64,000 nucleotides of DNA from Polaribacter sp. SA4-12. GTDB taxonomy: Bacteria; Bacteroidota; Bacteroidia; Flavobacteriales; Flavobacteriaceae. Of this stretch, positions 1-64,000 are shown one piece after another (position 1 is the stretch's first letter; the number at the start of each line of letters is the position of its first letter). The notes under the pieces were generated by a model, which made no database searches, was not told the DNA's origin, and worked only from the letters and a program-made list of their open reading frames with translations. Both the position numbers and the translations under genes were made by a program. The stretch covers positions 506,001 through 570,000 of the forward strand of contig NZ_CP019334.1 of NCBI RefSeq assembly GCF_002163675.1, given 5' to 3'.

Positions 1-1
1 A

Positions 2-310
2 GTAGGTTTAAAAGATTGGGCAAACCATTTACCAAACGAACTTTCAGGTGGACAAAAACAACGTGTTGCAATTGCAAGAGCATTGGTAACAAAACCAAAA
101 GTAGTTTTAGCCGATGAACCAACAGGAGCATTAGATTCGACAACTACAGATTCTGTAATGGACTTATTAAAAGACATTAATGATGAAGGAATGACGGTTT
201 TTGTAATTACGCATGAAGAAGAAGTTGCAGAACAAACTAAAAGAATTGTACGTTTAAAAGACGGTGTTATTATAAGTGATGAATTTACAAATGCAGCTAA
301 AGCAGTTTAA
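2..310 (+). CDS. ABC transporter ATP-binding protein (MacB/LolD type), 3' part
   Basis: This is the C-terminal part of an ABC ATPase whose start lies before the window; the frame is open from base 2. Visible residues 14-21 are the LSGGQKQR signature, followed by Walker B ([12 protein letters not shown], about residues 34-45) and the H-loop histidine in VFVITHE. The GQKQR and TGALD details match the MacB/LolD/FtsE-like subfamily, which powers lipoprotein or macrolide-type efflux without transporting through the membrane like classical exporters. Two permeases and a membrane-fusion protein follow at once (2-nt gap to the first), so it should energise them. An internal TTG at 83 is not a believable start because the signature motif lies before it. 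Confidence 0.93.
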
Positions 311-312
311 TT

Positions 313-1545
313 ATGTTTGATTTAGATCGTTGGAGAGAAATATTTCAAAGTATCAATAAAAACAGGTTACGTTCTGTAATGTCTGGTTTTACGGTTGCTT
401 TTGCAATATTATTATTCACGTTACTTTTTGGTATTGTTAGCGGATTAAGTAATTCTTTTAAGAGTGCTTTTAATGATGATGCTCAAAATTCAATGATGGT
501 TCGTGTTTGGAAAACATCAAAACCATATAAAGGTCTACAAACAGGAAGAAGAGTTCAACTTAAAAATAAAGATTACAATTTTGTAAAAGAAGAGTACGAG
601 AATAAGATTCAATATCAATCTGCTAGAATTTACAAAAACGTAGCTATAAAATATAAAAATAACGCAGACAGTTATCGTTTAAGGGCTGTGCATCCAGATC
701 ATCAATTTTTAGAAAAAACAATTATTGATGAAGGACGTTATTTAAATGATAGAGATATTAAAGAAAAATCGAAAGTAATTGTTATTGGTCGCTTAATAAA
801 AGAAGATTTATTTGGTAATAAACCCGCTTTAAACAAACGTGTTAATGTTAATGGAAGTTCTTTTTTAGTAATTGGTATTTTCTCTGATGAAGGAGGAGAC
901 AATGAAGAAAGACAAGCATACATGCCAGTTTCTACAGCACAAATGATGTATGGTAATAACGATTATATTAGTCAGATAAATCTAGGTTACAATCCTGATT
1001 TAAGTTTAGATGCAGCAATTGCATTTGGAAATAAAATGGAGCGTGATTTACGTAAAAGAATGAACGTTCATCCAGATGATCAAAGTGCACTTTCTGTTAG
1101 AAATATGGCAGAAGCAAACAAAGGTGTTGGTCAGTTTATGTTTGTACTTTATTTAATCGTAATTTTTGTTGGATCAGGAACTTTAATTGCTGGTATTATT
1201 GGTATTAGTAACATTATGATTTTCGTTATTAAAGAAAGAACAAAAGAATTCGGAATTAGAAAAGCTTTAGGAGCAAAACCAGGATCAATTGTTGGTATGG
1301 TTGTACAAGAATCCGTTTTAATTACAACAATAGCGGGGTATTTAGGATTATCACTAGGAACTTATATTTTAACTTTAATAGGAGATAGTTTAGAAGAAGA
1401 TTATTTTATTAAAGACCCAAGTGTAAGCCCAGGCATTGTAATTGGAGCAACTATTGTTTTAATTCTTTCAGGATTAATTGCAGGGTATTTACCAGCAAAA
1501 AGAGCAGCGAATATTAAACCAATTGTAGCACTAAGAGCAGACTAA
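313..1545 (+). CDS. ABC transporter permease, FtsX/MacB type (first of two)
   Basis: 410-residue permease with the MacB architecture: an N-terminal membrane segment (about residues 22-45), a long periplasmic domain of about 220 residues, then three membrane segments (about 275-400). The motif before the second helix pair, KERTKEFGIRKALGAKPGSI, is characteristic of the FtsX domain. It begins 2 nt after the ATPase stop and ends 2 nt before a paralogous permease, so the operon encodes a heterodimeric permease with a separate ATPase. The substrate cannot be read from sequence; family members export peptides, lipoproteins or drugs. Confidence 0.93.
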   Translation: MFDLDRWREIFQSINKNRLRSVMSGFTVAFAILLFTLLFGIVSGLSNSFKSAFNDDAQNSMMVRVWKTSKPYKGLQTGRRVQLKNKDYNFVKEEYENKIQYQSARIYKNVAIKYKNNADSYRLRAVHPDHQFLEKTIIDEGRYLNDRDIKEKSKVIVIGRLIKEDLFGNKPALNKRVNVNGSSFLVIGIFSDEGGDNEERQAYMPVSTAQMMYGNNDYISQINLGYNPDLSLDAAIAFGNKMERDLRKRMNVHPDDQSALSVRNMAEANKGVGQFMFVLYLIVIFVGSGTLIAGIIGISNIMIFVIKERTKEFGIRKALGAKPGSIVGMVVQESVLITTIAGYLGLSLGTYILTLIGDSLEEDYFIKDPSVSPGIVIGATIVLILSGLIAGYLPAKRAANIKPIVALRAD

Positions 1546-1547
1546 TT

Positions 1548-2792
1548 ATGAAGTTTTTATTCGATTCAGATACATGGCAAGAAATTTACGGTAGTATCCG
1601 TAAAAACAAAGTAAGAACCGCAATTACTATAATTGGTGTTCTATGGGGAATTTTCTTATTAGTAGTTTTATTAGGAGCTGCAAGAGGAATGGAAAATGGG
1701 TTTAATAAACTCTTCGGGAACTTTGCAACAAATAGTGTTTTTGTTTGGACACAATCTACAGACACACCATTTAAAGGTTTTCAAAAGGGAAGAAGATTTA
1801 GTTTAAATACAAATGATATTGATGCTTTAACCGCAGAGTATTCTAAAGAAATTAAATTATTAGCACCTCGTAATCAAACAAACAACTTAATAACTCATAA
1901 TTTTAAATCTGGTAGTTTTAATGTAAGTGGAGATTACCCTGTGTTAGATCAAATTCAGAAAAAGAAACTAATCTACGGACGTTTTTTAAACGAAAACGAC
2001 ATTTTATCCACAGCAAAAGTTGCAGTCATATCAGAAGATATGTACAAACAATTATTTGATAAAAATGCAATGCCAATTGGCGAGTACATTAAAATAAATG
2101 CTATAAACTATAAAGTTATTGGTGTTTATGAACCATCTAACACTATTAATTTTGATGGAGATGCAGCGTATATTCCTTTTACAACTTTTAAGAAAGTATA
2201 TAATACAGCCAATAAAATAGATTGGATGATGATTACTGCTCATGAAGGAACCGATATAGAGCAAATGGAGAGAGATATTTTATTAACTCTTAAAAGTTTA
2301 CATAAAGTTCATCCAGATGATAAAAGAGCTTTTGGTAGTGCCAACTTAGGGAAAGAAATTGGGAAAATTACAGGTTTCTTAACAGGAATGCAATTTCTTA
2401 CTTGGTTTGTAGGTATTGCAACTTTAATAGCAGGAATATTTGCTATTGGTAATATTCTTTTAATTACTGTAAAAGAAAGAACAAAAGAAATAGGAATTAG
2501 AAGAGCATTAGGAGCAACTCCAAAAAGCATAAGACAACAAATAATATTAGAATCTGTGTTTTTAACAACAGTTGCTGGTATGTTAGGAATTATCTTTGGA
2601 GCATTAGTTTTGTTCGGTATTGATTCAGCATTCGGACAAGGACCAGATGCAGCATTAATAAACCCAACAGTAAATATTCCTATTATTTTAATAGCATTTA
2701 TAACATTAATTATTTTAGGAACATTAATAGGATTAATTCCTGCCCACATGGCAACAACAGTGAAACCAATAGAAGCATTAAGAGAAGAATAA
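1548..2792 (+). CDS. ABC transporter permease, FtsX/MacB type (second of two)
   Basis: 414-residue paralogue of the preceding permease, with the same layout: N-terminal membrane helix (about 20-45), periplasmic MacB-like domain, three C-terminal helices. The conserved KERTKEIGIRRALGATPKSI segment lies just after the first of the C-terminal helices. Both start with a similar amphipathic segment (DSDTWQEIYGSIRKNKVRT here; DLDRWREIFQSINKNRLRS in the first), pointing to gene duplication. A 15-nt gap separates it from the membrane-fusion protein gene, which makes this a tripartite system when joined with an outer-membrane channel encoded elsewhere. Confidence 0.93.
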   Translation: MKFLFDSDTWQEIYGSIRKNKVRTAITIIGVLWGIFLLVVLLGAARGMENGFNKLFGNFATNSVFVWTQSTDTPFKGFQKGRRFSLNTNDIDALTAEYSKEIKLLAPRNQTNNLITHNFKSGSFNVSGDYPVLDQIQKKKLIYGRFLNENDILSTAKVAVISEDMYKQLFDKNAMPIGEYIKINAINYKVIGVYEPSNTINFDGDAAYIPFTTFKKVYNTANKIDWMMITAHEGTDIEQMERDILLTLKSLHKVHPDDKRAFGSANLGKEIGKITGFLTGMQFLTWFVGIATLIAGIFAIGNILLITVKERTKEIGIRRALGATPKSIRQQIILESVFLTTVAGMLGIIFGALVLFGIDSAFGQGPDAALINPTVNIPIILIAFITLIILGTLIGLIPAHMATTVKPIEALREE

Positions 2793-2807
2793 AACAATCA
2801 ACAAATC

Positions 2808-3920
2808 ATGAGCAAAAGAGCAAAAATCATTTTAGGAATTATAGCAGTATTATTTATTGTTGCTTTAGTTTGGTTCGGTAAAAAGAACAAAAAGAGTATC
2901 GTAGAATACGAAACTGAAACACCTTTTAAAACAACTATTGTTAAGAAAACGGTTGCTACAGGTAAAGTAACACCTTTAGAAGAAATTGACATTAAGCCTC
3001 AGATTACTGGTATCATAGATAAAATTATGTTACTAGAAGGTGCTAAAGTTAAAAAGGGAGATTTAATTGCAACTGTAAGAGTTGTACCTAACGAGCAATC
3101 TTTAATTAGTGCAAAAGGTACAGTAGATAACGTAAAACTTCGTTTAAGTAATGCAAAGGTTTCTTATCTAAGAAATAAAAATCTATTTGAAAAAGGAGTG
3201 ATTTCTAGAGCTGAATATGAAGCTGTAGAATTATCTTATGATCAAGCAACTCAAGATTTAAAAAACGCTCAAAATAATTACCAAATCATTAAAAAAGGAT
3301 CTTCTGGTTCTGGAGCTTCTGCGAATACAAACATTTTAGCACAAATGTCTGGTACAATTTTAGAGATTCCTGTTAAAGAAGGAGATCAAGTAATTCAGTC
3401 TAATAACTTTAATGCAGGAACAACTATTGCTTCTATTGCAGATATGAATAAAATGATTTTTGAAGGAAAAGTTGATGAATCTGAAGTTGGTAAATTAGTA
3501 AGTGGTAGTGATATTGAAGTTTCAATTGGAGCTATTGAAGGAACAAAATTTCCTGCAAAATTAAACTTTATTGCACCAAAAGGAACTGAAGAAAACGGAG
3601 CTGTACAATTTAAAATAAAAGCAGATGTTTCTTTAGACGATAAATTCTTTATTAGAGCCGGTTATAGTGCAAATGCTGATATTGTTTTAGAAAAAAAGGA
3701 CAGTGTTTTATCTATAAAAGAAGCGTTATTAAAGTTTGATAAAAAAACGGAAGAGCCTTATGTAGAAGTAAAAATGGCTGATGGAACTTTTGAAAAGAAA
3801 ACACTTAAATTAGGAACTTCTGATGGAATAAATGTTGAAATTTTAGAGGGTGTTACTGAAGAAGACGAAATTAAAGTTTGGAACAAAGCGTCTAAAGATG
3901 ATAAGAAAAAAGAGGATTAA
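2808..3920 (+). CDS. Efflux membrane-fusion (periplasmic adaptor) protein, HlyD/MacA family
   Basis: 370 residues. A single N-terminal membrane helix (about residues 6-23) is followed by a split biotinyl-lipoyl-like domain (VTPLEEIDIKPQITGIIDKI and later MSGTILEIPVKEGDQV), an alpha-helical hairpin between the halves (about 100-160) and C-terminal beta-barrel and membrane-proximal domains. It would link the inner-membrane ABC permeases encoded just upstream to an outer-membrane channel. The C-terminus is charged and lysine-rich (SKDDKKKED). A strong terminator follows 24 nt after the stop, so it is the last gene of this operon. Confidence 0.92.
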   Translation: MSKRAKIILGIIAVLFIVALVWFGKKNKKSIVEYETETPFKTTIVKKTVATGKVTPLEEIDIKPQITGIIDKIMLLEGAKVKKGDLIATVRVVPNEQSLISAKGTVDNVKLRLSNAKVSYLRNKNLFEKGVISRAEYEAVELSYDQATQDLKNAQNNYQIIKKGSSGSGASANTNILAQMSGTILEIPVKEGDQVIQSNNFNAGTTIASIADMNKMIFEGKVDESEVGKLVSGSDIEVSIGAIEGTKFPAKLNFIAPKGTEENGAVQFKIKADVSLDDKFFIRAGYSANADIVLEKKDSVLSIKEALLKFDKKTEEPYVEVKMADGTFEKKTLKLGTSDGINVEILEGVTEEDEIKVWNKASKDDKKKED

Positions 3921-3944
3921 AAATATTTAATTTTAAAATTTTAG

Positions 3945-3977
3945 AAAAAGGAACTCAATTTGAGTTCCTTTTTTTAT
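3945..3977 (+). terminator. Rho-independent terminator of the ABC efflux operon
   Basis: Stem AAAAAGGAACTCA / TGAGTTCCTTTTT with a 3-nt loop, running into a T tract. It separates the efflux operon from mqo. Confidence 0.9.
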
Positions 3978-4056
3978 TTTTATCAAATTCAAAATACTTA
4001 AAAGGTGGTTTTATAAATCATCTTTTTTGATGAAATATGATTAAATAAGGACAACT

Positions 4057-5529
4057 ATGAGATTTAAAAAAGAATACGATTTAATATGTGTTGGTGGAGG
4101 AATTATGAGTGCAACTTTAGCATTGATCACAAAATTACTAAAGCCAGAAATGAATATTTTAATTGTAGAACGTTTAAATAAAGTTGCTCAAGAAAGTTCT
4201 GCTGCTTGGAATAATGCAGGAACCGGTCATTCTGCTTTGTGTGAATTAAATTATTGTCCAGAAAAAAATGGTGACGTTTCTATTAAAAAGGCAATTCATA
4301 TTTGTACACAATATGAAACCTCGAAACAATTTTGGTCTTATTTAACGAATGAAGGTTTGTTAGAAAATCCTGAAGATTTTATTGCTTCTGTAAATCATTA
4401 TAGTTGGGTTTTAGGAAAAGAAAATGCCGATTATTTAGAAAATAGATTCAATGAAATGAAAGATCATTTTATGTTCGATTCTATTGAATTTACTAGAGAA
4501 ATCGACAAAATGAAAGAATGGTTTCCTTTAATTGCTAAAGATAGAACAGAAGACGAAATTATGGCGGCTTCTAGAATTGATAGAGGAACAGAAATGAATT
4601 ATGGTTCGTTAACAGAAAAGTTATTTCATATTTTAAAAACCGAATTTAACACGCCAGTTCATTGTAATATGGAAGTATTAGATATTGATCCTGATACAGA
4701 TTTAGATTGGACTGTTGAAATAAAAAATCTAAAAACAAAAAAAGTGCATCAATTAGAAGCAGAACATGTTTTTATTGGAGCAGGAGGAGGAAGTTTACTA
4801 TTATTACAGAAAGTAGAAATTGACGAAAAAGAAGGTTATGGAGGTTTCCCTGTAAGTGGAGAATGGTTGGTTTGTACCAATGAAGAAATTATAAAACAAC
4901 ACAATGCTAAAGTATATTCTAAAGCTGGTTTGGGAGATCCACCAATGTCTACACCACATTTAGACACGCGTTATATTGATGGAAAACGTCAATTAATGTT
5001 TGGTCCTTTTGCAGGTTTTAGTCCGAAGTTTTTAAAAGAAGGTTCTCATTTAGATTTGTTTAAATCGATTCAGTTTGATAATATTCCTTCTATGTTGGGC
5101 GCATTTTGGCACAATTTACCTTTAACTCAGTATTTAGTTGAACAAGTAATGATGAGTAAAGAAGACAGAATGGATTCTTTACGTAAGTTTATGAAAAACG
5201 CAAATTCTGATGATTGGGAAGTTGTAAAAGCAGGACAACGTGTTCAAATTATTAAAAAGGATGAGTTTGAAGGCGGAAAATTACAATTTGGAACAGAAGT
5301 AATATCGAGTAAAGATGGAAGTATAACTTGCTTATTAGGTGCTTCTCCAGGAGCTTCTACTGCAACTTCAATCATGTTACAAGTAGTAGAAAAAGCATTT
5401 CCAGAATTGATAAATTCTAAAAAAGGAAAACAACTTTTAAAAGAAATTGTTCCTTTTTATAAGACCGAGGTTACAAAAGAATTGTTTGATGTTGAATTGG
5501 AGAAGAGTAGGGTTTCTTTGGGATTGTAG
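4057..5529 (+). CDS. mqo: Malate:quinone oxidoreductase
   Basis: 490 residues, the normal family length. Membrane-associated FAD enzyme that oxidises L-malate to oxaloacetate and passes electrons to menaquinone, replacing or backing up soluble malate dehydrogenase in the TCA cycle. The N-terminus has the FAD-binding GGGIMSATLA motif (residues 13-22) and the Mqo hallmark QESSAAWNNAGTGHSA (about 48-63); ARGINE and GAGGGS motifs recur through the middle and the C-terminal GASPGASTATSIML is typical. It stands alone, between the efflux-operon terminator and a small ORF. Confidence 0.96.
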   Translation: MRFKKEYDLICVGGGIMSATLALITKLLKPEMNILIVERLNKVAQESSAAWNNAGTGHSALCELNYCPEKNGDVSIKKAIHICTQYETSKQFWSYLTNEGLLENPEDFIASVNHYSWVLGKENADYLENRFNEMKDHFMFDSIEFTREIDKMKEWFPLIAKDRTEDEIMAASRIDRGTEMNYGSLTEKLFHILKTEFNTPVHCNMEVLDIDPDTDLDWTVEIKNLKTKKVHQLEAEHVFIGAGGGSLLLLQKVEIDEKEGYGGFPVSGEWLVCTNEEIIKQHNAKVYSKAGLGDPPMSTPHLDTRYIDGKRQLMFGPFAGFSPKFLKEGSHLDLFKSIQFDNIPSMLGAFWHNLPLTQYLVEQVMMSKEDRMDSLRKFMKNANSDDWEVVKAGQRVQIIKKDEFEGGKLQFGTEVISSKDGSITCLLGASPGASTATSIMLQVVEKAFPELINSKKGKQLLKEIVPFYKTEVTKELFDVELEKSRVSLGL

Positions 5530-5631
5530 GTGTTTTTTTATCTCGATTTATTATTTTATAGTTGACTAACTTGTTAATAATTAGTTGATAGATTAGCTAT
5601 TCTTTAATTATTCTCAATCTAATTAAAGATT

Positions 5632-5639
5632 ATATTTGT
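5632..5639 (+). promoter_or_regulatory. -7 box TATATTTG before the small GSN-rich ORF
   Basis: Perfect match to the Bacteroidetes TAnnTTTG box, 24 nt before the ATG at 5664. No clear TTG -33 box is seen, so the call is moderate. Confidence 0.5.
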
Positions 5640-5663
5640 TATTCATATAATGAAGCATACAAA

Positions 5664-5822
5664 ATGGTTAAAAAAGAAAATAATAAAAGTAATAATTCTA
5701 ATAGTGCAAATGAATCTAAAGGATCTAATGTAGGATTAGGTTCTAATGTAAAAAGATCTGGAGCTGAAAACACAAAAGGTTCAGGAGCAGGAAATAGACC
5801 AACTAGAAAAGAGAAAAATTAA
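5664..5822 (+). CDS. Small GSN/K-rich hydrophilic protein (52 aa), unknown
   Basis: ATG-initiated 52-codon frame. The product is hydrophilic and repetitive (GSNVGLGSNVKRSGAEN, then GSGAGNRPTRKEKN), rich in Gly, Ser, Asn and Lys, with no signal peptide or membrane segment. A TAnnTTTG promoter box lies 24 nt upstream, which supports expression. Its last 20 nt overlap the 3' end of the convergent gene at 5803-6285. The family is not recognised; the regular composition argues against a random frame but no function can be proposed. A second ATG at 5650 opens only a short frame in another phase. Confidence 0.5.
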   Translation: MVKKENNKSNNSNSANESKGSNVGLGSNVKRSGAENTKGSGAGNRPTRKEKN

Positions 5823-6285
5823 ATACTGTTAATAAAATAATTCCTATAATCATTAATAGTAAGGATGAGATATTAAAAAGCTCTGTCCAAAAATTTAATG
5901 TCTTTACTTTTCTGTTTAATTTCTTTTGTTGTTCCTTATCAATTTCTTCGCCTTTAATTTTAGATAATTCTAAATTAATATATTTTTCTTCAAAATTATT
6001 AGACCAATATCCAGTATATTGAGAAAATAAATTTATTACTATTGCAATAATTAAAAGTAAACCCGAGTATAATAATAGTTTTGGATTTTCAATTATAATA
6101 TTGTTAGTTTTAAATTCTCTTAAGGTTTCAAATAAAATATAAATTCCCCCACCACTAATTGAGATAATTAATAAGTCAAATCTTCTAATGGCATAATTTG
6201 TTCTTTCTTTAGTATTATTTAGGTATTCATTCCACGCATTATAATTTGATTCTTTCTTTTTCTTCATAGAATTAAAATTAATCAT
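5803..6285 (-). CDS. Hypothetical membrane protein (160 aa, three helices)
   Basis: 160 residues. A basic N-terminus (MKKKKESNYNAWNEYLNNTKERTNYAIRR, given here only as composition: many Lys, Asn, Arg) is followed by hydrophobic segments at about 38-55, 69-90 and 134-157, with a charged cytoplasmic-type loop (about 95-130, many Lys/Glu) between the second and third. A second possible start is the ATG seven codons in, MKKKKESN. No family recognised. It faces the small GSN-rich ORF tail to tail with a 20-nt overlap, so the two transcripts would be antisense at their ends. Confidence 0.7.
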   Translation of the reverse strand: MINFNSMKKKKESNYNAWNEYLNNTKERTNYAIRRFDLLIISISGGGIYILFETLREFKTNNIIIENPKLLLYSGLLLIIAIVINLFSQYTGYWSNNFEEKYINLELSKIKGEEIDKEQQKKLNRKVKTLNFWTELFNISSLLLMIIGIILLTVFNFSLF

Positions 6286-6356
6286 TTTAAAATTAAATAT
6301 TTAATTTTAAAAAACTTTTTTATCCAAGGCAACCTTTTTAAAACATCTGTAGTCTA

Positions 6357-6364
6357 TATATTTG
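6357..6364 (+). promoter_or_regulatory. -7 box TATATTTG of the ECF sigma operon
   Basis: Matches TAnnTTTG and lies 28 nt before the TTG start at 6393, so transcription should start near 6370 and leave a leader of about 20 nt. Confidence 0.65.
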
Positions 6365-6392
6365 TAAGGCAGTTAAAAACGAAACGAGAGGC

Positions 6393-6953
6393 TTGAAAAT
6401 TATACCATTGCATAACAAACAAAAATCGCTTATTAAAAAAGCGATAGACAACAATAGGGAAGCGCAACAACAATTGTTTGAGCAGCATTCACCTAAAATG
6501 TTGGGAGTTTGTAGGCAATATGTTAAAGATTTACATCATGCAGAAGATTTATTATTATCAGGTTTTTTAAAGGTTTTTACCAACTTACACAAGTTTAAAC
6601 ACGAAGGTAGTTTTGAAGGTTGGATTCGTAGAATTATGGTAAATACTTGTATTTCTTATCTCCGTAAAAAGAATTTGGTAGATTTATCTGACGAAGATTA
6701 TGTTTTTAATGATGCAGCCACAGAAAGTTTAGAAAACACTTCTGTAGAAGACATTCAAAAACTGATAGATAAATTACCAGAAGGATACAAAATGGTGTTT
6801 AATTTATTCGCCATAGAAGGTTATAAACATTCAGAAATTGCAGAGAAATTAGGCGTTTCTGAAAGTACATCAAAATCGCAATTATTTAAAGCACGTAAAT
6901 TATTGCAAGAAAATTATTACAAAATGAATAAAACAATTCATGAAAACAAATAA
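6393..6953 (+). CDS. RNA polymerase sigma factor, ECF (sigma-70 family)
   Basis: 186 residues. Region 2 (about 20-92) contains the helix that melts the -10 element (HAEDLLLSGFLKVFTNLHKF, then GSFEGWIRRIMVNTCISYLRKK); region 4 (about 120-175) contains the helix-turn-helix HSEIAEKLGVSESTSKSQL. The start is TTG, preceded by GAGAGG and a TAnnTTTG promoter box. Its 3' end overlaps the next gene by 14 nt, suggesting translational coupling to an anti-sigma-like membrane protein, the usual arrangement for ECF sigma factors controlled by envelope signals. Confidence 0.93.
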   Translation: MKIIPLHNKQKSLIKKAIDNNREAQQQLFEQHSPKMLGVCRQYVKDLHHAEDLLLSGFLKVFTNLHKFKHEGSFEGWIRRIMVNTCISYLRKKNLVDLSDEDYVFNDAATESLENTSVEDIQKLIDKLPEGYKMVFNLFAIEGYKHSEIAEKLGVSESTSKSQLFKARKLLQENYYKMNKTIHENK

Positions 6954-7764
6954 GTTAGACAACAACATAAAACAAAAGTTACAAAACAGAACTTTTGAGC
7001 CATCAGCTTCTGCTTGGGAACGTTTATCTACACAATTAGATGAACAACCGAAGCAAAAGAAAAGAGGCTGGTTTTTTTATATAGGAGCTGCAGCAAGTAT
7101 TTTGTTATTGGTTTCAATCGGAATTCAGCTTTTATCTTCTGATAAAGAAGAAATTAAAACAAATGAGATTATCGTTGATACTAAAATTGATACAAATTCT
7201 ATTGATGAAAAAATAGAGCAATTTATTAATGAAATTCCTACTGAAAAAGCCATCGTAAAAATTGATGAAGTAGAAGAGAAGCAAAAAGTAAATTATAATA
7301 AAAATGTCATTGCGAACAAAGTGAAGCAATCTCATCTAAATAAAGAGATTACTTCGTCGCAAACTCCTCGTAATGACAACACTGAAATAGCAATCGTAAA
7401 AGTTGAAATTACAAATAAGAGTAAGAATGATCATCCGACGAAGGAGAAAAAACTAAAAGAGAATACCTTTAAACAAGACCCAAATAGTAAAATTAAGATT
7501 AATAGTGATGATTTGTTATTCGCGGTAACACACTCATCAAACGAAGTAAAAGCATATTATGCAAAACATAATTTAACAAGAGAAGATGTATTAAGAACCA
7601 TTAAAAGTGAGCTTCAAAAAACGAATATTAAAGTAAACCCAAATTCTATTTTGGCCGAAGTAGAACGTACTATTGGTGAAGAAGATTTTGAAAATAATTT
7701 CTTAAAATCGATAAAAAGAAGAGTCTCTGGTATTGCAACTGCCCTTGCAAGTAGAAATGATTAA
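6940..7764 (+). CDS. Anti-sigma-like single-pass membrane protein with an in-frame palindromic repeat
   Basis: 274 residues. A cytoplasmic N-terminal segment (about 1-40, including ASAWERLSTQLDEQ) is followed by one membrane helix (about 46-64, FYIGAAASILLLVSIGIQLL) and a long charged extracytoplasmic part. The layout and 14-nt overlap with the ECF sigma gene suggest an anti-sigma factor, although no named domain is recognisable. Residues about 123-147 (VIANKVKQSHLNKEITSSQ and on) are encoded by a 72-bp palindromic repeat that inserted in frame into the linker. The C-terminal half (LTREDVLRTIKSELQK) is conserved-looking. Confidence 0.8.
   Translation: MKTNKLDNNIKQKLQNRTFEPSASAWERLSTQLDEQPKQKKRGWFFYIGAAASILLLVSIGIQLLSSDKEEIKTNEIIVDTKIDTNSIDEKIEQFINEIPTEKAIVKIDEVEEKQKVNYNKNVIANKVKQSHLNKEITSSQTPRNDNTEIAIVKVEITNKSKNDHPTKEKKLKENTFKQDPNSKIKINSDDLLFAVTHSSNEVKAYYAKHNLTREDVLRTIKSELQKTNIKVNPNSILAEVERTIGEEDFENNFLKSIKRRVSGIATALASRND
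7306..7377 (+). repeat. 72-bp palindromic repeat (GTCATTGCGA family) inside a coding sequence
   Basis: Outer arms GTCATTGCGA (7306-7315) and TCGTAATGAC (7368-7377); inner arms GAAGCAATCTC (7323-7333) and GAGATTACTTC (7345-7355). It is 24 codons long and keeps the frame of the host gene. A second copy lies at 7773-7843. Confidence 0.9.
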
Positions 7765-7772
7765 AAATAAAT

Positions 7773-7843
7773 GTCATTGCGAAGAATGAAGCAATCTTAT
7801 AATTAACAAGCATATTATTTCGTCCTTTCGTCCTCGCAATGAC
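7773..7843 (+). repeat. 71-bp palindromic repeat (GTCATTGCGA family), intergenic
   Basis: Arms GTCATTGCGA (7773-7782) and TCGCAATGAC (7834-7843) are perfect inverted repeats; the interior AATGAAGCAATCTTAT resembles the copy at 7306. It lies between the anti-sigma-like gene and the outer-membrane gene and could fold into a long hairpin in the operon mRNA. Confidence 0.9.
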
Positions 7844-7881
7844 AACTTAAACAAAATAACATAAATTTAAAAACATACAAA

Positions 7882-8997
7882 ATGAAAAGAATACTACTAA
7901 TATTAGTGTTGTTTAGTACAACTATTGCCTTATCTCAAGAGAAAACATTTGAGACAGAGGTTAGCAAAATATCTAAAAGAATAGAACATATTACAAAAAC
8001 TCAGAAAGATTCTTTAAAGGTAAAAGTTGTTGCTATTGATAAAAGATTCGAAAAAGGTGAAATTACAAAAACGACTGCAAATACTTTAAAAAAAGAAGTT
8101 GCTTCGTATCACGCAAGAAGAATTGAAAAATTAGTTGGTGAACAAGAACTTTTGTTGCAATTATTGGTTCAGGATAAAACGAATGGAAAAATTGCAAGTT
8201 CTGATGATACTATTGTAACTGAAGATGATAACAACACGTTTACTATTGGTAATAAAACGTTTCGTCTTAATATTAATAATAACAATCGAGACGACGAGAA
8301 TGATTCTAAAAATGATTCTGATTCTAATAGAAGAAAAAAGAATAAAAGAAGTAGAAGAACAACAAGTCAGTTTGTATTTGCAATGGGAGTAAATAATGTA
8401 CTAGATCATGGACAAATAGAGTCTTTAAATGATTCTGAATACAAACTTTGGCAATCTCATTTTTATGAAGTTGGTTGGACTTGGAAATCTCGTATGAACA
8501 AAAACCCTGGAATCTTTTATTTTAAATACGGTGTTTCTTTTCTGTGGAATAACTTACGATTAGACAACAATCAATATCACATAAAAAATGGTGATATTAC
8601 AGAAATTCAGACTTTTGGAGATCAATTAACAGAAAGTAGGTTGCGTCATGTACAAATGAATTTTCCAATCCATTTTGAGTGGGATTTATCAAGAAATAAT
8701 AAATATTCAGACAATAGAACATCTGACAGAACAAATAAATCATTTCGTTTAGGAGTTGGAGGTTTTGCTGGTTTTAAATTAGGAACAAGACAATATCTTG
8801 AATACAAGGATATAAATGGAGTTGATCAAAAAGTGGTTCAAAAAGACAACTATAATATGAATACTATAAATTATGGTTTAAGTGCTTATTTAGGATATAG
8901 ATCTACAAGTTTATATGTAAAATATGATTTGAATCCACTGTTCAAAAACACGAATACTAGAAACATTTCTATGGGAATTCGTTTAGATTTGAATTAG
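7882..8997 (+). CDS. Outer-membrane beta-barrel-like protein (371 aa), sigma-operon member
   Basis: A signal peptide (MKRILLILVLFSTTIALSQ) starts the protein. A coiled-coil-like charged region follows (about 25-110), then a strongly polar linker of Asn, Asp, Ser and Arg (about 128-160), then about 210 residues of alternating aromatic and polar strands ending in a aromatic/hydrophobic strand pattern (SMGIRLDLN), as in beta-barrel proteins that need BAM insertion. No family name can be assigned. As the third gene of the sigma/anti-sigma run it could be either the sensor or the main target of the ECF system. Confidence 0.75.
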   Translation: MKRILLILVLFSTTIALSQEKTFETEVSKISKRIEHITKTQKDSLKVKVVAIDKRFEKGEITKTTANTLKKEVASYHARRIEKLVGEQELLLQLLVQDKTNGKIASSDDTIVTEDDNNTFTIGNKTFRLNINNNNRDDENDSKNDSDSNRRKKNKRSRRTTSQFVFAMGVNNVLDHGQIESLNDSEYKLWQSHFYEVGWTWKSRMNKNPGIFYFKYGVSFLWNNLRLDNNQYHIKNGDITEIQTFGDQLTESRLRHVQMNFPIHFEWDLSRNNKYSDNRTSDRTNKSFRLGVGGFAGFKLGTRQYLEYKDINGVDQKVVQKDNYNMNTINYGLSAYLGYRSTSLYVKYDLNPLFKNTNTRNISMGIRLDLN

Positions 8998-9204
8998 AAT
9001 GTTAAATAATATATTATTGGAGTTAATTTTTTATGTTAATTATTAAACATCTGATAATAAAAACAAATAGAATTTTCTATAAAATCATTTTTAATTAGTA
9101 AAAAATAGCACATCAGTAAAAATAACAAATCTTTATTTTTTTGTTAAATTACAAACAAAAACAGTGTAAATTTACTTGCTTAAAACATCTAAATTTAAGC
9201 GAAA

Positions 9205-10305
9205 ATGAAAGTAGGTATTCCTAAAGAAATTAAGAATAACGAGAGTAGAGTTGGAATGACACCTGCAGGTGTATTTGAATTGACTAAAAAAAATCATACT
9301 GTTTTTGTTCAATCTACAGCAGGAGAAGGAAGTGGTTTTTTTGATACCGATTACGAAAAAGTAGGAGCAACTATTCTACCTAGAATAGAAGATGTTTACA
9401 GCCAGAGTGATATGATTGTAAAAGTAAAAGAACCAATTGCATCAGAATATCCATTGATTAAAGAAAATCAAATTGTTTTTACATATTTTCATTTTGCATC
9501 AAGTGAACCGCTTACAAAAGCAATGATAGAAAGTAAATCTATTTGTATTGCTTACGAAACGGTTGAAGATAAAGATGGAGAATTACCTTTATTAACTCCG
9601 ATGTCTGAAGTTGCAGGAAGAATGTCTATTCAACAAGGAGCAAAATATCTAGAAAAACCAATTAAAGGACGTGGTATTTTATTAGGAGGAGTTCCAGGAG
9701 TTGCTCCAGGAAAAGTCTTAGTTTTAGGAGCAGGAGTTGTTGGTGTACAAGCAGCTAAAATGGCAGCAGGTTTAGGAGCACATGTAACCATATTAGATAT
9801 TAACATGAAACGTTTACGTTATGTAAATGATGTTTTACCAAACCACGTTACAACAGCTTTTTCTAATGAATATAGTATTAGACAACTTATAAAAACACAC
9901 GATTTAATTATTGGTGGAGTTTTAGTAAAAGGAGGAAAGGCGCCAAAGTTAATTACAAGAGATATGTTAAAAGAAATGCGACCAGGAACCGTTATTGTTG
10001 ATGTTGCAGTAGATCAAGGTGGTTGTTTTGAAACCACAAAAGCAACTACACATGAAGATCCTACCTATATTATAGATGATGTGGTTCACTATTGTGTAGC
10101 AAATATGCCAGGTGCAGTGCCTTATACATCTACAATTGCTTTAACAAATGTAACATTGCCTTACATTGTAAATTTAGCGAACAAAGGTTGGGAAGAAGCT
10201 TGTTCTTCTGATGAATCTCTTGCTAAAGGATTAAATATTGTAAAAGGAAAAATTGTTTATAAAGAAATTAGCGAAATATTTCATTTAGAAGCGTTTCAAT
10301 CTTAA
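9205..10305 (+). CDS. ald: Alanine dehydrogenase
   Basis: 366 residues. NAD-dependent reversible conversion of L-alanine to pyruvate and ammonia. The catalytic residues of the family fall at the expected positions: Lys75 (KVKEPI) and His96 (TYFHFAS). The Rossmann motif VLGAGVVG is near 173, and the GGVPGVAPGKV segment before it is typical. Its stop codon overlaps the convergent hydroxylase gene by 4 nt, so no separate terminator fits between them. Compare the paralogue at 16291-17487, which lacks the catalytic histidine. Confidence 0.95.
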   Translation: MKVGIPKEIKNNESRVGMTPAGVFELTKKNHTVFVQSTAGEGSGFFDTDYEKVGATILPRIEDVYSQSDMIVKVKEPIASEYPLIKENQIVFTYFHFASSEPLTKAMIESKSICIAYETVEDKDGELPLLTPMSEVAGRMSIQQGAKYLEKPIKGRGILLGGVPGVAPGKVLVLGAGVVGVQAAKMAAGLGAHVTILDINMKRLRYVNDVLPNHVTTAFSNEYSIRQLIKTHDLIIGGVLVKGGKAPKLITRDMLKEMRPGTVIVDVAVDQGGCFETTKATTHEDPTYIIDDVVHYCVANMPGAVPYTSTIALTNVTLPYIVNLANKGWEEACSSDESLAKGLNIVKGKIVYKEISEIFHLEAFQS

Positions 10306-11186
10306 TTTTTTTGTTCCCATTCTTTTCTTAAATCTTTTGATAAAACTCCAGTGTTGTCATGTTTCCAACCTGGAGGTTTTATCAAGTATTTAAACTTATT
10401 TAATATCGATGTTTTAGAAGATATGAAATCGGTAAGCAAATAATACCATTCAGTAAATGCAACTTTTACAGGATTGTGAGTTTCTAAATTTGTAACCAAA
10501 CCATATCTCGGTTTCTCAACTTCAGGCTCAAAAGTTCCAAAGAGTCTATCCCAAATAATAAAAATACCTGCATGATTTCTATCTAAATATTGAGGATTTG
10601 TAGCATGATGAACTCTATGATGACTTGGTGTATTAAAAATAGCTTCAAACCAATTAGGCATTTTTTTAATCAATTCAGTATGAATCCAATATTGATATAA
10701 CAAACTAATAGACATTTGAGTTAAAACCATAATAGGGTGGAAGCCAATTAGAATTAATGGAATCCAAAAAATAAAGGTGTAGAAACCACCAGTCCAAGTT
10801 TGTCTTAAGGCAGTACTTAAATTGTATTTTTTAGAAGAATGATGTACAACATGACTTGCCCAAAATAATCTACTTTCATGCGCAATTCTATGATTCCAAT
10901 AATAAACAAAGTCTTCTGCAAATAATAAAATGGCCCAAGAATACCAAGCAAAAGAGATTGTAAAAACTCGATACTCATAAACAAATATAAAAACAGCTAA
11001 AACAATTCCTTTTGTAATAATGCCAATGGCAACATTACCTAAACCCATTGTAATAGAGGTACCAGCATCTTTAAACTCATAATCTTCTAATTTTACTTTT
11101 ACAGTAAGAATTACTTCTATAATAACTGTAATTAAAAAAAAAGGAATGGCATAATAGATTAAATTCGGAATTTCAGGTATTTGCAT
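10302..11186 (-). CDS. Sterol desaturase / fatty-acid hydroxylase family membrane di-iron protein
   Basis: 294 residues with four or five hydrophobic segments and the three histidine clusters of this family: HRIAHE (about 118-123), HVVHHSS (about 131-137) and HRVHHATNP (about 206-214). These bind a di-iron centre for O2-dependent hydroxylation or desaturation of a lipid. The bacterial substrate is unknown; candidates are carotenoids, hopanoids or fatty acids. The gene ends inside the ald stop codon (4-nt convergent overlap). Confidence 0.9.
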   Translation of the reverse strand: MQIPEIPNLIYYAIPFFLITVIIEVILTVKVKLEDYEFKDAGTSITMGLGNVAIGIITKGIVLAVFIFVYEYRVFTISFAWYSWAILLFAEDFVYYWNHRIAHESRLFWASHVVHHSSKKYNLSTALRQTWTGGFYTFIFWIPLILIGFHPIMVLTQMSISLLYQYWIHTELIKKMPNWFEAIFNTPSHHRVHHATNPQYLDRNHAGIFIIWDRLFGTFEPEVEKPRYGLVTNLETHNPVKVAFTEWYYLLTDFISSKTSILNKFKYLIKPPGWKHDNTGVLSKDLRKEWEQKN

Positions 11187-11270
11187 ATCAGTATTTTAAA
11201 GAGTTAAAGTACATATAAAATTCTTTAATTTTTAATCTAAAGAAAAGTCTATTAAATATAAAAAAGTTCG

Positions 11271-11278
11271 TACATTTG
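11271..11278 (+). promoter_or_regulatory. -7 box TACATTTG of the rpsF-rpsR-rplI operon
   Basis: Perfect TAnnTTTG box 33 nt before the rpsF ATG. Confidence 0.7.
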
Positions 11279-11311
11279 CAGCCATTAAAAATAAACAATA
11301 AAATTTAATTT

Positions 11312-11653
11312 ATGAATCATTACGAAACTGTTTTCATTTTGAATCCCGTTTTATCTGATACTCAGATAAAGGAGACAGTACAAAAATTCGAAGATTATTT
11401 GGTTTCCAAAGGAGCTGAAATGATCTCAAAAGAAGATTGGGGCTTAAAGAAATTAGCTTATCCAATTCAAAAGAAAAAAAGTGGTTTTTATCACTTATTA
11501 GAGTTTAAAGTTGCCGGAGAAGAAATCTCTGCATACGAGTTAGAATTTAGGAGAGATGATAGCGTTATGCGTTACCTTACTGTTAAATTAGACAAACATG
11601 CAGCTGCTTGGGCAAAAATTAGAACTGAACGTGTTAAATCTACAAAAAAATAA
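11312..11653 (+). CDS. rpsF: 30S ribosomal protein S6
   Basis: 113 residues, normal for Bacteroidetes bS6 (MNHYETVFILNPVLSD start; LKKLAYPIQKKKSGFYHLLEF; RDDSVMRYLTVKLDKHA). It binds 16S rRNA with S18 in the small-subunit platform. First gene of the standard rpsF-rpsR-rplI operon; rpsR starts 3 nt after its stop. Many bacteria autoregulate this operon through an S6:S18-binding leader, but the leader here is too short to show that structure clearly. Confidence 0.98.
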   Translation: MNHYETVFILNPVLSDTQIKETVQKFEDYLVSKGAEMISKEDWGLKKLAYPIQKKKSGFYHLLEFKVAGEEISAYELEFRRDDSVMRYLTVKLDKHAAAWAKIRTERVKSTKK

Positions 11654-11656
11654 TAA

Positions 11657-11953
11657 ATGGCATCAATAGAACAACAATCAAAAGGTGGTAAATCTGCTGA
11701 CGTTAGATATTTAACGCCGTTAGATATAGACACTAAAAAAGAAGCAAAATACTGTAGATTTAAAAAGAAAGATATCAAGTATATCGACTTTAAAGATGCA
11801 GACTTCTTAATGTATTTAGTAAACGAACAAGGTAAAATTTTACCAAGACGTTTAACAGGAACATCATTAAAATATCAACGTAAAGTTGCGCAAGCAATTA
11901 AAAGGTCTCGTCACTTGGCGTTAATGCCATACGTTGGAGATTTGTTAAAATAA
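11657..11953 (+). CDS. rpsR: 30S ribosomal protein S18
   Basis: 98 residues. bS18 core motifs are visible: [16 protein letters not shown] and [29 protein letters not shown] (quoted in part). It pairs with S6 on 16S rRNA. It lies 3 nt after rpsF and 14 nt before rplI. The N-terminal extension of about 30 residues is usual in this phylum. Confidence 0.98.
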
Positions 11954-11967
11954 TATATACGTAGGAA

Positions 11968-12417
11968 ATGGAATTAATATTAAGACAAGACGTAGAAAAT
12001 TTAGGATTTAAAGATGATGTTGTATCTGTGAAAAACGGTTACGGTAGAAACTATTTAATACCTACAAAAAAAGCAGTTTTAGCTACATCATCTGCAAAGA
12101 AAGTTTTAGCAGAGAATGTAAAACAACGTGCTTATAAAGAAGCTAAATTAATTGAAGACGCTAATGTTATAGCTGAAGCAATTAAAGGATATGAAATTAA
12201 GATTGCATCTAAAGTTGGTTCAGGAGACAAATTATTTGGTTCTGTAAACAACATCGATTTAGCTGCAGCACTTGCAAAAGCAGGAACAGACTTAGATAAG
12301 AAATTTATCAAGGTTGTTGGTGGTTCTGTAAAAAGATTAGGTAAATACGATGCATCTGTAAGATTACACAGAGCAGTAGTTGCTGATATTACTTTTGAAG
12401 TTGTTTCTGATAAGTAA
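11968..12417 (+). CDS. rplI: 50S ribosomal protein L9
   Basis: 149 residues. The N-terminal RNA-binding domain has DVENLGFKDDVVSVKNGYG and RNYLIPTKKAVLAT; a central helix and a C-terminal domain (KLFGSVNNIDLAAAL) follow. L9 binds 23S rRNA at the base of the L1 stalk and helps reading-frame maintenance. Last gene of the operon, closed by a strong hairpin terminator 19 nt after the stop. Confidence 0.98.
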   Translation: MELILRQDVENLGFKDDVVSVKNGYGRNYLIPTKKAVLATSSAKKVLAENVKQRAYKEAKLIEDANVIAEAIKGYEIKIASKVGSGDKLFGSVNNIDLAAALAKAGTDLDKKFIKVVGGSVKRLGKYDASVRLHRAVVADITFEVVSDK

Positions 12418-12436
12418 TTATCTTTAAATAATTTAT

Positions 12437-12467
12437 AAAAAGCTCGTTAGAAATAACGAGCTTTTTT
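12437..12467 (+). terminator. Rho-independent terminator of the ribosomal-protein operon
   Basis: Stem AAAAAGCTCGTTA / TAACGAGCTTTTT with a GAAA tetraloop, then a T tract. Confidence 0.93.
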
Positions 12468-12492
12468 ATTTTTACATTAGAATTAATAAAAC

Positions 12493-12960
12493 ATGAAGTA
12501 CAGACAACTTACCAAAGAACAATTTGAAAGTTTACATGAAGATTTTGCACGTTTTTTAGCTACACAAAGTATTGACGCTAAAGAATGGAAGCAAATTAAA
12601 GAAGAAACACCTAAAGTTGCAGAAGATGAAATGAATGTTTTTTCTGATGTTGTTTGGGATGATGTTTTAACAAAAACCAATTATGTTGAGCATTTTTCTA
12701 AGACTTCTGTAAATCTGTTTAAGTGCGATAAAGAAGAAATTCATAGAATTGCAATTAAAATAACTTGGGATATTAATTTACTAGAACAAAAAGGTTTTGA
12801 GTGGTTAATGCAAAACCCTATGGACAACTCTGTTGAAATTTTTAAAGGTACAAAACCTTATAATTCAGAAAGAAATCCTGAAATTTTTGATTTGATAGAA
12901 AAAGGAAGCTCAATTTCTAAAGGAGAAATCTTTGAGTATTTTAATCAATTGGTTTCTTAG
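12493..12960 (+). CDS. DUF6495-type conserved hypothetical protein
   Basis: 155 residues, soluble, acidic, no signal peptide. It begins MKYRQLTKEQFESLHEDFARF and contains SIDAKEWKQIKE and VWDDVLTKTNYVEHFSKTS; I recognise this as a family conserved across flavobacteria (DUF6495 from memory), with no known function. It starts 26 nt after the ribosomal-operon terminator. Its TAG stop ends exactly where the IS110 insertion begins, so the protein is intact but its original downstream sequence has been moved 1.25 kb away. Confidence 0.8.
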   Translation: MKYRQLTKEQFESLHEDFARFLATQSIDAKEWKQIKEETPKVAEDEMNVFSDVVWDDVLTKTNYVEHFSKTSVNLFKCDKEEIHRIAIKITWDINLLEQKGFEWLMQNPMDNSVEIFKGTKPYNSERNPEIFDLIEKGSSISKGEIFEYFNQLVS

Positions 12961-13031
12961 TCATCCTATGTTTGTAAAAATAAGGATCTGTTTTTAAAAA
13001 GCTTAAATTAGATTTAATATTTAACAAGAAA

Positions 13032-13176
13032 AGTAAGGGTAAAGGAAAAGATTATAGTCCGTCATTTGTCATTAAAGACCGTTCGCAATGCTAATCACTT
13101 TACCCCTTACTACATAAACTTGAACAGATCATTAGACCATCAAGTCTGTATTTAGGATTGATAAGTAAATGTAGTA
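13032..13176 (+). ncRNA. Candidate IS110 bridge RNA (target-binding and donor-binding loops)
   Basis: Two consecutive stem / internal loop / hairpin modules. Module 1: stem AGTAAGGGTAAAG (13032-13044) with CTTTACCCCTTACT (13098-13111), inner stem GATTA (13050-13054) with TAATC (13092-13096), apical hairpin GTC-ATTAAA-GAC (13068-13079). Its loop sides hold GTCATTT (13061-13067) and GTTCGCAATG (13081-13090). Module 2: stem TACTACATAAACTT (13108-13121) with AAGTAAATGTAGTA (13163-13176), apical hairpin AGAC-CATCAA-GTCT (13134-13147). Its sides hold ACAGATCATT (13124-13133), identical to the right end of the element, and TAGGAT (13153-13158), complementary to ATCCTA at the left end. The stems share a few bases at 13108-13111. 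The true RNA ends are unknown. Confidence 0.75.
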
Positions 13177-13199
13177 ATTTTTCTATAAAAACATTTGAT

Positions 13200-14171
13200 A
13201 TGAGTAAAATTATAGGAATTGATATTAGTAAGCAAACCTTTGATGTTTCTTATTTAGAAAAAGATAAATGGATGCACAAAATTTTTAAGAATCAAAATAC
13301 AGGTTTTGAGCAATTTATTAAATTGATTAGTGCATCAGACTGGATTGTAATGGAGGCTAGTGGTCCTTATTATGTTCAGTTAGCAACTTTTTTACATGCA
13401 TCTAGTTTTAATGTATGTGTATTAAATCCTTTGATAATTAGAAGATATAGTCAAACAAGATTATATAGAGCAAAAACAGATAAAAAAGACGCAAAGACAA
13501 TTGCCGAATATGGTGCTCAATATGAGTTAAAAAGATGGTGTCCAGAGAGTAAACCTAGTATAGAAATTAAACAACTTTACACAGCTTTAGAATTACTAAA
13601 AAAACAAAAACATCAAACAAAAAGACAATTAGAATCCTTTGAAGCAACAGGTTTGTTGAGTTCGGATCTTAGAAAAGAATTAAAACAAGTACTAATATTA
13701 TTAATAAGACGTATTGATAAGTTTGAAAAAAAGATAGAGCAAATAGGAAGATTAGCTTATAAAGACACGGTTGAAAGAATAAAAACGATACCAGGAATCG
13801 GGCTAAAAACGGCTATTATGATGAGTGTTATTACAGATAATTTCACAAAATTTGATAACTATAAACAACTGACAGCTTTTGTAGGATTTAGCCCAAGGCT
13901 ATATCAATCAGGAACAAGTGTAAAAGGTAAAGGACATATTTGTAAAATGGGCAAACCTCAAATTAGAAAACTTTTGTATTTATGTAGTTGGTCTGCAAAA
14001 AGAGTAAATAAAAATTGTATCGAAATGTATGAACGACTTAAAGAAAAAGGAAAACCCGAGAGAGTAATTAAAATTGCAATAGCTAATAAATTAATAAAGC
14101 AAATTTTTTCTATTGCGACTAACAAACAAATTTACAATGAAAATCATCAAAACTTATATTTTCTGAAATAA
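13200..14171 (+). CDS. IS110-family transposase (bridge-RNA-type recombinase)
   Basis: 323 residues from the ATG at 13200; the frame is open 14 codons further upstream but MSKIIGIDISK is the normal family start. The N-terminal RuvC-like DEDD domain shows Asp8 (GIDISK), Glu52 (VMEASGPY), Asp94 and Asp97 (KTDKKDA). A coiled coil (about 125-185) links to the C-terminal domain, with a helix-hairpin-helix-like IPGIGLKTA and the conserved SGTSVKGKGH segment, which should hold the catalytic serine. All key residues are present, so the enzyme looks functional. A CATTTG box lies just before the start. Confidence 0.95.
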   Translation: MSKIIGIDISKQTFDVSYLEKDKWMHKIFKNQNTGFEQFIKLISASDWIVMEASGPYYVQLATFLHASSFNVCVLNPLIIRRYSQTRLYRAKTDKKDAKTIAEYGAQYELKRWCPESKPSIEIKQLYTALELLKKQKHQTKRQLESFEATGLLSSDLRKELKQVLILLIRRIDKFEKKIEQIGRLAYKDTVERIKTIPGIGLKTAIMMSVITDNFTKFDNYKQLTAFVGFSPRLYQSGTSVKGKGHICKMGKPQIRKLLYLCSWSAKRVNKNCIEMYERLKEKGKPERVIKIAIANKLIKQIFSIATNKQIYNENHQNLYFLK

Positions 14172-14210
14172 AAGAAATTTTAACAATAAATAATAGTTTT
14201 TTAACACAGA

Positions 14211-14250
14211 TCATTTCGAATGCAACGCAGTGAAGTTGAGAAATCTTTAT
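14211..14250 (+). repeat. Palindromic-repeat remnant split by the IS110 element
   Basis: TCATTTCGAATGCAACGCAG followed by TGAAGTTGAGAAATCTTTAT matches the 5' arm of the GTCATTTCGA... flavobacterial repeat. Its first bases (GTC) lie at the other side of the IS at 12960-12962. No clear 3' arm is visible. Confidence 0.65.
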
Positions 14251-14284
14251 TTTGGATATTTTAAGATACAGTCGAAAAGATAAT

Positions 14285-14965
14285 TTAACTCAATAATTCC
14301 AATAATTTATCAGTACCAGAACTTGCAACCTCTTTTATAATCGTTAGATTATTAAAATTGCTTTCAGAAACATAAGGTATAGGATCTATAAAATAAATTG
14401 GTGTATTGGTTTTTACAAAATCAATTAAACTTGCTGCAGGATACACTTGCATAGAAGTACCAATAATGACCAATATATCTGCTTTTTGCGTAATTTCAAT
14501 TGCTTTATCTAACATTGGCACCATTTCTCCAAACCAAACAATATGTGGTCTTAATTGACTCTTTTTTGCGCATAAATCACCTAAGAATAAATCTTTCTTC
14601 CAATTTAATACATTCTGCTCGTTTGCAGAACTTCTAACTTTTAAAAGTTCCCCATGCAAATGCGTAACATTTTTACTTCCAGAACGCTCATGTAAATCAT
14701 CAACATTCTGTGTAACAATTTCTACATTAAAATGTTTTTCTAATTCCACTAAATTATAATGTGCTTTATTTGGCAAAACTTCTAACAATTGTTTTCTACG
14801 CTGATTGTAGAAATCTAACACCAATTCAGGATTTGCAGCAAAACCTTCTGGAGAAGCAACGGACATCACATCATGTCCTTCCCATAAACCATCAGCATCT
14901 CTAAACGTTTGTATTCCGCTTTCAGCGGAAATTCCTGCACCAGTTAAAACAACTATTTTTTTCAT
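14285..14965 (-). CDS. cobB: NAD-dependent protein deacylase, sirtuin (CobB/SIRT5-like)
   Basis: 226 residues. NAD-binding GAGISAESGIQTFR (about 9-22), TQNVDDLHERSG (about 85-96) and the catalytic histidine in HLHGE (His104) are intact. Tyr53 and Arg56 (FYNQRR) match the Tyr/Arg pair that gives class III sirtuins desuccinylase/demalonylase activity. The usual four zinc-binding cysteines are missing: only one Cys remains in the module between HLHGE and LRPHIVWFGE. It therefore probably folds without zinc, as I recall for other Bacteroidetes homologues. Confidence 0.92.
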   Translation of the reverse strand: MKKIVVLTGAGISAESGIQTFRDADGLWEGHDVMSVASPEGFAANPELVLDFYNQRRKQLLEVLPNKAHYNLVELEKHFNVEIVTQNVDDLHERSGSKNVTHLHGELLKVRSSANEQNVLNWKKDLFLGDLCAKKSQLRPHIVWFGEMVPMLDKAIEITQKADILVIIGTSMQVYPAASLIDFVKTNTPIYFIDPIPYVSESNFNNLTIIKEVASSGTDKLLELLS

Positions 14966-15037
14966 TAGATAATAGGATTGAGTATTTTTACATAAATCTT
15001 CAATGAAGATAAAAATAATAATTTTAAGTTTGCAATT

Positions 15038-15712
15038 ATGATTGATGAAAAACTATTAAATTACTTTGAAGGCTTTTTAACCGACAATAGAAAAAGTCTT
15101 TTTAAAAAAGTTTTAGAAAATAGAACTAGACATTTTGCAGTGGTTTTAGAAGATATTTTTCAACCTCATAATGCAAGTGCAGTTGTAAGAACTGCAGACA
15201 TTTTTGGAGTTCAAGATGTGTATGCTATTGAAAATAAATATACTAATAAGGTTTCTAGACATGTTGCAAAAGGTTCTCAAAAATGGATAACCTCTAAGCG
15301 CTATAAATCTGATGGAGATAATACCAAAATTTGTTTAGATAATTTACGTGAAAAAGGATATCAAATTATTGCAACAACACCTCATAACGATTCTTGTTTA
15401 TTGCAAGATTTTGATGTTACTAAAAAATCAGCATTTGTATTTGGAGTAGAAGCAGAAGGCGTTTCAGACTTTGTTAAAGAACAGGCAGACGGTTTTTTAA
15501 AAATACCAATGGTAGGTTTTACAGAGAGTTTAAATATTTCTGTAGCAGCAGCAATTGTTTTACAAGATGTAACCACTAAATTGAGAAACTCTGATGTTGA
15601 TTGGCAATTATCACAAGAAGAAAAAGAAGACTTATATTATGATTGGGTTAAAAAGACCATTAAAAATGTAGATAAAATAGAAGAGCATTATCATCAAAAT
15701 TTAGAGAAATAA
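15038..15712 (+). CDS. trmH: TrmH-family RNA ribose methyltransferase (SpoU)
   Basis: 224 residues. SPOUT-class motifs: motif 1 DIFQPHNASAVVRTADIFG (about 38-56), motif 2 FVFGVEAEGVSDF (about 134-146) and motif 3 IPMVGFTESLNISVAAAI (about 156-173). SAM-dependent 2'-O-methylation, most likely of Gm18 in tRNA; the N-terminal helix and C-terminal helical tail (QEEKEDLYYDWVKKTI) resemble TrmH more than the 23S enzyme RlmB. Divergent from the sirtuin gene, with a 72-nt gap. Confidence 0.9.
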   Translation: MIDEKLLNYFEGFLTDNRKSLFKKVLENRTRHFAVVLEDIFQPHNASAVVRTADIFGVQDVYAIENKYTNKVSRHVAKGSQKWITSKRYKSDGDNTKICLDNLREKGYQIIATTPHNDSCLLQDFDVTKKSAFVFGVEAEGVSDFVKEQADGFLKIPMVGFTESLNISVAAAIVLQDVTTKLRNSDVDWQLSQEEKEDLYYDWVKKTIKNVDKIEEHYHQNLEK

Positions 15713-15830
15713 CTTTTAAAGTTGATGAGTATTAGTGAGATTCAAAACTACTCTAAAAAAATATTTTTATGATTTTAAATAAGTAGTAGACAAATAGGTG
15801 CCAACTTTTTTTTGATAAGCTTATTATGTA

Positions 15831-15848
15831 TTCCTGCCTGCGCAGGAA
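15831..15848 (+). repeat. Short palindrome TTCCTGC-CTGC-GCAGGAA
   Basis: Perfect 7-bp arms with a 4-nt loop, followed by TGACAAAC. It matches the widespread TTCCTGCGCAGGAATGACA-type intergenic repeat of flavobacteria and sits in the 160-bp gap between two convergent genes. Confidence 0.7.
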
Positions 15849-15873
15849 TGACAAACTTTCTAAAAAGATAAAT

Positions 15874-16242
15874 CTACTCTACAATTACTTTCTCAATAGT
15901 AGCCGAAGAATCGCAACGTTTTACTAATAAACTTACATTTTCTAACTCTTTAGAACCTGTAATATAATATTCTGCACAAGGTTTTTGTCTCGGATTACTT
16001 TTACCGAAATCAACATCACCTGTATATAAAATTGTAGATATATTTAAAGTATCAATATCAAATTTATGCATCGCATTTTTAGCATCCTCAGAAAACAAAC
16101 GTTTTTTTAATCTGATTGTTTTTAATGTTCTTGCATCCATTCCGTAATCGAATGTAGCTTTTTTCTTTTGCCAGAAAAAATATACAGCAATACAACCTAA
16201 TGATAAACCTACTAAATAATATCCTATTCTTTTAATCAGCAT
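15874..16242 (-). CDS. DUF4258-like membrane-anchored protein (122 aa)
   Basis: One N-terminal membrane helix (about 6-24) anchors a small domain with DYGMDARTLKTIRLKKRLFSED, GDVDFGKSN and a C-terminal SATIEKVIVE. From memory this resembles flavobacterial DUF4258-annotated proteins that lie beside the alanine-dehydrogenase paralogue and tsaE; that name is a recollection and not a domain match. The start is ATG. It lies 48 nt downstream of the alanine-dehydrogenase paralogue on the same strand and is likely co-transcribed with it. Function unknown. Confidence 0.65.
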   Translation of the reverse strand: MLIKRIGYYLVGLSLGCIAVYFFWQKKKATFDYGMDARTLKTIRLKKRLFSEDAKNAMHKFDIDTLNISTILYTGDVDFGKSNPRQKPCAEYYITGSKELENVSLLVKRCDSSATIEKVIVE

Positions 16243-16290
16243 TGTAAAATTTTGAAGTGCAAATGTACTTTTTTGAATTTAAAAATAGCT

Positions 16291-17487
16291 TTATAATATC
16301 AATAAATTAATATCTCTAAAAGGTAAATCAAACCATTCTGCAACAGTTCTATTTGTTAGAATTCCGTGGTAAAAATACATTCCGTTTCGTAAACTTTTAT
16401 CAAAACGAGCAGCATTTTCGAATCCGCCTTCTTCAGCAATATTTAATAAATACGGAGTAAGAATATTACTTATAGATAATGAAGCAGTTCTTGCGTAACG
16501 CGCAGGAATATTAGGAACACAGTAATGTACAACACCATGTTTTATAAAAGTTGGTGTTTTATGTGTGGTTACATTTGAAGTTTCAAAACAACCACCTCTA
16601 TCGATACTTACATCAATAATTACTGCGCCTTCTTTCATCGTTTCTACCATTTCTTCAGTAGCACAAATAGGAGATCTATTTTTACCTCTAATTGCTCCAA
16701 TAGCAACATCTGCACGCATTAATGCTTTTGCAACAGATTTTGGTTGTAAAGTAGATGTATAAATTGGCGAATTTAAAGAATGTTGTAATTTTCTTAATTT
16801 ACTAATAGAATTATCAAAAACCTTAACTCTTGCACCTAATCCTAAAGCAGTTCTTGCAGCATATTCACCAACAGTTCCAGCTCCAAAAATAACAACACTA
16901 GAAGGAGGAACACCACCAATGTTTCCTAATAACAAACCATTTCCTTTATTAATTCCGCTCATTAATTCTGCAGCAATTAATACAGAAGCTGTTCCTGCAA
17001 TTTCACTTAACGATTTTACAATCGGATAGGTATCGTGATCATCTTTTATATAATCGAAAGAAACAGCAGTAATTCGCTTTTTCGCTAAACTTTCAAAGTA
17101 TTTTTTACATTGTGTTTTTAACTGTAAAGAAGAAATTAAAATTGCTTGTGGATTCATGTATCCAATTTCTGTTTCTGTTGGTGGAGCAACTTTTAAAATA
17201 ATATTACATTTAAAAGCTTCTTCAATATCGTAAGAAATTTTTGCACCAGCTTCAGAATATTCTCTATCCGAGTAATTTGCATTGTCTCCAGCACCAGTTT
17301 CTATAACAATTCTATGTCCATGAGTACACAAAGCAGAAACAGCATCTGGCGTTAAACAAACACGTTTTTCACTTAAATAAGTTTCTTTGGGCAAACCAAT
17401 AAACAATTCTCCTTTTTGTCTTTTAATCTCTAACATTTCTTCTTGCGGAAGTAATTCTTCTTTACTGAAAGGAGAAAATGAACTCAT
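16291..17487 (-). CDS. Alanine dehydrogenase / transhydrogenase-alpha family paralogue
   Basis: 398 residues. It keeps the family fold: N-terminal GLPKETYLSEKRVCLTPDAV, substrate lysine Lys99 (ILKVAPP), Rossmann motif IFGAGTVGEYAAR and the DVSIDRGGCFETS segment. It has an extra N-terminal 28 residues, and the position of the Ald catalytic histidine (His96 of the 9205-10305 enzyme) reads ISSLQLKTQ, without His. So it probably is not a normal alanine dehydrogenase, although it is usually annotated so. It starts 7 nt after tsaE and should be co-transcribed with it. Confidence 0.82.
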   Translation of the reverse strand: MSSFSPFSKEELLPQEEMLEIKRQKGELFIGLPKETYLSEKRVCLTPDAVSALCTHGHRIVIETGAGDNANYSDREYSEAGAKISYDIEEAFKCNIILKVAPPTETEIGYMNPQAILISSLQLKTQCKKYFESLAKKRITAVSFDYIKDDHDTYPIVKSLSEIAGTASVLIAAELMSGINKGNGLLLGNIGGVPPSSVVIFGAGTVGEYAARTALGLGARVKVFDNSISKLRKLQHSLNSPIYTSTLQPKSVAKALMRADVAIGAIRGKNRSPICATEEMVETMKEGAVIIDVSIDRGGCFETSNVTTHKTPTFIKHGVVHYCVPNIPARYARTASLSISNILTPYLLNIAEEGGFENAARFDKSLRNGMYFYHGILTNRTVAEWFDLPFRDINLLIL

Positions 17488-17494
17488 AGTTTGT

Positions 17495-17902
17495 TTATTT
17501 TAGTTGAATATTGCGTTGTTCATCATCTAAAATAGATAAATGGATTTGAACAGCTTCTAAAGGTAATAAATTTTCTATGTTTTCTGGCCATTCTACCAAA
17601 CACCAAGCGTTATTATCGAAATATTCTTCAATTCCCATGTCTAAAGCTTCTTCTTCTTCTTCAATTCTGTAAAAATCAAAATGGAAAACTCTTTCTTCTT
17701 TTGACGTTTGATATTCATTTACCAAAGAAAAAGTAGGAGAGGAGATGTTATCTAAAACACCAAGTTGCTTACAAATTTCTTTAATAAGTGTTGTTTTACC
17801 AACGCCCATTTGTCCGTAAAATAGTAATGTTTTATTTTCTACAGATGAAATAAGTTCTGAAGCAATAGAAGATAAATCTTCTAAAGAATAGTTTTTGTTC
17901 AT
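17495..17902 (-). CDS. tsaE: tRNA threonylcarbamoyladenosine biosynthesis ATPase TsaE
   Basis: 135 residues. Walker A GQMGVGKTTLIKEI (about 30-43), SSPTFSLVNEY switch region (about 54-64), and HFDFYRIEEEEEALDMGIEEYF followed by the ValGlu-Trp motif (CLVEWPENI). TsaE is the ATPase partner of TsaB-TsaD that installs t6A at position 37 of ANN-decoding tRNAs. It heads a three-gene run with the alanine-dehydrogenase paralogue and the DUF4258-like protein, and follows porX on the same strand. Confidence 0.94.
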   Translation of the reverse strand: MNKNYSLEDLSSIASELISSVENKTLLFYGQMGVGKTTLIKEICKQLGVLDNISSPTFSLVNEYQTSKEERVFHFDFYRIEEEEEALDMGIEEYFDNNAWCLVEWPENIENLLPLEAVQIHLSILDDEQRNIQLK

Positions 17903-17968
17903 TTAACAAAAATAGTGAAATTTTGATCACATAGAAACAGTAGATAGCATAGTTTATAAATAGAAAAA

Positions 17969-18005
17969 AATAATCTGACAGATTTTTAAAGTCTGTCAGA
18001 TTATT
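17969..18005. repeat. 14-bp inverted repeat AATAATCTGACAGA
   Basis: Perfect arms 17969-17982 and 17992-18005 around TTTTTAAAG. It lies downstream of porX and upstream of tsaE. It may act as a weak terminator but lacks a long T tract on either side; similar CTGACAGA hairpins occur between flavobacterial genes. Confidence 0.7.
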
Positions 18006-18012
18006 TTAATTT

Positions 18013-18120
18013 ATGAAATTCAGCTGGCAAACAATTTTAGCCCTGATTGAACGGTTTGTTTGAGCTCTTTTTGTTTTTTGACAAAAAAGCGAGTAGTGAA
18101 AGCAGGAAATAGCTTCTTAT
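18013..18120. other. Structured intergenic repeat-like segment after porX
   Basis: Contains AGCCCTGATTGAACGG, a hairpin CTTTTTGT-TTTTTG-ACAAAAAAG (about 18067-18090) and AAAGCAGGAAATAGCTTC. These blocks resemble a conserved flavobacterial intergenic element (AGCCC...hairpin...GCGGGAAATAGC) that I know only as a recurring pattern. No ORF. Confidence 0.4.
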
Positions 18121-18124
18121 TATT

Positions 18125-19672
18125 TTACTTCGGACTATAAACAGCACAAGGAATAATCACTTCTTCCAAAGAAATTCCACCATGTTGATACGTGTTTTTA
18201 TAGTATTTTACAAAGTGATTAAAGTTATTTGGATACGCAAAAAATAAATCTTCTTTTGCAAAAATAAATGAACTATTCATCGCTATTGTTGGTAAAAAAA
18301 TGTCTTTCGGGTTTCTTACCGCATAAACGTCTTTGTCTTCATAAGAGAGACTTCTACCTGTTTTATAACGAAGGTTTGCACTAATATTTTTATCACCAAT
18401 TACTTTTGTTGGGTGTTTACAATTAATAGTACCATGATCTGTTGTAATAATTAATTTCTGACCTAATTGTTGTGCTTTTTGTATAATTTCGAACAAAGGA
18501 GAATTTCTAAACCAACTTAATGTTAAACTTCTGTAAGCCTTGTCATCACCAGCCAATTCTTTAATAACTTCCATTTCTGTTTTAGAATGAGAAAGCATAT
18601 CCACAAAATTATAAACAACAGCTGTTAAATCGTTTTGTTTTGTTCCGTTATAATTATCTGCTAAATCTTTACCATTTTTTAGATTCGTAATTTTATAATA
18701 TTCATGTTTTATATCTAAACCTAAGCGTTTTATTTGTGCTGATAAAAAGTCGTTTTCAAACAAATTCATTCCACCTTCATCTGTGTCATTTTTCCAAAAA
18801 TTTGGATGACGTTTTTCCATTTCAGACGGCATTAATCCAGAGAAAATAGCATTTCTTGCATATTGAGTTGCCGTAGGTAAAATAGAGAAGTAAGAATATT
18901 CTTCGTCTTTTTTGTAATGATTATTAATTAAAGGTTCTAAAATTCTGTATTGATCGTAACGTAAATTATCAATTACAACCCATAAAACTCCTTGGTCTTT
19001 ACTTAATTCCGGAACTACATAATCTTTAAATAATGTATGTGAAAAAGTAGGTTTGTCGTTAGAAGTTAAAAAATCTTCATAGTTCTTTTTGATAAACTTA
19101 AAAAACTGATTATTCGCTTCTTGTTTCTGACTTTCTAAAATACCTAACATTCCTGGATCACTAATGTTTTCTAATTCAAGTTCCCAGTGAACTAACTTTT
19201 TATACAGTTCAATCCATTCTTCATAAGAATTTACCATCGCTAAATCCATAGAGATTTTTCTAAATTCTTGCTGATAACTAGATGTTGTTTTTTCAGTAAC
19301 TAAACGAGAATGATCTAAGTTCTTTTTTAAACTCAATAAAATCTGACTCGGGTTTACAGGTTTAATTAAATAATCGGCAATTTTAGAGCCAATTGCTTCT
19401 TCCATTATATATTCTTCCTCACTTTTAGTAATCATAACCACAGGCAAATTTGCTTGTTTCTGTTTAATTTCTGCAAGTGTATCTAAACCCGTTAAACCAG
19501 GCATATTTTCATCTAAAAAAACAATATCAAAATTTTCTTCATCTACTAAATCAATTGCATCTGCACCATTTGTACAAGTTGTTACTTTGTAGTTTTTGCG
19601 TTCTAAAAAAAGAATGTGAGGTTTTAGTAATTCTATCTCATCATCAACCCATAAAATCTGTATACGGCTCAT
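18125..19672 (-). CDS. porX: PorX, response regulator with PglZ phosphatase domain (type IX secretion)
   Basis: 515 residues. The receiver domain (1-120) has acidic Asp10/Asp11 (WVDDE), phospho-acceptor Asp54 (FLDENMPG) and the conserved lysine in YLIKPVNP. The PglZ/alkaline-phosphatase-like domain (about 200-515) has metal and catalytic motifs VIDNLRYDQ, LPTATQYARNAIFSGLMP and TTDHGTINCKHP. PorX is a regulator of the Bacteroidetes type IX secretion system, acting with PorY and an ECF sigma factor, and hydrolyses cyclic oligonucleotides in studied homologues. No porY is seen here. Divergent from the HD hydrolase gene. Confidence 0.95.
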   Translation of the reverse strand: MSRIQILWVDDEIELLKPHILFLERKNYKVTTCTNGADAIDLVDEENFDIVFLDENMPGLTGLDTLAEIKQKQANLPVVMITKSEEEYIMEEAIGSKIADYLIKPVNPSQILLSLKKNLDHSRLVTEKTTSSYQQEFRKISMDLAMVNSYEEWIELYKKLVHWELELENISDPGMLGILESQKQEANNQFFKFIKKNYEDFLTSNDKPTFSHTLFKDYVVPELSKDQGVLWVVIDNLRYDQYRILEPLINNHYKKDEEYSYFSILPTATQYARNAIFSGLMPSEMEKRHPNFWKNDTDEGGMNLFENDFLSAQIKRLGLDIKHEYYKITNLKNGKDLADNYNGTKQNDLTAVVYNFVDMLSHSKTEMEVIKELAGDDKAYRSLTLSWFRNSPLFEIIQKAQQLGQKLIITTDHGTINCKHPTKVIGDKNISANLRYKTGRSLSYEDKDVYAVRNPKDIFLPTIAMNSSFIFAKEDLFFAYPNNFNHFVKYYKNTYQHGGISLEEVIIPCAVYSPK

Positions 19673-19803
19673 ATTTCGTTTGTAATTTTAACATTTAACG
19701 ATAAAAGTAACTAATTGTTATACTTTTTGAGTTTTAAAAATGATAAAATATTGCCAAAAAAAATAATGTTTGTACTTTGCGATAGATTGATAAATTTTTT
19801 CTT

Positions 19804-21027
19804 TTGAATACTAAAAAGCCTAATAAATTAAAGATTCTAAATGATCCCATTTATGGTTTCATACAAATACCAAGTACTTTAATTTTTGATATTATTGAAC
19901 ATCCTTATTTTCAGCGTTTAAGAAGGATTACACAAATGGGATTTTCTAATTTAGTGTATCCTGGTGCAAATCACACGCGTTTTCATCACGCAATTGGTTG
20001 TATGCATTTAATGCAAAAAGCCGTTAGAGTTTTACATTTTAAACAAATTGCAATTTCTAAAGAAGAAGAAAATGCATTGTACATTGCTATTTTATTACAT
20101 GATATTGGCCATGGAGCATTTTCTCATGCTTTAGAACACAGTATTGTTAGTGGAATTTCTCATGAAGAAATTTCTCTGAAGTTTATGAAAAAGTTAAATG
20201 ATGAGTTTGATGGGAAACTTGATTTAGCTATTGAAATTTTTGAAGGAAAATATCCACGTAAATTTTTATGTCAATTAATTTCTAGTCAGTTAGATATTGA
20301 TCGATTAGATTATTTAAAAAGAGACAGTTTTTATACAGGTGTAACAGAAGGAAATATTTCATCAGACAGATTAATTGCAATGATGAATGTGAAAGATGAT
20401 GAGCTAGTTATTGAAGAAAAAGGGATTTATTCTGTAGAAAAATTCTTGATTGCTAGACGTTTAATGTATTGGCAAGTCTATTTACATAAAACAGGTTTAG
20501 TTGCTGAAAACATGTTGGTTAATGTTTTAAAAAGAGCTAAGGAGTTGGCTGAAAAAGGAGTGGAGCTATATGCTAATTCCTCTTTAAAATATTTCTTGTA
20601 CAATCAAATATCTGAAGATAATTTTGATGATAAAACATTAGAGATGTTTTCTAAATTAGATGATTATGATGTTCTTTCTGCAATTAAAGAATGGTCTAAT
20701 CACGAAGATAAAGTGCTTTCTTTATTATCAAAAATGATAATTGATAGAAAATTACTTAGAATTGAAATTCAACAAAAAGAATTTGATGAAGTAGTTATAA
20801 ATAAAAAAATAAAAATAGTTTCTCAAGAATTAGCACTTTCTGAGAGTGAAGCAAAATTCTTTGTTTTTACAAAAAGGATTATAAATCAGGCTTATCAGCA
20901 AGAAAAACCTATTTATATCCTTGATAAAAAAGGAAATCTAAAGGATATTGCAAAAGCATCTGACCAATTAAATTTACAGGCACTTACAAATCCAGTCATA
21001 AAACATTTTATTTGTTACCCAAAGTAG
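19804..21027 (+). CDS. HD-domain phosphohydrolase (dGTPase/SAMHD-like)
   Basis: 407 residues. Metal-binding set: His of RFHHAIGCMH (about 58-67), the HD pair in LLHDIGHGAFSHALE (about 98-112), and Asp of QLDIDRLDYLKRDSFYTG (about 160-177). The fold matches SAMHD1-like dNTP triphosphohydrolases common in this phylum. TTG is used as start; no ATG occurs before the conserved LNDPIYGFIQIP. It ends 46 nt before the lpxD start, whose promoter lies inside that gap. Confidence 0.88.
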   Translation: MNTKKPNKLKILNDPIYGFIQIPSTLIFDIIEHPYFQRLRRITQMGFSNLVYPGANHTRFHHAIGCMHLMQKAVRVLHFKQIAISKEEENALYIAILLHDIGHGAFSHALEHSIVSGISHEEISLKFMKKLNDEFDGKLDLAIEIFEGKYPRKFLCQLISSQLDIDRLDYLKRDSFYTGVTEGNISSDRLIAMMNVKDDELVIEEKGIYSVEKFLIARRLMYWQVYLHKTGLVAENMLVNVLKRAKELAEKGVELYANSSLKYFLYNQISEDNFDDKTLEMFSKLDDYDVLSAIKEWSNHEDKVLSLLSKMIIDRKLLRIEIQQKEFDEVVINKKIKIVSQELALSESEAKFFVFTKRIINQAYQQEKPIYILDKKGNLKDIAKASDQLNLQALTNPVIKHFICYPK

Positions 21028-21059
21028 CAATGAGATTAGCCAAATCACTATAAATTTTA

Positions 21060-21067
21060 TATTTTTG
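21060..21067 (+). promoter_or_regulatory. -7 box TATTTTTG of the lpxD-lpxC/fabZ-lpxA-efp operon
   Basis: Perfect TAnnTTTG box. Transcription would start near 21073, directly at the ATG at 21074, so the lpxD mRNA may be almost leaderless. The in-frame TTG at 21065 lies inside the box and cannot be the start. Confidence 0.75.
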
Positions 21068-21073
21068 CGTCTA

Positions 21074-22117
21074 ATGAAATTCACAGCAAAACAAATAGCA
21101 GATATTTTAGAAGGTGAAATTGTGGGAAACCCCAATGAAGAAGTTTCTAAATTATCTAAAATAGAAGAAGGAGAAAAAGGTTCATTAACCTTTCTTTCAA
21201 ACCCGAAATACAACTCTTTTTTATACACTACAAATGCTTCAGTTGCTATAGTTAGCAATACTTTTCAGCCAGAAAAAGTAATTACTACAACTTTAATAAA
21301 AGTAGAAAACGCTTATGAAGCATTTTCTAAAATATTAGCGTTTTATAACGAAGTAAAGAATAATAAAACGGGTAGAGAAAATCCACATTTTATGTCAGAT
21401 TCAGCAAAAATTGGCGAAAATGAATATATTGGTGCATTCTCATATATTGGTGAAAATGTAATTTTAGGAGATAATGTTAAAATTTATCCTAGTTCTTATA
21501 TTGGAGACAATACAACTATTGGTGATAATTGTGTTATATTTTCTGGTGTTAAAATTTATTCAGAAACGAGTATCGGTCATAATTGTAAAATTCATTCAGG
21601 TGCCATCATTGGTTCTGACGGATTTGGATTTGCGCCAAGTGAAAATGGAGAATATACAGCAATACCACAGATTGGTAATGTAATTATTGAAGATAATGTA
21701 GATATAGGCTCTGCATGCACTATTGATAGAGCTACAATGGGATCTACCATTATAAGAAAAGGAGTTAAATTAGATAACCAAATACAAGTAGCCCATAATG
21801 TAGAAATAGGAAGTAATACTGTTATTGCTTCTCAAACCGGTATTGCTGGTTCTACAAAAATTGGTAAGAATTGTATGATAGGTGGTCAAGTAGGAATTTC
21901 AGGTCATTTAAAAATTGGAAATAATGTTAAAATACTTGCTCAAGCTGGTATTTCTAAAAGCATTAAAGATGATGAAATAGTGAACGGAACACCTGCTTTT
22001 AAAGTACAAGATTTTAATAAAAGTTATGTCTATTTTAAAAATTTACCTAAAATAGCATCAAAAATTAATAATATAGAAAAAGAGTTGAAGACTCAAAAAC
22101 CAACAATAAATGAGTAA
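21074..22117 (+). CDS. lpxD: UDP-3-O-acylglucosamine N-acyltransferase LpxD
   Basis: 347 residues from the ATG at 21074. An N-terminal uridine-binding domain (about 1-100, LTFLSNPKYNSFLYTT) precedes hexapeptide repeats of a left-handed beta-helix (IGDNTTIGDNC, IGHNCKIHSGA). The catalytic histidine is His241 (QVAHNVEIG). Third step of lipid A synthesis: adds the N-linked 3-hydroxyacyl chain. The start is fixed by the promoter box at 21060, which contains the alternative TTG. It overlaps lpxC/fabZ by 8 nt. A second lpxD-like gene lies at 24942. Confidence 0.95.
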   Translation: MKFTAKQIADILEGEIVGNPNEEVSKLSKIEEGEKGSLTFLSNPKYNSFLYTTNASVAIVSNTFQPEKVITTTLIKVENAYEAFSKILAFYNEVKNNKTGRENPHFMSDSAKIGENEYIGAFSYIGENVILGDNVKIYPSSYIGDNTTIGDNCVIFSGVKIYSETSIGHNCKIHSGAIIGSDGFGFAPSENGEYTAIPQIGNVIIEDNVDIGSACTIDRATMGSTIIRKGVKLDNQIQVAHNVEIGSNTVIASQTGIAGSTKIGKNCMIGGQVGISGHLKIGNNVKILAQAGISKSIKDDEIVNGTPAFKVQDFNKSYVYFKNLPKIASKINNIEKELKTQKPTINE

Positions 22118-23501
22118 GAAACAAAAAACAATACAGAAAGAAGTTAGTTTATCTGGTGTAGGAATTCACACAGGTAGAACAGTAAATATGACCATAAAAC
22201 CTGCACCTGTAAATCATGGTTTTGCTTTTAGTAGAATAGATTTAGAAGGATCACCAATTATAGGTGCAAAAGCAGAATATGTTGTAAATACACAGAGAGG
22301 AACAAATTTAGAGAAAAATGGTGTTCAAATTCAGACTTCAGAACATGTATTAGCTGCAGCTGTTGGTTTAGATATCGATAACCTTTTAATAGAACTAGAT
22401 TCTTCTGAGCCACCAATTATGGATGGTTCTTCTAAATACTTTGTAGAAGCTTTAGAAAAAGCAGGAATTGAAGAACAAGATGCAGATATTGAAGAGTATG
22501 TTGTTAAAGAAATCATCTCATATAAAGATGAAGCTACTGGAAGCGAAATAATTTTAATGCCTTCAGATAAATATGAAGTAACAGCAATGGTAGATTTTGG
22601 AACAAAAATTCTAGGAACTCAGAATGCTACTTTAGATAAAATGTCTGATTTTAAAGACGAAATTGCAGACGCTAGAACTTTCAGTTTTTTACATGAAATT
22701 GAAATGCTTTTAGAAAACGACCTAATTAAAGGTGGTGATTTAAATAACGCTATTGTTTATGTAGACAAAGAATTGTCTTCTGGAACAATGGAAAAATTGA
22801 AAAAAGCATTTAAGAAAGACGATATTACTGTTAAACCAAATGGTATTTTAGATAACCTTACTTTACATTGGGCTAATGAAGCTGCTAGACATAAATTATT
22901 AGATGTAATTGGTGATTTAGCTTTAGTTGGAATTAGAATTAAAGGAAAAGTAATTGCAAATAAACCAGGACATTTAATTAATACTCAGTTTGCTAAAAAG
23001 TTAGCAAAAATTATTAAGACAGAAAAAAGAAATAATGTTCCTTCTTATGATTTGAATCAACCTCCATTATTGGACATTCATCAAATTATGGACATTCTTC
23101 CTCATAGACCACCGTTTTTATTGATTGATAGAATTTTAGAACTTTCTGACAAGCATGTTGTGGGTATGAAGAATGTGACAATGAATGAAAACTTTTTCGT
23201 TGGTCACTTTCCAGGTTCTCCAGTAATGCCAGGAGTTTTACAAGTTGAAGCAATGGCGCAGTGTGGTGGAGTTTTAGTACTAAATACAGTACCAGATCCA
23301 GAAAATTATCTAACTTATTTTATGAAGATGGATAAAGTAAAATTTAAGCAAAAAGTTTTACCTGGTGATACTATTATATTCAAATGTGAATTAATCACGC
23401 CAATTAGAAGAGGTATTTGTCATATGCAAGCGTATGCTTATGCAAACGGAAGAATAGTTGCAGAAGCTGAATTAATGGCACAAATTGCTAGAAAAAAATA
23501 A
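22110..23501 (+). CDS. lpxC/fabZ: Bifunctional LpxC deacetylase / FabZ dehydratase
   Basis: 463-residue fusion. The LpxC part (1-300) has the zinc ligands in SEHVLAA and HKLLDVIGDLAL plus DARTFSFLHE; it removes the acetyl group of UDP-3-O-acyl-GlcNAc, the committed step of lipid A synthesis. The FabZ part (about 315-463) has LPHRPPFLLIDRI, the catalytic His in GHFPGSPVMPG and Glu in QVEAMAQ; it dehydrates 3-hydroxyacyl-ACP. The two enzymes compete for 3-hydroxyacyl-ACP pools, so the fusion, standard in Bacteroidetes, balances lipid A and phospholipid synthesis. Gap to lpxA: 3 nt. Confidence 0.97.
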   Translation: MSKKQKTIQKEVSLSGVGIHTGRTVNMTIKPAPVNHGFAFSRIDLEGSPIIGAKAEYVVNTQRGTNLEKNGVQIQTSEHVLAAAVGLDIDNLLIELDSSEPPIMDGSSKYFVEALEKAGIEEQDADIEEYVVKEIISYKDEATGSEIILMPSDKYEVTAMVDFGTKILGTQNATLDKMSDFKDEIADARTFSFLHEIEMLLENDLIKGGDLNNAIVYVDKELSSGTMEKLKKAFKKDDITVKPNGILDNLTLHWANEAARHKLLDVIGDLALVGIRIKGKVIANKPGHLINTQFAKKLAKIIKTEKRNNVPSYDLNQPPLLDIHQIMDILPHRPPFLLIDRILELSDKHVVGMKNVTMNENFFVGHFPGSPVMPGVLQVEAMAQCGGVLVLNTVPDPENYLTYFMKMDKVKFKQKVLPGDTIIFKCELITPIRRGICHMQAYAYANGRIVAEAELMAQIARKK

Positions 23502-23504
23502 ATT

Positions 23505-24290
23505 ATGAATCAACCATTAGCGTATGTACATCCGCAAGCAAAAATAGCAAGAAACGTAGTAATTGAACCTTTTACTACAATTCATAACAACGTAACAATC
23601 GGTTCTGGAACATGGATTGGTTCTAATGTTACCATAATGGAAGGTGCAAAAATCGGTAAAAATTGTAGAATCTTTCCTGGAGCAGTTATTTCTGCAATTC
23701 CACAAGATTTAAAATATGATGATGAAGAAACTACTGTAGAAATTGGTGATAACGTTACAATTAGAGAATGTGTTACTATAAATAGAGGTACAACAGATAG
23801 AATGAAAACCAAAATTGGTGATAATTGTTTAATTATGGCCTATTGTCATGTTGCTCATGATACTTTTGTTGGAGATAATTGTATTTTTTCTAACAACACT
23901 ACTTTAGCGGGGCATGTAACCATTGGAGACAATGTTGTTTTAGCAGGTATGGTTGCTGTACATCAATTTGCATCTGTTGGTAATCATGCATTTGTTACTG
24001 GAGGTTCTTTAGTAAGAAAAGATGTTCCACCATTTGTAAAAGCTGCAAGAGAGCCTTTATCTTATGTTGGTATTAACTCTGTAGGTTTAAGAAGAAGAGG
24101 ATTTTCTACAGAAAAAATTAGAGAAATTCAGAATATATATAGAATTTTATTTCAAAAAAATTATAACAATTCCCAAGCAATTGATATCATTGAAGCAGAG
24201 ATGGAGGCTACTCCAGAACGCGATGAAATCGTTCAATTTATTAAAGATTCGCATAGAGGAATTATGAAAGGATATTATAAAGCTAATTAA
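23505..24290 (+). CDS. lpxA: UDP-N-acetylglucosamine O-acyltransferase LpxA
   Basis: 261 residues, normal length. Hexapeptide-repeat beta-helix followed by a helical C-terminal domain (GLRRRGFSTEKIREIQNIYRI). The catalytic histidine is in YCHVAHDTFVGDNC; VHQFASVGNHAFVTGGS is another LpxA hallmark. First acylation step of lipid A. Third gene of the operon, 9 nt before efp. Confidence 0.97.
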   Translation: MNQPLAYVHPQAKIARNVVIEPFTTIHNNVTIGSGTWIGSNVTIMEGAKIGKNCRIFPGAVISAIPQDLKYDDEETTVEIGDNVTIRECVTINRGTTDRMKTKIGDNCLIMAYCHVAHDTFVGDNCIFSNNTTLAGHVTIGDNVVLAGMVAVHQFASVGNHAFVTGGSLVRKDVPPFVKAAREPLSYVGINSVGLRRRGFSTEKIREIQNIYRILFQKNYNNSQAIDIIEAEMEATPERDEIVQFIKDSHRGIMKGYYKAN

Positions 24291-24299
24291 AAGATAAAA

Positions 24300-24866
24300 A
24301 TGGCAACAACATCAGACATTAGAAACGGATTGTGTATTAAGTATAATAATGACATCTACAAAGTAATTGAATTCTTACATGTAAAGCCTGGAAAAGGCCC
24401 CGCTTTTGTAAGAACAAAATTAAAAAGTGTTACTAATGGAAAAGTAGTAGATAACACATTTCCTGCAGGTAGAAAAATTGAAGATATTCGTGTTGAAACT
24501 CATAAATTTCAATACTTATATAATGAAGGAGAAACGTATCATTTTATGAATCAAAAAGATTATTCTCAGATTCAATTAGAGAAAAATGTTTTAGATTCTC
24601 CAGAGTTAATGAAAGAAGGAGAAGTTGTAACCATTATTATCAACTCAGAAGATGAAATGCCTTTATCTGTAGAAATGCCAGCAAGTGTTATATTAGAAGT
24701 TACTCATACAGAACCTGGTGTTAAAGGAAATACTGCTACTAATGCAACAAAACCTGCAACTGTAGAAAGTGGAGCTACTGTAAATGTTCCTTTATTTATT
24801 AATGAAGGAGATAAAATTAAAGTAGAAACTACTAAGGGTACTTATCAAGAAAGAATTAAAGAGTAA
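24300..24866 (+). CDS. efp: Elongation factor P
   Basis: 188 residues with the KOW-like N-terminal domain and two OB domains. The tip loop HVKPGKGPAFVR carries Lys32, the position that is post-translationally modified in many bacteria. EF-P relieves ribosome stalling at polyproline. Its linkage to lpxA is common in this phylum. A hairpin terminator follows 14 nt after the stop. Confidence 0.97.
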   Translation: MATTSDIRNGLCIKYNNDIYKVIEFLHVKPGKGPAFVRTKLKSVTNGKVVDNTFPAGRKIEDIRVETHKFQYLYNEGETYHFMNQKDYSQIQLEKNVLDSPELMKEGEVVTIIINSEDEMPLSVEMPASVILEVTHTEPGVKGNTATNATKPATVESGATVNVPLFINEGDKIKVETTKGTYQERIKE

Positions 24867-24880
24867 AGAATAGTCTTTAT

Positions 24881-24920
24881 AAAAGAGTCTTCAGATAAAA
24901 TAAGTTCTGAAGGCTCTTTT
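24881..24920 (+). terminator. Hairpin terminator after efp
   Basis: Stem AAAAGAGTCTTCAGA (24881-24895) / TCTGAAGGCTCTTTT (24906-24920), one G-T pair, loop of 10 nt, ending in TTTT. Confidence 0.8.
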
Positions 24921-24941
24921 ATGAAAATTACCCATTGAAAT

Positions 24942-25868
24942 ATGAAATTTAACAAATCCCAAACACTTCAACAAATAGCAAAATTAATTAACACTGAATA
25001 TATTGGTGATGCTGATTTTGAAATTTCAGGAATTAATGAAATTCATGTTGTAGAAAAAGGAGATATCGTTTTTGTCGATCATCCAAAATATTATGATAAA
25101 GCATTAAATTCTGCTGCAACTACAATATTAATCAACAAGAAAGTAGAATGCCCAGAAGGAAAGTCTTTATTAATTTCTGATGACCCTTTTCGTGATTTCA
25201 ATAAAATAACAAATCATTTTAATCCTTTTATAACATCTAAAGTTAGCATTTCTGACTCTGCATTAATTGGAGAAAACACAATCATTCAACCAAATGTATT
25301 TATTGGAAATAATGTTTCAATTGGTAAAAACTGTGTAATTCATCCAAATGTAACTATTTATGACAATTCAGTAATTGGAAATAATGTTACCATTCATGCA
25401 AACACTGTTTTAGGAGCAGATGCTTTTTACTATAAAAACAGAGTAGAAGGATTTGATAAATTAATTTCAGGAGGAAGAGTTGTTTTAGAAGACAATGTAG
25501 ATTTAGGTGCATCTTGTACAATTGATAAAGGTGTTTCTGGAGATACAACTATTGGAAAAGGTACAAAAATAGATAATCAAGTTCATGTTGGTCATGATAC
25601 GAAAATCGGAAAAAAATGTTTAATAGCTTCACAAACAGGAATTGCTGGTTGTGTAATTATTGAAGATGAAGTAACAATTTGGGGACAAGTTGGTACAAAT
25701 AGTGGAATTACAATAGGTAAGGGAGCTGTAATACTTGGTCAAACAGGAGTTACAAAATCTGTTGCAGGAGGAAAAAGTTATTTTGGAACTCCAGTATCAG
25801 AATCAAGAGAAAAATTAAAAGAAATGGCAGAAATAAAACGTTTTTTAAAAGATAGAAAGAATTCTTAA
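24942..25868 (+). CDS. LpxD-like N-acyltransferase paralogue
   Basis: 308 residues. LpxD layout with an N-terminal uridine-binding-like domain (about 1-100, GDIVFVDHPKYYDKAL), hexapeptide repeats (IGKNCVIHPNVTIYDNS) and the catalytic-type histidine in NQVHVGHDTKIG. It is about 40 residues shorter than the lpxD at 21074 because the C-terminal helical extension is reduced. Bacteroidetes often carry two such genes; this one, beside efp and sucD, may acylate another UDP-sugar. Separated from efp by a terminator, 21 nt from hairpin to ATG. Confidence 0.85.
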   Translation: MKFNKSQTLQQIAKLINTEYIGDADFEISGINEIHVVEKGDIVFVDHPKYYDKALNSAATTILINKKVECPEGKSLLISDDPFRDFNKITNHFNPFITSKVSISDSALIGENTIIQPNVFIGNNVSIGKNCVIHPNVTIYDNSVIGNNVTIHANTVLGADAFYYKNRVEGFDKLISGGRVVLEDNVDLGASCTIDKGVSGDTTIGKGTKIDNQVHVGHDTKIGKKCLIASQTGIAGCVIIEDEVTIWGQVGTNSGITIGKGAVILGQTGVTKSVAGGKSYFGTPVSESREKLKEMAEIKRFLKDRKNS

Positions 25869-25896
25869 AATACTTTTTTAAAAACAATCAATAAAC

Positions 25897-25904
25897 TATT
25901 TTTG
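25897..25904 (+). promoter_or_regulatory. -7 box TATTTTTG of sucD
   Basis: TAnnTTTG match, 28 nt before the sucD ATG. Confidence 0.65.
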
Positions 25905-25932
25905 CTTTACAACTAATATAAAAATCAAACCA

Positions 25933-26805
25933 ATGAGTGTTTTAGTAAATAAAAATTCAAAAATTATAGTTCAAGGTTTTACAGGTAGTGAAGGTACTTT
26001 TCACGCTGGTCAAATGATTGATTATGGAACGAATGTTGTTGGAGGTGTAACTCCAGGAAAAGGAGGTCAAATACATTTAGGAAAACCAGTTTTTAATACA
26101 GTTTTAGAATCTGTAGAAAAAGTTGGAGCTGATACTTCTATAATATTTGTACCACCAGCTTTTGCTGCTGACGCAATTATGGAATCTGCAGATGCAGGAA
26201 TTAAAGTAATTATTTGTATTACTGAAGGAATTCCTACTGCTGATATGGTAAAAGTGAAAGCATATATTGATAATAGAGATTGTAGATTAGTTGGACCTAA
26301 CTGTCCAGGAGTAATTACTCCAGATGAAGCTAAAGTTGGTATTATGCCAGGTTTTATCTTCAAAAAAGGTAGAGTAGGTATCGTTTCTAAATCAGGAACA
26401 TTAACATATGAAGCTGCTGATCAAGTTGTAAAACAAGGATATGGAATTACAACTGCAATTGGTATTGGTGGAGATCCAATTATTGGAACTACAACAAAAG
26501 AAGCTGTAGAGTTATTAATGAATGATGATGAAACAGAAGCAATTGTAATGATTGGTGAAATTGGTGGAAATCTAGAAGCAGAAGCTGCACAATGGATTAA
26601 AGCTGATGGAAACAGAAAGCCAGTTGTTGGTTTTATAGCAGGTCAAACTGCTCCAGCAGGAAGAACAATGGGGCATGCAGGTGCAATTGTTGGTGGTGCT
26701 GATGATACAGCACAAGCAAAAATGAAAATTTTAGCAGAAAATGGAATTCACGTTGTGAGTTCTCCAGCTAAAATTGGTGAAATGATTGCAAAAGTCTTAA
26801 AATAA
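25933..26805 (+). CDS. sucD: Succinyl-CoA synthetase (ADP-forming) alpha subunit
   Basis: 290 residues. CoA-binding Rossmann domain ([19 protein letters not shown]) and the phosphohistidine loop GHAGAIVGG (about 247-255). With SucC it converts succinyl-CoA, ADP and phosphate to succinate and ATP in the TCA cycle. The beta subunit gene is not adjacent, as usual in flavobacteria. It supplies or consumes the succinyl-CoA that the methylmalonyl-CoA module at 34-43 kb also uses. Own promoter and own terminator. Confidence 0.96.
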
Positions 26806-26852
26806 GAAGACTTACATTAAAAAACTGTTAAAGTTTTATAATAAAATAGATT

Positions 26853-26886
26853 AAAATCCGTTGAATTCGTAAATTCAACGGATTTT
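26853..26886 (+). terminator. Rho-independent terminator of sucD
   Basis: Perfect 15-bp stem AAAATCCGTTGAATT / AATTCAACGGATTTT with loop CGTA. Confidence 0.93.
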
Positions 26887-26910
26887 CTATTTTAACCCAA
26901 ATTTATAATT

Positions 26911-29874
26911 ATGAAAAAAATTAAATTGCTATTTATTAGTTTTCTATTAGTTACAGCAGTAAGTTGTAAAACTGATACAAAAAAGAGTTATGAAGTTACT
27001 TCTAAGAAGGACACAAATGGATTAGCCTACGAAGCTGTAGAAAATGATCCAACAGGTTTACGTTTATATACTTTAGACAATGGTCTAAAAGTATATTTAA
27101 GTCAGAATTCTGATGAACCAAAAATTCAAACTTACATTGCCGTAAGAGCAGGTTCTAATTATGATCCTAAAGAATCTACAGGTTTAGCCCACTATTTAGA
27201 GCATATGGTTTTTAAAGGAACCCATAAAGTAGGTACTGCAGATTGGGAAACTGAAAAAACGTATTTAGACAAAATTTCGTCTTTATATGAACAACATAGA
27301 GCAGAAAAAGATGCTGACAAGAAATTAGCATTGTATAAAGAGATTGATAAAGTTTCTTTAGAGGCGTCTAATTATTCTATTGCCAATGAATATGATAAAA
27401 TGACTGCTTCATTAGGAGCAACTGGTACAAACGCATATACTTGGTTTGAGCAAACAGTTTATACTAATAAAATTCCTGCAAATGAATTAGATAAATGGGT
27501 AAACTTAGAAGCAGAACGTTTTGGTACATTAGTTTTACGTTTATTTCACACAGAATTAGAAGCTGTTTTTGAAGAATTTAATCGTGGACAAGACAATGAT
27601 TTTAGAAAACGTTATGCAGCAATGTTAGATGGTTTATTTCCTAATCATCCTTATGGACAACAAACTACAATTGGAACAGGAGATCATTTAAAGAATCCTT
27701 CAATGATTGATATTCATAATTATTTCAACAAATATTATGTGCCAAATAATATGGCAGTTGTTTTAGTTGGTGATTTTGAATTTGAACCAACAATCAAAAA
27801 AGTAAATGATGCTTTTGGTAAATTCGAAAGAAAAGAATTAACACATCCTACTTTACCTAAAGAAGAAAAAATTACTACACCAATTATAAATGAAGTATTT
27901 GGTCCAACATCAGAATCAATTTCTATAGCTTTTAGAGCTGAAGGTATAAATACAGATGAAGAAAAGTTTGTTACTCTTTGTGATATGATTATGGCAAATG
28001 GAAATGCTGGTATTATCGATTTAAATTTAAATCAGAAGCAATTAGTACAAAGAGCAAGTTGTTCTCCTACTTTTTTAAATGATTATGGATATCATTCTTT
28101 TACAGGTTCTCCAAAATCTGGTCAAACATTAGATGAAGTTAAAGAATTATTATTAGCTCAAATTGAAAAATTAAAAAATGGTGAGTTTGAAGATTGGATG
28201 ATTGAGGCTGTTGTGAATGACTTAAAATTAAGTCAGACGAAACAATACGAAAGTAATTCAGCTTTAGCTGACACCTATGTGAATGCTTTTATTTATCAAC
28301 AAGACTGGTCTAAAAGAGTTCAATTTTTAGATGATTTAAAGAAAATAACAAAAGAACAATTAGTTGCTTTTGCAAAGACTTTTTATCAAGATAACTATGT
28401 AGTAACCTACAAAAGAAAAGGGGAGGATACCAATATTGTAAAAGTAGCAAACCCAGGAATTACGCCAGTAAACTTAAACAGAGATAAGAGTTCAGAATAT
28501 ATAAAAGCATTCAACAAAAAGGAATCTGAATCTTTACAGCCAAAATTTATTGATTATAAAACTGCCATTAAAGAAACAAAAACGGATAATGGAATTAAAG
28601 TTTCTTACGTTTTAAATGAGAAAAATGATTTATTCGATATGAATATCATTTTTGACATGGGTAGTGATAATGATAAGAAATTAACGTTAGCGGCTGGATA
28701 TTTAGAATACATTGGAACTGATAAATACACAAACGAAGAAATTAAAAAAGAGTTTTACAAATTAGGAATTTCTTATTATGTAAGTACTGCTAGCGATAAA
28801 ACGTATGTTGGTTTAAACGGATTGAAAGAAAACTTACCAAAAGGATTAGAGTTATTAGAACATCTTTGGGATAATGCTAAAGCGGATAAAGATGCTTATA
28901 ACAAATATGTAGAAAAAATTTACAAAGGGCGTCAAGATGGAAAAACTCAAAAAGGAAATATTCTTTGGAATGGTCTAATGAATTATGGTAAATATGGTGA
29001 AGATTCTCCTTTAAGAGACATCATGCAAATTGATGAATTAAAAGCGATAAATCCAGAAGAATTAGTTGCTCTGATAAAAGATATGAAGAATTACAAACAA
29101 CGTATTTTCTATTATGGTAAAGATGTTGATGCAGCAGTAGCTTCATTAAATACAAATCATAAAGTATATGGAGATTTAAAAGAATATCCTGTTGCAAAAG
29201 AATATAAAGAATCTGAAACAGGAGGAAATGTATTCTTTACAAATTATGATATGGTACAAACTGAATTGATGTTTTTAGCAAAAGGAGAACCTTTTAAACC
29301 AGAAAATATGGCAGCTTCAACATTGTTCAATACGTATTTTGGAAGTGGTTTATCATCAATTGTATTTCAAGAAATTAGAGAATCTAAATCTTTAGCATAT
29401 TCAGCATTTGCTGCTTATAGAGGAGCTTCTAAAAAAGATTCACCTAATTATGTGATGGCTTATGTTGGTACACAAGCTAACAAATTAGAGCAAGCTGTAG
29501 ATGCAATGATGGAATTAATGAATAATATGCCAGAAGCTGAAAAACAATTTAATGCAGCAAAAGAAGCAACTTTAAAGAAATTAGCAGCTCAAAGAATTAC
29601 AAAATCTAATATCTTTTGGTCTTATGAAAGATTACAAAAATTAGGAATTGATAATGATAATAGAGAAGCAATGTACAATACCATTAAAGGAATGACAATG
29701 GAAGATTTAAAGGCATTTTTCAATAAAAACATTAAAGGAGAATCTTATAATGTAATGGTAATTGGTAATAAGAAAGATTTAAATGTTGAGTCATTACAAA
29801 AACTAGGAAAAATAAAAGAATTAGACATCGATTATTTATTCAATTATGTAGACAAAAAAGAAGTAAAACTATAA
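26911..29874 (+). CDS. M16-family zinc metallopeptidase, lipoprotein, two-domain
   Basis: 987 residues. The lipoprotein signal ends in TAVSC with Cys19 as the lipidation site. The first M16 unit has the inverted zinc motif His94-Tyr-Leu-Glu97-His98 and a downstream Glu (VFEEFNRGQD). A roughly 75-residue insertion (WETEKTYLDKISSLYEQH...) separates them. The second unit (about 530-987) has lost the zinc motif, as is usual for pitrilysin-like enzymes. It probably degrades peptides at the outer-membrane or periplasmic face. Monocistronic, between two strong terminators. Confidence 0.94.
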   Translation: MKKIKLLFISFLLVTAVSCKTDTKKSYEVTSKKDTNGLAYEAVENDPTGLRLYTLDNGLKVYLSQNSDEPKIQTYIAVRAGSNYDPKESTGLAHYLEHMVFKGTHKVGTADWETEKTYLDKISSLYEQHRAEKDADKKLALYKEIDKVSLEASNYSIANEYDKMTASLGATGTNAYTWFEQTVYTNKIPANELDKWVNLEAERFGTLVLRLFHTELEAVFEEFNRGQDNDFRKRYAAMLDGLFPNHPYGQQTTIGTGDHLKNPSMIDIHNYFNKYYVPNNMAVVLVGDFEFEPTIKKVNDAFGKFERKELTHPTLPKEEKITTPIINEVFGPTSESISIAFRAEGINTDEEKFVTLCDMIMANGNAGIIDLNLNQKQLVQRASCSPTFLNDYGYHSFTGSPKSGQTLDEVKELLLAQIEKLKNGEFEDWMIEAVVNDLKLSQTKQYESNSALADTYVNAFIYQQDWSKRVQFLDDLKKITKEQLVAFAKTFYQDNYVVTYKRKGEDTNIVKVANPGITPVNLNRDKSSEYIKAFNKKESESLQPKFIDYKTAIKETKTDNGIKVSYVLNEKNDLFDMNIIFDMGSDNDKKLTLAAGYLEYIGTDKYTNEEIKKEFYKLGISYYVSTASDKTYVGLNGLKENLPKGLELLEHLWDNAKADKDAYNKYVEKIYKGRQDGKTQKGNILWNGLMNYGKYGEDSPLRDIMQIDELKAINPEELVALIKDMKNYKQRIFYYGKDVDAAVASLNTNHKVYGDLKEYPVAKEYKESETGGNVFFTNYDMVQTELMFLAKGEPFKPENMAASTLFNTYFGSGLSSIVFQEIRESKSLAYSAFAAYRGASKKDSPNYVMAYVGTQANKLEQAVDAMMELMNNMPEAEKQFNAAKEATLKKLAAQRITKSNIFWSYERLQKLGIDNDNREAMYNTIKGMTMEDLKAFFNKNIKGESYNVMVIGNKKDLNVESLQKLGKIKELDIDYLFNYVDKKEVKL

Positions 29875-29894
29875 GTTTTAGTTTTTTAGATATT

Positions 29895-29932
29895 AAAAAC
29901 TCGTAAGACAAATTTGTTTTACGAGTTTTTTT
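29895..29932 (+). terminator. Rho-independent terminator of the M16 peptidase gene
   Basis: Stem AAAAACTCGTAAGACA with TGTTTTACGAGTTTTT (one G-T pair), then T tract. Confidence 0.9.
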
Positions 29933-29939
29933 ATTTTAG

Positions 29940-29947
29940 TATATTTG
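29940..29947 (+). promoter_or_regulatory. -7 box TATATTTG of fabG
   Basis: Perfect TAnnTTTG, 24 nt before the ATG at 29972. The upstream TTG at 29945 that would lengthen the protein by nine residues is part of this box. Confidence 0.8.
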
Positions 29948-29971
29948 CACCTCGAAAAACAACCAAAAAAC

Positions 29972-30718
29972 ATGAAATTATTAGAAAATAAATCAGCAAT
30001 TATAACAGGAGCTACAAGAGGTATAGGTCGTGGAATTGCTATTGAATTTGCTAAGCAAGGAGCAAATGTGGCTTTTACATATAGTTCATCTGTTGATGCT
30101 GCTAATGCTTTAGAAGAAGAATTAAAAACTTTTGGAGTATCAGCTAAAGGATATCAATCTAATGCAGCAAATTTTGATGCTGCTCAAGAATTAGCAAAAG
30201 AAGTTTTAAAAGAATTTGGTGCTATTGATATTTTAGTAAATAATGCAGGTATAACAAAAGACAATTTGTTAATGCGTATTTCTGAAGATGATTTTGATAA
30301 AGTAATAGAAGTAAACTTAAAGTCTGTATTTAATTTAACCAAAGCAGTGATTCGTCCGATGATGAAACAACGAAAAGGTTCTATTATTAATATGAGTTCT
30401 GTAGTTGGTTTAAAAGGTAATGCTGGTCAATCTAACTATGCTGCATCAAAAGCTGGTATTGTTGGGTTTTCTAAATCAGTTGCTTTAGAATTAGGTTCTA
30501 GAAATATTAGAAGTAACGTAGTTGCTCCTGGTTTTATAGAAACTGAAATGACTGCAAAATTAGATGAAGCGACTGTACAAAGTTGGAGAGATGGAATTCC
30601 TTTAAAAAGAGGAGGGCAGCCAATTGATATTGCAAATGCATGTGTCTTTTTAGCTTCAGACATGTCTGCTTACATTACAGGTCAAACTTTATCTGTAGAT
30701 GGAGGAATGTTAACATAG
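29972..30718 (+). CDS. fabG: 3-oxoacyl-[acyl-carrier-protein] reductase
   Basis: 248 residues from the ATG at 29972, the exact usual FabG length. Short-chain dehydrogenase with TGATRGIGRGIA cofactor motif (about 12-23), NNAGIT (about 89-94), catalytic Ser in NMSSVVG, and Tyr/Lys in SNYAASKAG. NADPH-dependent reduction of 3-oxoacyl-ACP in fatty-acid elongation. Start set by the promoter box upstream. Bidirectional hairpin terminator follows, shared with the convergent alcohol dehydrogenase. Confidence 0.94.
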   Translation: MKLLENKSAIITGATRGIGRGIAIEFAKQGANVAFTYSSSVDAANALEEELKTFGVSAKGYQSNAANFDAAQELAKEVLKEFGAIDILVNNAGITKDNLLMRISEDDFDKVIEVNLKSVFNLTKAVIRPMMKQRKGSIINMSSVVGLKGNAGQSNYAASKAGIVGFSKSVALELGSRNIRSNVVAPGFIETEMTAKLDEATVQSWRDGIPLKRGGQPIDIANACVFLASDMSAYITGQTLSVDGGMLT

Positions 30719-30741
30719 TAATATGCTAAATATATTTATAA

Positions 30742-30774
30742 AAAAAAGAACCTACATTTTGTAGGTTCTTTTTT
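30742..30774. terminator. Bidirectional terminator between fabG and the iron ADH
   Basis: Symmetric stem AAAAAAGAACCTACA / TGTAGGTTCTTTTTT with A and T tracts on both sides, serving both convergent genes. Confidence 0.92.
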
Positions 30775-30785
30775 GTTTGATATTA

Positions 30786-31946
30786 TTAGTAAGACATTTT
30801 TACTATTTCTTCAACTTTTTCTGGAGTTATAGATTTATGTTCACCTAAACCTGTCCAACCTCTTTCTTTAAAACGATTTGCAATTGTTTCTGCTGTTCCT
30901 TCATATTCTGAAGTATAATCAGATAATTTAGTGTCAATTCCTAAACCTTTATAAAAGCTTTCAGTTTTTTCAATTCCAATTCTAGCTTTCTCTTCTAAAG
31001 TTCCTTCAGTTACATTCCAGATTCTTTCTGCATATTGAGCTAATTTATCTTTCTTAGTTTCAAAATTATACTCATAATGACTTGGTGCAATAATAGCTAA
31101 CGTTCTTGCATGATCAATTCCATAAAGTGCAGTTAATTCATGTCCGATTGCATGAACTGCCCAATCTGTAGGTACACCTTGCATTAATAATCCATTTAAG
31201 GCCATTGTACAAGACCACATATAATTAGAAATAGCTTCATAATCTGTTGGATCTTTTAAAACCTTAGGAGCAACTTCTAATAAAGTTTGTAATACACTTT
31301 CTGCAAAACGATCTTGTAACAATGCTCCAACTGAATAAGTCATATATTGTTCTAACACATGTGTAAATGCATCTGCAATTCCGTTTGCTAATTGTCTTTG
31401 TGGAATAGAAGAAATAACTCTAGGATCTAAAATTGAAAATTGAGGAAACAATCCTGGACCACCCATTCCTAATTTCTCTTTCGTTTCTCTTCTAGTAATT
31501 ACTGCTCCAGAATTCATTTCAGAACCTGTTGCAGGTAAAGTTAATACCGTTCCAAAAGGCATACCTACTTCTGTTCTAATACTGTTTTTAAGAATATCCC
31601 AAGGTGTATCACCTGTATAAAGAGCAGCAGCAGATAAAAATTTTGTTCCATCAATTACAGAACCACCACCAACAGCTAACAAATAATTAATGTCGTTGTC
31701 TTTAATTACTTGTAAAGCTTCTAATAGAACTTCATATTCAGGATTTGCAGGAATTCCGCCAAACTCTGTAATAGAATACTCTTTTAAAGCGTCTTTAACT
31801 TGATTATAAACTCCATTCTTTTTGATACTTCCCCCACCATAAAGTAGAAGTACATTTGCATCTTTAGGAATTTCATCTGCTACATTAGCAATAGTTTCTT
31901 TTCCAAAAATGATTTTTACCGGGTTTTTAAATTGAAAATTATTCAT
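30786..31946 (-). CDS. Iron-dependent alcohol dehydrogenase, YqhD/BDH type
   Basis: 386 residues. N-terminal NAD(P) part with FGKETIANVADEI and the glycine-rich GGGSVIDGTKF (about 93-103); metal ligands Asp/His in QLANGIADAFTHVLEQY and two His in HAIGHELTALYGIDHARTLAI. NNFQFKNPVKIIFGKE at the start is typical of NADPH-dependent YqhD-like aldehyde reductases, which detoxify short aldehydes. It follows a TetR regulator gene by 33 nt on the same strand, so the regulator probably controls both. Confidence 0.92.
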   Translation of the reverse strand: MNNFQFKNPVKIIFGKETIANVADEIPKDANVLLLYGGGSIKKNGVYNQVKDALKEYSITEFGGIPANPEYEVLLEALQVIKDNDINYLLAVGGGSVIDGTKFLSAAALYTGDTPWDILKNSIRTEVGMPFGTVLTLPATGSEMNSGAVITRRETKEKLGMGGPGLFPQFSILDPRVISSIPQRQLANGIADAFTHVLEQYMTYSVGALLQDRFAESVLQTLLEVAPKVLKDPTDYEAISNYMWSCTMALNGLLMQGVPTDWAVHAIGHELTALYGIDHARTLAIIAPSHYEYNFETKKDKLAQYAERIWNVTEGTLEEKARIGIEKTESFYKGLGIDTKLSDYTSEYEGTAETIANRFKERGWTGLGEHKSITPEKVEEIVKMSY

Positions 31947-31979
31947 TTTTATTTTTTTATTCTTGATTTGTATTTTTAT

Positions 31980-32561
31980 TTATTTTGATAATTTAATAGC
32001 ATCCCATGCTGCATTGTAAGCTTCATTTATATCTGAAGTCTGAATTGTATAAATACCTTGTTGTTGCATTATTAATAATGTTGATATTGGATTGATGGCA
32101 TATGCGAAGAGCAAATAATTTGAAATTGGTTTTATAATTCCTTCCTCTTTTCCACGTTGCCAAAGGTCGAGTAGGGGTTGCAAATGTGTTATTCCCTCTT
32201 TTCTGATTTTTTTATCAATAATAGGATTAAAATCACAATGCATTAAAAACATCGCTTCTTTACATTGATCTAATTTAAAAAACGAAATTCTTCTCCAAAT
32301 AAGTTCAAAACCTCCTTCAACAGTCATTTCTTCTTCATAAGTTTCAAAAATATATCTTGTGAATATCTCTTTAACTTCTATAAAAACTTTGTTAATTAAA
32401 TCTTGTTTGTTTTCAAAATAGAGATAGATTGTAGCAGGAGAAACACCCGCCATTTTTGCGATTTTTGACATAGGTGAATTATGAAAACCATCTTCATTTA
32501 CTAATTGAATAGTTGCATCAACCAATGCTTGTCGCTTTATAATACTCTTTGCTAATTTCAA
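31980..32561 (-). CDS. TetR-family transcriptional regulator
   Basis: 193 residues. N-terminal helix-turn-helix (about 10-55) with ATIQLVNEDGFHNSPMSKIAKMAGVSPATIYLYF; C-terminal ligand-binding helical domain. TTG start, 18 nt after a TACATTTG box on this strand. A palindrome AATGAA-TG-TTCATT lies just upstream of that box, the expected place for an autorepressing TetR operator. The downstream iron alcohol dehydrogenase is the likely co-regulated target; the inducer may be an aldehyde or fatty compound. Confidence 0.9.
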   Translation of the reverse strand: MKLAKSIIKRQALVDATIQLVNEDGFHNSPMSKIAKMAGVSPATIYLYFENKQDLINKVFIEVKEIFTRYIFETYEEEMTVEGGFELIWRRISFFKLDQCKEAMFLMHCDFNPIIDKKIRKEGITHLQPLLDLWQRGKEEGIIKPISNYLLFAYAINPISTLLIMQQQGIYTIQTSDINEAYNAAWDAIKLSK

Positions 32562-32579
32562 TACTATCTATTTAGAGTG

Positions 32580-32587
32580 CAAATGTA
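32580..32587 (-). promoter_or_regulatory. -7 box TACATTTG of the tetR-adh operon
   Basis: Minus-strand TAnnTTTG box, 18 nt before the TTG start of the TetR gene. Confidence 0.7.
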
Positions 32588-32597
32588 ATATAAAAAA

Positions 32598-32612
32598 GAA
32601 TGAACATTCATT
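32598..32612. promoter_or_regulatory. Putative TetR operator GAATGAACATTCATT
   Basis: Contains two nested palindromes, AATGAA-CA-TTCATT and GAATG-AA-CATTC. It sits 10 bp upstream of the -7 box, where a bound repressor would cover the spacer and -33 region of the tetR-adh promoter. Confidence 0.65.
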
Positions 32613-32657
32613 TTTATACGTTAAAATAATCTAAACAAAACGAAAGAGGAGTAAAGA

Positions 32658-33557
32658 TTATGAATACAGAATTAAAAAGACACCTAACAAAATACCAACA
32701 AGAGGAACTAGTTTTTTACGTTTGTTTTGTTCTTTAAAAATTAAACCACCAACAACAACAGCAATTAATATCTGACTTCTTTTAATAGCAGACAATAACA
32801 TGATTAACGCATCAGGATCTTGTAATGCTTTAAAATAAAAATAATCTGCAGTTTGTAATAATATTCCAACAACAGGAATAGACCATCTAAATTTAAAAGC
32901 TTTCCTTTTTACTGAATAAGGAAACCAGGTAATCGATAAGATTATTAATAAGATAAGAACAGTATAAAAACAAAACCAAAATTGTAGTGTTTGTGGATTT
33001 AAAATTAAACTCTGAATTAAAAATTTATCATACAAACCACTAGAAGCACCTAAAAAAGTAGCTCCTATAATAGCAAATATCCATTTATTTTTTTTGAAAA
33101 TAATTCCTTCTTTTTTTCCAATTCTAGAATATAATAATACTGATAAAATGATCAAAAAGAAACCAATCCATTGATAAAAATTAGGTTTCTCATGATAGAT
33201 AAAAATAGCACCTATAAAGGTGAAAAAAGGTCCTGCAGAACGAATTGGAGTTACAATTGTTATAGGTAAATGTTTTAATGCTTGATAAGCTAAAACCCAA
33301 GAAGAAGCCATTATCATAGATTTTATAATTATAAAACCATGAGTTCCCCAAGAAATATCTGTAACATAAAAACCTATTTTCTGCATATATTCTGGATAAA
33401 AAACAGATCCTAAGTAGAAGGGTAATAAGAGTAAAAAACCGGCAGAAATAGTTCCGAATAAAACAGGAAAAACTTCATTGCCTTGTACAGCATGTTTTTT
33501 ACATAAATTGTGTAATCCTAAAAATAAAGCCGCTAAAAGTCCTAAGTACATCCACAT
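32658..33557 (-). CDS. EamA/DMT-family transporter
   Basis: 299 residues with about ten hydrophobic helices in two five-helix repeats, the DMT/EamA architecture. First helix LGLLAALFLGLHNLCKKHAV; the end of the first repeat, PIRSAGPFFTFIGAIFIYHEKPNFYQWIGFFLI, and of the second, SAIKRSQILIAVVVGGLIFKEQNKRKK, both show the family pattern of a helix followed by E/K and a turn. Substrate unknown. ATG start; a second in-frame ATG is two codons later. Confidence 0.88.
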   Translation of the reverse strand: MWMYLGLLAALFLGLHNLCKKHAVQGNEVFPVLFGTISAGFLLLLPFYLGSVFYPEYMQKIGFYVTDISWGTHGFIIIKSMIMASSWVLAYQALKHLPITIVTPIRSAGPFFTFIGAIFIYHEKPNFYQWIGFFLIILSVLLYSRIGKKEGIIFKKNKWIFAIIGATFLGASSGLYDKFLIQSLILNPQTLQFWFCFYTVLILLIILSITWFPYSVKRKAFKFRWSIPVVGILLQTADYFYFKALQDPDALIMLLSAIKRSQILIAVVVGGLIFKEQNKRKKLVPLVGILLGVFLILYS

Positions 33558-33843
33558 AATGCGCGCGAAGATAATAGAATGGAAAAAACTAAATAGTAAA
33601 AGGTTGGAAAAATGTAAAACTTAGTTTTTTAAACTATAATTCTTCCTTTTTCATCAGCTATAATCTTTCTAAATTATAGATCAATAAAATATATTTTAAT
33701 AGAAAATAATAAAATACTTTGTATCAAAAAATGCATTAAAAGAAAACATTAATCACTGGTAATAAACCACTTAATTATAACATGTATCAAAGCAAAATGA
33801 ACGATTTTAAAAATTTACATCGATATAGTTATCTGTTAAGTTG

Positions 33844-33861
33844 ATATGATATCTATCATAT
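33844..33861. promoter_or_regulatory. Palindromic operator candidate ATATGATA-TC-TATCATAT
   Basis: Perfect 8-bp arms around TC. It ends 20 bp before the -7 box of the methylmalonyl-CoA operon, the position of a -35-adjacent activator or a repressor site. Confidence 0.6.
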
Positions 33862-33881
33862 AATAAAATAGAGTTCTGTCC

Positions 33882-33889
33882 TAAATTTG
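33882..33889 (+). promoter_or_regulatory. -7 box TAAATTTG of the methylmalonyl-CoA operon
   Basis: Perfect TAnnTTTG, 21 nt before the mce ATG. Confidence 0.7.
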
Positions 33890-33910
33890 TTGAAAAATAA
33901 ACATTAAGAT

Positions 33911-34318
33911 ATGAACATTTCACACATAGAACATTTAGGTATTGCAGTTGAGAATTTAGACGAATCAATTAAATATTATGAAGAAGTTTTAGGTTTAAAA
34001 TGCTACTCTGTAGAAGAAGTTGCAGATCAAAAAGTAAAAACAGCTTTTTTTATGGTAGGTGGTACTAAAATTGAATTATTAGAAAGTACATCTCCAGATG
34101 GACCAATAGGTAAATTTATTGAGAAAAAAGGACAAGGTATTCATCATATTGCATTTGCTGTTGACAATGCTACTGAAGCATTAAAGACTGCAGAAGAAAG
34201 AGGTGTTAGACTTGTTGATAAAGTTTCTAGAAAAGGAGCAGAAGGATTAGACATTGGTTTTTTACACCCAAAATCAACTTTAGGAGTTCTTACAGAGCTT
34301 TGTTCTAAAGAAAAATAA
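33911..34318 (+). CDS. mce: Methylmalonyl-CoA epimerase
   Basis: 135 residues, two VOC (glyoxalase-like) beta-alpha-beta-beta-beta units. Metal ligands are His7 (SHIEHLGIAV region), the Glu of KIELLES and His of GIHHIAFAV, plus the C-terminal Glu near LTELCSKEK. It interconverts (R)- and (S)-methylmalonyl-CoA, joining the mutase to the decarboxylase. First gene of an eight-gene run through 43394. Confidence 0.94.
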   Translation: MNISHIEHLGIAVENLDESIKYYEEVLGLKCYSVEEVADQKVKTAFFMVGGTKIELLESTSPDGPIGKFIEKKGQGIHHIAFAVDNATEALKTAEERGVRLVDKVSRKGAEGLDIGFLHPKSTLGVLTELCSKEK

Positions 34319-34364
34319 TTTTTTTATAGTTAAAAAATATTGACCAGTAAAAACACTTTAGTTT

Positions 34365-35924
34365 ATGGCAAACCAAGATAAAATTAATGAGCTTATTGAA
34401 AAAAGAGCTCAAGCTAAGTTAGGTGGTGGAGAAAAACGTATTGATTCGCAACATGCAAAAGGTAAGTTAACAGCAAGAGAACGTATTGATATTCTTTTAG
34501 ATGAAGATAGTTTTGAAGAGTTTGACATGTTTGTTACTCACAGAACAAAATCTTTCGGCTTAGACAAACAAATTTATCTTTCTGATGGTGTTGTAACTGG
34601 TCACGGAACAATTGATGGTAGAATAGTGTATCTTTTTGCTCAAGATTTTACCGTTTTTGGAGGTTCGTTATCTGAAACTTATGCATTAAAAATTTGTAAA
34701 GTAATGGATATGGCCATGAAGATTGGTGTTCCATTAATTGGACTAAATGATTCTGGTGGAGCTCGTATTCAAGAAGGTGTAAGATCATTAGCTGGTTATG
34801 CTGAGATTTTTCAACGAAATATTATGGCTTCAGGGGTTATTCCTCAAATTTCTTCAATATTAGGACCTTGTGCAGGTGGAGCAGTTTATTCTCCGGCTTT
34901 AACAGATTTTACTATTATGACAGAAAACACAAGTTATATGTTTGTTACTGGGCCAAAAGTAGTAAAAACAGTAACTGGTGAAGTAGTAACAGCAGAACAA
35001 CTTGGAGGAGCTAAAATTCATTCAACTAGATCAGGTGTTTCTCATTTCTTAGCAAAAGATGACGAAGAAAATCTATTATTAGTTCGTAAGTTATTAAGTT
35101 ACTTGCCTTCTAATAACTTAGAAGAAGCTCCAATGCTTAAATGTAATGATCCTATTGATAGATTAGAGGATTCTTTAAATGAAATTATTCCTGAAAACCC
35201 AAATCAACCTTATGATATTGTTGATGTAATATCAACACTTGCTGATAATAGCGAATTCACTGAAGTTCACAGAAATTATGCAAGAAATATTTGTGTAGGT
35301 TTTGCAAGATTTAATGGTCGTCCTGTCGGTATTGTTGCCAATCAACCAAAATATTATGCTGGTGTTTTAGATATTGATGCTTCAAGAAAAGCTGCAAGAT
35401 TTGTTCGTTTTTGTGATGCTTTCAATATTCCAATTGTAACACTTGTTGATGTACCAGGTTTTTTACCAGGAACAGGTCAAGAATATGGTGGAATTATTTT
35501 ACACGGAGCAAAACTATTATTTGCTTATGGTGAAGCTACAGTGCCAAAAGTAACGATTACTTTACGTAAATCTTATGGTGGTGCTCACGATGTAATGAGC
35601 TGTAAACAATTAAGAGGTGATGTAAATTATGCATGGCCAACTGCAGAAATTGCAGTAATGGGAGCTAAAGGTGCTGTTGAAGTTTTAGAAGGATCTAATA
35701 TTAGAAAAATTGAAGATGCTACTGAAAAACAAGATTATATTCAGAAAAAAGAGGATGAGTACACTCAAAAATTTGCAAATCCTTATCAAGCAGCAAAATA
35801 TGGGTTTATTGATGATGTAATTGAGCCAAGAAATACACGTTTCAGAATTATTAGAGCGCTAGAGTTACTTCAAAATAAAAAAGATGTAAATCCTCCAAAA
35901 AAACACTCAAATATTCCATTATAA
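34365..35924 (+). CDS. mmdA: Methylmalonyl-CoA decarboxylase alpha subunit (carboxyltransferase)
   Basis: 519 residues, the propionyl-CoA carboxylase beta / MmdA family. Motifs: [17 protein letters not shown] (about 25-41), [30 protein letters not shown] (about 128-138) and the second-domain [13 protein letters not shown] with [14 protein letters not shown]. No biotin carboxylase gene is near; instead small pump subunits follow, so this protein transfers the carboxyl group of (S)-methylmalonyl-CoA to carrier biotin for sodium-coupled decarboxylation. Its stop overlaps the next start (TAATG). Confidence 0.93.
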
Positions 35925-36283
35925 TGATATATCTAACTGCAAATCCAGACATAATAAGTGAAGGTTATGTTATTTTAATTACTGGATTACTAATTGTTTT
36001 TAGTGCTTTAGTAACACTCGCACTTTTCTTTAATTATGGATTACCTGTAATGCTTTATGTATATAAAGTAATTACAAAAAGAAAAGATAAAAAAGTTAGC
36101 GAAATTAAAGTAAAAAGAGATAGTGATTTTACGGGAGAAATTGCTGCGGCAATTGGTGCTACAGTTCATATGTATATGAGTGAACAACATGACCACGAAA
36201 GCGCAATTTTAACCATTAAACAAGTTAAAAAAGCATATTCACCTTGGAGCTCTAAAATTTACGGAATTCAAAATAGATTATAA
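35924..36283 (+). CDS. OadG/MmdD-like membrane subunit of the sodium-pumping decarboxylase
   Basis: 119 residues. One N-terminal membrane helix (about 14-38, EGYVILITGLLIVFSALVTLALFF) and a polar tail with SDFTGEIAAAIGATVHMYMSEQ and a C-terminal SPWSSKIYGIQNRL. This matches the gamma/delta assembly subunits of oxaloacetate and methylmalonyl-CoA decarboxylases, which are poorly conserved and zinc-binding in studied cases (a His pair, QHDHES, is present). Starts within the mmdA stop; 3 nt to the biotin carrier gene. Confidence 0.85.
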   Translation: MIYLTANPDIISEGYVILITGLLIVFSALVTLALFFNYGLPVMLYVYKVITKRKDKKVSEIKVKRDSDFTGEIAAAIGATVHMYMSEQHDHESAILTIKQVKKAYSPWSSKIYGIQNRL

Positions 36284-36286
36284 CAA

Positions 36287-36706
36287 ATGAAAAGCTATAA
36301 ATTTAAAGTAAACGATAACGGATATACTGTTAATATAAAATCACATGAAGGCAATATTATTAACTTAGAGGTTAATGGTACTTCATATGAGGTGAAAATG
36401 AAGGAGGATATTAAAAAAACAAAAACACCTACTTTAGTTCGTGCTGCATCAAAAAGACCTGCAGAACCTTTAAAAGTAAATCCTAAATCTCAAAAAACAA
36501 AAATTGTTGCTCCAATTCCTGGTGTTGTATTATCTATTGATGTAAAGGTTGGTGATACACTTAAAGTTGGTGATAGAATGCTTGTTTTAGAGGCTATGAA
36601 AATGGAAAACAACATTGTTTGTGAAAAAGCAGGTACAATTACTGCTATAAATATTGTTGTTGGACAACAAGTATTACAAGACGAATTAATGATAGAATTA
36701 GAATAA
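36287..36706 (+). CDS. mmdC: Biotin carrier subunit of methylmalonyl-CoA decarboxylase
   Basis: 139 residues. The C-terminal biotinyl domain (about 70-139) contains the biotinylation motif EAMKMENN with Lys as the acceptor, preceded by IVAPIPGVVLSIDVKVGDTL. The N-terminal half is basic with a short Lys/Pro-containing linker. It shuttles carboxybiotin from MmdA to the membrane beta subunit. Gap to the beta gene is 10 nt. Confidence 0.94.
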   Translation: MKSYKFKVNDNGYTVNIKSHEGNIINLEVNGTSYEVKMKEDIKKTKTPTLVRAASKRPAEPLKVNPKSQKTKIVAPIPGVVLSIDVKVGDTLKVGDRMLVLEAMKMENNIVCEKAGTITAINIVVGQQVLQDELMIELE

Positions 36707-36716
36707 AATCATAAAC

Positions 36717-38045
36717 ATGAAAAAAGTAATTTTAATATTTTGTGTTTTATCATTATTAATATTTATTAGACCAATATTAGCATTTGACACAAATACTGAT
36801 TCCATAGACAACAGTACAGTAACTACTATACAAGTTGATAATGCTCCACAGGAAAGTGTGAGTGTTTTTGCAGGCGCATTTAAAGGAATATCAAAATTTT
36901 ATAGTTATACTGGTTTTGCAAATGCAACTTCAGGAAACTTAATAATGATTATAATCGGAATTGTATTCATTTATTTAGGAATTAAATATGATTATGAACC
37001 CTTACTACTAATCCCAATTGGTACAGGTGTTATATTAGGTAATATTCCTTTTGTAGCCGGAAATCAAACGGGTATTTATGAAACAGGATCTGTATTAAAC
37101 TATCTTTATTTTGGGGTAGTAAAAGGAATTTATCCGCCATTAATTTTCTTAGGAATTGGAGCAATGACAGATTTCTCTTCATTAATTGCAAATCCTAAAT
37201 TAATGCTTTTAGGAGCAGCTGCTCAAATTGGTGTATTTGCAACTTTTATGGGAGCTTTATATTTAGGGTTTACCCTTCCTGAGGCTGGTGCAATTGGAAT
37301 TATTGGTGGTGCAGATGGACCAACAGCTATTTTTCTTTCATCTAAATTAGCAAATGGTATAAATATATTACCTGATGGTACAACCGTAAAAAACTTAATT
37401 GGTCCTATTGCAATTGCTGCATATTCTTATATGGCTTTGGTTCCTGTAATTCAACCTCCTTTAATGCGTTTGTTAGTTTCTAAAGAAGATAGAAAGATTA
37501 AAATGAAACCACCAAGAGCGGTAACTCAAAAAGAAAAAATGATTTTTCCTGTGGTAGCTTTAATTTTAACAACATTTATTTCTCCAAGTGCACTGCCTTT
37601 ACTAGGTATGTTATTCTTCGGTAACTTATTAAAAGAATCTGGTAGAACAGAAAGATTAGCAGATACTGCACGTACTAAGTTAATTGATATTGTAACTATA
37701 TTATTAGGTGTTACAGTAGGAGCATCAACACAAGCAGACATCTTTATTACTAAAGATTCTATGTTAATTTTTGGGCTAGGAGCAATATCATTTGTAATTG
37801 CAACTTGTGGAGGTTTATTATTTGCTAAATTTATGAATCTATTCTTAAAAGGAGATAATAGAATTAACCCATTAATTGGTGCGGCGGGAGTTTCAGCCGT
37901 TCCTGATAGCGCAAGGGTTGTACATACTGAAGGTTTAAAATATGATTCTAGTAATTATTTATTAATGCACGCTATGGCTCCAAACGTTTCTGGGGTAATA
38001 GGTTCTGCAATTGCTGCTGGTATTATATTAAGTTTCTTAGGATAA
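36717..38045 (+). CDS. mmdB: Sodium-translocating decarboxylase beta subunit
   Basis: 442 residues, about ten membrane helices. Hallmark segments are FLGIGAMTDFSSLIANPKLM, GADGPTAIFLSSKLA (the conserved Asp region for Na+ binding) and the C-terminal LIGAAGVSAVPDSARVVH. The N-terminus carries a signal-peptide-like hydrophobic stretch and a polar segment of about 45 residues before the normal first helix, longer than in typical OadB. It decarboxylates carboxybiotin and exports Na+. Confidence 0.94.
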   Translation: MKKVILIFCVLSLLIFIRPILAFDTNTDSIDNSTVTTIQVDNAPQESVSVFAGAFKGISKFYSYTGFANATSGNLIMIIIGIVFIYLGIKYDYEPLLLIPIGTGVILGNIPFVAGNQTGIYETGSVLNYLYFGVVKGIYPPLIFLGIGAMTDFSSLIANPKLMLLGAAAQIGVFATFMGALYLGFTLPEAGAIGIIGGADGPTAIFLSSKLANGINILPDGTTVKNLIGPIAIAAYSYMALVPVIQPPLMRLLVSKEDRKIKMKPPRAVTQKEKMIFPVVALILTTFISPSALPLLGMLFFGNLLKESGRTERLADTARTKLIDIVTILLGVTVGASTQADIFITKDSMLIFGLGAISFVIATCGGLLFAKFMNLFLKGDNRINPLIGAAGVSAVPDSARVVHTEGLKYDSSNYLLMHAMAPNVSGVIGSAIAAGIILSFLG

Positions 38046-38096
38046 AAAATGAAAATAAGTATATAATTAAAACAATAAGTTTTAAATTTTAATAAA

Positions 38097-39386
38097 ATGA
38101 AAATACCAAACAAAATGACAGCCGCAGATGCTGTTAAAATTATTAAATCTGGAGACAGGGTTTTAATTCAAGGAGGTTCAGCAACGCCACAAGCATTGAT
38201 ACATGCTATGGTTGATAGAGCACCTGAATTAAGAAATGTTGAAATTGTACATTTACACACAGAAGGTGCTTGTGGTTATACAGCTCCAGAACTAAGAGAA
38301 AGTTTCCATACTAATGCTTTTTTCATTGGTGGAAATGTTCGTAAAATGATTGGAAACACAGTAGATTACATTCCAATTTTCTTAAGTGATATTCCAAGTT
38401 TATTTCGTCAAGGATATATGGATTTAGACGTAGTAATGGTAAATGTTTCACCTCCAGATAAACATGGTTTTTGTTCTTTAGGAGTATCTGTAGATATTGT
38501 ACTTTCTGGTATTGAACAAGGGAAAAAGATAATTGCTCAAATTAACCCTCGTATGCCACGTACTTTTGGAGATGCACAAATTGATATCAATAAATTTGAT
38601 GCATGTGTTGAAATTTCAGAAGAAATATACGAAATGAAATTTGTAGCCCCTTCTGAAACTGAAAAAGCAATTGGTAAAAATATTGCTGGTATTATTGAAG
38701 ATGGAGCAACATTACAAATGGGTATTGGAGGTATTCCAAACGCAGTATTAACGTTCTTACATAATCACAAAAATTTAGGAGTACATACAGAAATGTTTTC
38801 TGAAGGAATTGTAGATTTAGTAAAAAAAGGAGTTGTAAATGGTTCTCAAAAGAAAGTAAATCCTTACAAAATTGTATCAGGATTTGCAATGGGAACTCGT
38901 AATTTGTATGATTTTATGGATGACAATCCTGAAATTGAAATGTTAGATATTGCTTATGTAAATGATACATCTATAATTCGCCAAAACCCAAAAGTAACTG
39001 CTATTAACTCTGCTATTGAAGTAGATTTAACTGGTCAAATTTGTGCTGATTCAATTGGACCAAGAATGTTCTCTGGTGTTGGTGGTCAAATGGACTTTAT
39101 GCGTGGTGCAGCTCTTTCTGAAGGTGGTAAACCAATTTGCGCAATTACTTCTACTACAGGTAAAGGAGTTTCTAAAATTACACCTATGTTAAAACAAGGA
39201 GCTGGTGTAGTAACTACACGTGCACATGCTCGTCTTGTAGTTACAGAATATGGTGTTGCTGAATTATTTGGTAGAAACTTAAAACAACGTGCTCAGGCTC
39301 TAAGAGATATTGCACACCCAGATCATAGAGAAGAATTAGATAAAGCTATTTTCGAAAGATTCAAAAGTAGTTTAATGACAAAATAA
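38097..39386 (+). CDS. Acetyl-CoA hydrolase/CoA-transferase (likely propionyl-CoA:succinate CoA-transferase)
   Basis: 429 residues, family I CoA-transferase of the acetyl-CoA hydrolase/transferase type. Motifs: GDRVLIQGGSATPQALIHAM near the N-terminus, LQMGIGGIPNAVLTFL (about 206-221), GGQMDFMRGA and the C-terminal EYGVAELFGRNLKQRAQAL. In this operon the natural role is moving CoA between propionyl-CoA (or acetyl-CoA) and succinate, closing the succinate-propionate cycle. Substrate preference cannot be read directly. Confidence 0.85.
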   Translation: MKIPNKMTAADAVKIIKSGDRVLIQGGSATPQALIHAMVDRAPELRNVEIVHLHTEGACGYTAPELRESFHTNAFFIGGNVRKMIGNTVDYIPIFLSDIPSLFRQGYMDLDVVMVNVSPPDKHGFCSLGVSVDIVLSGIEQGKKIIAQINPRMPRTFGDAQIDINKFDACVEISEEIYEMKFVAPSETEKAIGKNIAGIIEDGATLQMGIGGIPNAVLTFLHNHKNLGVHTEMFSEGIVDLVKKGVVNGSQKKVNPYKIVSGFAMGTRNLYDFMDDNPEIEMLDIAYVNDTSIIRQNPKVTAINSAIEVDLTGQICADSIGPRMFSGVGGQMDFMRGAALSEGGKPICAITSTTGKGVSKITPMLKQGAGVVTTRAHARLVVTEYGVAELFGRNLKQRAQALRDIAHPDHREELDKAIFERFKSSLMTK

Positions 39387-39394
39387 ATTTATTG

Positions 39395-39438
39395 AAGTTA
39401 TAGTTCTTTATAAGTAAAATTTTAAAGAACTTTAACTT
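39395..39438 (+). repeat. Intra-operon hairpin between CoA-transferase and mutA
   Basis: Arms AAGTTATAGTTCTTTA (39395-39410) and TAAAGAACTTTAACTT (39423-39438), 16 bp with one internal mismatch pair. No long T tract follows. It may be an mRNA processing or stabilising site or an attenuator that reduces mutase expression. Confidence 0.6.
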
Positions 39439-39465
39439 TTAAAATATTTCATAAATTCAAATATA

Positions 39466-41256
39466 ATGAGCGATAAAAATAAAGCACTTTTTTCTGATTT
39501 CCCTTCAGTTTCTACTGAACAGTGGATGGAAAGAGTGACCGCAGATTTAAAAGGAGCTGATTTTGATAAAAAACTAGTTTGGAAAAACCTAACTGGTATC
39601 GATATTCAACCTTGCTACAATACTGAAAACAAAATTACACAGCTTAAAAATACAGGAGAAAACTCACAATCATTAGTGAATTATCGAAGTGTTAAAGTTG
39701 CAAATGCTGAAACAGGTAATAAACTAGCTGTTAAAGCTGTTGAAGAAGGAATGAACGGAATCATTTTCCAAATGCAAGAAAATGTATCTGTTGAAACTCT
39801 TTTAAACGGATTAGATTTAAACACAACAACTGTTTCTTTTGAAATAGTAACTGATGCTATTGATTTTACTAAAAATTTAGTTGCTTATGCAAAAGATAGC
39901 GATTTAAAAGGGTACATCAATACAGCAATTATTTCTAACTATGTAACAACAGGTTCTTTTGATGATAGTCAAATTGAAACTGTTGTAGAATTAGTGAAAT
40001 TAACAGCAAATTTCCCAAACTTTAAAGCGATTACAATTTCTGGAACAGAATATTTAGATTCTGGTGCAAACCAAGTTCAAGAAATTGCATATACTTTAAA
40101 CTCTTTAGTTTTCTTAACTGAAAAACTAGTAGAAAAAAATGTATCAGTTCAATCAATATTCGATAACCTAAACTTTCAATTAGCAATTGGTTTAGAATAT
40201 TTTGTTGAAATTGGAAAATTTAGAGCATTTAATAATTTATTAGCAGAAGTAGCTAATAAATATGGTGTAGCAGAATTTGCAAATACAATTACAGCAAAAA
40301 CGTCTATTTGGAGCAAATCAATAACTGATGCAGAAACTAATTTGTTACGTTGTACTACAGAAGCAATGGCTGCAATATTAGGTAATGTAGATGGTGTTTT
40401 AATTGATGCTTACGATAAAGAGTTTAAAAACCCTTCAGATTTTTCAAGTAGAGTAGCAGGAAACATTACTACTATTTTAAGAGAAGAATCTTACTTTGGT
40501 AAAGTATCTAATCCAGTTGATGGATCTTACTATATTGAAGAAGTAAGTTCTAAAATTGCAGAAAAAGCTTTAGAGTTGTTTCAAACAATTGAAGCTAATG
40601 GTGGTTTTTATACTGCTTTTGAAAACGAAACTATTCAACAACAAATTGCTGAAATTCGTTTAAAAAAATTAAAATTAATTAGTCAACGTAGAACTCCAAT
40701 GGTAGGTATTAATAAATACCCTAACTTAATGGAAACTGTTCCTACAGAACTACTTTCTAAAGGAAGTGATGATAATTCAAAAGTATTAACTCCAAGAAGA
40801 GCTTCTTTAGAAATTGAAGCTATGAGAAGAGTTACTGAAGAATTAGTTGCAGATACAAATGTGCGTCCAATTGTACAATTAGCTAGTTATGGTAATTTAA
40901 ATATGCGTAAAGCAAGAGCTGCTTTTGCGTATGATTTTATTGGTGTAAGTGGTTTTGACGTTCATCAAGAAGAAAGTTTTGAAAATGCAGAAATAGCGGC
41001 TTCAGAAAGTGCAAAAGGTGAGGCTCACGTTGTTGTTATTTGTAGTTCTGATAAAGATTACGATGAAACTGCTGTTGACTTTATAAAAGCATTTAGAGCT
41101 ATTAATACTGATAAAGTATTATTATTAGCAGGTGCTCCAAAAAATATGGACGAATTAACTGAAGCTGGTTTAGACGGTGTTGTAAATATGAGAACAGATG
41201 TTCTTGTAGCACTTTCTAGCATTCAGAAAAAAGTTCAAAAAACATTAAAATCTTAA
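39466..41256 (+). CDS. mutA: Methylmalonyl-CoA mutase small subunit
   Basis: 596 residues. Mutase-like TIM barrel followed by a flavodoxin-like C-terminal domain. The C-terminal domain lacks the cobalamin-binding DxHxxG motif (it reads [11 protein letters not shown] in that area), and the barrel has lost active-site residues, as in all MutA-type non-catalytic subunits. Pairs with the catalytic subunit encoded 5 nt downstream. Confidence 0.94.
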
Positions 41257-41261
41257 GAAGT

Positions 41262-43394
41262 ATGAAACCAGATTTTTCAGATATAAAATTAAATTCAGCT
41301 GTTAAGCAAACAGTTGCAACTTCAGAGAATCAAGACGTTTGGAATACTCCTGAAGGGATCCCAGTAAAAAAACAATTTACAAAAGAAGATATTTCAGAAG
41401 CAGAACATTTAGGTTTTGCAGCGGGTGTACCTCCTTTTTTAAGAGGACCATATAGCGCAATGTATGCAATGCGTCCTTGGACAATTAGACAATATGCAGG
41501 TTTTTCTACTGCAGAAGAATCTAATGCGTTCTATAGAAGAAACTTAGCAGCAGGTCAAAAAGGACTTTCAGTTGCTTTTGATTTAGCTACACACCGTGGT
41601 TACGATTCAGATCACCCACGTGTAACTGGTGATGTTGGTAAAGCAGGTGTTGCTATAGATTCTATTTTAGATATGGAAATTTTGTTCGATCAAATTCCAT
41701 TGGATAAAATGTCTGTTTCTATGACAATGAATGGTGCAGTTTTACCAATTATGGCTTTTTACATTGCAGCAGCAAGAAAACAAGGAGTTCCTTTAGATCA
41801 ACTTTCTGGTACGATTCAGAATGATATTTTAAAAGAATTCATGGTACGTAATACATATATTTATCCACCAGCTCCTTCAATGAAGATTATTGGTGATATT
41901 TTTGATTACACTACTAAATTGATGCCTAAGTTTAACTCTATTTCTATTAGTGGTTACCATATGCAAGAAGCTGGTGCAACTGCAGATATTGAATTAGCAT
42001 ACACTTTAGCCGATGGGATGGAATACATTAGAACTGGATTAAAATCTGGTTTAAAAATTGATGAATTCGCACCTCGTTTATCTTTCTTCTGGGCTGTAGG
42101 AATGAATCATTTTATGGAAATTGCTAAAATGCGTGCTGCACGTATGCTTTGGGCAAAAATCATTAAATCTTTCAACCCAACAAATCCAAAATCAATGGCA
42201 TTGCGTACGCATAGTCAGACATCTGGATGGAGTTTAAGTGAGCAAGATCCTTTTAATAACGTAGCACGTACTTGTGTAGAGGCAATGGCAGCTACATTAG
42301 GAGGAACGCAATCTTTACACACAAATGCATTGGATGAAGCAATTGCTTTACCAACAGATTTCTCTGCAAGAATTGCGCGTAATACGCAAATCTTTATTCA
42401 AGATGAAACGCAAACAACGAAATCAGTTGACCCTTGGGCTGGATCTTACTATGTTGAGTACTTAACTCAAGAAATAGCTAAGAAAGCTTGGAAATTAATT
42501 GAAGAAGTTGAAGAATTAGGTGGAATGGCAAAAGCTATTGAAACTGGAGTTCCGAAATTACGTATTGAAGAAGCATCTGCACGTAAACAAGCTCGATTAG
42601 ATTCAGCTCAAGATATTTTAGTAGGAGTTAATAAATTTAAAACTACTGAAAAAACGAATATTGAAATCTTAGATGTTGATAATACAGTTGTAAGAGATTC
42701 TCAAATTGCACGTTTAAATAAAATGAAAGCTGAACGTGATTCTCACGTAGTTGCCGCAAACTTAAAAGCATTAGAAAATTGTGCTGGAGGTGGAGAAGGT
42801 AATTTATTAGCTTTAGCTGTTGAAGCTGCAGAAAATTTTGCTACATTGGGTGAAATATCTGATGCTTTAGAAGTTCATTTTGGAAGACATAAAGCAGATA
42901 CTAAATTGATAAGTGGTGTGTACGGAAAAGAAGTAAATGACGATAGTACGTTTGCGAAAGCGCAAAAAATGACTGATAAATTTGCAGAAATTGAAGGTCG
43001 TCGTCCAAGAGTTATGATTGCAAAAATGGGTCAAGATGGGCATGATAGAGGTGCAAAAGTTGTTGCTTCTAGTTTTGCTGATTTAGGTTTTGATGTTGAT
43101 ATGGGGGGGTTATTCCAAACTCCTGAAGAAGTTGCAAAACAAGCTGTTGAAAACGATGTACATTTTGTTGGAGCATCTAGTTTAGCTGCTGGTCACAAAA
43201 CTTTAATTCCTCAATTAATTGGTGAATTAGAAAAAATGGGAAGACCAGATATTATGGTTTTTGCTGGAGGAGTAATACCTGCACAAGATTATGATTATTT
43301 ATTAGAAAGAAAAGTAGCAGCCATTTTTGGTCCTGGTACTGTAATTTCTGAATCTGCGATTACTATTATGGAAAAATATTTAGAGCAAGAATAA
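41262..43394 (+). CDS. mutB: Methylmalonyl-CoA mutase large (catalytic) subunit
   Basis: 710 residues. Substrate-binding barrel with [24 protein letters not shown] (quoted in part), [19 protein letters not shown] and the C-terminal cobalamin domain with [10 protein letters not shown], the DxHxxG base-off B12 motif. Adenosylcobalamin-dependent interconversion of (R)-methylmalonyl-CoA and succinyl-CoA. Last gene of the operon, closed by a strong terminator. Its chaperone GTPase MeaB is encoded on the opposite strand at 44514-45518. Confidence 0.97.
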
Positions 43395-43411
43395 GTTCTA
43401 AATTTCAGATT

Positions 43412-43447
43412 AAAAAGCCCAAACATTTTAATGTTTGGGCTTTTTTT
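43412..43447 (+). terminator. Rho-independent terminator of the methylmalonyl-CoA operon
   Basis: Stem AAAAAGCCCAAACATT / AATGTTTGGGCTTTTT followed by more T. Confidence 0.93.
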
Positions 43448-43726
43448 AGTTCTTTAAAGAAATCATATAAAAAGAAATAGTTACCCACAACTTTGTCTTT
43501 TAGACGTTAGGGGAAATCACATGAAGCCAAATAATTTTAGTTTTCTATTAGAATGAAACTACTCCTAGAGTTTATCTTGAACTTATTAGAAAAGTGAAAT
43601 GATACAATATTTAAGTTTTTTATAAATCGGCTTTCATTCATAATAGCTAAAAAAACGGCGATTATTTTCGGAAAACAGATAAGTTATCCCGCTAATTTTG
43701 AAGATTAACGTAGAAAAAGCTAATCA
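43448..43726. other. Intergenic region without recognised gene
   Basis: About 280 bp between the mutB terminator and the convergent thioesterase gene. It has slightly higher GC blocks (TAGACGTTAGGGGAAATCAC at about 43500) than its surroundings but no intact ORF, no inverted repeat of note and no recognisable mobile element. Confidence 0.5.
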
Positions 43727-44479
43727 TCAATATTTATTCCAAAGGGTTGTAGCCGTTGCACAAACTTTACCACTGCCTTCAATTTTTATGGTATGTATAA
43801 AAGAGTTTTCTGCTTTGTTTTTCTCAGTTAACGATAAAACTGTATCACCATATTGTGCTTCAGATATAAAACGACCATCTATTTTATGTAAAAAATAATT
43901 CTCAGAAATTTCTTCAGGGATAGATTCAATAACCCATTGTAAATATCTAATATTATTTACGTGTTTATTCATATCTGTATCATACCGATTCACCCTAAAT
44001 TGATTTGTAATGTCAGCGTAATCTACTGCACTTATTTTTTTCTTAATATCGCTAGAAATAGATTCTTCATTAAGGTAAGACCATTTTTCTTTAATTTCAT
44101 TAAAAATAGGTATTGGTCTTCTTTTTTCTATATCAAAGAAAACCCATAAACCCTTAGCGCGACCAATGATATTTTTATTTTCATCATAAATAATATTTTC
44201 TCTATAACCTTTAATAGAGGAGTAACTAGACAACCATGTTTTAACCGTAATTTTTTCTTTATAGTTAGGGTAACGATCCATTTGTAAAATACCAGAAACT
44301 AAAACCCAACCTACATTTTTCTTTACAAGATCAAATAAACTATGGCCTATTGAATAAGAATGATCTGCCGCTGTCTCTTCTAGCAATCCTAAAATGATTG
44401 TAGGCGTTGCTAATCCAAATTTATTCATTTCAAAATAACGTAATTCAAATTGCTTCTCAAAATAATTATCAAATGTCAT
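43727..44479 (-). CDS. Acyl-ACP thioesterase-like protein (double hotdog)
   Basis: 250 residues. Two hotdog domains of the FatA/acyl-ACP thioesterase family: first domain FELRYFEMNKFGLATPTIILGLLEETAADHS (quoted in part), second domain FRVNRYDTDMNKHVNNIRYLQWVIESIP with the catalytic Asn/His (NKHVNN). It would release acyl chains from ACP or CoA. It overlaps nothing and lies 34 nt downstream of meaB on the same strand, so it may be co-expressed with that mutase chaperone. Confidence 0.88.
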   Translation of the reverse strand: MTFDNYFEKQFELRYFEMNKFGLATPTIILGLLEETAADHSYSIGHSLFDLVKKNVGWVLVSGILQMDRYPNYKEKITVKTWLSSYSSIKGYRENIIYDENKNIIGRAKGLWVFFDIEKRRPIPIFNEIKEKWSYLNEESISSDIKKKISAVDYADITNQFRVNRYDTDMNKHVNNIRYLQWVIESIPEEISENYFLHKIDGRFISEAQYGDTVLSLTEKNKAENSFIHTIKIEGSGKVCATATTLWNKY

Positions 44480-44513
44480 ATTTTATATTTTGAAGGTTTA
44501 AATCCGTTATTTT

Positions 44514-45518
44514 CTAAAAAGATTTTTTAAAATCCTCAAGTATTTTTTGTGCAGCTTTAACAGGCGAAATTTTTGCAGAAACAATATCTTCTTCTAATTC
44601 GTTTAATTGACTTTTAATATCTTTTGAACCATAAAACAACTGTTTTAATTCTTCATTAATATTATTATACATCCATTTTATTTGTTGATGATTTCTGTTT
44701 TTTAAGAAATAACCATTTTCTTCAATCAATTCTTTAAATTTTAAAATTTCATCCCAAACATTAGAAATTCCTGTATTTTTTAATGCAGAAGCAGTAGAAA
44801 CAACAGGACTCCAACCAGATTCAGATTGTGGAAAAATATGAAGTGCATTTTGATATTGTAATCTCGCCATTTTACTCATTCTTACATTATCTCCATCGGC
44901 TTTATTAATGACTACCATATCAGCCATTTCCATAATTCCTTTTTTGATTCCTTGTAATTCATCACCAGCACCAGATAACATCAATAATAAAAAGAAATCT
45001 GTCATACCATGTACGGCCGTTTCAGATTGCCCTACACCAACAGTTTCAATTAAAATAACATCATAACCAGCAGCTTCACAAAGCAACATTGTTTCTCCTG
45101 TTTTATTAGAAACACCACCTAAAGTATCGCCAGATGCAGAAGGTCTAATGTACGCTTCTTGCAAAATAGCTAATTGTTCCATTCGAGTTTTATCACCCAA
45201 AATACTACCTCTAGAACGTTGGCTACTTGGATCTATAGATAAAATAGCAACTTTATGCCCTTCTTTTACTAAATGCAAACCAAATACTTCTATAAAAGTA
45301 CTTTTTCCAACACCCGGAACACCTGTAATACCAATACGAATCGATTTACCTGAACTAGGTAATATTTGTTGAACTATTTCTTTGGCTAATATTTTATCTC
45401 CTTCTAGATTACTTTCAATAATTGTAATTGCTCTAGATAAAATAACTCTATCACCTCTTAAAATACCATCGATATAATCTTGTACGGGTAATCTTCTTTT
45501 TCGTTTGTAATTTTTCAT
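44514..45518 (-). CDS. meaB: Methylmalonyl-CoA mutase-associated GTPase MeaB (ArgK family)
   Basis: 334 residues. G3E-family P-loop GITGVPGVGKSTFIE (about 59-73), SIDPSSQRSRGSILGDKTRM, ETVGVGQSE switch region, and NKAD (VVINKADGDN) for guanine recognition. It loads and protects adenosylcobalamin on methylmalonyl-CoA mutase, matching mutA-mutB on the opposite strand 1.1 kb away. ATG start at 45518. Confidence 0.95.
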   Translation of the reverse strand: MKNYKRKRRLPVQDYIDGILRGDRVILSRAITIIESNLEGDKILAKEIVQQILPSSGKSIRIGITGVPGVGKSTFIEVFGLHLVKEGHKVAILSIDPSSQRSRGSILGDKTRMEQLAILQEAYIRPSASGDTLGGVSNKTGETMLLCEAAGYDVILIETVGVGQSETAVHGMTDFFLLLMLSGAGDELQGIKKGIMEMADMVVINKADGDNVRMSKMARLQYQNALHIFPQSESGWSPVVSTASALKNTGISNVWDEILKFKELIEENGYFLKNRNHQQIKWMYNNINEELKQLFYGSKDIKSQLNELEEDIVSAKISPVKAAQKILEDFKKSF

Positions 45519-45580
45519 TTTAGAAATAAAAAGCTAAGTTTATATTAGAGTTTTTGTACTTCAAAGATACTAATAATGAA

Positions 45581-45609
45581 AAAAACACCACTAATTAAGT
45601 GGTGTTTTT
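45581..45609 (-). terminator. Terminator of the desaturase gene (minus strand)
   Basis: Stem AAAAACACCACT / AGTGGTGTTTTT with loop AATTA; on the minus strand it runs into seven T. Confidence 0.85.
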
Positions 45610-45705
45610 AAATGATTTTTTCTAATTTATTTTATAGAATTTTTTATAAAAAAAACTATTAAATACAATAAATAAGTTTGCTGTAAAAAAAATAATGAGC
45701 AGTAA

Positions 45706-46446
45706 TTAATCCTTTACCTTAACTGGTTTCAATTTGATAAAACCAACAGCATTCAATAATTTAATAATTAAATAAGTCATGTCTATTTCATGCCATTTTA
45801 CACCAAAGTTAGGGCTACTTGCATATTTATGATGATTGTTGTGATAACCTTCACCCATCATTAAGAAATCGAAACGGAAAAGATTTTTACTGGTGTTTTT
45901 CATTTTAAAATTAACATAGCCATAAATATGACCAAACCAATTAATAATAACTCCATGGATAGGAGCCATTAAAAAAGCGACTGGTAATAACAACCATTGC
46001 CACCAAGAAGTAACAAAAAAGACAAAAAATAAAACGTAGAATGTCATCCAAAGTAAACGAGAAAAACGAGAACCAGCAAAAGAATCAAACACTTTCCATT
46101 GTGGTACATTTTTAGTAAAACGTTCGTCTATTGCAATACGTTGTTCATTAATATCTTGATAAATAGTTTTTGTTTTCCACATCATCGCAAACATATTTGC
46201 GTCGTAAGATGGAGAATGTGGGTCTTTTTCTGTATCTGTATATGCGTGGTGCATTCTGTGCATAATACCATAACCATAAGCACTTAAGTAACTAGATCCT
46301 TGAAAAAACCAAGTTAAAATAAATGTGATTTTCTCCATGGTTTTAGACATCGTAAATACTTGATGTGCTGCATAACGATGTAAAAAGAAAGATTGAAAAA
46401 ACAATCCTCCATACCAAAGCACTAAAATGAAAATAATAACAATCAT
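45706..46446 (-). CDS. Acyl-CoA / fatty-acid desaturase (delta-9 type)
   Basis: 246 residues from the ATG at 46446. Membrane di-iron desaturase with the three histidine boxes HRYAAH (about 23-28), HRMHHAYTDTEKDPHSP (about 60-76) and GEGYHNNHHKY (about 203-213); four hydrophobic segments. It introduces double bonds for membrane fluidity, fitting the cold-shock genes nearby. An upstream in-frame TTG at 46464 is part of the TATCTTTG promoter box and is rejected as start. Confidence 0.92.
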   Translation of the reverse strand: MIVIIFILVLWYGGLFFQSFFLHRYAAHQVFTMSKTMEKITFILTWFFQGSSYLSAYGYGIMHRMHHAYTDTEKDPHSPSYDANMFAMMWKTKTIYQDINEQRIAIDERFTKNVPQWKVFDSFAGSRFSRLLWMTFYVLFFVFFVTSWWQWLLLPVAFLMAPIHGVIINWFGHIYGYVNFKMKNTSKNLFRFDFLMMGEGYHNNHHKYASSPNFGVKWHEIDMTYLIIKLLNAVGFIKLKPVKVKD

Positions 46447-46461
46447 ATCTTTATATTTTTG

Positions 46462-46469
46462 CAAAGATA
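46462..46469 (-). promoter_or_regulatory. -7 box TATCTTTG of the desaturase gene
   Basis: Minus-strand TAnnTTTG, 15 nt before the ATG at 46446. Confidence 0.75.
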
Positions 46470-46540
46470 GATGCCTATTAGAAGCAAAACAATGAACCTA
46501 AATCAATTAAAATCCTTTCTAAAACGTATTCTTTTTTTTA

Positions 46541-46559
46541 TATCCGCTTTCGCGGGATA
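46541..46559. repeat. Short hairpin TATCCGC-TTTC-GCGGGATA
   Basis: Near-perfect inverted repeat with a one-base bulge, resembling the TATCCCGCTTTCGCGGGATA palindromes found between flavobacterial genes. It sits between the divergent-to-tail genes at 45706 and 46607. Confidence 0.6.
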
Positions 46560-46606
46560 GATTTTTAGAACATATAATAAGGTAAGAATTATCTAATTAC
46601 TTACCA

Positions 46607-47176
46607 TTAAATACGCTTTCTAATTCTGCTTAATGCTTGAGCTGTAACACCAATATAAGAGCTGATGTATTTTAACGGAATCACTTTTAAAAGTTCTGGG
46701 CGTTCTTTAAATAACTTCATATAACGCTCTTCTGCAGTAAGATTCAAAAGATTTTGTTCTCGTTTAGATTTTATTAAAAAAAGACGTTCTGCAGTTAATC
46801 TTCCAATTAAATTACCAATTTGAGTTGTTTTGTAAACAGCCTGTAAATCAGCATATGAAATACTTAATAGCGTAGTATCCGTAAGTGCTTGTAATTCATA
46901 TGCAGATGGTTTTTGTGTTAAGAAAGAATCATAAGCACTTATAAATTGATCTTTAAAACTAAAACCAAAAGTAATTTCTTTCTCTGGATTTTCTTTGGGA
47001 ATAAATAAGCGTACAACACCTGATTCAATAAAAGAAATATGATTTTCTATCTCATTCAATTTTAAAAAGACTGTTTTCTTTTTAATCTTTCGAGGCTGTA
47101 ATTTTGATGTAAAAAACTCCCAATCTGAGTCAGATATAGTTGCTATTTGATCTAAGTATGCTTTTATTTGCTGCAA
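46607..47176 (-). CDS. Crp/Fnr-family transcriptional regulator
   Basis: About 189 residues if started at the TTG at 47176; the frame is open to another TTG at 47206, but that one lies in the TATATTTG promoter box. A cyclic-nucleotide-binding-like domain (KKKTVFLKLNEIENHISFIESGVVRLF, quoted in part) precedes a short winged-helix region ending ISSYIGVTAQALSRIRKR, the DNA recognition helix. No cysteine cluster for Fe-S is seen, so it is not Fnr-like in sensing. It is divergent from the helicase operon. The target is unknown. Confidence 0.85.
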   Translation of the reverse strand: MQQIKAYLDQIATISDSDWEFFTSKLQPRKIKKKTVFLKLNEIENHISFIESGVVRLFIPKENPEKEITFGFSFKDQFISAYDSFLTQKPSAYELQALTDTTLLSISYADLQAVYKTTQIGNLIGRLTAERLFLIKSKREQNLLNLTAEERYMKLFKERPELLKVIPLKYISSYIGVTAQALSRIRKRI

Positions 47177-47203
47177 ATCTTTTATTGCTAATGAATTAGA
47201 TTG

Positions 47204-47211
47204 CAAATATA
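47204..47211 (-). promoter_or_regulatory. -7 box TATATTTG of the Crp-type gene at 46607
   Basis: Minus-strand TAnnTTTG box that includes the TTG at 47206. Confidence 0.65.
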
Positions 47212-47327
47212 CGAATTCAAAAAAGCTATTTTAGGGTTAATATTCATATATAATTGCCAATTTTAATTGAAATTAAACATTTTAAATTCACAAGTAATTA
47301 TTATTCAATTAACAAGAACGATATTGT

Positions 47328-47335
47328 TACCTTTG
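47328..47335 (+). promoter_or_regulatory. -7 box TACCTTTG of the helicase operon
   Basis: Perfect TAnnTTTG, 16 nt before the ATG at 47352, so the leader is only about 10 nt. Confidence 0.75.
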
Positions 47336-47351
47336 CAAAAATTTTTATTTA

Positions 47352-48692
47352 ATGTCAAAAACGTTTTCAGAGTTAGGTATTCATGCAGAATTGCAAGAAA
47401 GTTTAGCTAAATTACAAATTTCTGTTCCTACAAATGTTCAAGAAAAAACCATTCCTTTAATTTTAAATAAAAAGGATGATGTAGTGGTTTTAGCAAAAAC
47501 AGGAACAGGTAAAACTGCTGCTTTTGGATTGCCTTTACTGCAATTAATAGATGCAGAAAACAAAAATATACAAGCACTAATATTAGCGCCTACAAGAGAA
47601 TTAGGGCAACAGATTCATGCTAATTTAGTGTCTTTTGCTACAGAAAGTCAAAAAGCAACCATTGCATCAATATGTGGTGGAATACCTATAAAACCTCAGA
47701 TAGAACGTTTAAAAGAAACAACTCATATTGTAGTTTCAACTCCAGGTCGTTTAGTAGATTTAGTAAAACGTGAAGCTATCAATATAAAGGATATTAACTA
47801 CTTTATTTTAGATGAAGCAGACGAAATGGTAAGTGCCTTAAAAGAAGAGGTAGATGCTATTATTAAAGAAATTCCGAAAACGAGAAGGACTTTATTGTTT
47901 ACTGCTACAATGCCAGGAACGATTAAACAATTGGTACAGAATTATATGTCTAAACATGTTGTACATGTTGAAGCAGATATGGAAACTGTTGGTCATCAAG
48001 GTATAGATCATCAATATGTGGTGGTAGAACCCATTGAAAAACTAAATGTATTACTTCACTTTTTAGCTTCTAAAGAAGGAGAACGTGGAATTATATTTTG
48101 TAAAACAAAAGCTGCCGTTAATAAATTAGCAAAAAACTTAGCCATTAATAAATTCTCTTCAGGAGCGATTCATGGTAGTTTAACTCAAGGAATTCGTGAT
48201 CGAATTATGGGGCAATTTAGAGAAGGTAATATCGATATTTTAGTAGCTACAGATTTAGCCGCTCGTGGAATTGATGTAAAAGAAATATCTTATGTGGTTA
48301 ATTATCATTTACCTGATACTTATGGCACGTATGTTCACAGAAGTGGACGTACAGCAAGAGCAGGAGCAACCGGACTTTCATTAAGTATAATTCAACAAGA
48401 AGAATTGGAAGAAATTCCTGAGTTTGAAGAAGATTTAGGAATTGTTTTTAAAGAATATAAAAAAGCAGACGCACAAAGTATTGAAGAAAATAATGGTTTG
48501 TTGTGGGCTAAAAAAATATTTAAAATAAAACCAAATCGTACAGTTTCTGAAGATTATAAATCTCAGATAAAAACAATATTTCATCATTTAACAAAGGAAG
48601 AACTGGTAGATAAAATATTTGCAGATTACTTAGCACAAACGGCTAATGCAAAGATTAAACCTGAAGCTTCTAAAAAGAAGAAAAAGAAATAA
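47352..48692 (+). CDS. DEAD-box RNA helicase
   Basis: 446 residues. All core motifs: Q motif (VPTNVQEKTIP), I AKTGTGKTAAF, Ia [52 protein letters not shown]-terminal extension of about 100 residues ends in KKKKKK. It belongs to the DbpA/RhlE/CshA group. It forms an operon with a second helicase 2 nt downstream, near cspA and a desaturase, which suggests a role in RNA handling at low temperature. Confidence 0.95.
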   Translation: MSKTFSELGIHAELQESLAKLQISVPTNVQEKTIPLILNKKDDVVVLAKTGTGKTAAFGLPLLQLIDAENKNIQALILAPTRELGQQIHANLVSFATESQKATIASICGGIPIKPQIERLKETTHIVVSTPGRLVDLVKREAINIKDINYFILDEADEMVSALKEEVDAIIKEIPKTRRTLLFTATMPGTIKQLVQNYMSKHVVHVEADMETVGHQGIDHQYVVVEPIEKLNVLLHFLASKEGERGIIFCKTKAAVNKLAKNLAINKFSSGAIHGSLTQGIRDRIMGQFREGNIDILVATDLAARGIDVKEISYVVNYHLPDTYGTYVHRSGRTARAGATGLSLSIIQQEELEEIPEFEEDLGIVFKEYKKADAQSIEENNGLLWAKKIFKIKPNRTVSEDYKSQIKTIFHHLTKEELVDKIFADYLAQTANAKIKPEASKKKKKK

Positions 48693-48694
48693 GC

Positions 48695-50008
48695 ATGGCA
48701 AATATTATAAAAACTCAAGAGGATATTTTAGCAAAATTACAGATTGAAGCTTTAAATCCGATGCAGATAGAAGCTGTTTCTGTTATTAAAAAGAACATAA
48801 ATACCATCTTATTATCGCCAACAGGAACCGGAAAAACATTGGCTTTTTCTTTACCTTTATTAGATACTTTAGATCCTGAATCTAAAGAAGTACAAGCGTT
48901 AATATTAGTACCATCTAGAGAATTGGCAATACAAATAGAACAAGTAATTCGTTCTATGGGTTCTGGTTACAAAGTAAACGCTGTTTATGGAGGTAGACCA
49001 ATGTCTAAAGACAAGATAGAATTAAAACATATTCCTGCTATTTTAATAGGAACACCAGGTAGAATATCTGACCATTTTGCAAATGATCGTTTTTCTAAAG
49101 ACCACATAAAAACGTTAATTTTAGACGAGTTTGATAAGTCTTTAGAAGTTGGTTTTGAATACGAAATGCGTAACATTATCAATCAATTACCTACTTTAGA
49201 TAAACGCATCTTAACATCTGCTACACAGGGAGTTGAAATACCTGAATTCGTAAAATTAGTAGAACCAAGAATCATCAATTACTTAAAAGGAAAAAGAACT
49301 TCTCAATTAAATTTTCAGACTGTAGTTTCTCCTAATAAAAGTAAATTAAAAACATTGGTAGATTTAGTAGAACATATTGGGAATGAACCTGGTATTGTTT
49401 TCTGTAATTTAAAAGATACCATTACTCAATTAAGTACTTTTTTAGAAAAAAAAGAAATAAGTCACGCTTGTTTTTCTGGAGGAATGGAACAAAAAGACAG
49501 AGAACGAGCTTTAATAAAATTTAGAAACGGAACGTGTCAATTGTTAATTGCAACAGATTTAGCTGCAAGAGGAATTGATATTCCAGAAATGAAGTTTATC
49601 ATTCATTATGAATTACCTAAGCATGAAGAAGAATTCATCCACAGAAATGGAAGAACTGCAAGGGTAAATGAAAAAGGAACTGCATATATTTTGAAATGGG
49701 AAAACGAACGTTTACCAGATTTTATCAAACCTAGTAAAGGAATTAATATTTCTAAAAAAGCACCACACGTTCCACAATATTGGGAAACGTTATTTATTTC
49801 TGGTGGACGAAAAGATAAAATATCTAAAGGAGATATTGCTGGTTTATTCTTTAAACAAGGTGGTATTTCTAAAGAACAATTAGGCGCTATTGAGTTAAAA
49901 CCAGATTGTGCATTTGTTGCTATTCCATTAGCATTAGCAGATGATTTGGTAGAAAAACTAAACAATACACGATTAAAAAAGAAAAAAGTAAGAGTAACAG
50001 TATTATAA
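48695..50008 (+). CDS. DEAD-box-family RNA helicase with a DEFD motif II
   Basis: 437 residues. Motifs: Q-like [23 protein letters not shown], Ia [18 protein letters not shown] (DEFD in place of DEAD), [32 protein letters not shown]. The C-terminal 75 residues ([32 protein letters not shown], quoted in part) resemble the DbpA RNA-binding domain that recognises 23S rRNA. The DEFD change keeps both acidic residues, so ATPase activity is probably retained. Only 4 nt separate it from the SDR gene. Confidence 0.93.
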
Positions 50009-50012
50009 GTTT

Positions 50013-51548
50013 ATGAGTGAAGAAAGACAACATATAGACGTTGCAGCTTGCATCAATACATTACAGCAATTATTAGACGACACCGATCAGTTATTCGAAA
50101 TTCCTGAGGAACAAAGAGTAGCGCTTTTTAAAGCAGCTGGAGCATTGTCTAGACCCAATCGTGATGAATTTCAGCGTAGAAGAAAGGATGCTAAGAAAGC
50201 GGCAAAACGTAAAATGATAGAAGGTGATAAACATGCACGAAAATCAACCGGAATTCGTTCTGCTAGAGAAGCTGCATTATTTGTTGCGCCTAAATTGTTA
50301 GGAGCTGCAGCAATAGATGAAGATACTCCTGAATTAGAATCACCAAGAAACTGTTATGTTTGTAAAACTGTATTTACCAAATTACATCATTTTTACGATA
50401 CAATGTGTAAAGCTTGTGGCGATTTAAATTATGCAAAACGTTTTCAAACGACTGATTTAAAAGATCAAGTAGCTGTAATTACAGGTTCTCGATTAAAAAT
50501 CGGATATCATATTACCTTAATGTTATTGCGTTCTGGAGCAACTGTTGTGGCAACCACACGTTTTCCTGCAGATTCTGCAATTCGTTTTTCTAAAGAAGAA
50601 GATTATAAAGATTGGTCTGATCGTTTACACATTCATGGTCTTGATTTAAGACACATACCAAGTGTAGAGATTTTCTGTAATTATATAGAACAAAAATACG
50701 ATCGATTAGATATTTTAATCAATAATGCAGCACAAACGGTAAGAAGACCATCAGGTTTTTATTTCCATTTAATGGAAAATGAAAAATTACCTGTAGATAA
50801 ACTTCCGAAACTCGCTCAAAGATTATTAAAAGATCATACAAGCTGTTTAGAGGAGTTATCTAGCTTAAGTGTGTCTACTGCAAAAACAGATAAAAACAAT
50901 GTATTACCGGTTACTTGGCATGGTCCAGAACCAGGAATAGGTTTGCGTAATTCAGCTGAACTATCTCAAATTCCATATAGTTTTGACAACTCGTTACAAA
51001 CTGCAGAAGTTTTTCCTGAAGGAGAATTAGATGCCGATTTACAACAAGTAGATTTAAGAAAAACCAACAGTTGGCGTTTAAAATTAGGTGAAATTGAAAC
51101 TACAGAAATGGTAGAAGTACAGTTGGTAAATGCTGTAGCTCCTTTTGTTTTATGTAATCGTTTGTCTAATTTAATGATGAAAGAAAATACTGGTAAAAAA
51201 CATATTATTAATGTAACTGCGATGGAAGGGAAGTTTCACCGATTTAAAAAGGTAGACAGACATCCACATACAAATATGGCAAAAGCAGCCTTAAATATGT
51301 TAACACATACTTCTGCATCTACGTTTGCTAAATCGGGTATTTACATGAATGCTGTTGATACAGGTTGGGTTACAGATGAAGATCCTGCTGAATTATCAAA
51401 GAAAAAAGTAGAAACACACGATTTTCAACCACCTTTAGATATTGTAGATGGTGCAGCAAGAGTGATGGATCCTTTAATTGATGGAATAAACACAGGTAAA
51501 CATTGGTGTGGTAAGTTCTTAAAAGATTACTTTCCTATTGATTGGTAG
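50013..51548 (+). CDS. SDR-family oxidoreductase with N-terminal helical and zinc-ribbon regions
   Basis: 511 residues. About 100 N-terminal residues are helical and basic ([20 protein letters not shown]), followed by a zinc-ribbon C-x2-C-x14-C-x2-C (CYVCKT...CKAC, about 113-135). The SDR domain starts near 148: cofactor motif [18 protein letters not shown], and [11 protein letters not shown] with an Asn/Lys but an unusual active-site Tyr replaced by HTNMAKAA. A 100-residue insertion lies between. Third gene of the helicase operon. Catalytic or RNA-related role unclear. Confidence 0.85.
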
Positions 51549-51590
51549 TCCTAAAATAAATAGATTTTTAAGTTTAAAGATTGACTTTCA

Positions 51591-51647
51591 GATGAAGTTT
51601 ATGGTCTAAAATAAAGACTATTAGACTTCATCTAGTAAGTTTTTTTG
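51591..51647 (+). terminator. Hairpin terminator of the helicase-SDR operon
   Basis: Outer stem AGATGAAGT (51591-51599) / ACTTCATCT (51626-51634), inner GTCT/AGAC, followed after AGTAAG by seven T. Confidence 0.7.
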
Positions 51648-51727
51648 TTTTAATGAAACTAAAATAGTAATTTACAACAGTTACTTTAGTGTAACATTAT
51701 TTATGAACCTTTTAAATTTATATAATT

Positions 51728-51994
51728 ATGTTGCCATATAGAACCGAAATTAGAAACTCTCCAATAGAACAAACCTTAAAAATCTATTTAACTGATATTT
51801 CATTAGATGAAGAATTAAAAAATCTACTAGACACCATTAATGGAGTTCGTATGGTTGAGGTACAAGAAAGTATCAGTAGAAATAGAGCTGAAGAAAATGT
51901 AACCGTTTTTAGAAAAGAAGATACTTCAATTAATATTTTAAAAGAAAAAGTAGATGCTTTTTTAGCCGTTTATTTTGAAAGAGTAAATAGTTAA
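51728..51994 (+). CDS. Small conserved-looking protein (88 aa), unknown
   Basis: 88 residues, ATG start. Charged, mixed alpha/beta pattern (TEIRNSPIEQTLKIYLTDIS; RMVEVQESISRNRAEENVTV; ILKEKVDAFLAVYFERV), soluble, no signal peptide, no Cys. Family not recognised. Located alone between the helicase-operon terminator and cspA, so it may belong to the same cold- or stress-related neighbourhood. Could also be a small toxin-antitoxin partner, but no second gene is adjacent. Confidence 0.55.
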   Translation: MLPYRTEIRNSPIEQTLKIYLTDISLDEELKNLLDTINGVRMVEVQESISRNRAEENVTVFRKEDTSINILKEKVDAFLAVYFERVNS

Positions 51995-52213
51995 TACAGC
52001 TAAAACTTAGTTTAGTAAATTATTAAACAACTATTTTCCAATAGATTGGCTGGTTAGAAATATCATACTTTTTACACTAAAAACACTAATAACTTGATTT
52101 TTAATTGATTATTTTTTTAATAAATAGAAAAGAAGACGATTAAAGTGTTGTATATCATAAAAATGGCACCATCTTTGTTTAATAATTAGTATAATAAATT
52201 TAATTACAATATT

Positions 52214-52405
52214 ATGAGTAACGGAACAGTAAAGTTTTTCAATGAAACTAAAGGATTTGGTTTTATCACTGAAGAAGGAGTAGACAAAGATCATTTTGTA
52301 CACGTTTCAGGTTTAATCGACGAAATCAGAGAAGGTGACAATGTAGAATTTGACTTACAAGAAGGAAACAAAGGTTTAAACGCAGTTAACGTAAAAGTTA
52401 TCTAA
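52214..52405 (+). CDS. cspA: Cold-shock protein, CspA family
   Basis: 63 residues, single cold-shock OB domain. RNP1 KGFGFIT (about 14-20) and RNP2 DHFVHVS (about 26-32) are intact. RNA chaperone that opens structured mRNA. The gene has a 219-nt upstream gap, in which a structured leader for cold regulation is plausible but not demonstrated. A strong terminator follows 21 nt after the stop. Confidence 0.95.
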   Translation: MSNGTVKFFNETKGFGFITEEGVDKDHFVHVSGLIDEIREGDNVEFDLQEGNKGLNAVNVKVI

Positions 52406-52426
52406 GAAATATACTTAAAGTTTTAC

Positions 52427-52461
52427 AAAAAGCCCATCAATTAATTGATGGGCTTTTTTTT
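52427..52461 (+). terminator. Rho-independent terminator of cspA
   Basis: Stem AAAAAGCCCATCAA / TTGATGGGCTTTTT with loop TTAA, then T tract. Confidence 0.93.
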
Positions 52462-52493
52462 GTTCTATAAAAAATAATATATTTTTACTTAAG

Positions 52494-52528
52494 GGTGTAA
52501 TAAATTAAAAAGAACAGCCACTAACTAA
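52494..52528 (+). promoter_or_regulatory. ECF-type promoter motif before the sigma gene (GGTGTAATAA ... CACTAACTAA)
   Basis: GGTGTAATAA at 52494 and CACTAACTAA at 52519, start-to-start 25 bp. The same two blocks occur before 53745 with 24-bp spacing. They lie 13 nt before the sigma gene start, suggesting autoregulation. Confidence 0.65.
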
Positions 52529-52540
52529 TAAAACACCATA

Positions 52541-53032
52541 TTGAGTAGCGATTTTTACAACATATCTATTTTACCTTATGCAGGCATCATTATAAAATTG
52601 TGTAGAGCATATACAAATTCGCAAGAAGATTTTGAAGATTATTATCAGGAAGTCTGTTTACAGATTTGGCGCAGTAAAAATAATTTTAGAGAAGAATCTC
52701 AGTGGAGTACATGGGTATATCGAATTTCTTTAAATGTTTGTTTAACCTTATTGAAGAAAAACAAAAGAAAAGGACAACAATTTACTTCAGATGCTAACCC
52801 TGTTGATTTAATTGAAGAAAATCATGCTTTTTCTGATGAAAATTTAAATGAATTATACAGTGCAATTCGTCAATTATCGGAAGTAGATAGAGGTGTAATT
52901 CTTCTTTATTTAGAAGAGAAATCATATAATGAAATTGCAGAAATTATGGGGACCAATACCAATAATATTGGAGTAAGGATAAAAAGAATAAAAGAACGTT
53001 TAAAAAAAATATTAGATGGAAAAATCAATTGA
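52541..53032 (+). CDS. RNA polymerase sigma factor, ECF (second in the window)
   Basis: 163 residues, TTG start. Region 2 with DYYQEVCLQIWRSKNNF and WSTWVYRISLNVCLTLLKK; region 4 with HTH-like YNEIAEIMGTNTNNIGVRIKRIK. A repeated two-block promoter motif lies just upstream, so it probably directs its own transcription. It overlaps the next gene by 17 nt, which encodes a membrane protein and likely anti-sigma partner. Unrelated at operon level to the ECF gene at 6393. Confidence 0.92.
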   Translation: MSSDFYNISILPYAGIIIKLCRAYTNSQEDFEDYYQEVCLQIWRSKNNFREESQWSTWVYRISLNVCLTLLKKNKRKGQQFTSDANPVDLIEENHAFSDENLNELYSAIRQLSEVDRGVILLYLEEKSYNEIAEIMGTNTNNIGVRIKRIKERLKKILDGKIN

Positions 53033-53672
53033 GAATATTTGGAAAGAAGGTTTTCTTAAAAGTGATGCATTATTAGCACCAAAAATAAACAACCTTTATA
53101 ATCAAAAGTCGATTCATATTATTGATAAATTTAAAAGGATGTTTAAAATTAATTTGATCGCAATTGTTGTATTCTCTTTTATTTTTCTTGTTATATCCTA
53201 TTTTGTAGGAATACCTTGGATGGGAATCATCTTTTTTATAACATTAAATTCACTCGTTGTCATCAACAAAAAATTATTAAATGGTTTAGAGAAAATTAAT
53301 AAAGGTAATAGTAGTTATCAATATCTAAAAGCATTTAATTTATGGATAAATAGCCAGGTTTCTATTAATAAGAAAATAGCTACGTTTTTATACCCAATTA
53401 TATTTATGTCTTTTATTATTGGTTTTTGGTTTAAAGATGAAGATGGACTCTTTTTAGGAAAAAAACTTGTAAACGAGGTTTTAATCGGTTTTCCAGATGT
53501 ATATCTTATAAATGGTGTTCCGTTACTAGTAATTGTTATTATAATTCTAATTTGTACTCTATTAGCACTTTTTGGTGGTAAAATTTACCAATGGGATGTG
53601 AATATTGTTTATGGTAGAGTTTTTAAAAAACTAAAAGTATTATTGACTGATATGGAGCATCTAAATAATTAA
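53016..53672 (+). CDS. Membrane protein, putative anti-sigma partner (218 aa)
   Basis: 218 residues. A cytoplasmic N-terminal segment of about 42 residues (IENIWKEGFLKSDALLAPKINNLYNQKS, quoted in part) precedes four hydrophobic segments (about 44-62, 68-88, 122-140, 165-190). The overlap with an ECF sigma gene and the short cytoplasmic head suggest an anti-sigma factor of the multi-pass kind common in Bacteroidetes. No zinc-binding ZAS motif is seen. The family is not recognised. Confidence 0.75.
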   Translation: MEKSIENIWKEGFLKSDALLAPKINNLYNQKSIHIIDKFKRMFKINLIAIVVFSFIFLVISYFVGIPWMGIIFFITLNSLVVINKKLLNGLEKINKGNSSYQYLKAFNLWINSQVSINKKIATFLYPIIFMSFIIGFWFKDEDGLFLGKKLVNEVLIGFPDVYLINGVPLLVIVIIILICTLLALFGGKIYQWDVNIVYGRVFKKLKVLLTDMEHLNN

Positions 53673-53694
53673 TTTTAAATAAAAATAAGTTTCA

Positions 53695-53728
53695 GGTGTA
53701 ATAATTCATCTTTTAAGTCACTAACTAA
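53695..53728 (+). promoter_or_regulatory. ECF-type promoter motif before the 150-aa membrane protein
   Basis: GGTGTAATAA at 53695 and CACTAACTAA at 53719 (start-to-start 24 bp), same blocks as before the sigma gene at 52541, again followed by AAAACA. The ATG at 53745 is 16 nt downstream. Confidence 0.65.
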
Positions 53729-53744
53729 GAAAACATTAATTATT

Positions 53745-54197
53745 ATGACCATTCAAAAAGCGTATCTTTTATTAGAAAATTTAGCAAGTAAATCATCCAA
53801 TAAATCAGAAATTAAGATTTATGAAAAATTTCTTGATATTTTGACCAAACTGAAAGAAAGATCATTTTCTAAAGAAGAAATTAAATTATTAGAAACAGAA
53901 CTTGATCATTTGCAATTAGATTCAAATCCAGAAAGCAACAAAAAACAGTATAAGAAGGCTTTAAGTGAATTCGAAAAGTTTTTAAAAGATACTTTTTCTT
54001 TAACTTCTAAAGGATATTATACCAAATTAATGGGCGGTTTAGGTTTATCATTCGGATTGTTATTTGGTGTTGTATTTTTATCAAACTTAGAACGCTCTTT
54101 AGGTATTTCTCTTGGACTAATAGGAGGAATGGTGACTGGTTCGATACTTGGTCGTTACAAAGATGATGAAGTTAAAAAGGCTGGAAATATGTTATAG
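53745..54197 (+). CDS. Hypothetical protein with C-terminal glycine-rich membrane hairpin (150 aa)
   Basis: An N-terminal helical, charged part (about 1-90, NKSEIKIYEKFLDILTKLKER) and two C-terminal membrane helices rich in Gly (MGGLGLSFGLLFGVVFL and LGISLGLIGGMVTGSILG), a glycine-zipper-like pair. It sits behind its own copy of the ECF promoter motif, so it is the best candidate target of the sigma factor encoded upstream. Function unknown; an envelope-stress membrane protein is an inference. Confidence 0.7.
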   Translation: MTIQKAYLLLENLASKSSNKSEIKIYEKFLDILTKLKERSFSKEEIKLLETELDHLQLDSNPESNKKQYKKALSEFEKFLKDTFSLTSKGYYTKLMGGLGLSFGLLFGVVFLSNLERSLGISLGLIGGMVTGSILGRYKDDEVKKAGNML

Positions 54198-54264
54198 AAA
54201 GTTCTTTATTGAAGCCTGTCATCAAAAGAAGAGAACAACGAGTAAAATAAGAAAACTAATTTTT

Positions 54265-54795
54265 TTACTCTAAAACGATAGATGCTATTTCTAACTTAAA
54301 ATTTTCGGCTTTTTTATTTCCTATTAAAAAGGCGATTGTTTCTATACTATTTCCATTAAAATTTGAAATATCTAATGTACGACCTCTAAATGCTGGATAC
54401 ATTTTTGATAAAGGAATTTCGATTGATTGCCAATGTTTGGTAGCTTCAAATGATGCTATATAAGAATGAGAATCAGAAATCTTTTCTTTTATTCTAAATT
54501 GATATTTTTTGTCATCTCCTCTTACTTTTAAAATTATTTTAGAATACGTTTTTGTACTCATTTCAATAAATTCATATCTTAAAGAAGAAAATCCACCATT
54601 ATTATCTAAAGAAACACGTCCTTCAAAAACACCAATACCTTCTTTATTTAGATGAAATTTACCTAATGATTTACCTCCCATAACAACATCATCAACAACA
54701 GACCAGTTAGAAATGTCAGATGCTTTATTAAAATTAAAAATTATATTTGATTGCATTGTAATCGATATTAAAATAATTAGAATTATAGATTTCAT
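54265..54795 (-). CDS. CIA30-family protein (NADH dehydrogenase assembly factor-like), exported
   Basis: 176 residues. Weak signal peptide (MKSIILIILISITMQS). CIA30/galactose-binding-like jelly roll: FNFNKASDISNWSVVDDVVMGGKS, GVFEGRVSLDNNGGFSSLR and the closing TIAFLIGNKKAENFKLEIASI. In eukaryotes CIA30 helps complex I assembly; bacterial members of this family are often next to SDR or photolyase genes and their role is unclear. It lies 14 nt after the SDR gene, so it is co-transcribed. Confidence 0.85.
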   Translation of the reverse strand: MKSIILIILISITMQSNIIFNFNKASDISNWSVVDDVVMGGKSLGKFHLNKEGIGVFEGRVSLDNNGGFSSLRYEFIEMSTKTYSKIILKVRGDDKKYQFRIKEKISDSHSYIASFEATKHWQSIEIPLSKMYPAFRGRTLDISNFNGNSIETIAFLIGNKKAENFKLEIASIVLE

Positions 54796-54809
54796 AATTT
54801 GTGTTTTAT

Positions 54810-56237
54810 CTAGCTCGTTAACTTACGTAGCATTCCTTTAAAAATAAACCCATGAAAAGGAAGTACCGCATACCAATACAATCTTCCTGATAATCCTAAA
54901 GGTCTAAATGTAGCTGTTTGTATTAATTGATCTTTTTCAATCTTAAATTCAAGCCAAGCTTCACCAGGTAACTTCATTTCTGCAAATAGCAACAATCTTC
55001 CTTCTTCTTTATTCACATAGATTACTCGCCAGAAATCAATAGAATCTCCTGCAATTAATGAACTTTCATTTGTTCTTCCTCTTCGTAAACCAACACCGCC
55101 AAAAAGCTTATCAACATGTCCTCTTAATTGCCATAACCAAGTACCATAATACCAACCCGTTTTTCCACCAATACGCCATATTTTAGAAAGACATTCATTT
55201 TTATCTCTATAAGATTTAGATCTTTTATCTATAAAACATCCAAAGGTTGGAACTTTTATAAAATCTGAAATTTCAATATCCATTTCACCACTAATAAAAG
55301 CATCTTTCCAACTCGATGTAATTTGATTGCTTTCTATTTTTAAAAACGCTTTATCAAGAGATTCTCTGTAAGAAAGTGGTTGCACATTTAAGATTTCTGA
55401 TAATCGATTGTCTTTACAAATAACTTCAACTTTCATACTACTTACTAATGCAGATGCCAATTTAAAGGATGTAGAAGTTACAAAATATAACCAATAAGAA
55501 GATAATTTAGGAGTCATTACCGGTAAGGTAATTATAGTCCGTTTTAAGTTTCTTTTTTTACCAAACTCAAGTAACATCTCTTTATAAGTCAGAATATCTG
55601 GCCCACCAATATCAAAACTATCATCATACACTTCAGGGTTAAGTAATGACTTTGATAAGAATTCTACAACATTTACAATACCAATAGGCTGACACTTTGT
55701 ATCTAACCATTTAGGCGTAACCATAAGTGGTAATTTTTCTACAATGTCTCTTATAATTTCAAAAGAAGCACTACCAGAACCTATTATAATACCTGCTCTT
55801 AAAGTTGTACAATGATACGTACCTTTAGACAACTCATTTTCTACATTTTTTCTAGAAGAAAGATGTTTAGATAAATTCTCATCATTTACAATACCGCTTA
55901 AATAAATAAGATGTTCACAGTTTGTTTTTTGCAGTGCTTCTTTAAAATTAGTAGCACATTGTAATTCTAACGCTTCGTAATCACCAGAACTAGACATAGA
56001 GTGCACCAAGTAAAAAGCCCCATCAATATCTGTTGGAATATTTTTTAAAGTTTCTGTATCTAGTAAATCTAATTTTATAACACTTATAAATGCCTTTAAT
56101 GATTCTGGAGGCGAAAACCTGTTTAAATCTCTTACACAACATACAACATGATATCCCTTATCAACAAGAATCGGCAACAAACGTTTACCAATATATCCTG
56201 TTGCTCCAGTAAGTAATATTTTCTTTTTATGAATCAT
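54810..56237 (-). CDS. SDR-family NAD(P)-binding protein with DUF2867 domain
   Basis: 475 residues. Atypical SDR N-terminal domain with TGATGYIGKRLLP (about 9-21), YLVHSMSSSGDYEALE and YLSGIVNDENLSKHLSSRK; the C-terminal part (about 330-475) is DUF2867, with KTGWYYGTWLWQLRGHVDKLFGGVGLRRGR (quoted in part) and GDSIDFWRVI. In flavobacteria this combination is usually linked to light- or oxidative-stress genes. Upstream of the CIA30 gene in a two-gene operon. No ECF-type promoter motif like that at 52494 is found before it. Confidence 0.88.
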   Translation of the reverse strand: MIHKKKILLTGATGYIGKRLLPILVDKGYHVVCCVRDLNRFSPPESLKAFISVIKLDLLDTETLKNIPTDIDGAFYLVHSMSSSGDYEALELQCATNFKEALQKTNCEHLIYLSGIVNDENLSKHLSSRKNVENELSKGTYHCTTLRAGIIIGSGSASFEIIRDIVEKLPLMVTPKWLDTKCQPIGIVNVVEFLSKSLLNPEVYDDSFDIGGPDILTYKEMLLEFGKKRNLKRTIITLPVMTPKLSSYWLYFVTSTSFKLASALVSSMKVEVICKDNRLSEILNVQPLSYRESLDKAFLKIESNQITSSWKDAFISGEMDIEISDFIKVPTFGCFIDKRSKSYRDKNECLSKIWRIGGKTGWYYGTWLWQLRGHVDKLFGGVGLRRGRTNESSLIAGDSIDFWRVIYVNKEEGRLLLFAEMKLPGEAWLEFKIEKDQLIQTATFRPLGLSGRLYWYAVLPFHGFIFKGMLRKLTS

Positions 56238-56422
56238 AATTAACTATTTAAAATAGATATATTTCTCCGTTTTCTCTGTCTGATTGTTGTATTTAAATAG
56301 GTGTTTTATCAAATATTCTTACAATCATCCCTAATATAGGGTTTAATAAAAAGAAATCATGATGTGTATTCATAAATCGCAAAAAAAGTCTGTCGTAAAC
56401 TTGTTTCAGCATCCATTAATAG

Positions 56423-56710
56423 AAAAAAAGTATTGGTTTAACAGCTTCTGAAACGCCTACCACTTTATGGTGGGATAAAACTGATATTTCTAAAAATAGA
56501 ATGGACACACTTATTGCTTGCGGGCAGTTTACAACCTGCTATAAATTGCTAGATTATATTTTAGATTTAAAAAAGGATGCTGAATTACAAGAGAATATAG
56601 ATACTGAAGCTATTGACAAACTCTATAAATTACTTTTAAAAGATTGGAAAGCTTTTAATAAGAATCCATTGTTTTTGGTGGAAGAGTTAAGGCTTGTTGG
56701 TAGTGAGTAG
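56423..56710 (+). pseudogene. Gene remnant or short protein (open frame without a start before 56501)
   Basis: An ATG at 56501 opens 69 codons, but the frame is open 26 codons further upstream to 56423 with protein-like content (SIGLTASETPTTLWWDKTDIS) and no ATG, GTG or TTG in it. The coding-like part therefore extends beyond the start and the ORF may be the 3' end of a decayed gene, or may use ATT. Family not recognised. It lies in repeat-rich DNA next to degenerate repeats. Confidence 0.45.
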
Positions 56711-56854
56711 GTTTTTAGAATTCAAGAAAATTTCAGAAGTATAAATTTTAAGCAAAGGATGTGCTTGACTTAATACCGCATCTATCAATAGAAAAGAATA
56801 AAGAATTAAAAAAATACTGATTTTTTATTGAGGTCTGATTCATAAATAGAAAAA

Positions 56855-56918
56855 AATAACAATTCTTCGACAAGTTCAGAATGACATTCTCACAATTAAT
56901 TGTTTTTATGAATAAAAT
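56855..56918 (+). repeat. 64-bp direct repeat, copy 1
   Basis: Runs from AATAACAATTCTTCGACAAG to the end ATTGTTTTTATGAATAAAAT, with copy 2 at 57112. The TTCGACAAGYTCAGAA part is a known flavobacterial repeat core. Confidence 0.85.
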
Positions 56919-56998
56919 CTAAAAAACTACATATTAACCCAAATCTCATCCTGACATACTATAATTTCAGTAAGAATTCAAAAGATAAGAAATGGCAA

Positions 56999-57027
56999 GT
57001 GTCCAAAGAGTGCAACGGTCTGGACAC
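56999..57027. repeat. Inverted repeat GTGTCCA ... TGGACAC
   Basis: 7-bp perfect arms separated by AAGAGTGCAACGGTC; isolated, no ORF associated. Possibly a remnant of an IS end. Confidence 0.45.
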
Positions 57028-57111
57028 GTTAATGAAATATCTTTTTAGAATTCAATGAAATTATATGAAGTCTAGATTTTTGGTTCTTTTCATCAATGGA
57101 AAAGAATAAAG

Positions 57112-57175
57112 AATAACAATTCTTCGACAAGCTCAGAAAGACATTCTCACAATTAATTGTTTTTATTGATAAAAT
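57112..57175 (+). repeat. 64-bp direct repeat, copy 2
   Basis: Same length as copy 1 with only a few substitutions (CAAGCTCAGAAAG against CAAGTTCAGAATG; TTATTGATAAAAT against TTATGAATAAAAT). Confidence 0.85.
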
Positions 57176-57233
57176 AGTATTTGAAATTTCAATCTTTCAT
57201 CAATAGAAAAGAATAAATAAAAGAAGAATATAA

Positions 57234-57241
57234 TACCTTTG
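57234..57241 (+). promoter_or_regulatory. -7 box TACCTTTG of the second Crp-type gene
   Basis: TAnnTTTG box only 5 nt before the ATG at 57247; the mRNA is expected to be leaderless or nearly so. Confidence 0.7.
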
Positions 57242-57246
57242 ATATC

Positions 57247-57822
57247 ATGGACGAACTTTTAGATTATTTTAAAAAAAGTATTCTTTTTTCAGAGGAAATT
57301 GAAAATAAATTAAAGTCAATAATTGTAGAAAAAAAAGTCATAAAAGGAGAGATTATCCTTTCTAATGATTCACTAAAAAAGGAGCATATTTTTGTAGTAA
57401 GTGGTTGTTTACGTTCTTTTTATACCACAGATAACGGAAAAGAACACACTATACAATTCGCTATTAAAAACTGGTGGATCAGTGATTATATAACTTTATA
57501 CACAGACAATAAATCTATTGTATCCATAGAAAGTGTAACACATTCTAAAATTTTGGTTATCGAAAATGCTAAAATGGATGAGTTATATACAGAATTTCCT
57601 CAATTTGAAGCTTTTCAGCGTAAAAATTTCGAAAAACGTATTGCTGCACTTCAAAAGAGAATTCTAGGTTTATTAACACAAACAGCAGCCGAAAAATACA
57701 ATCAGTATGTTCATAATTATGCTGCTTTCGAAAAACTAATACCAAATTATCAAATAGCTTCCTTTTTAGGCATCACTCCAGAGAGTTTAAGTAGAGTTCG
57801 AAAAGAAAGAATTAAAAAATAA
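57247..57822 (+). CDS. Crp/Fnr-family transcriptional regulator
   Basis: 191 residues. cNMP-binding-like domain with KVIKGEIILSNDSLKKEHIFVVSGCLRSFY (quoted in part) and AIKNWWISDYITLYT; C-terminal winged helix with YQIASFLGITPESLSRVRKER as recognition helix. A -7 box lies 5 nt before the ATG. It is 70 nt upstream of a nitroreductase-like gene on the same strand, which it may regulate; the nitroreductase has its own promoter box in the gap. Confidence 0.92.
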   Translation: MDELLDYFKKSILFSEEIENKLKSIIVEKKVIKGEIILSNDSLKKEHIFVVSGCLRSFYTTDNGKEHTIQFAIKNWWISDYITLYTDNKSIVSIESVTHSKILVIENAKMDELYTEFPQFEAFQRKNFEKRIAALQKRILGLLTQTAAEKYNQYVHNYAAFEKLIPNYQIASFLGITPESLSRVRKERIKK

Positions 57823-57862
57823 TTTCTTATCATAAATCAATTTTCTTTTTGTTGATCCTATT

Positions 57863-57870
57863 TATCTTTG
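57863..57870 (+). promoter_or_regulatory. -7 box TATCTTTG of the nitroreductase gene
   Basis: TAnnTTTG match, 21 nt before the ATG at 57892. Confidence 0.65.
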
Positions 57871-57891
57871 TTCTAAATAAAAAAACATACA

Positions 57892-58524
57892 ATGAGTTTT
57901 ATAGATAAATTAAACGAACGTTACGCTACAAAAGCCATGAATGGTGAAGTAGTGCCTCAAGAAAAAATAGACACCATTTTAGAAGCTATTCGATTGGCGC
58001 CAACATCTAGCGGATTACAACCTTTTGAAGTTTTTGTAGTTACCAATGATAAAATTAAAGCAAGTATTAAAGAAATTGCTTGGAATCAAGAACAAGTAAC
58101 AGACTGTTCTCATTTATTAGTTTTTGCTGCTTGGGATAATTATACAGAAGACAGAATCAATCATATGTTTGATTTAACCAATGAAATAAGAGGTTTTAAA
58201 AACGAAGGTTGGGAAGATTATCGTAAAATGTTATTATCATCTTATCCGCAACGCGATGCAGAAACAAATTTCGAACATGCTGCAAGGCAAACCTATATTG
58301 CATTTATGGCTGCAATTGCACAAGCTGCATACGAAGGCGTAGATAATACACCAATGGAAGGTTTTGATCCTGCTGCATTAGACAAAATTTTAGGTTTACG
58401 TGAAAAAGGTTTACGTAGTACTTTATTATTACCTTTAGGTTATAAGGATGTTGATAAAGATTGGTTAGCTAGTTTAGTAAAAGTTAGAAAACCAATGAAA
58501 GAATTAGTGACTGTTGTAGCATAA
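57892..58524 (+). CDS. Nitroreductase-family NAD(P)H-dependent oxidoreductase (NfsB-like)
   Basis: 210 residues. FMN-binding nitroreductase fold: LNERYATKAMNG, RLAPTSSGLQPFEVFVV (about 33-49), AARQTYIAFMAAIAQAAYEG (helix for dimer and FMN), and GLREKGLRSTLLLPLGYKD (about 165-183). It reduces quinones, nitro compounds or aldehyde-like electrophiles with NAD(P)H and FMN. Located directly after a Crp-type regulator; strong terminator 32 nt after the stop. Confidence 0.92.
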   Translation: MSFIDKLNERYATKAMNGEVVPQEKIDTILEAIRLAPTSSGLQPFEVFVVTNDKIKASIKEIAWNQEQVTDCSHLLVFAAWDNYTEDRINHMFDLTNEIRGFKNEGWEDYRKMLLSSYPQRDAETNFEHAARQTYIAFMAAIAQAAYEGVDNTPMEGFDPAALDKILGLREKGLRSTLLLPLGYKDVDKDWLASLVKVRKPMKELVTVVA

Positions 58525-58556
58525 CTTACTTAAAAATCTAAAGTTTCTAAAACTTT

Positions 58557-58597
58557 AAAGCGAGAACTCAAACACATTGAGTTCTCGCTTTTTTTTT
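58557..58597 (+). terminator. Rho-independent terminator of the nitroreductase gene (twin of the one at 63768)
   Basis: Stem AAAGCGAGAACTCAA / TTGAGTTCTCGCTTT, loop ACACA, nine T. Nearly the same sequence occurs at 63768. Confidence 0.93.
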
Positions 58598-58789
58598 GAA
58601 GTAAAGTAAAAAGAATAGCTTCCGAAAATATATGTTTTTTTTAATTAATTGTTTTTTTACTTTGATTATGAGTCGTAAAACACTCTAAAAAAGCTGTTTT
58701 ATTACCTCTACTTATTCGTAATATTTTTCCATTTATCAATATGAAGTGATGACTACTAAGTCATTAATATATAAGTGCTTAAAAAATGT

Positions 58790-58817
58790 AAACACCTGAA
58801 TGAAAAGACAGGTGTTT
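58790..58817. promoter_or_regulatory. Inverted repeat AAACACCTG-N10-CAGGTGTTT upstream of the LodA-like cluster
   Basis: Perfect 9-bp arms (58790-58798 and 58809-58817), ending 29 bp before the -7 box. Position suits an operator; a T tract is missing, so it is not a good terminator. Confidence 0.55.
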
Positions 58818-58846
58818 GTACGCTCTTAAGAAATAAGTGATGTCTA

Positions 58847-58854
58847 TACCTTTG
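58847..58854 (+). promoter_or_regulatory. -7 box TACCTTTG of the LodA-like operon
   Basis: TAnnTTTG, 43 nt before the ATG at 58898. Confidence 0.65.
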
Positions 58855-58897
58855 AGAACCTATAATATAGATCAACATCTTTAAAAACCAACTAATT

Positions 58898-60274
58898 ATG
58901 AAAACTCCTTTTACAAAAATTTCTATACTAATCATTAGTATACTCGTTGCTGCATTTATTACAAGTTGTAGTAACAAATACAATGTAGCAAGCGCGTATA
59001 TTCCTATTCCAGAAAGTAACTGTCCTAAGCCTTTAAGTTGGCTTGGTGAAAACCCCATTCCAATACCAAATTATGCTAATTTTCCATGTGGTTATACTTT
59101 AGATAATGATGGAGATGTAACAAATATGGCGTTTCATGAAATTTCATGGCAATACTTTCTTTGGTTGACAGAAGAAGTAACCATAAACTCAGAAAAAATG
59201 TTGCGTTTTGAAACGATGTATAATGATGAAGCAATTAATATAAAAGATCCTAACAGTCCAGATGGGAAGGAGCATATCCTTGGTGGTATTCAGCAAGCTG
59301 GGTCTAATAGTGTTTTAGTAGATGAAAACTTTAGAGCTGTTTATACAACGATGATGATTGATCCTAATTACAGAAATTTTGTGGTAGGAAATAATTTGAA
59401 TATCCCAAAAAACTTAAGAGACTTTCCTGGTACAACAAATTTTCCTAATGGTTCAATGTCTATGAAAGCTGCTTGGAAAATTGTACCAAAAGGTAAAAAA
59501 GCGCCTAAAGGAGCTTATACAAGAACATCAAAACTTTATACTGTTGTTAAGATTGATGGAAACTTAACAACTTCTGATAATTATAAAGATGAATCTAAAA
59601 GAAAAACTATTGAAGAGACTGTTGCTTTAGTTGGTTTTCATATTGCAGTTGTAGTAGAAGGGCATCCAGAATTTATTTGGGCAACTTTTGAGCACAATGA
59701 TAACACGATTAATTATGGAACAAAAAATCAGAATGCGCCATCGAATTATAGCTTTTTTAATGATTCTAGTTTTAATGTAAGTAATACTGGTGCGTTATCT
59801 GTTGTTGCAGAAACACAAATAATTTCTCAAGATTATGTTGATAGTCCTACAACTCAAGTTTTAAGGGTACATCAATATGGAGGAGGAAACGCTACAAATC
59901 AAAATAATATTGCAAACTTAAATCTCATTGTTAAAGATACTCTTTCAAATAATTCTTTTGCCCAAAACTATCATGAAGTTGGTGCTGTTTGGTTTAATCA
60001 AACAGATGCACTTATACCAGATTGGTCTCTTGCTAAAAATGATAGTATTCAAACAGGTTCAAAAACATTATCTAATTCTGTTATTGAAACTTTTACACAA
60101 GATGCTTTCAGTCAAAACAGTTGTTTTTCTTGTCATAATACAACACAATACAATCCTGTAAAGGGAATTCCTATAGATGGTAAAAATGTATTAACGAGCC
60201 ATATATTACTTAAAAACTATATCAATGCTCAAAATGATTCACCAACTATAGAATTGGTAAATAGAAATAAATAA
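58898..60274 (+). CDS. Lipoprotein with single CxxCH (haem-c) motif, LodA-associated
   Basis: 458 residues. Lipoprotein signal (ILVAAFITSC) with the lipidated Cys at about residue 24. A large domain (about 40-390), including MAFHEISWQYFLWLTEE and GFHIAVVVEGHPEFIWATFEHND, is not one I recognise. Near the C-terminus Cys409-Phe-Ser-Cys412-His413 is a haem-c attachment motif. It lies 32 nt before a LodA-like oxidase. A role as a membrane-anchored electron-transfer or assembly partner is inference; a periplasmic location follows from the signal. Confidence 0.8.
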   Translation: MKTPFTKISILIISILVAAFITSCSNKYNVASAYIPIPESNCPKPLSWLGENPIPIPNYANFPCGYTLDNDGDVTNMAFHEISWQYFLWLTEEVTINSEKMLRFETMYNDEAINIKDPNSPDGKEHILGGIQQAGSNSVLVDENFRAVYTTMMIDPNYRNFVVGNNLNIPKNLRDFPGTTNFPNGSMSMKAAWKIVPKGKKAPKGAYTRTSKLYTVVKIDGNLTTSDNYKDESKRKTIEETVALVGFHIAVVVEGHPEFIWATFEHNDNTINYGTKNQNAPSNYSFFNDSSFNVSNTGALSVVAETQIISQDYVDSPTTQVLRVHQYGGGNATNQNNIANLNLIVKDTLSNNSFAQNYHEVGAVWFNQTDALIPDWSLAKNDSIQTGSKTLSNSVIETFTQDAFSQNSCFSCHNTTQYNPVKGIPIDGKNVLTSHILLKNYINAQNDSPTIELVNRNK

Positions 60275-60306
60275 GCCCTTAATTCTCATAAACAAAATTA
60301 AAAAAC

Positions 60307-62562
60307 ATGTCAAACAACAATATATTTAGAATACATCCTTCAATAGGAATCGCACGCGTTGGAAACAGTAACGAATATTATTTAGGTCCTGAAACAATGG
60401 CAGGAATGGATGGTTTAACAACCTCAGAACCAATGGGAGGACTTCCTATTAAAGAAGGGCAAGAAAGCCAAACAATTACTAGTGATGATTTAAGAGATGC
60501 AGAAGGTAGATTAAAAAGACAAGCTGCTAGGTTTAAAATCTATGGATATAGTAATCTTGAAATACAACAATATCCTACACAAGCGGGTTCCGAAATAAAG
60601 GTAGGAAGTAGTATTAAAATTAATGGAACTACAAAAGTTGTAAAAACAATTTTATGGCAAGTTCATTTAGCGAACAAAAAAGCAAATAGTTGGGTAGAAC
60701 CAGAACAGGGTATTTCTGCCTACAATAATTTAGGGCAAACACCTTTTATTAGAAACCCAAACTTTCCTAATTCTACACCAATGGCAGGTGTAAATGAAGA
60801 AGAAAAAACATGTACAAATTCTCATGAAATACTTACCGAAAAAGTACGTAGAGAAACACTTGTTTTAGATGCAGGACCTCATGTTGTTAGTAAAGGAGGA
60901 CAAGAAACTGTTTCTTTTAATTCAACAGGACAAAACAAAATAATAAGCAATACAGGATTAGCGACAGAAGCTGTAAAGTATCCAAAACAATTTCCGGTAT
61001 ACAATAATGACACTCCAGAAAACGAGACTATAGAATCATTAGGCGACATGGAAATTGATCAATTTGGACGTTTACTTGTAATTGGTGCTTTTGGTAAAGC
61101 TTCAGGTTTTAAAGGTGCGGGTGTTTATGATCCAAATGCAGATTTAGAAGATGCTGTAAATAATGATTGTTGGTATGATGATACTGCGGATGGACCTGTT
61201 ACAGCGGTTCTTGTATTTACAGATGAAACTTCGCATGCTGTAGAAGGAAGTTCTTGGGTTGTGAGTTCAGATCCATCATATGCACCACAAATTGCAAATG
61301 TTGTTTCTCTTTGGGAAGATTTGTACAATACTTGGGTAGAAAATTTTGAATTAGAACCTAGTTTATACACTCCAAATGGAACTGAAACTCCAGTTAATAA
61401 CAAAGCTTATACTTTAGGTAAAGGATATAATGAAAATTACGTTCCAAAATTTGAAAGTCAGGTAAAACCGATGTTAAATGCTGCTAATTTACAAATGTGG
61501 GCAACTAACTTAGTTTCAAAAGGAGAAGGAGCACATAAAGCTGTTGCAAAACAGACTATGAAAAATCCTAAATGGAAAGAAATTATGGATTTTATTAGAA
61601 ATCCGAATGCAGAAAACAATAATGATGACCCACAAAATGCAACACGCATGCCTTTGTCTTTAGGTGATTCAGGAACTCCTGCAGATAATTTTTTAGCCAT
61701 TTCAAGAACACAATATTTCTTTTTATATCAATGGTTAATTAGAGGTGTTATCGATTCTGGAGATACTTTAGGTCCTGGTGAATTATTAGATAGAAATATC
61801 TTAGGAAACTGCCTTGGAGGTAGATTTAGCCCTGGAATTGAAATGACGTTTATTATTCGTGATAAACAGTTATATCAAAATTGGAAAGACGGTTCTAGCT
61901 ATTTACCTGCTGGTCCTTTTAGAATTGATATGGAAACTATAAATTATAATAATTTACAGACACCAGCATTAGGAGTTGGGTATACACCAACAAATTCTGC
62001 AAAAGTAGAACCAGGTGATATTTGTAAATTTATGTCGATTCCTTGGCATTCAGATTACAATTCGTGTGCAACACATACACCAGTACCAAATGAACAAAAT
62101 AGTAAAATGACCTATTGGTCTTGGCCTGCACAAAGACCAGTAGCTGTTTATACATTTGAAGATTTAGTTTGTAGTGAAACAAATACTTTAGATTTTCAAC
62201 GTTATTCTGTTAGAGGTGAAGGAACAAATGCTTATTATGATGCATCTGCACCAAATCATATTAATGTTCAAAATACAGGAACTGCTTCTGCAAGAGTAGG
62301 TAGATATCAAGAATATATTAATTTTGTGAACAATTGGCATAATGTAGGTACGATTATTCAAGGATCATCAATTCAACAAACAGATGATGAAAAAGCAAAA
62401 AATATATCATCAGAATTACTAAAAGAATCGTTTTTAGAAGTACAAAGTAAATTTATAGAAGACGATAGTAATAAAGTTATACCAGGACCAATACCAGAAA
62501 ACCATGCAGTGACAGAACCTGCAGCTGTTTGTCCACATATGGCAAAAATGAAGAATAAATAA
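60307..62562 (+). CDS. LodA/GoxA-like quinoprotein amino-acid oxidase (CTQ cofactor)
   Basis: 751 residues, near the usual LodA length (about 725). The N-terminus IFRIHPSIGIARVGNSNEYYLGPE is diagnostic for the LodA family, known for L-lysine 6-oxidase and glycine oxidase. The cofactor cysteine candidate is Cys502 (GNCLGGRFSPGIE); tryptophan candidates are Trp580 (SIPWHSDYNSC) or Trp604/606 (YWSWPAQRP). No signal peptide. The next gene encodes the flavoprotein needed to make the cofactor. Whether the substrate is lysine, glycine or another amine cannot be told. Confidence 0.92.
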   Translation: MSNNNIFRIHPSIGIARVGNSNEYYLGPETMAGMDGLTTSEPMGGLPIKEGQESQTITSDDLRDAEGRLKRQAARFKIYGYSNLEIQQYPTQAGSEIKVGSSIKINGTTKVVKTILWQVHLANKKANSWVEPEQGISAYNNLGQTPFIRNPNFPNSTPMAGVNEEEKTCTNSHEILTEKVRRETLVLDAGPHVVSKGGQETVSFNSTGQNKIISNTGLATEAVKYPKQFPVYNNDTPENETIESLGDMEIDQFGRLLVIGAFGKASGFKGAGVYDPNADLEDAVNNDCWYDDTADGPVTAVLVFTDETSHAVEGSSWVVSSDPSYAPQIANVVSLWEDLYNTWVENFELEPSLYTPNGTETPVNNKAYTLGKGYNENYVPKFESQVKPMLNAANLQMWATNLVSKGEGAHKAVAKQTMKNPKWKEIMDFIRNPNAENNNDDPQNATRMPLSLGDSGTPADNFLAISRTQYFFLYQWLIRGVIDSGDTLGPGELLDRNILGNCLGGRFSPGIEMTFIIRDKQLYQNWKDGSSYLPAGPFRIDMETINYNNLQTPALGVGYTPTNSAKVEPGDICKFMSIPWHSDYNSCATHTPVPNEQNSKMTYWSWPAQRPVAVYTFEDLVCSETNTLDFQRYSVRGEGTNAYYDASAPNHINVQNTGTASARVGRYQEYINFVNNWHNVGTIIQGSSIQQTDDEKAKNISSELLKESFLEVQSKFIEDDSNKVIPGPIPENHAVTEPAAVCPHMAKMKNK

Positions 62563-62589
62563 AACATTTTAATTTAAGATACATCTAAA

Positions 62590-63747
62590 ATGAATTCATA
62601 TTCTGTAATTATTATTGGTGGTGGGCCTGCTGGAATTTCTTGTGCATTAGCATTAGCGAAACAAGGTGTAAAAGATATTTTGGTGGTTGAAGCTGGTGAT
62701 TATTCTAAGTTTGTAATTGGAGAAAGTATTCCTCCAAATTCAAAAAGGGTCTTGAATTCTTTAGGTGTCTTTAAAGATTTTTTAAAAGAAAACCATCTTC
62801 CTTGTTTTGGAGTTTGTTCTTATTGGGGAGATGATAAAAGAGGTTATAATGATACTGTTTTAAGTCCGTTTGGACATGGTTGGCATTTAGATAGACGACG
62901 ATTTAATCAATTTTTCTCTGAGCAAGCTCAAAAGAATGGAGTTGTAGTAAAAACCAACGCAACTTTTAAGAAAAGCTCACAGCTTAAAAATGGAAACTTT
63001 ATTGTGAGTTATATTAAGGATGATAAAGAAGTACAAGTAACTTCAAAATTTGTTGTTGACGCTTCAGGAACTCGTAGTCTTTTTGCAAAACAGCAAGGAA
63101 GTATTCCTATTGAAGGAGAATCTTTAATTTGTTTGATAAGACGTTTTAAAATCAATGATACTGATAAAATATCTTCTTTAACAAGAATTGAAGCTGTTGA
63201 AAATGGTTGGTGGTATGGCGCAAAACTTCCAAATAATGAGGTGTTAATTACTTTTTATACCAATCAAGAAACCTTAAAAAGAACAAAATTATCTCAGGTA
63301 AATCATTGGATGGATGCTTTAAATAAAACGGTTAGTATTAAAAAAGGAGTACAAGAAACAATGGCTTTAGACAAAAATATAAAAGGATTTCCTGTCCGTT
63401 CTTTTTGTTTGGATAAAATTACGGGTAACAACTGGTTAGCAATTGGTGATGCTGCATCTGCTTATGATCCTATAACATCTAGAGGAATTTATAAGTCATT
63501 AACTGACGGACAATATGCTGCAGAATGTATTGTTGAAAAACTGAATAATAATTTAGATTCATTAGTTAATTTTGATAATTATGTTTCTAAAAACTATAGC
63601 AATTACATACTTGAGCGTGCACATTATTATGCTTCTGAACAACGTTGGAAGGAAAGTCTTTTTTGGAAGAGATTTCATCAAAAGTCAATGATTGAAACAG
63701 GTTTCGTAAAATCTAACAACAAATTAGAAAGGTTGCTTGAATTATAA
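62590..63747 (+). CDS. LodB-like FAD-dependent monooxygenase (CTQ maturation)
   Basis: 385 residues. FAD-binding GGGPAGIS (about 10-17), GESIPPNSKRVLNSLG (about 42-57, halogenase-like GES loop), and GDAASAYDPITSRGIYKSL near 285-303. The WxWxIP motif that marks flavin-dependent halogenases is replaced by WWYGAKLP, which fits hydroxylation and not halogenation. LodB proteins modify the LodA tryptophan. It follows the LodA-like gene by 27 nt and ends the operon at a strong terminator. Confidence 0.93.
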   Translation: MNSYSVIIIGGGPAGISCALALAKQGVKDILVVEAGDYSKFVIGESIPPNSKRVLNSLGVFKDFLKENHLPCFGVCSYWGDDKRGYNDTVLSPFGHGWHLDRRRFNQFFSEQAQKNGVVVKTNATFKKSSQLKNGNFIVSYIKDDKEVQVTSKFVVDASGTRSLFAKQQGSIPIEGESLICLIRRFKINDTDKISSLTRIEAVENGWWYGAKLPNNEVLITFYTNQETLKRTKLSQVNHWMDALNKTVSIKKGVQETMALDKNIKGFPVRSFCLDKITGNNWLAIGDAASAYDPITSRGIYKSLTDGQYAAECIVEKLNNNLDSLVNFDNYVSKNYSNYILERAHYYASEQRWKESLFWKRFHQKSMIETGFVKSNNKLERLLEL

Positions 63748-63767
63748 TTGGAATTAAATGACATTTT

Positions 63768-63809
63768 AAAGGGAGAATTCAAACACATTGAGTTCTCCCT
63801 TTTTTTTTT
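63768..63809 (+). terminator. Rho-independent terminator of the LodA-like operon (twin of 58557)
   Basis: Stem AAAGGGAGAATTCAA / TTGAGTTCTCCCTTT (one G-T pair), loop ACACA, ten T. Differs from the 58557 hairpin by a compensatory C-G to G-C change and one C to T. Confidence 0.93.
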
Positions 63810-63955
63810 GAAGTTCGTTTTCTTTCATCAAATGAAAAAAAACTCATCGATAAAAAAGGACTTTCTGTATAGTCAATTGCCCCAAACTTCTATTACTTTT
63901 TTATAAGAATACGTATAGTTTCACCTTTGAAGTGTTCAATTAAAACACCTTAAAA

Positions 63956-64000
63956 ATGAAATTATACATCATCATCATAGCAAGTTTCTTATTTGTGCAA
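63956..64000 (+). CDS. Start of a gene with signal peptide, cut by the window end
   Basis: Fifteen codons: MKLYIIIIASFLFVQ. A hydrophobic signal-peptide or membrane-helix start with Lys at position 2. A small inverted repeat GTGTT...AACAC lies 8-24 nt upstream. Nothing more can be said about the product. Confidence 0.6.
   Translation, partial: MKLYIIIIASFLFVQ

Follow-up and report, generated by a model that had tools for sequence, protein, structure and literature searches.

The IS110 element, its recombinase and its insertion sites

The window analysed here, 64,000 nucleotides of the forward strand of the Polaribacter sp. SA4-12 genome, carries an insertion sequence of the IS110 family (IS110 group) at 12965..14214 (+), which spans 1250 bp with one core counted. 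Its ends were defined by comparing the 14 copies, 98-100% identical, that this 3,990,161-bp single-contig genome harbours; their common segment begins at 12965, immediately behind the core AT (12963-12964), a start that coincides with the left edge proposed by an earlier note made from the letters alone. The family assignment also draws on Pfam: the 323-aa recombinase encoded at 13200..14171 (+) matches DEDD_Tnp_IS110 and Transposase_20 (PF01548, 1.6e-23, and PF02371, 2e-20), i.e., the DEDD RuvC-like and Tnp domains of the IS110 group. Residues D8, E52, D94, D97, S237 and G238, inclusive of the conserved Ser-Gly, are invariant across 21 recombinase sequences; the catalytic ones among them are assigned from the IS110 literature. 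By sequence, the nearest solved structures are those of ISCro4 (9t56, E 8.2e-27) and IS621 (8wt6, E 9.6e-26).

The element has the layout of the IS110 group, with a long non-coding left end (LE) of 235 nt (12965-13199) and a short right end (RE) of 43 nt (14172-14214). The latter terminates in ACAGATCAT (14206..14214, +), the left donor, whose last two bases are the core AT. A short subterminal inverted repeat pairs GATCTGT at 12985..12991 (+) with ACAGATC at 14206-14212; as measured in the window copy, it is 7 bp long, the range in the IS1111 group being 7-17 bp. The IS1111 elements differ in their longer subterminal inverted repeats and in an RNA that lies mostly downstream of the gene (PMC11187229), whereas the RNA described below is upstream of the gene, with only the 43 nt of the right end following it.

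All 14 copies are inserted without a target-site duplication; in oriented flanks, GTCAT precedes the element and T[GTA]CGA follows it. The left flanks read [C/T/A]GTCAT throughout (14/14), and in the window they provide the left target half GTC followed by the core AT (12960..12964, +). The right flank is CAT-TGCGA in 12 of the 14 copies, the window copy (CAT-TTCGA; right target TTCGAAT at 14215..14221, +) and copy L005 (CAT-TACGA) each being one base off. The dinucleotide AT at 12963..12964 (+) is common to both junctions and, as judged by eye, to the four guides discussed below, and is therefore taken as the putative core, with the CT core of IS621 as the analogy. Uninterrupted sites of the form GTCATTGCGAGG number 36 in the genome, against none for the reversed pattern; among 199 genomes sampled within the family (Flavobacteriaceae), own genome counted, 63 contain the site pattern. 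An inverted arm lies within 160 nt of the insertion in 4/14 copies; because the joined halves, e.g., those of copy L008, restore one arm of an inverted repeat, the targets are termed REP-like. Two element copies (L003 and L010; G000:C1:674614-677800) lie within one cluster of the target repeat.

A covarying two-module fold in the left end

Upstream of the recombinase, the earlier note had recognized by eye two successive modules of stem, internal loop and apical hairpin. Both appear upon unconstrained folding of 13020-13199 (MFE -34.4 kcal/mol, z -2.57), with 3/200 shuffles being equally good, and the predicted bridge RNA fold as described by model R2, of which the window sequence is a seed member, extends over 13025..13186 (+; 166.6 bits, 1.6e-37). 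The first module, the predicted target-binding loop (TBL), comprises an outer stem with its 5' arm at 13037..13044 and its 3' arm at 13098-13105, an inner stem (13050..13054 with 13092-13096) and an apical hairpin GTC-ATTAAA-GAC at 13068..13079, with compensatory changes in 7/7 pairs of the outer stem (13037-13043/13099-13105), 5/5 of the inner stem and 3/3 of the hairpin. The second, the predicted donor-binding loop (DBL), comprises an outer stem (13108..13115 with 13169-13176), an inner stem (13118..13122 with 13162-13166; compensatory change in 4/5 pairs) and an apical hairpin TAGAC-CATCAA-GTCTG at 13133..13148 (3/5 pairs), all of these features lying on the plus strand. The apical loops ATTAAA (13071-13076) and CATCAA (13138-13143) are exactly where they had been placed. 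The stems likewise stand, but not quite as the 13-14 bp with small interruptions originally drawn: each is an interrupted helix, with 7 + 5 + 3 consensus pairs for the first module and 5 + 5 + 5 for the second.

The relatives used for comparison comprise 74 loci from GTDB genomes, the left ends of 47 of which were examined. In a sequence-only alignment of 39 sequences (the window and 38 relatives), 94.9% of the cells belonging to 25 pairs in five helices are paired, and compensatory change is seen in 22 of the 25 pairs, with 153 such cells as opposed to 42.9 in shuffles, none of 500 shuffles reaching this level. Pairing falls to 28-47% when the partner columns are shifted by 1 to 3. The stem covariation includes G-U steps (e.g., AU:25 GU:7 GC:2), and in a model-fitted alignment 35 of 37 pairs show compensatory change. 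Conservation and covariation of both stems in homologous left ends, which had been proposed as the check on the fold, are hence found.

Certain features of the alignments bear on how these results are to be read. A3 retains 39 of the 48 sequences of A2, omitting L062, L063, L088, L098, L101, L106, L108, L113 and L115, mostly for odd or missing offsets of the closing helix P1 (see below); R1, a model derived from A2 by sequence alone, was set aside. As the ends of A3 were cut at the predicted P1, both A3 and R2 favour this helix. RNAalifold on A3 recovered neither P1 nor the outer donor stem, probably because the spacer lengths vary, and these two helices are supported by swap tests (z -12.6 for the outer donor stem) and by the fitted alignments A4 and A5 (85.8% of outer donor stem cells paired in the model-fitted alignment), which lean to the structure.

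Model R2 matches 51 of 54 sources, 39 being seed members and 12 not. Viral contigs yielded nine distant recombinase relatives (23-39%), and neither these nor three gammaproteobacterial loci gave an RNA match at E up to 10. When the filters were switched off, L130-L132 scored at best 10.2 bits (E 0.23), on a piece of 20 positions, and no match to the IS621 locus (L163) appeared at E up to 10. In its own genome the 14 R2 matches are the 14 element copies, leaving no solo bridge RNAs among them. A known Rfam family was likewise considered and rejected: no window match reached the gathering score, the five matches in 12900-13300 being far below it (E 0.97 to 8.5), and a search of six loci returned one sub-threshold match, elsewhere in L094. 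The most diverged copy in the genome, L014 (G000:C1:2876193-2877450), has substitutions at the window-equivalent positions 13102, 13137 and 13144, which disrupt a single pair in the target stem and another in the donor hairpin, and its reading frame seems to be shifted as well.

Guides in the two loops and a predicted split promoter at the circle junction

All four guides are found in the expected order LTG-RTG-LDG-RDG, with loop 1 corresponding to the insertion site and loop 2 to the joined element ends. In the window, the LTG CGTCAT (13060..13065, +) has the same letters as the top strand of the left target, in keeping with the left flanks of 14/14 copies; the RTG GTTCGCAATG (13081..13090, +), whose reverse complement is CATTGCGAAC, corresponds to the right flanks of the 14 copies, those of the window copy and L005 being one base off. 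The LDG ACAGATCAT (13124..13132, +) recurs letter for letter at the element's right end (14206-14214), and the RDG TAGGAT (13153..13158, +) is the complement of ATCCTA, the right donor made up of the core and the LE start (12963..12968, +). These matches support the reading that loop 1 of the window would read the target and loop 2 the element's own ends, as a bridge RNA would. The earlier reading as a bridge RNA, in which a target loop is followed by a donor loop, is thus upheld by guides that match sites and ends and, among relatives, by right target guides that track their flanks.

The last point derives from a comparison of each RTG with its own flank. The input was 83 copies (14 own, 69 from relatives), 63 of which were usable, i.e., their RTG could be read, their right end was accepted and their flank came to at least 7 nt. 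Eight were dropped for a wrong right-end hit, mostly after an early stop (L009, L014, L052, L065, L066, L102, L106, L113), four for want of a right-end hit (L069, L108, L111, L114) and eight for a short flank (L053, L071, L072, L073, L075, L077, L079, L086); one further wrong right end, that of L054, slipped through the filter and was scored as a mismatch. Across 39 distinct guide-flank pairs the mean match is 5.23/7 as against 3.74 when permuted (0/5000 permutations), and with one pair per distinct guide (n=16) it is 5.50/7 as against 3.39 (0/5000). For example, GTTCAGCATG goes with GCTGAAC (L083), GCTCACCATG with GGTGAGC (L081) and GTTCTGGATG with CCAGAGC (L063). The left target guide is hardly testable in this manner, since GTCAT is nearly constant across relatives; left guides fit poorly in L088/L115, L106 and L109.

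The RDG changes together with the right donor in some relatives, the combinations being ATCCTA/TAGGAT, ATTCTA/TAGAAT and, in one locus, ATCTTA/TAAGAT. The RNA model by itself led to one more genome, in which the six copies compared start with ATCGTA and are followed by TGCGAGG; the RDG is TACGAT in one copy. Among 13 distinct LE-RDG combinations, which represent few donor types, five match at 6/6 and eight at only 4 or 5, taking the best 6-mer of a 16-nt stretch.

Promoters of the Bacteroidota type consist of a -33 TTG and a -7 box with the consensus TAnnTTTG. The left end of the window contains such a -7 type box, TATGTTTG, at 12967..12974 (+). When RE and LE are joined in silico, a TTG lies exactly 20 nt before this box or a close variant in 38/41 loci, whereas in the control, with the genomic left flank, a TTG is found at any spacing of 16-24 in 8/38 testable loci. 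Being split over the element ends, the two halves come to the 20-nt spacing only in the circle. The window element, L047 and L053 are the loci without the TTG, all three having TAG in its stead (14194..14196, +, in the window); hence the window element's own predicted promoter may be weaker, and the element has nonetheless reached 14 copies despite this TAG. The split motif fits a candidate circle-junction promoter of the Bacteroidota type, from which the window copy departs by one base, and is in line with the circle-junction promoter of IS621 (PMC11208160). In copy L013 (G000:C1:3276107-3277358) the left end is changed, reading GTCATC and then TGTTTA, and part of the CCTATG sequence shared by the right donor and the -7 box is gone.

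The predicted closing helix P1, comparison with IS621 and the proposed mechanism

A helix absent from the earlier note, P1, encloses both modules, its 5' arm at 13027..13034 (+) pairing with its 3' arm at 13177..13184 (+) with probabilities of 0.72-0.99 in the window. Swap tests, ensemble folding and the fitted alignment all point to it. The junction strands measure 3, 3 and 2 nt on consensus pairs (both in the window and as the median), and 2, 2 and 0 nt in the window MFE fold. In unconstrained ensembles at least 4 expected end-to-end pairs are present in 44/48 sequences, with fewer in L063, L084, L090 and L098; since a pair linking the two end regions is scored wherever it lies, L062 passes though its P1 3' arm seems deleted. 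P1 thus probably joins the two ends of the RNA into a tight three-way junction; the helix covaries in the family and is weak or absent in a few relatives.

The known system against which this is to be viewed is IS621, for which the available parts of PMC11208160 describe a bridge RNA encoded in the left end, a circle-junction promoter and a CT core. The available parts of PMC11208158 place its TBL at 34-98 and its DBL at 110-177, after a 5' stem-loop which is invisible in the map and whose deletion reduces binding. The IS621 RNA sequence used here (L163) was taken from the E. coli record cited in the accessible part of PMC11806352; of 24 nucleotide identities taken from the available text of PMC11208158, a single offset accommodates all 24, and the runner-up only 12. 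The window family shares with IS621 an RNA in the left end, a target loop followed by a donor loop, the LTG/RTG/LDG/RDG logic, a dinucleotide core common to the four guides, targets of the REP or REP-like kind, a circle-junction promoter (a predicted one here) and a recombinase of similar size (a 328-residue chain in IS621). All four A landmarks of IS621 occur at the same 5-nt offsets in the window RNA, in 48/48 sequences each, as do three of the four G landmarks (44, 48 and 47 of 48); the fourth is an A in the window and a G in 8/48. These shared offsets suggest that both loops are homologous to their IS621 counterparts. The differences are a putative AT instead of a CT core, a predicted Bacteroidota-type instead of a sigma70 promoter, a TBL-DBL junction of 3 nt (median; range 2-8) where IS621 has nt 99-109, and P1 in place of a local 5' stem-loop. 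The earlier note had suggested a compact RNA; the fold is in fact 162 nt long, and a transcript from the predicted promoter would measure about 200 nt, the IS621 RNA being 177 nt. The accompanying proposal of a new structural subgroup does not follow from size, but becomes plausible through P1.

It could be argued that the window encodes an ordinary bridge RNA of the IS621 layout, with a local hairpin as the true 5' element and P1 as a chance pairing of AT-rich sequence. The 5' region of the window can indeed form a hairpin (-4.7 kcal/mol), with 8.9 expected local pairs in an RNA starting at 12979, and a 5' hairpin between the predicted start and P1 reaches z <= -2.5 in 10/46 sequences examined, so a stem-loop does exist, beside P1, in part of the family. 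However, the window hairpin does not rise above shuffles (z -0.6), most of the family is without a standout hairpin, and the RNA from 12979 retains 6.2 expected closing pairs beside the hairpin in the same fold. By comparison, the IS621 RNA has 12.9 expected pairs within the 45 nt at its 5' end and 0.00 between these and its final 30 nt. In an alignment-free swap test, in which the 5' arm region of each element is combined with the 3' arm regions of all others, in fixed windows across all 48 A2 sequences, native arms average -10.0 and swapped arms -6.9 kcal/mol (z -8.7, 0/2000 permutations), with two control pairings at z -1.5 and +2.0. The native partner is the best of the 48 in only 8 rows, and the separation is also seen with cluster representatives (z -9.1 for 32 sequences and z -5.2 for 11; 0/5000 each). 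On the model-fitted alignment, 7/7 modelled P1 pairs show compensatory change, with 74.0% of cells paired. The IS621 layout, with its local stem-loop and unpaired RNA ends, is therefore an unlikely description of the window RNA. The fold of an ISCro4-like element from an Enterobacter plasmid (L130), whose recombinase is 88% identical to that of ISCro4, the closest solved one by sequence, is predicted to have a local 5' hairpin just ahead of the first loop and to lack a P1-like end-joining helix. The Bacteroidaceae members L096, L097, L103, L104 and L114 have an additional 5' hairpin upstream of P1, which is very strong (z -5.8 to -7.5).

The position of the RNA directly upstream of the recombinase ORF on the same strand, with the 3' arm of P1 ending 15 nt before the start codon, raises the alternative of a mainly regulatory leader of the recombinase mRNA, in which P1 would gate translation and the guides would be secondary. 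Yet regulation would not need loops that carry target and donor sequences or an RTG that follows its flank, and the spacing between donor guide and likely start codon varies, being 78 nt from GAAC here and about 90 in L071 (by eye); a role of this kind as the principal one is quite improbable. Transposon ends are classically viewed as acting at the DNA level, and the left ends are conserved, but the G-U steps in the stem covariation, the guide order LTG-RTG-LDG-RDG and the precedent of IS621 (PMC11208160, in its available part) make it highly implausible that the left end works only as a DNA binding site for the recombinase and not as RNA.

The left end of the element thus very probably encodes a genuine bridge RNA, and one of a known kind. 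The mechanism itself is to be regarded as known, because the accessible text of PMC11208160 already predicts bridge RNAs in 85.7% of IS110 elements. By analogy with IS621 for circularisation, transcription, protein binding, catalysis and the position of the core, the element would circularise upon excision, and the joining of RE and LE would create a Bacteroidota-type promoter, with the -33 element from RE and the -7 box from LE, that transcribes the left end. The resulting RNA would fold as a closed three-way junction with P1 joining its ends; loop 1 would read the genomic target GTC-AT-TGCGAA and near variants in REP-like palindromic repeats, and loop 2 the circle junction ACAGATC-AT-CCTA. 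The recombinase would then bind this RNA and recombine donor and target at the AT core without a target-site duplication. We assign this proposal as a whole, i.e., a left-end bridge RNA with a closed junction, a circle promoter and guided recombination at the AT core, a probability of roughly 0.95, the sequence-level elements being the fold, its covariation, the matching of guides to target and donor, the insertion sites and the split promoter motif (seen in relatives, one base off here).

It is more tentative, and somewhat short of an even bet, that the IS110 elements of Bacteroidota possess a separate class of bridge RNA, with a closed three-way junction (strands of about 3, 3 and 2 nt) instead of the open IS621 layout. 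The closed topology is seemingly undescribed, on a provisional view: the RNAs of ISPpu10, ISAar29, ISHne5, ISCARN28, ISAzs32 and ISPa11, which are diverse and have target and donor loops, were compared by legend (PMC11208160 Extended Data Fig. 10, in its available form) and may have closing stems too, and the word 'three-way' is absent from the accessible text of the same paper. Within a limited literature collection, no matching description of a bridge RNA with a three-way junction emerged, R2DT, one of the papers with both terms, using them for different RNAs, and there was no report that combined bridge RNA, IS110 and Bacteroidetes. ISEc21 and the IS1111-type seekRNAs offer the same theme of a non-coding region in a DEDD transposase element that gives a target-matching RNA, and natural retargeting through guide change has been described for ISMch6 (PMC11187229).

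If true, the closed geometry would keep the target and donor loops near each other. In IS621, the 3' end of the TBL and the 5' end of the DBL are about 80 A apart, so that the loops of a synapse are thought to come from two RNAs (PMC11208158, in its available part); a closed RNA would accordingly have to act strictly in trans, with two RNAs per synapse, or in a different complex. P1, if confirmed, could provide a handle on the question of one versus two bridge RNA molecules per synapse, and a stiffer scaffold to set against IS621 as a programmable recombinase. The analysis would also document bridge RNAs in a Bacteroidota lineage with a different RNA topology, an AT core and a different promoter type, and it yields 16 right target guides, each with its site, as a naturally occurring series.

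Beyond the close relatives, R2 matches 27 of 29 loci of a second IS110 clade (L018-L046) in the same bacterial family, whose proteins are 37-41% identical among the best ones listed. On a fitted alignment of 27 loci, 88.3% of P1 cells are paired; in the corresponding swap test, native arms are not separated from swapped ones (507/2000). The members of this clade share the fold, inclusive of P1, and have other ends (LE ..CTTAAGTTTG, RE CTCAGTTCTTTGTT); their recurrent target, TATA..ACG / TTGTTA.., is perhaps another dispersed repeat. Lastly, near a contig end in Polaribacter marinus (L053:1148-1295), a truncated second bridge RNA gene adjoins the element, an arrangement that looks like an insertion at TTAGACAT within the donor-loop hairpin of another copy.
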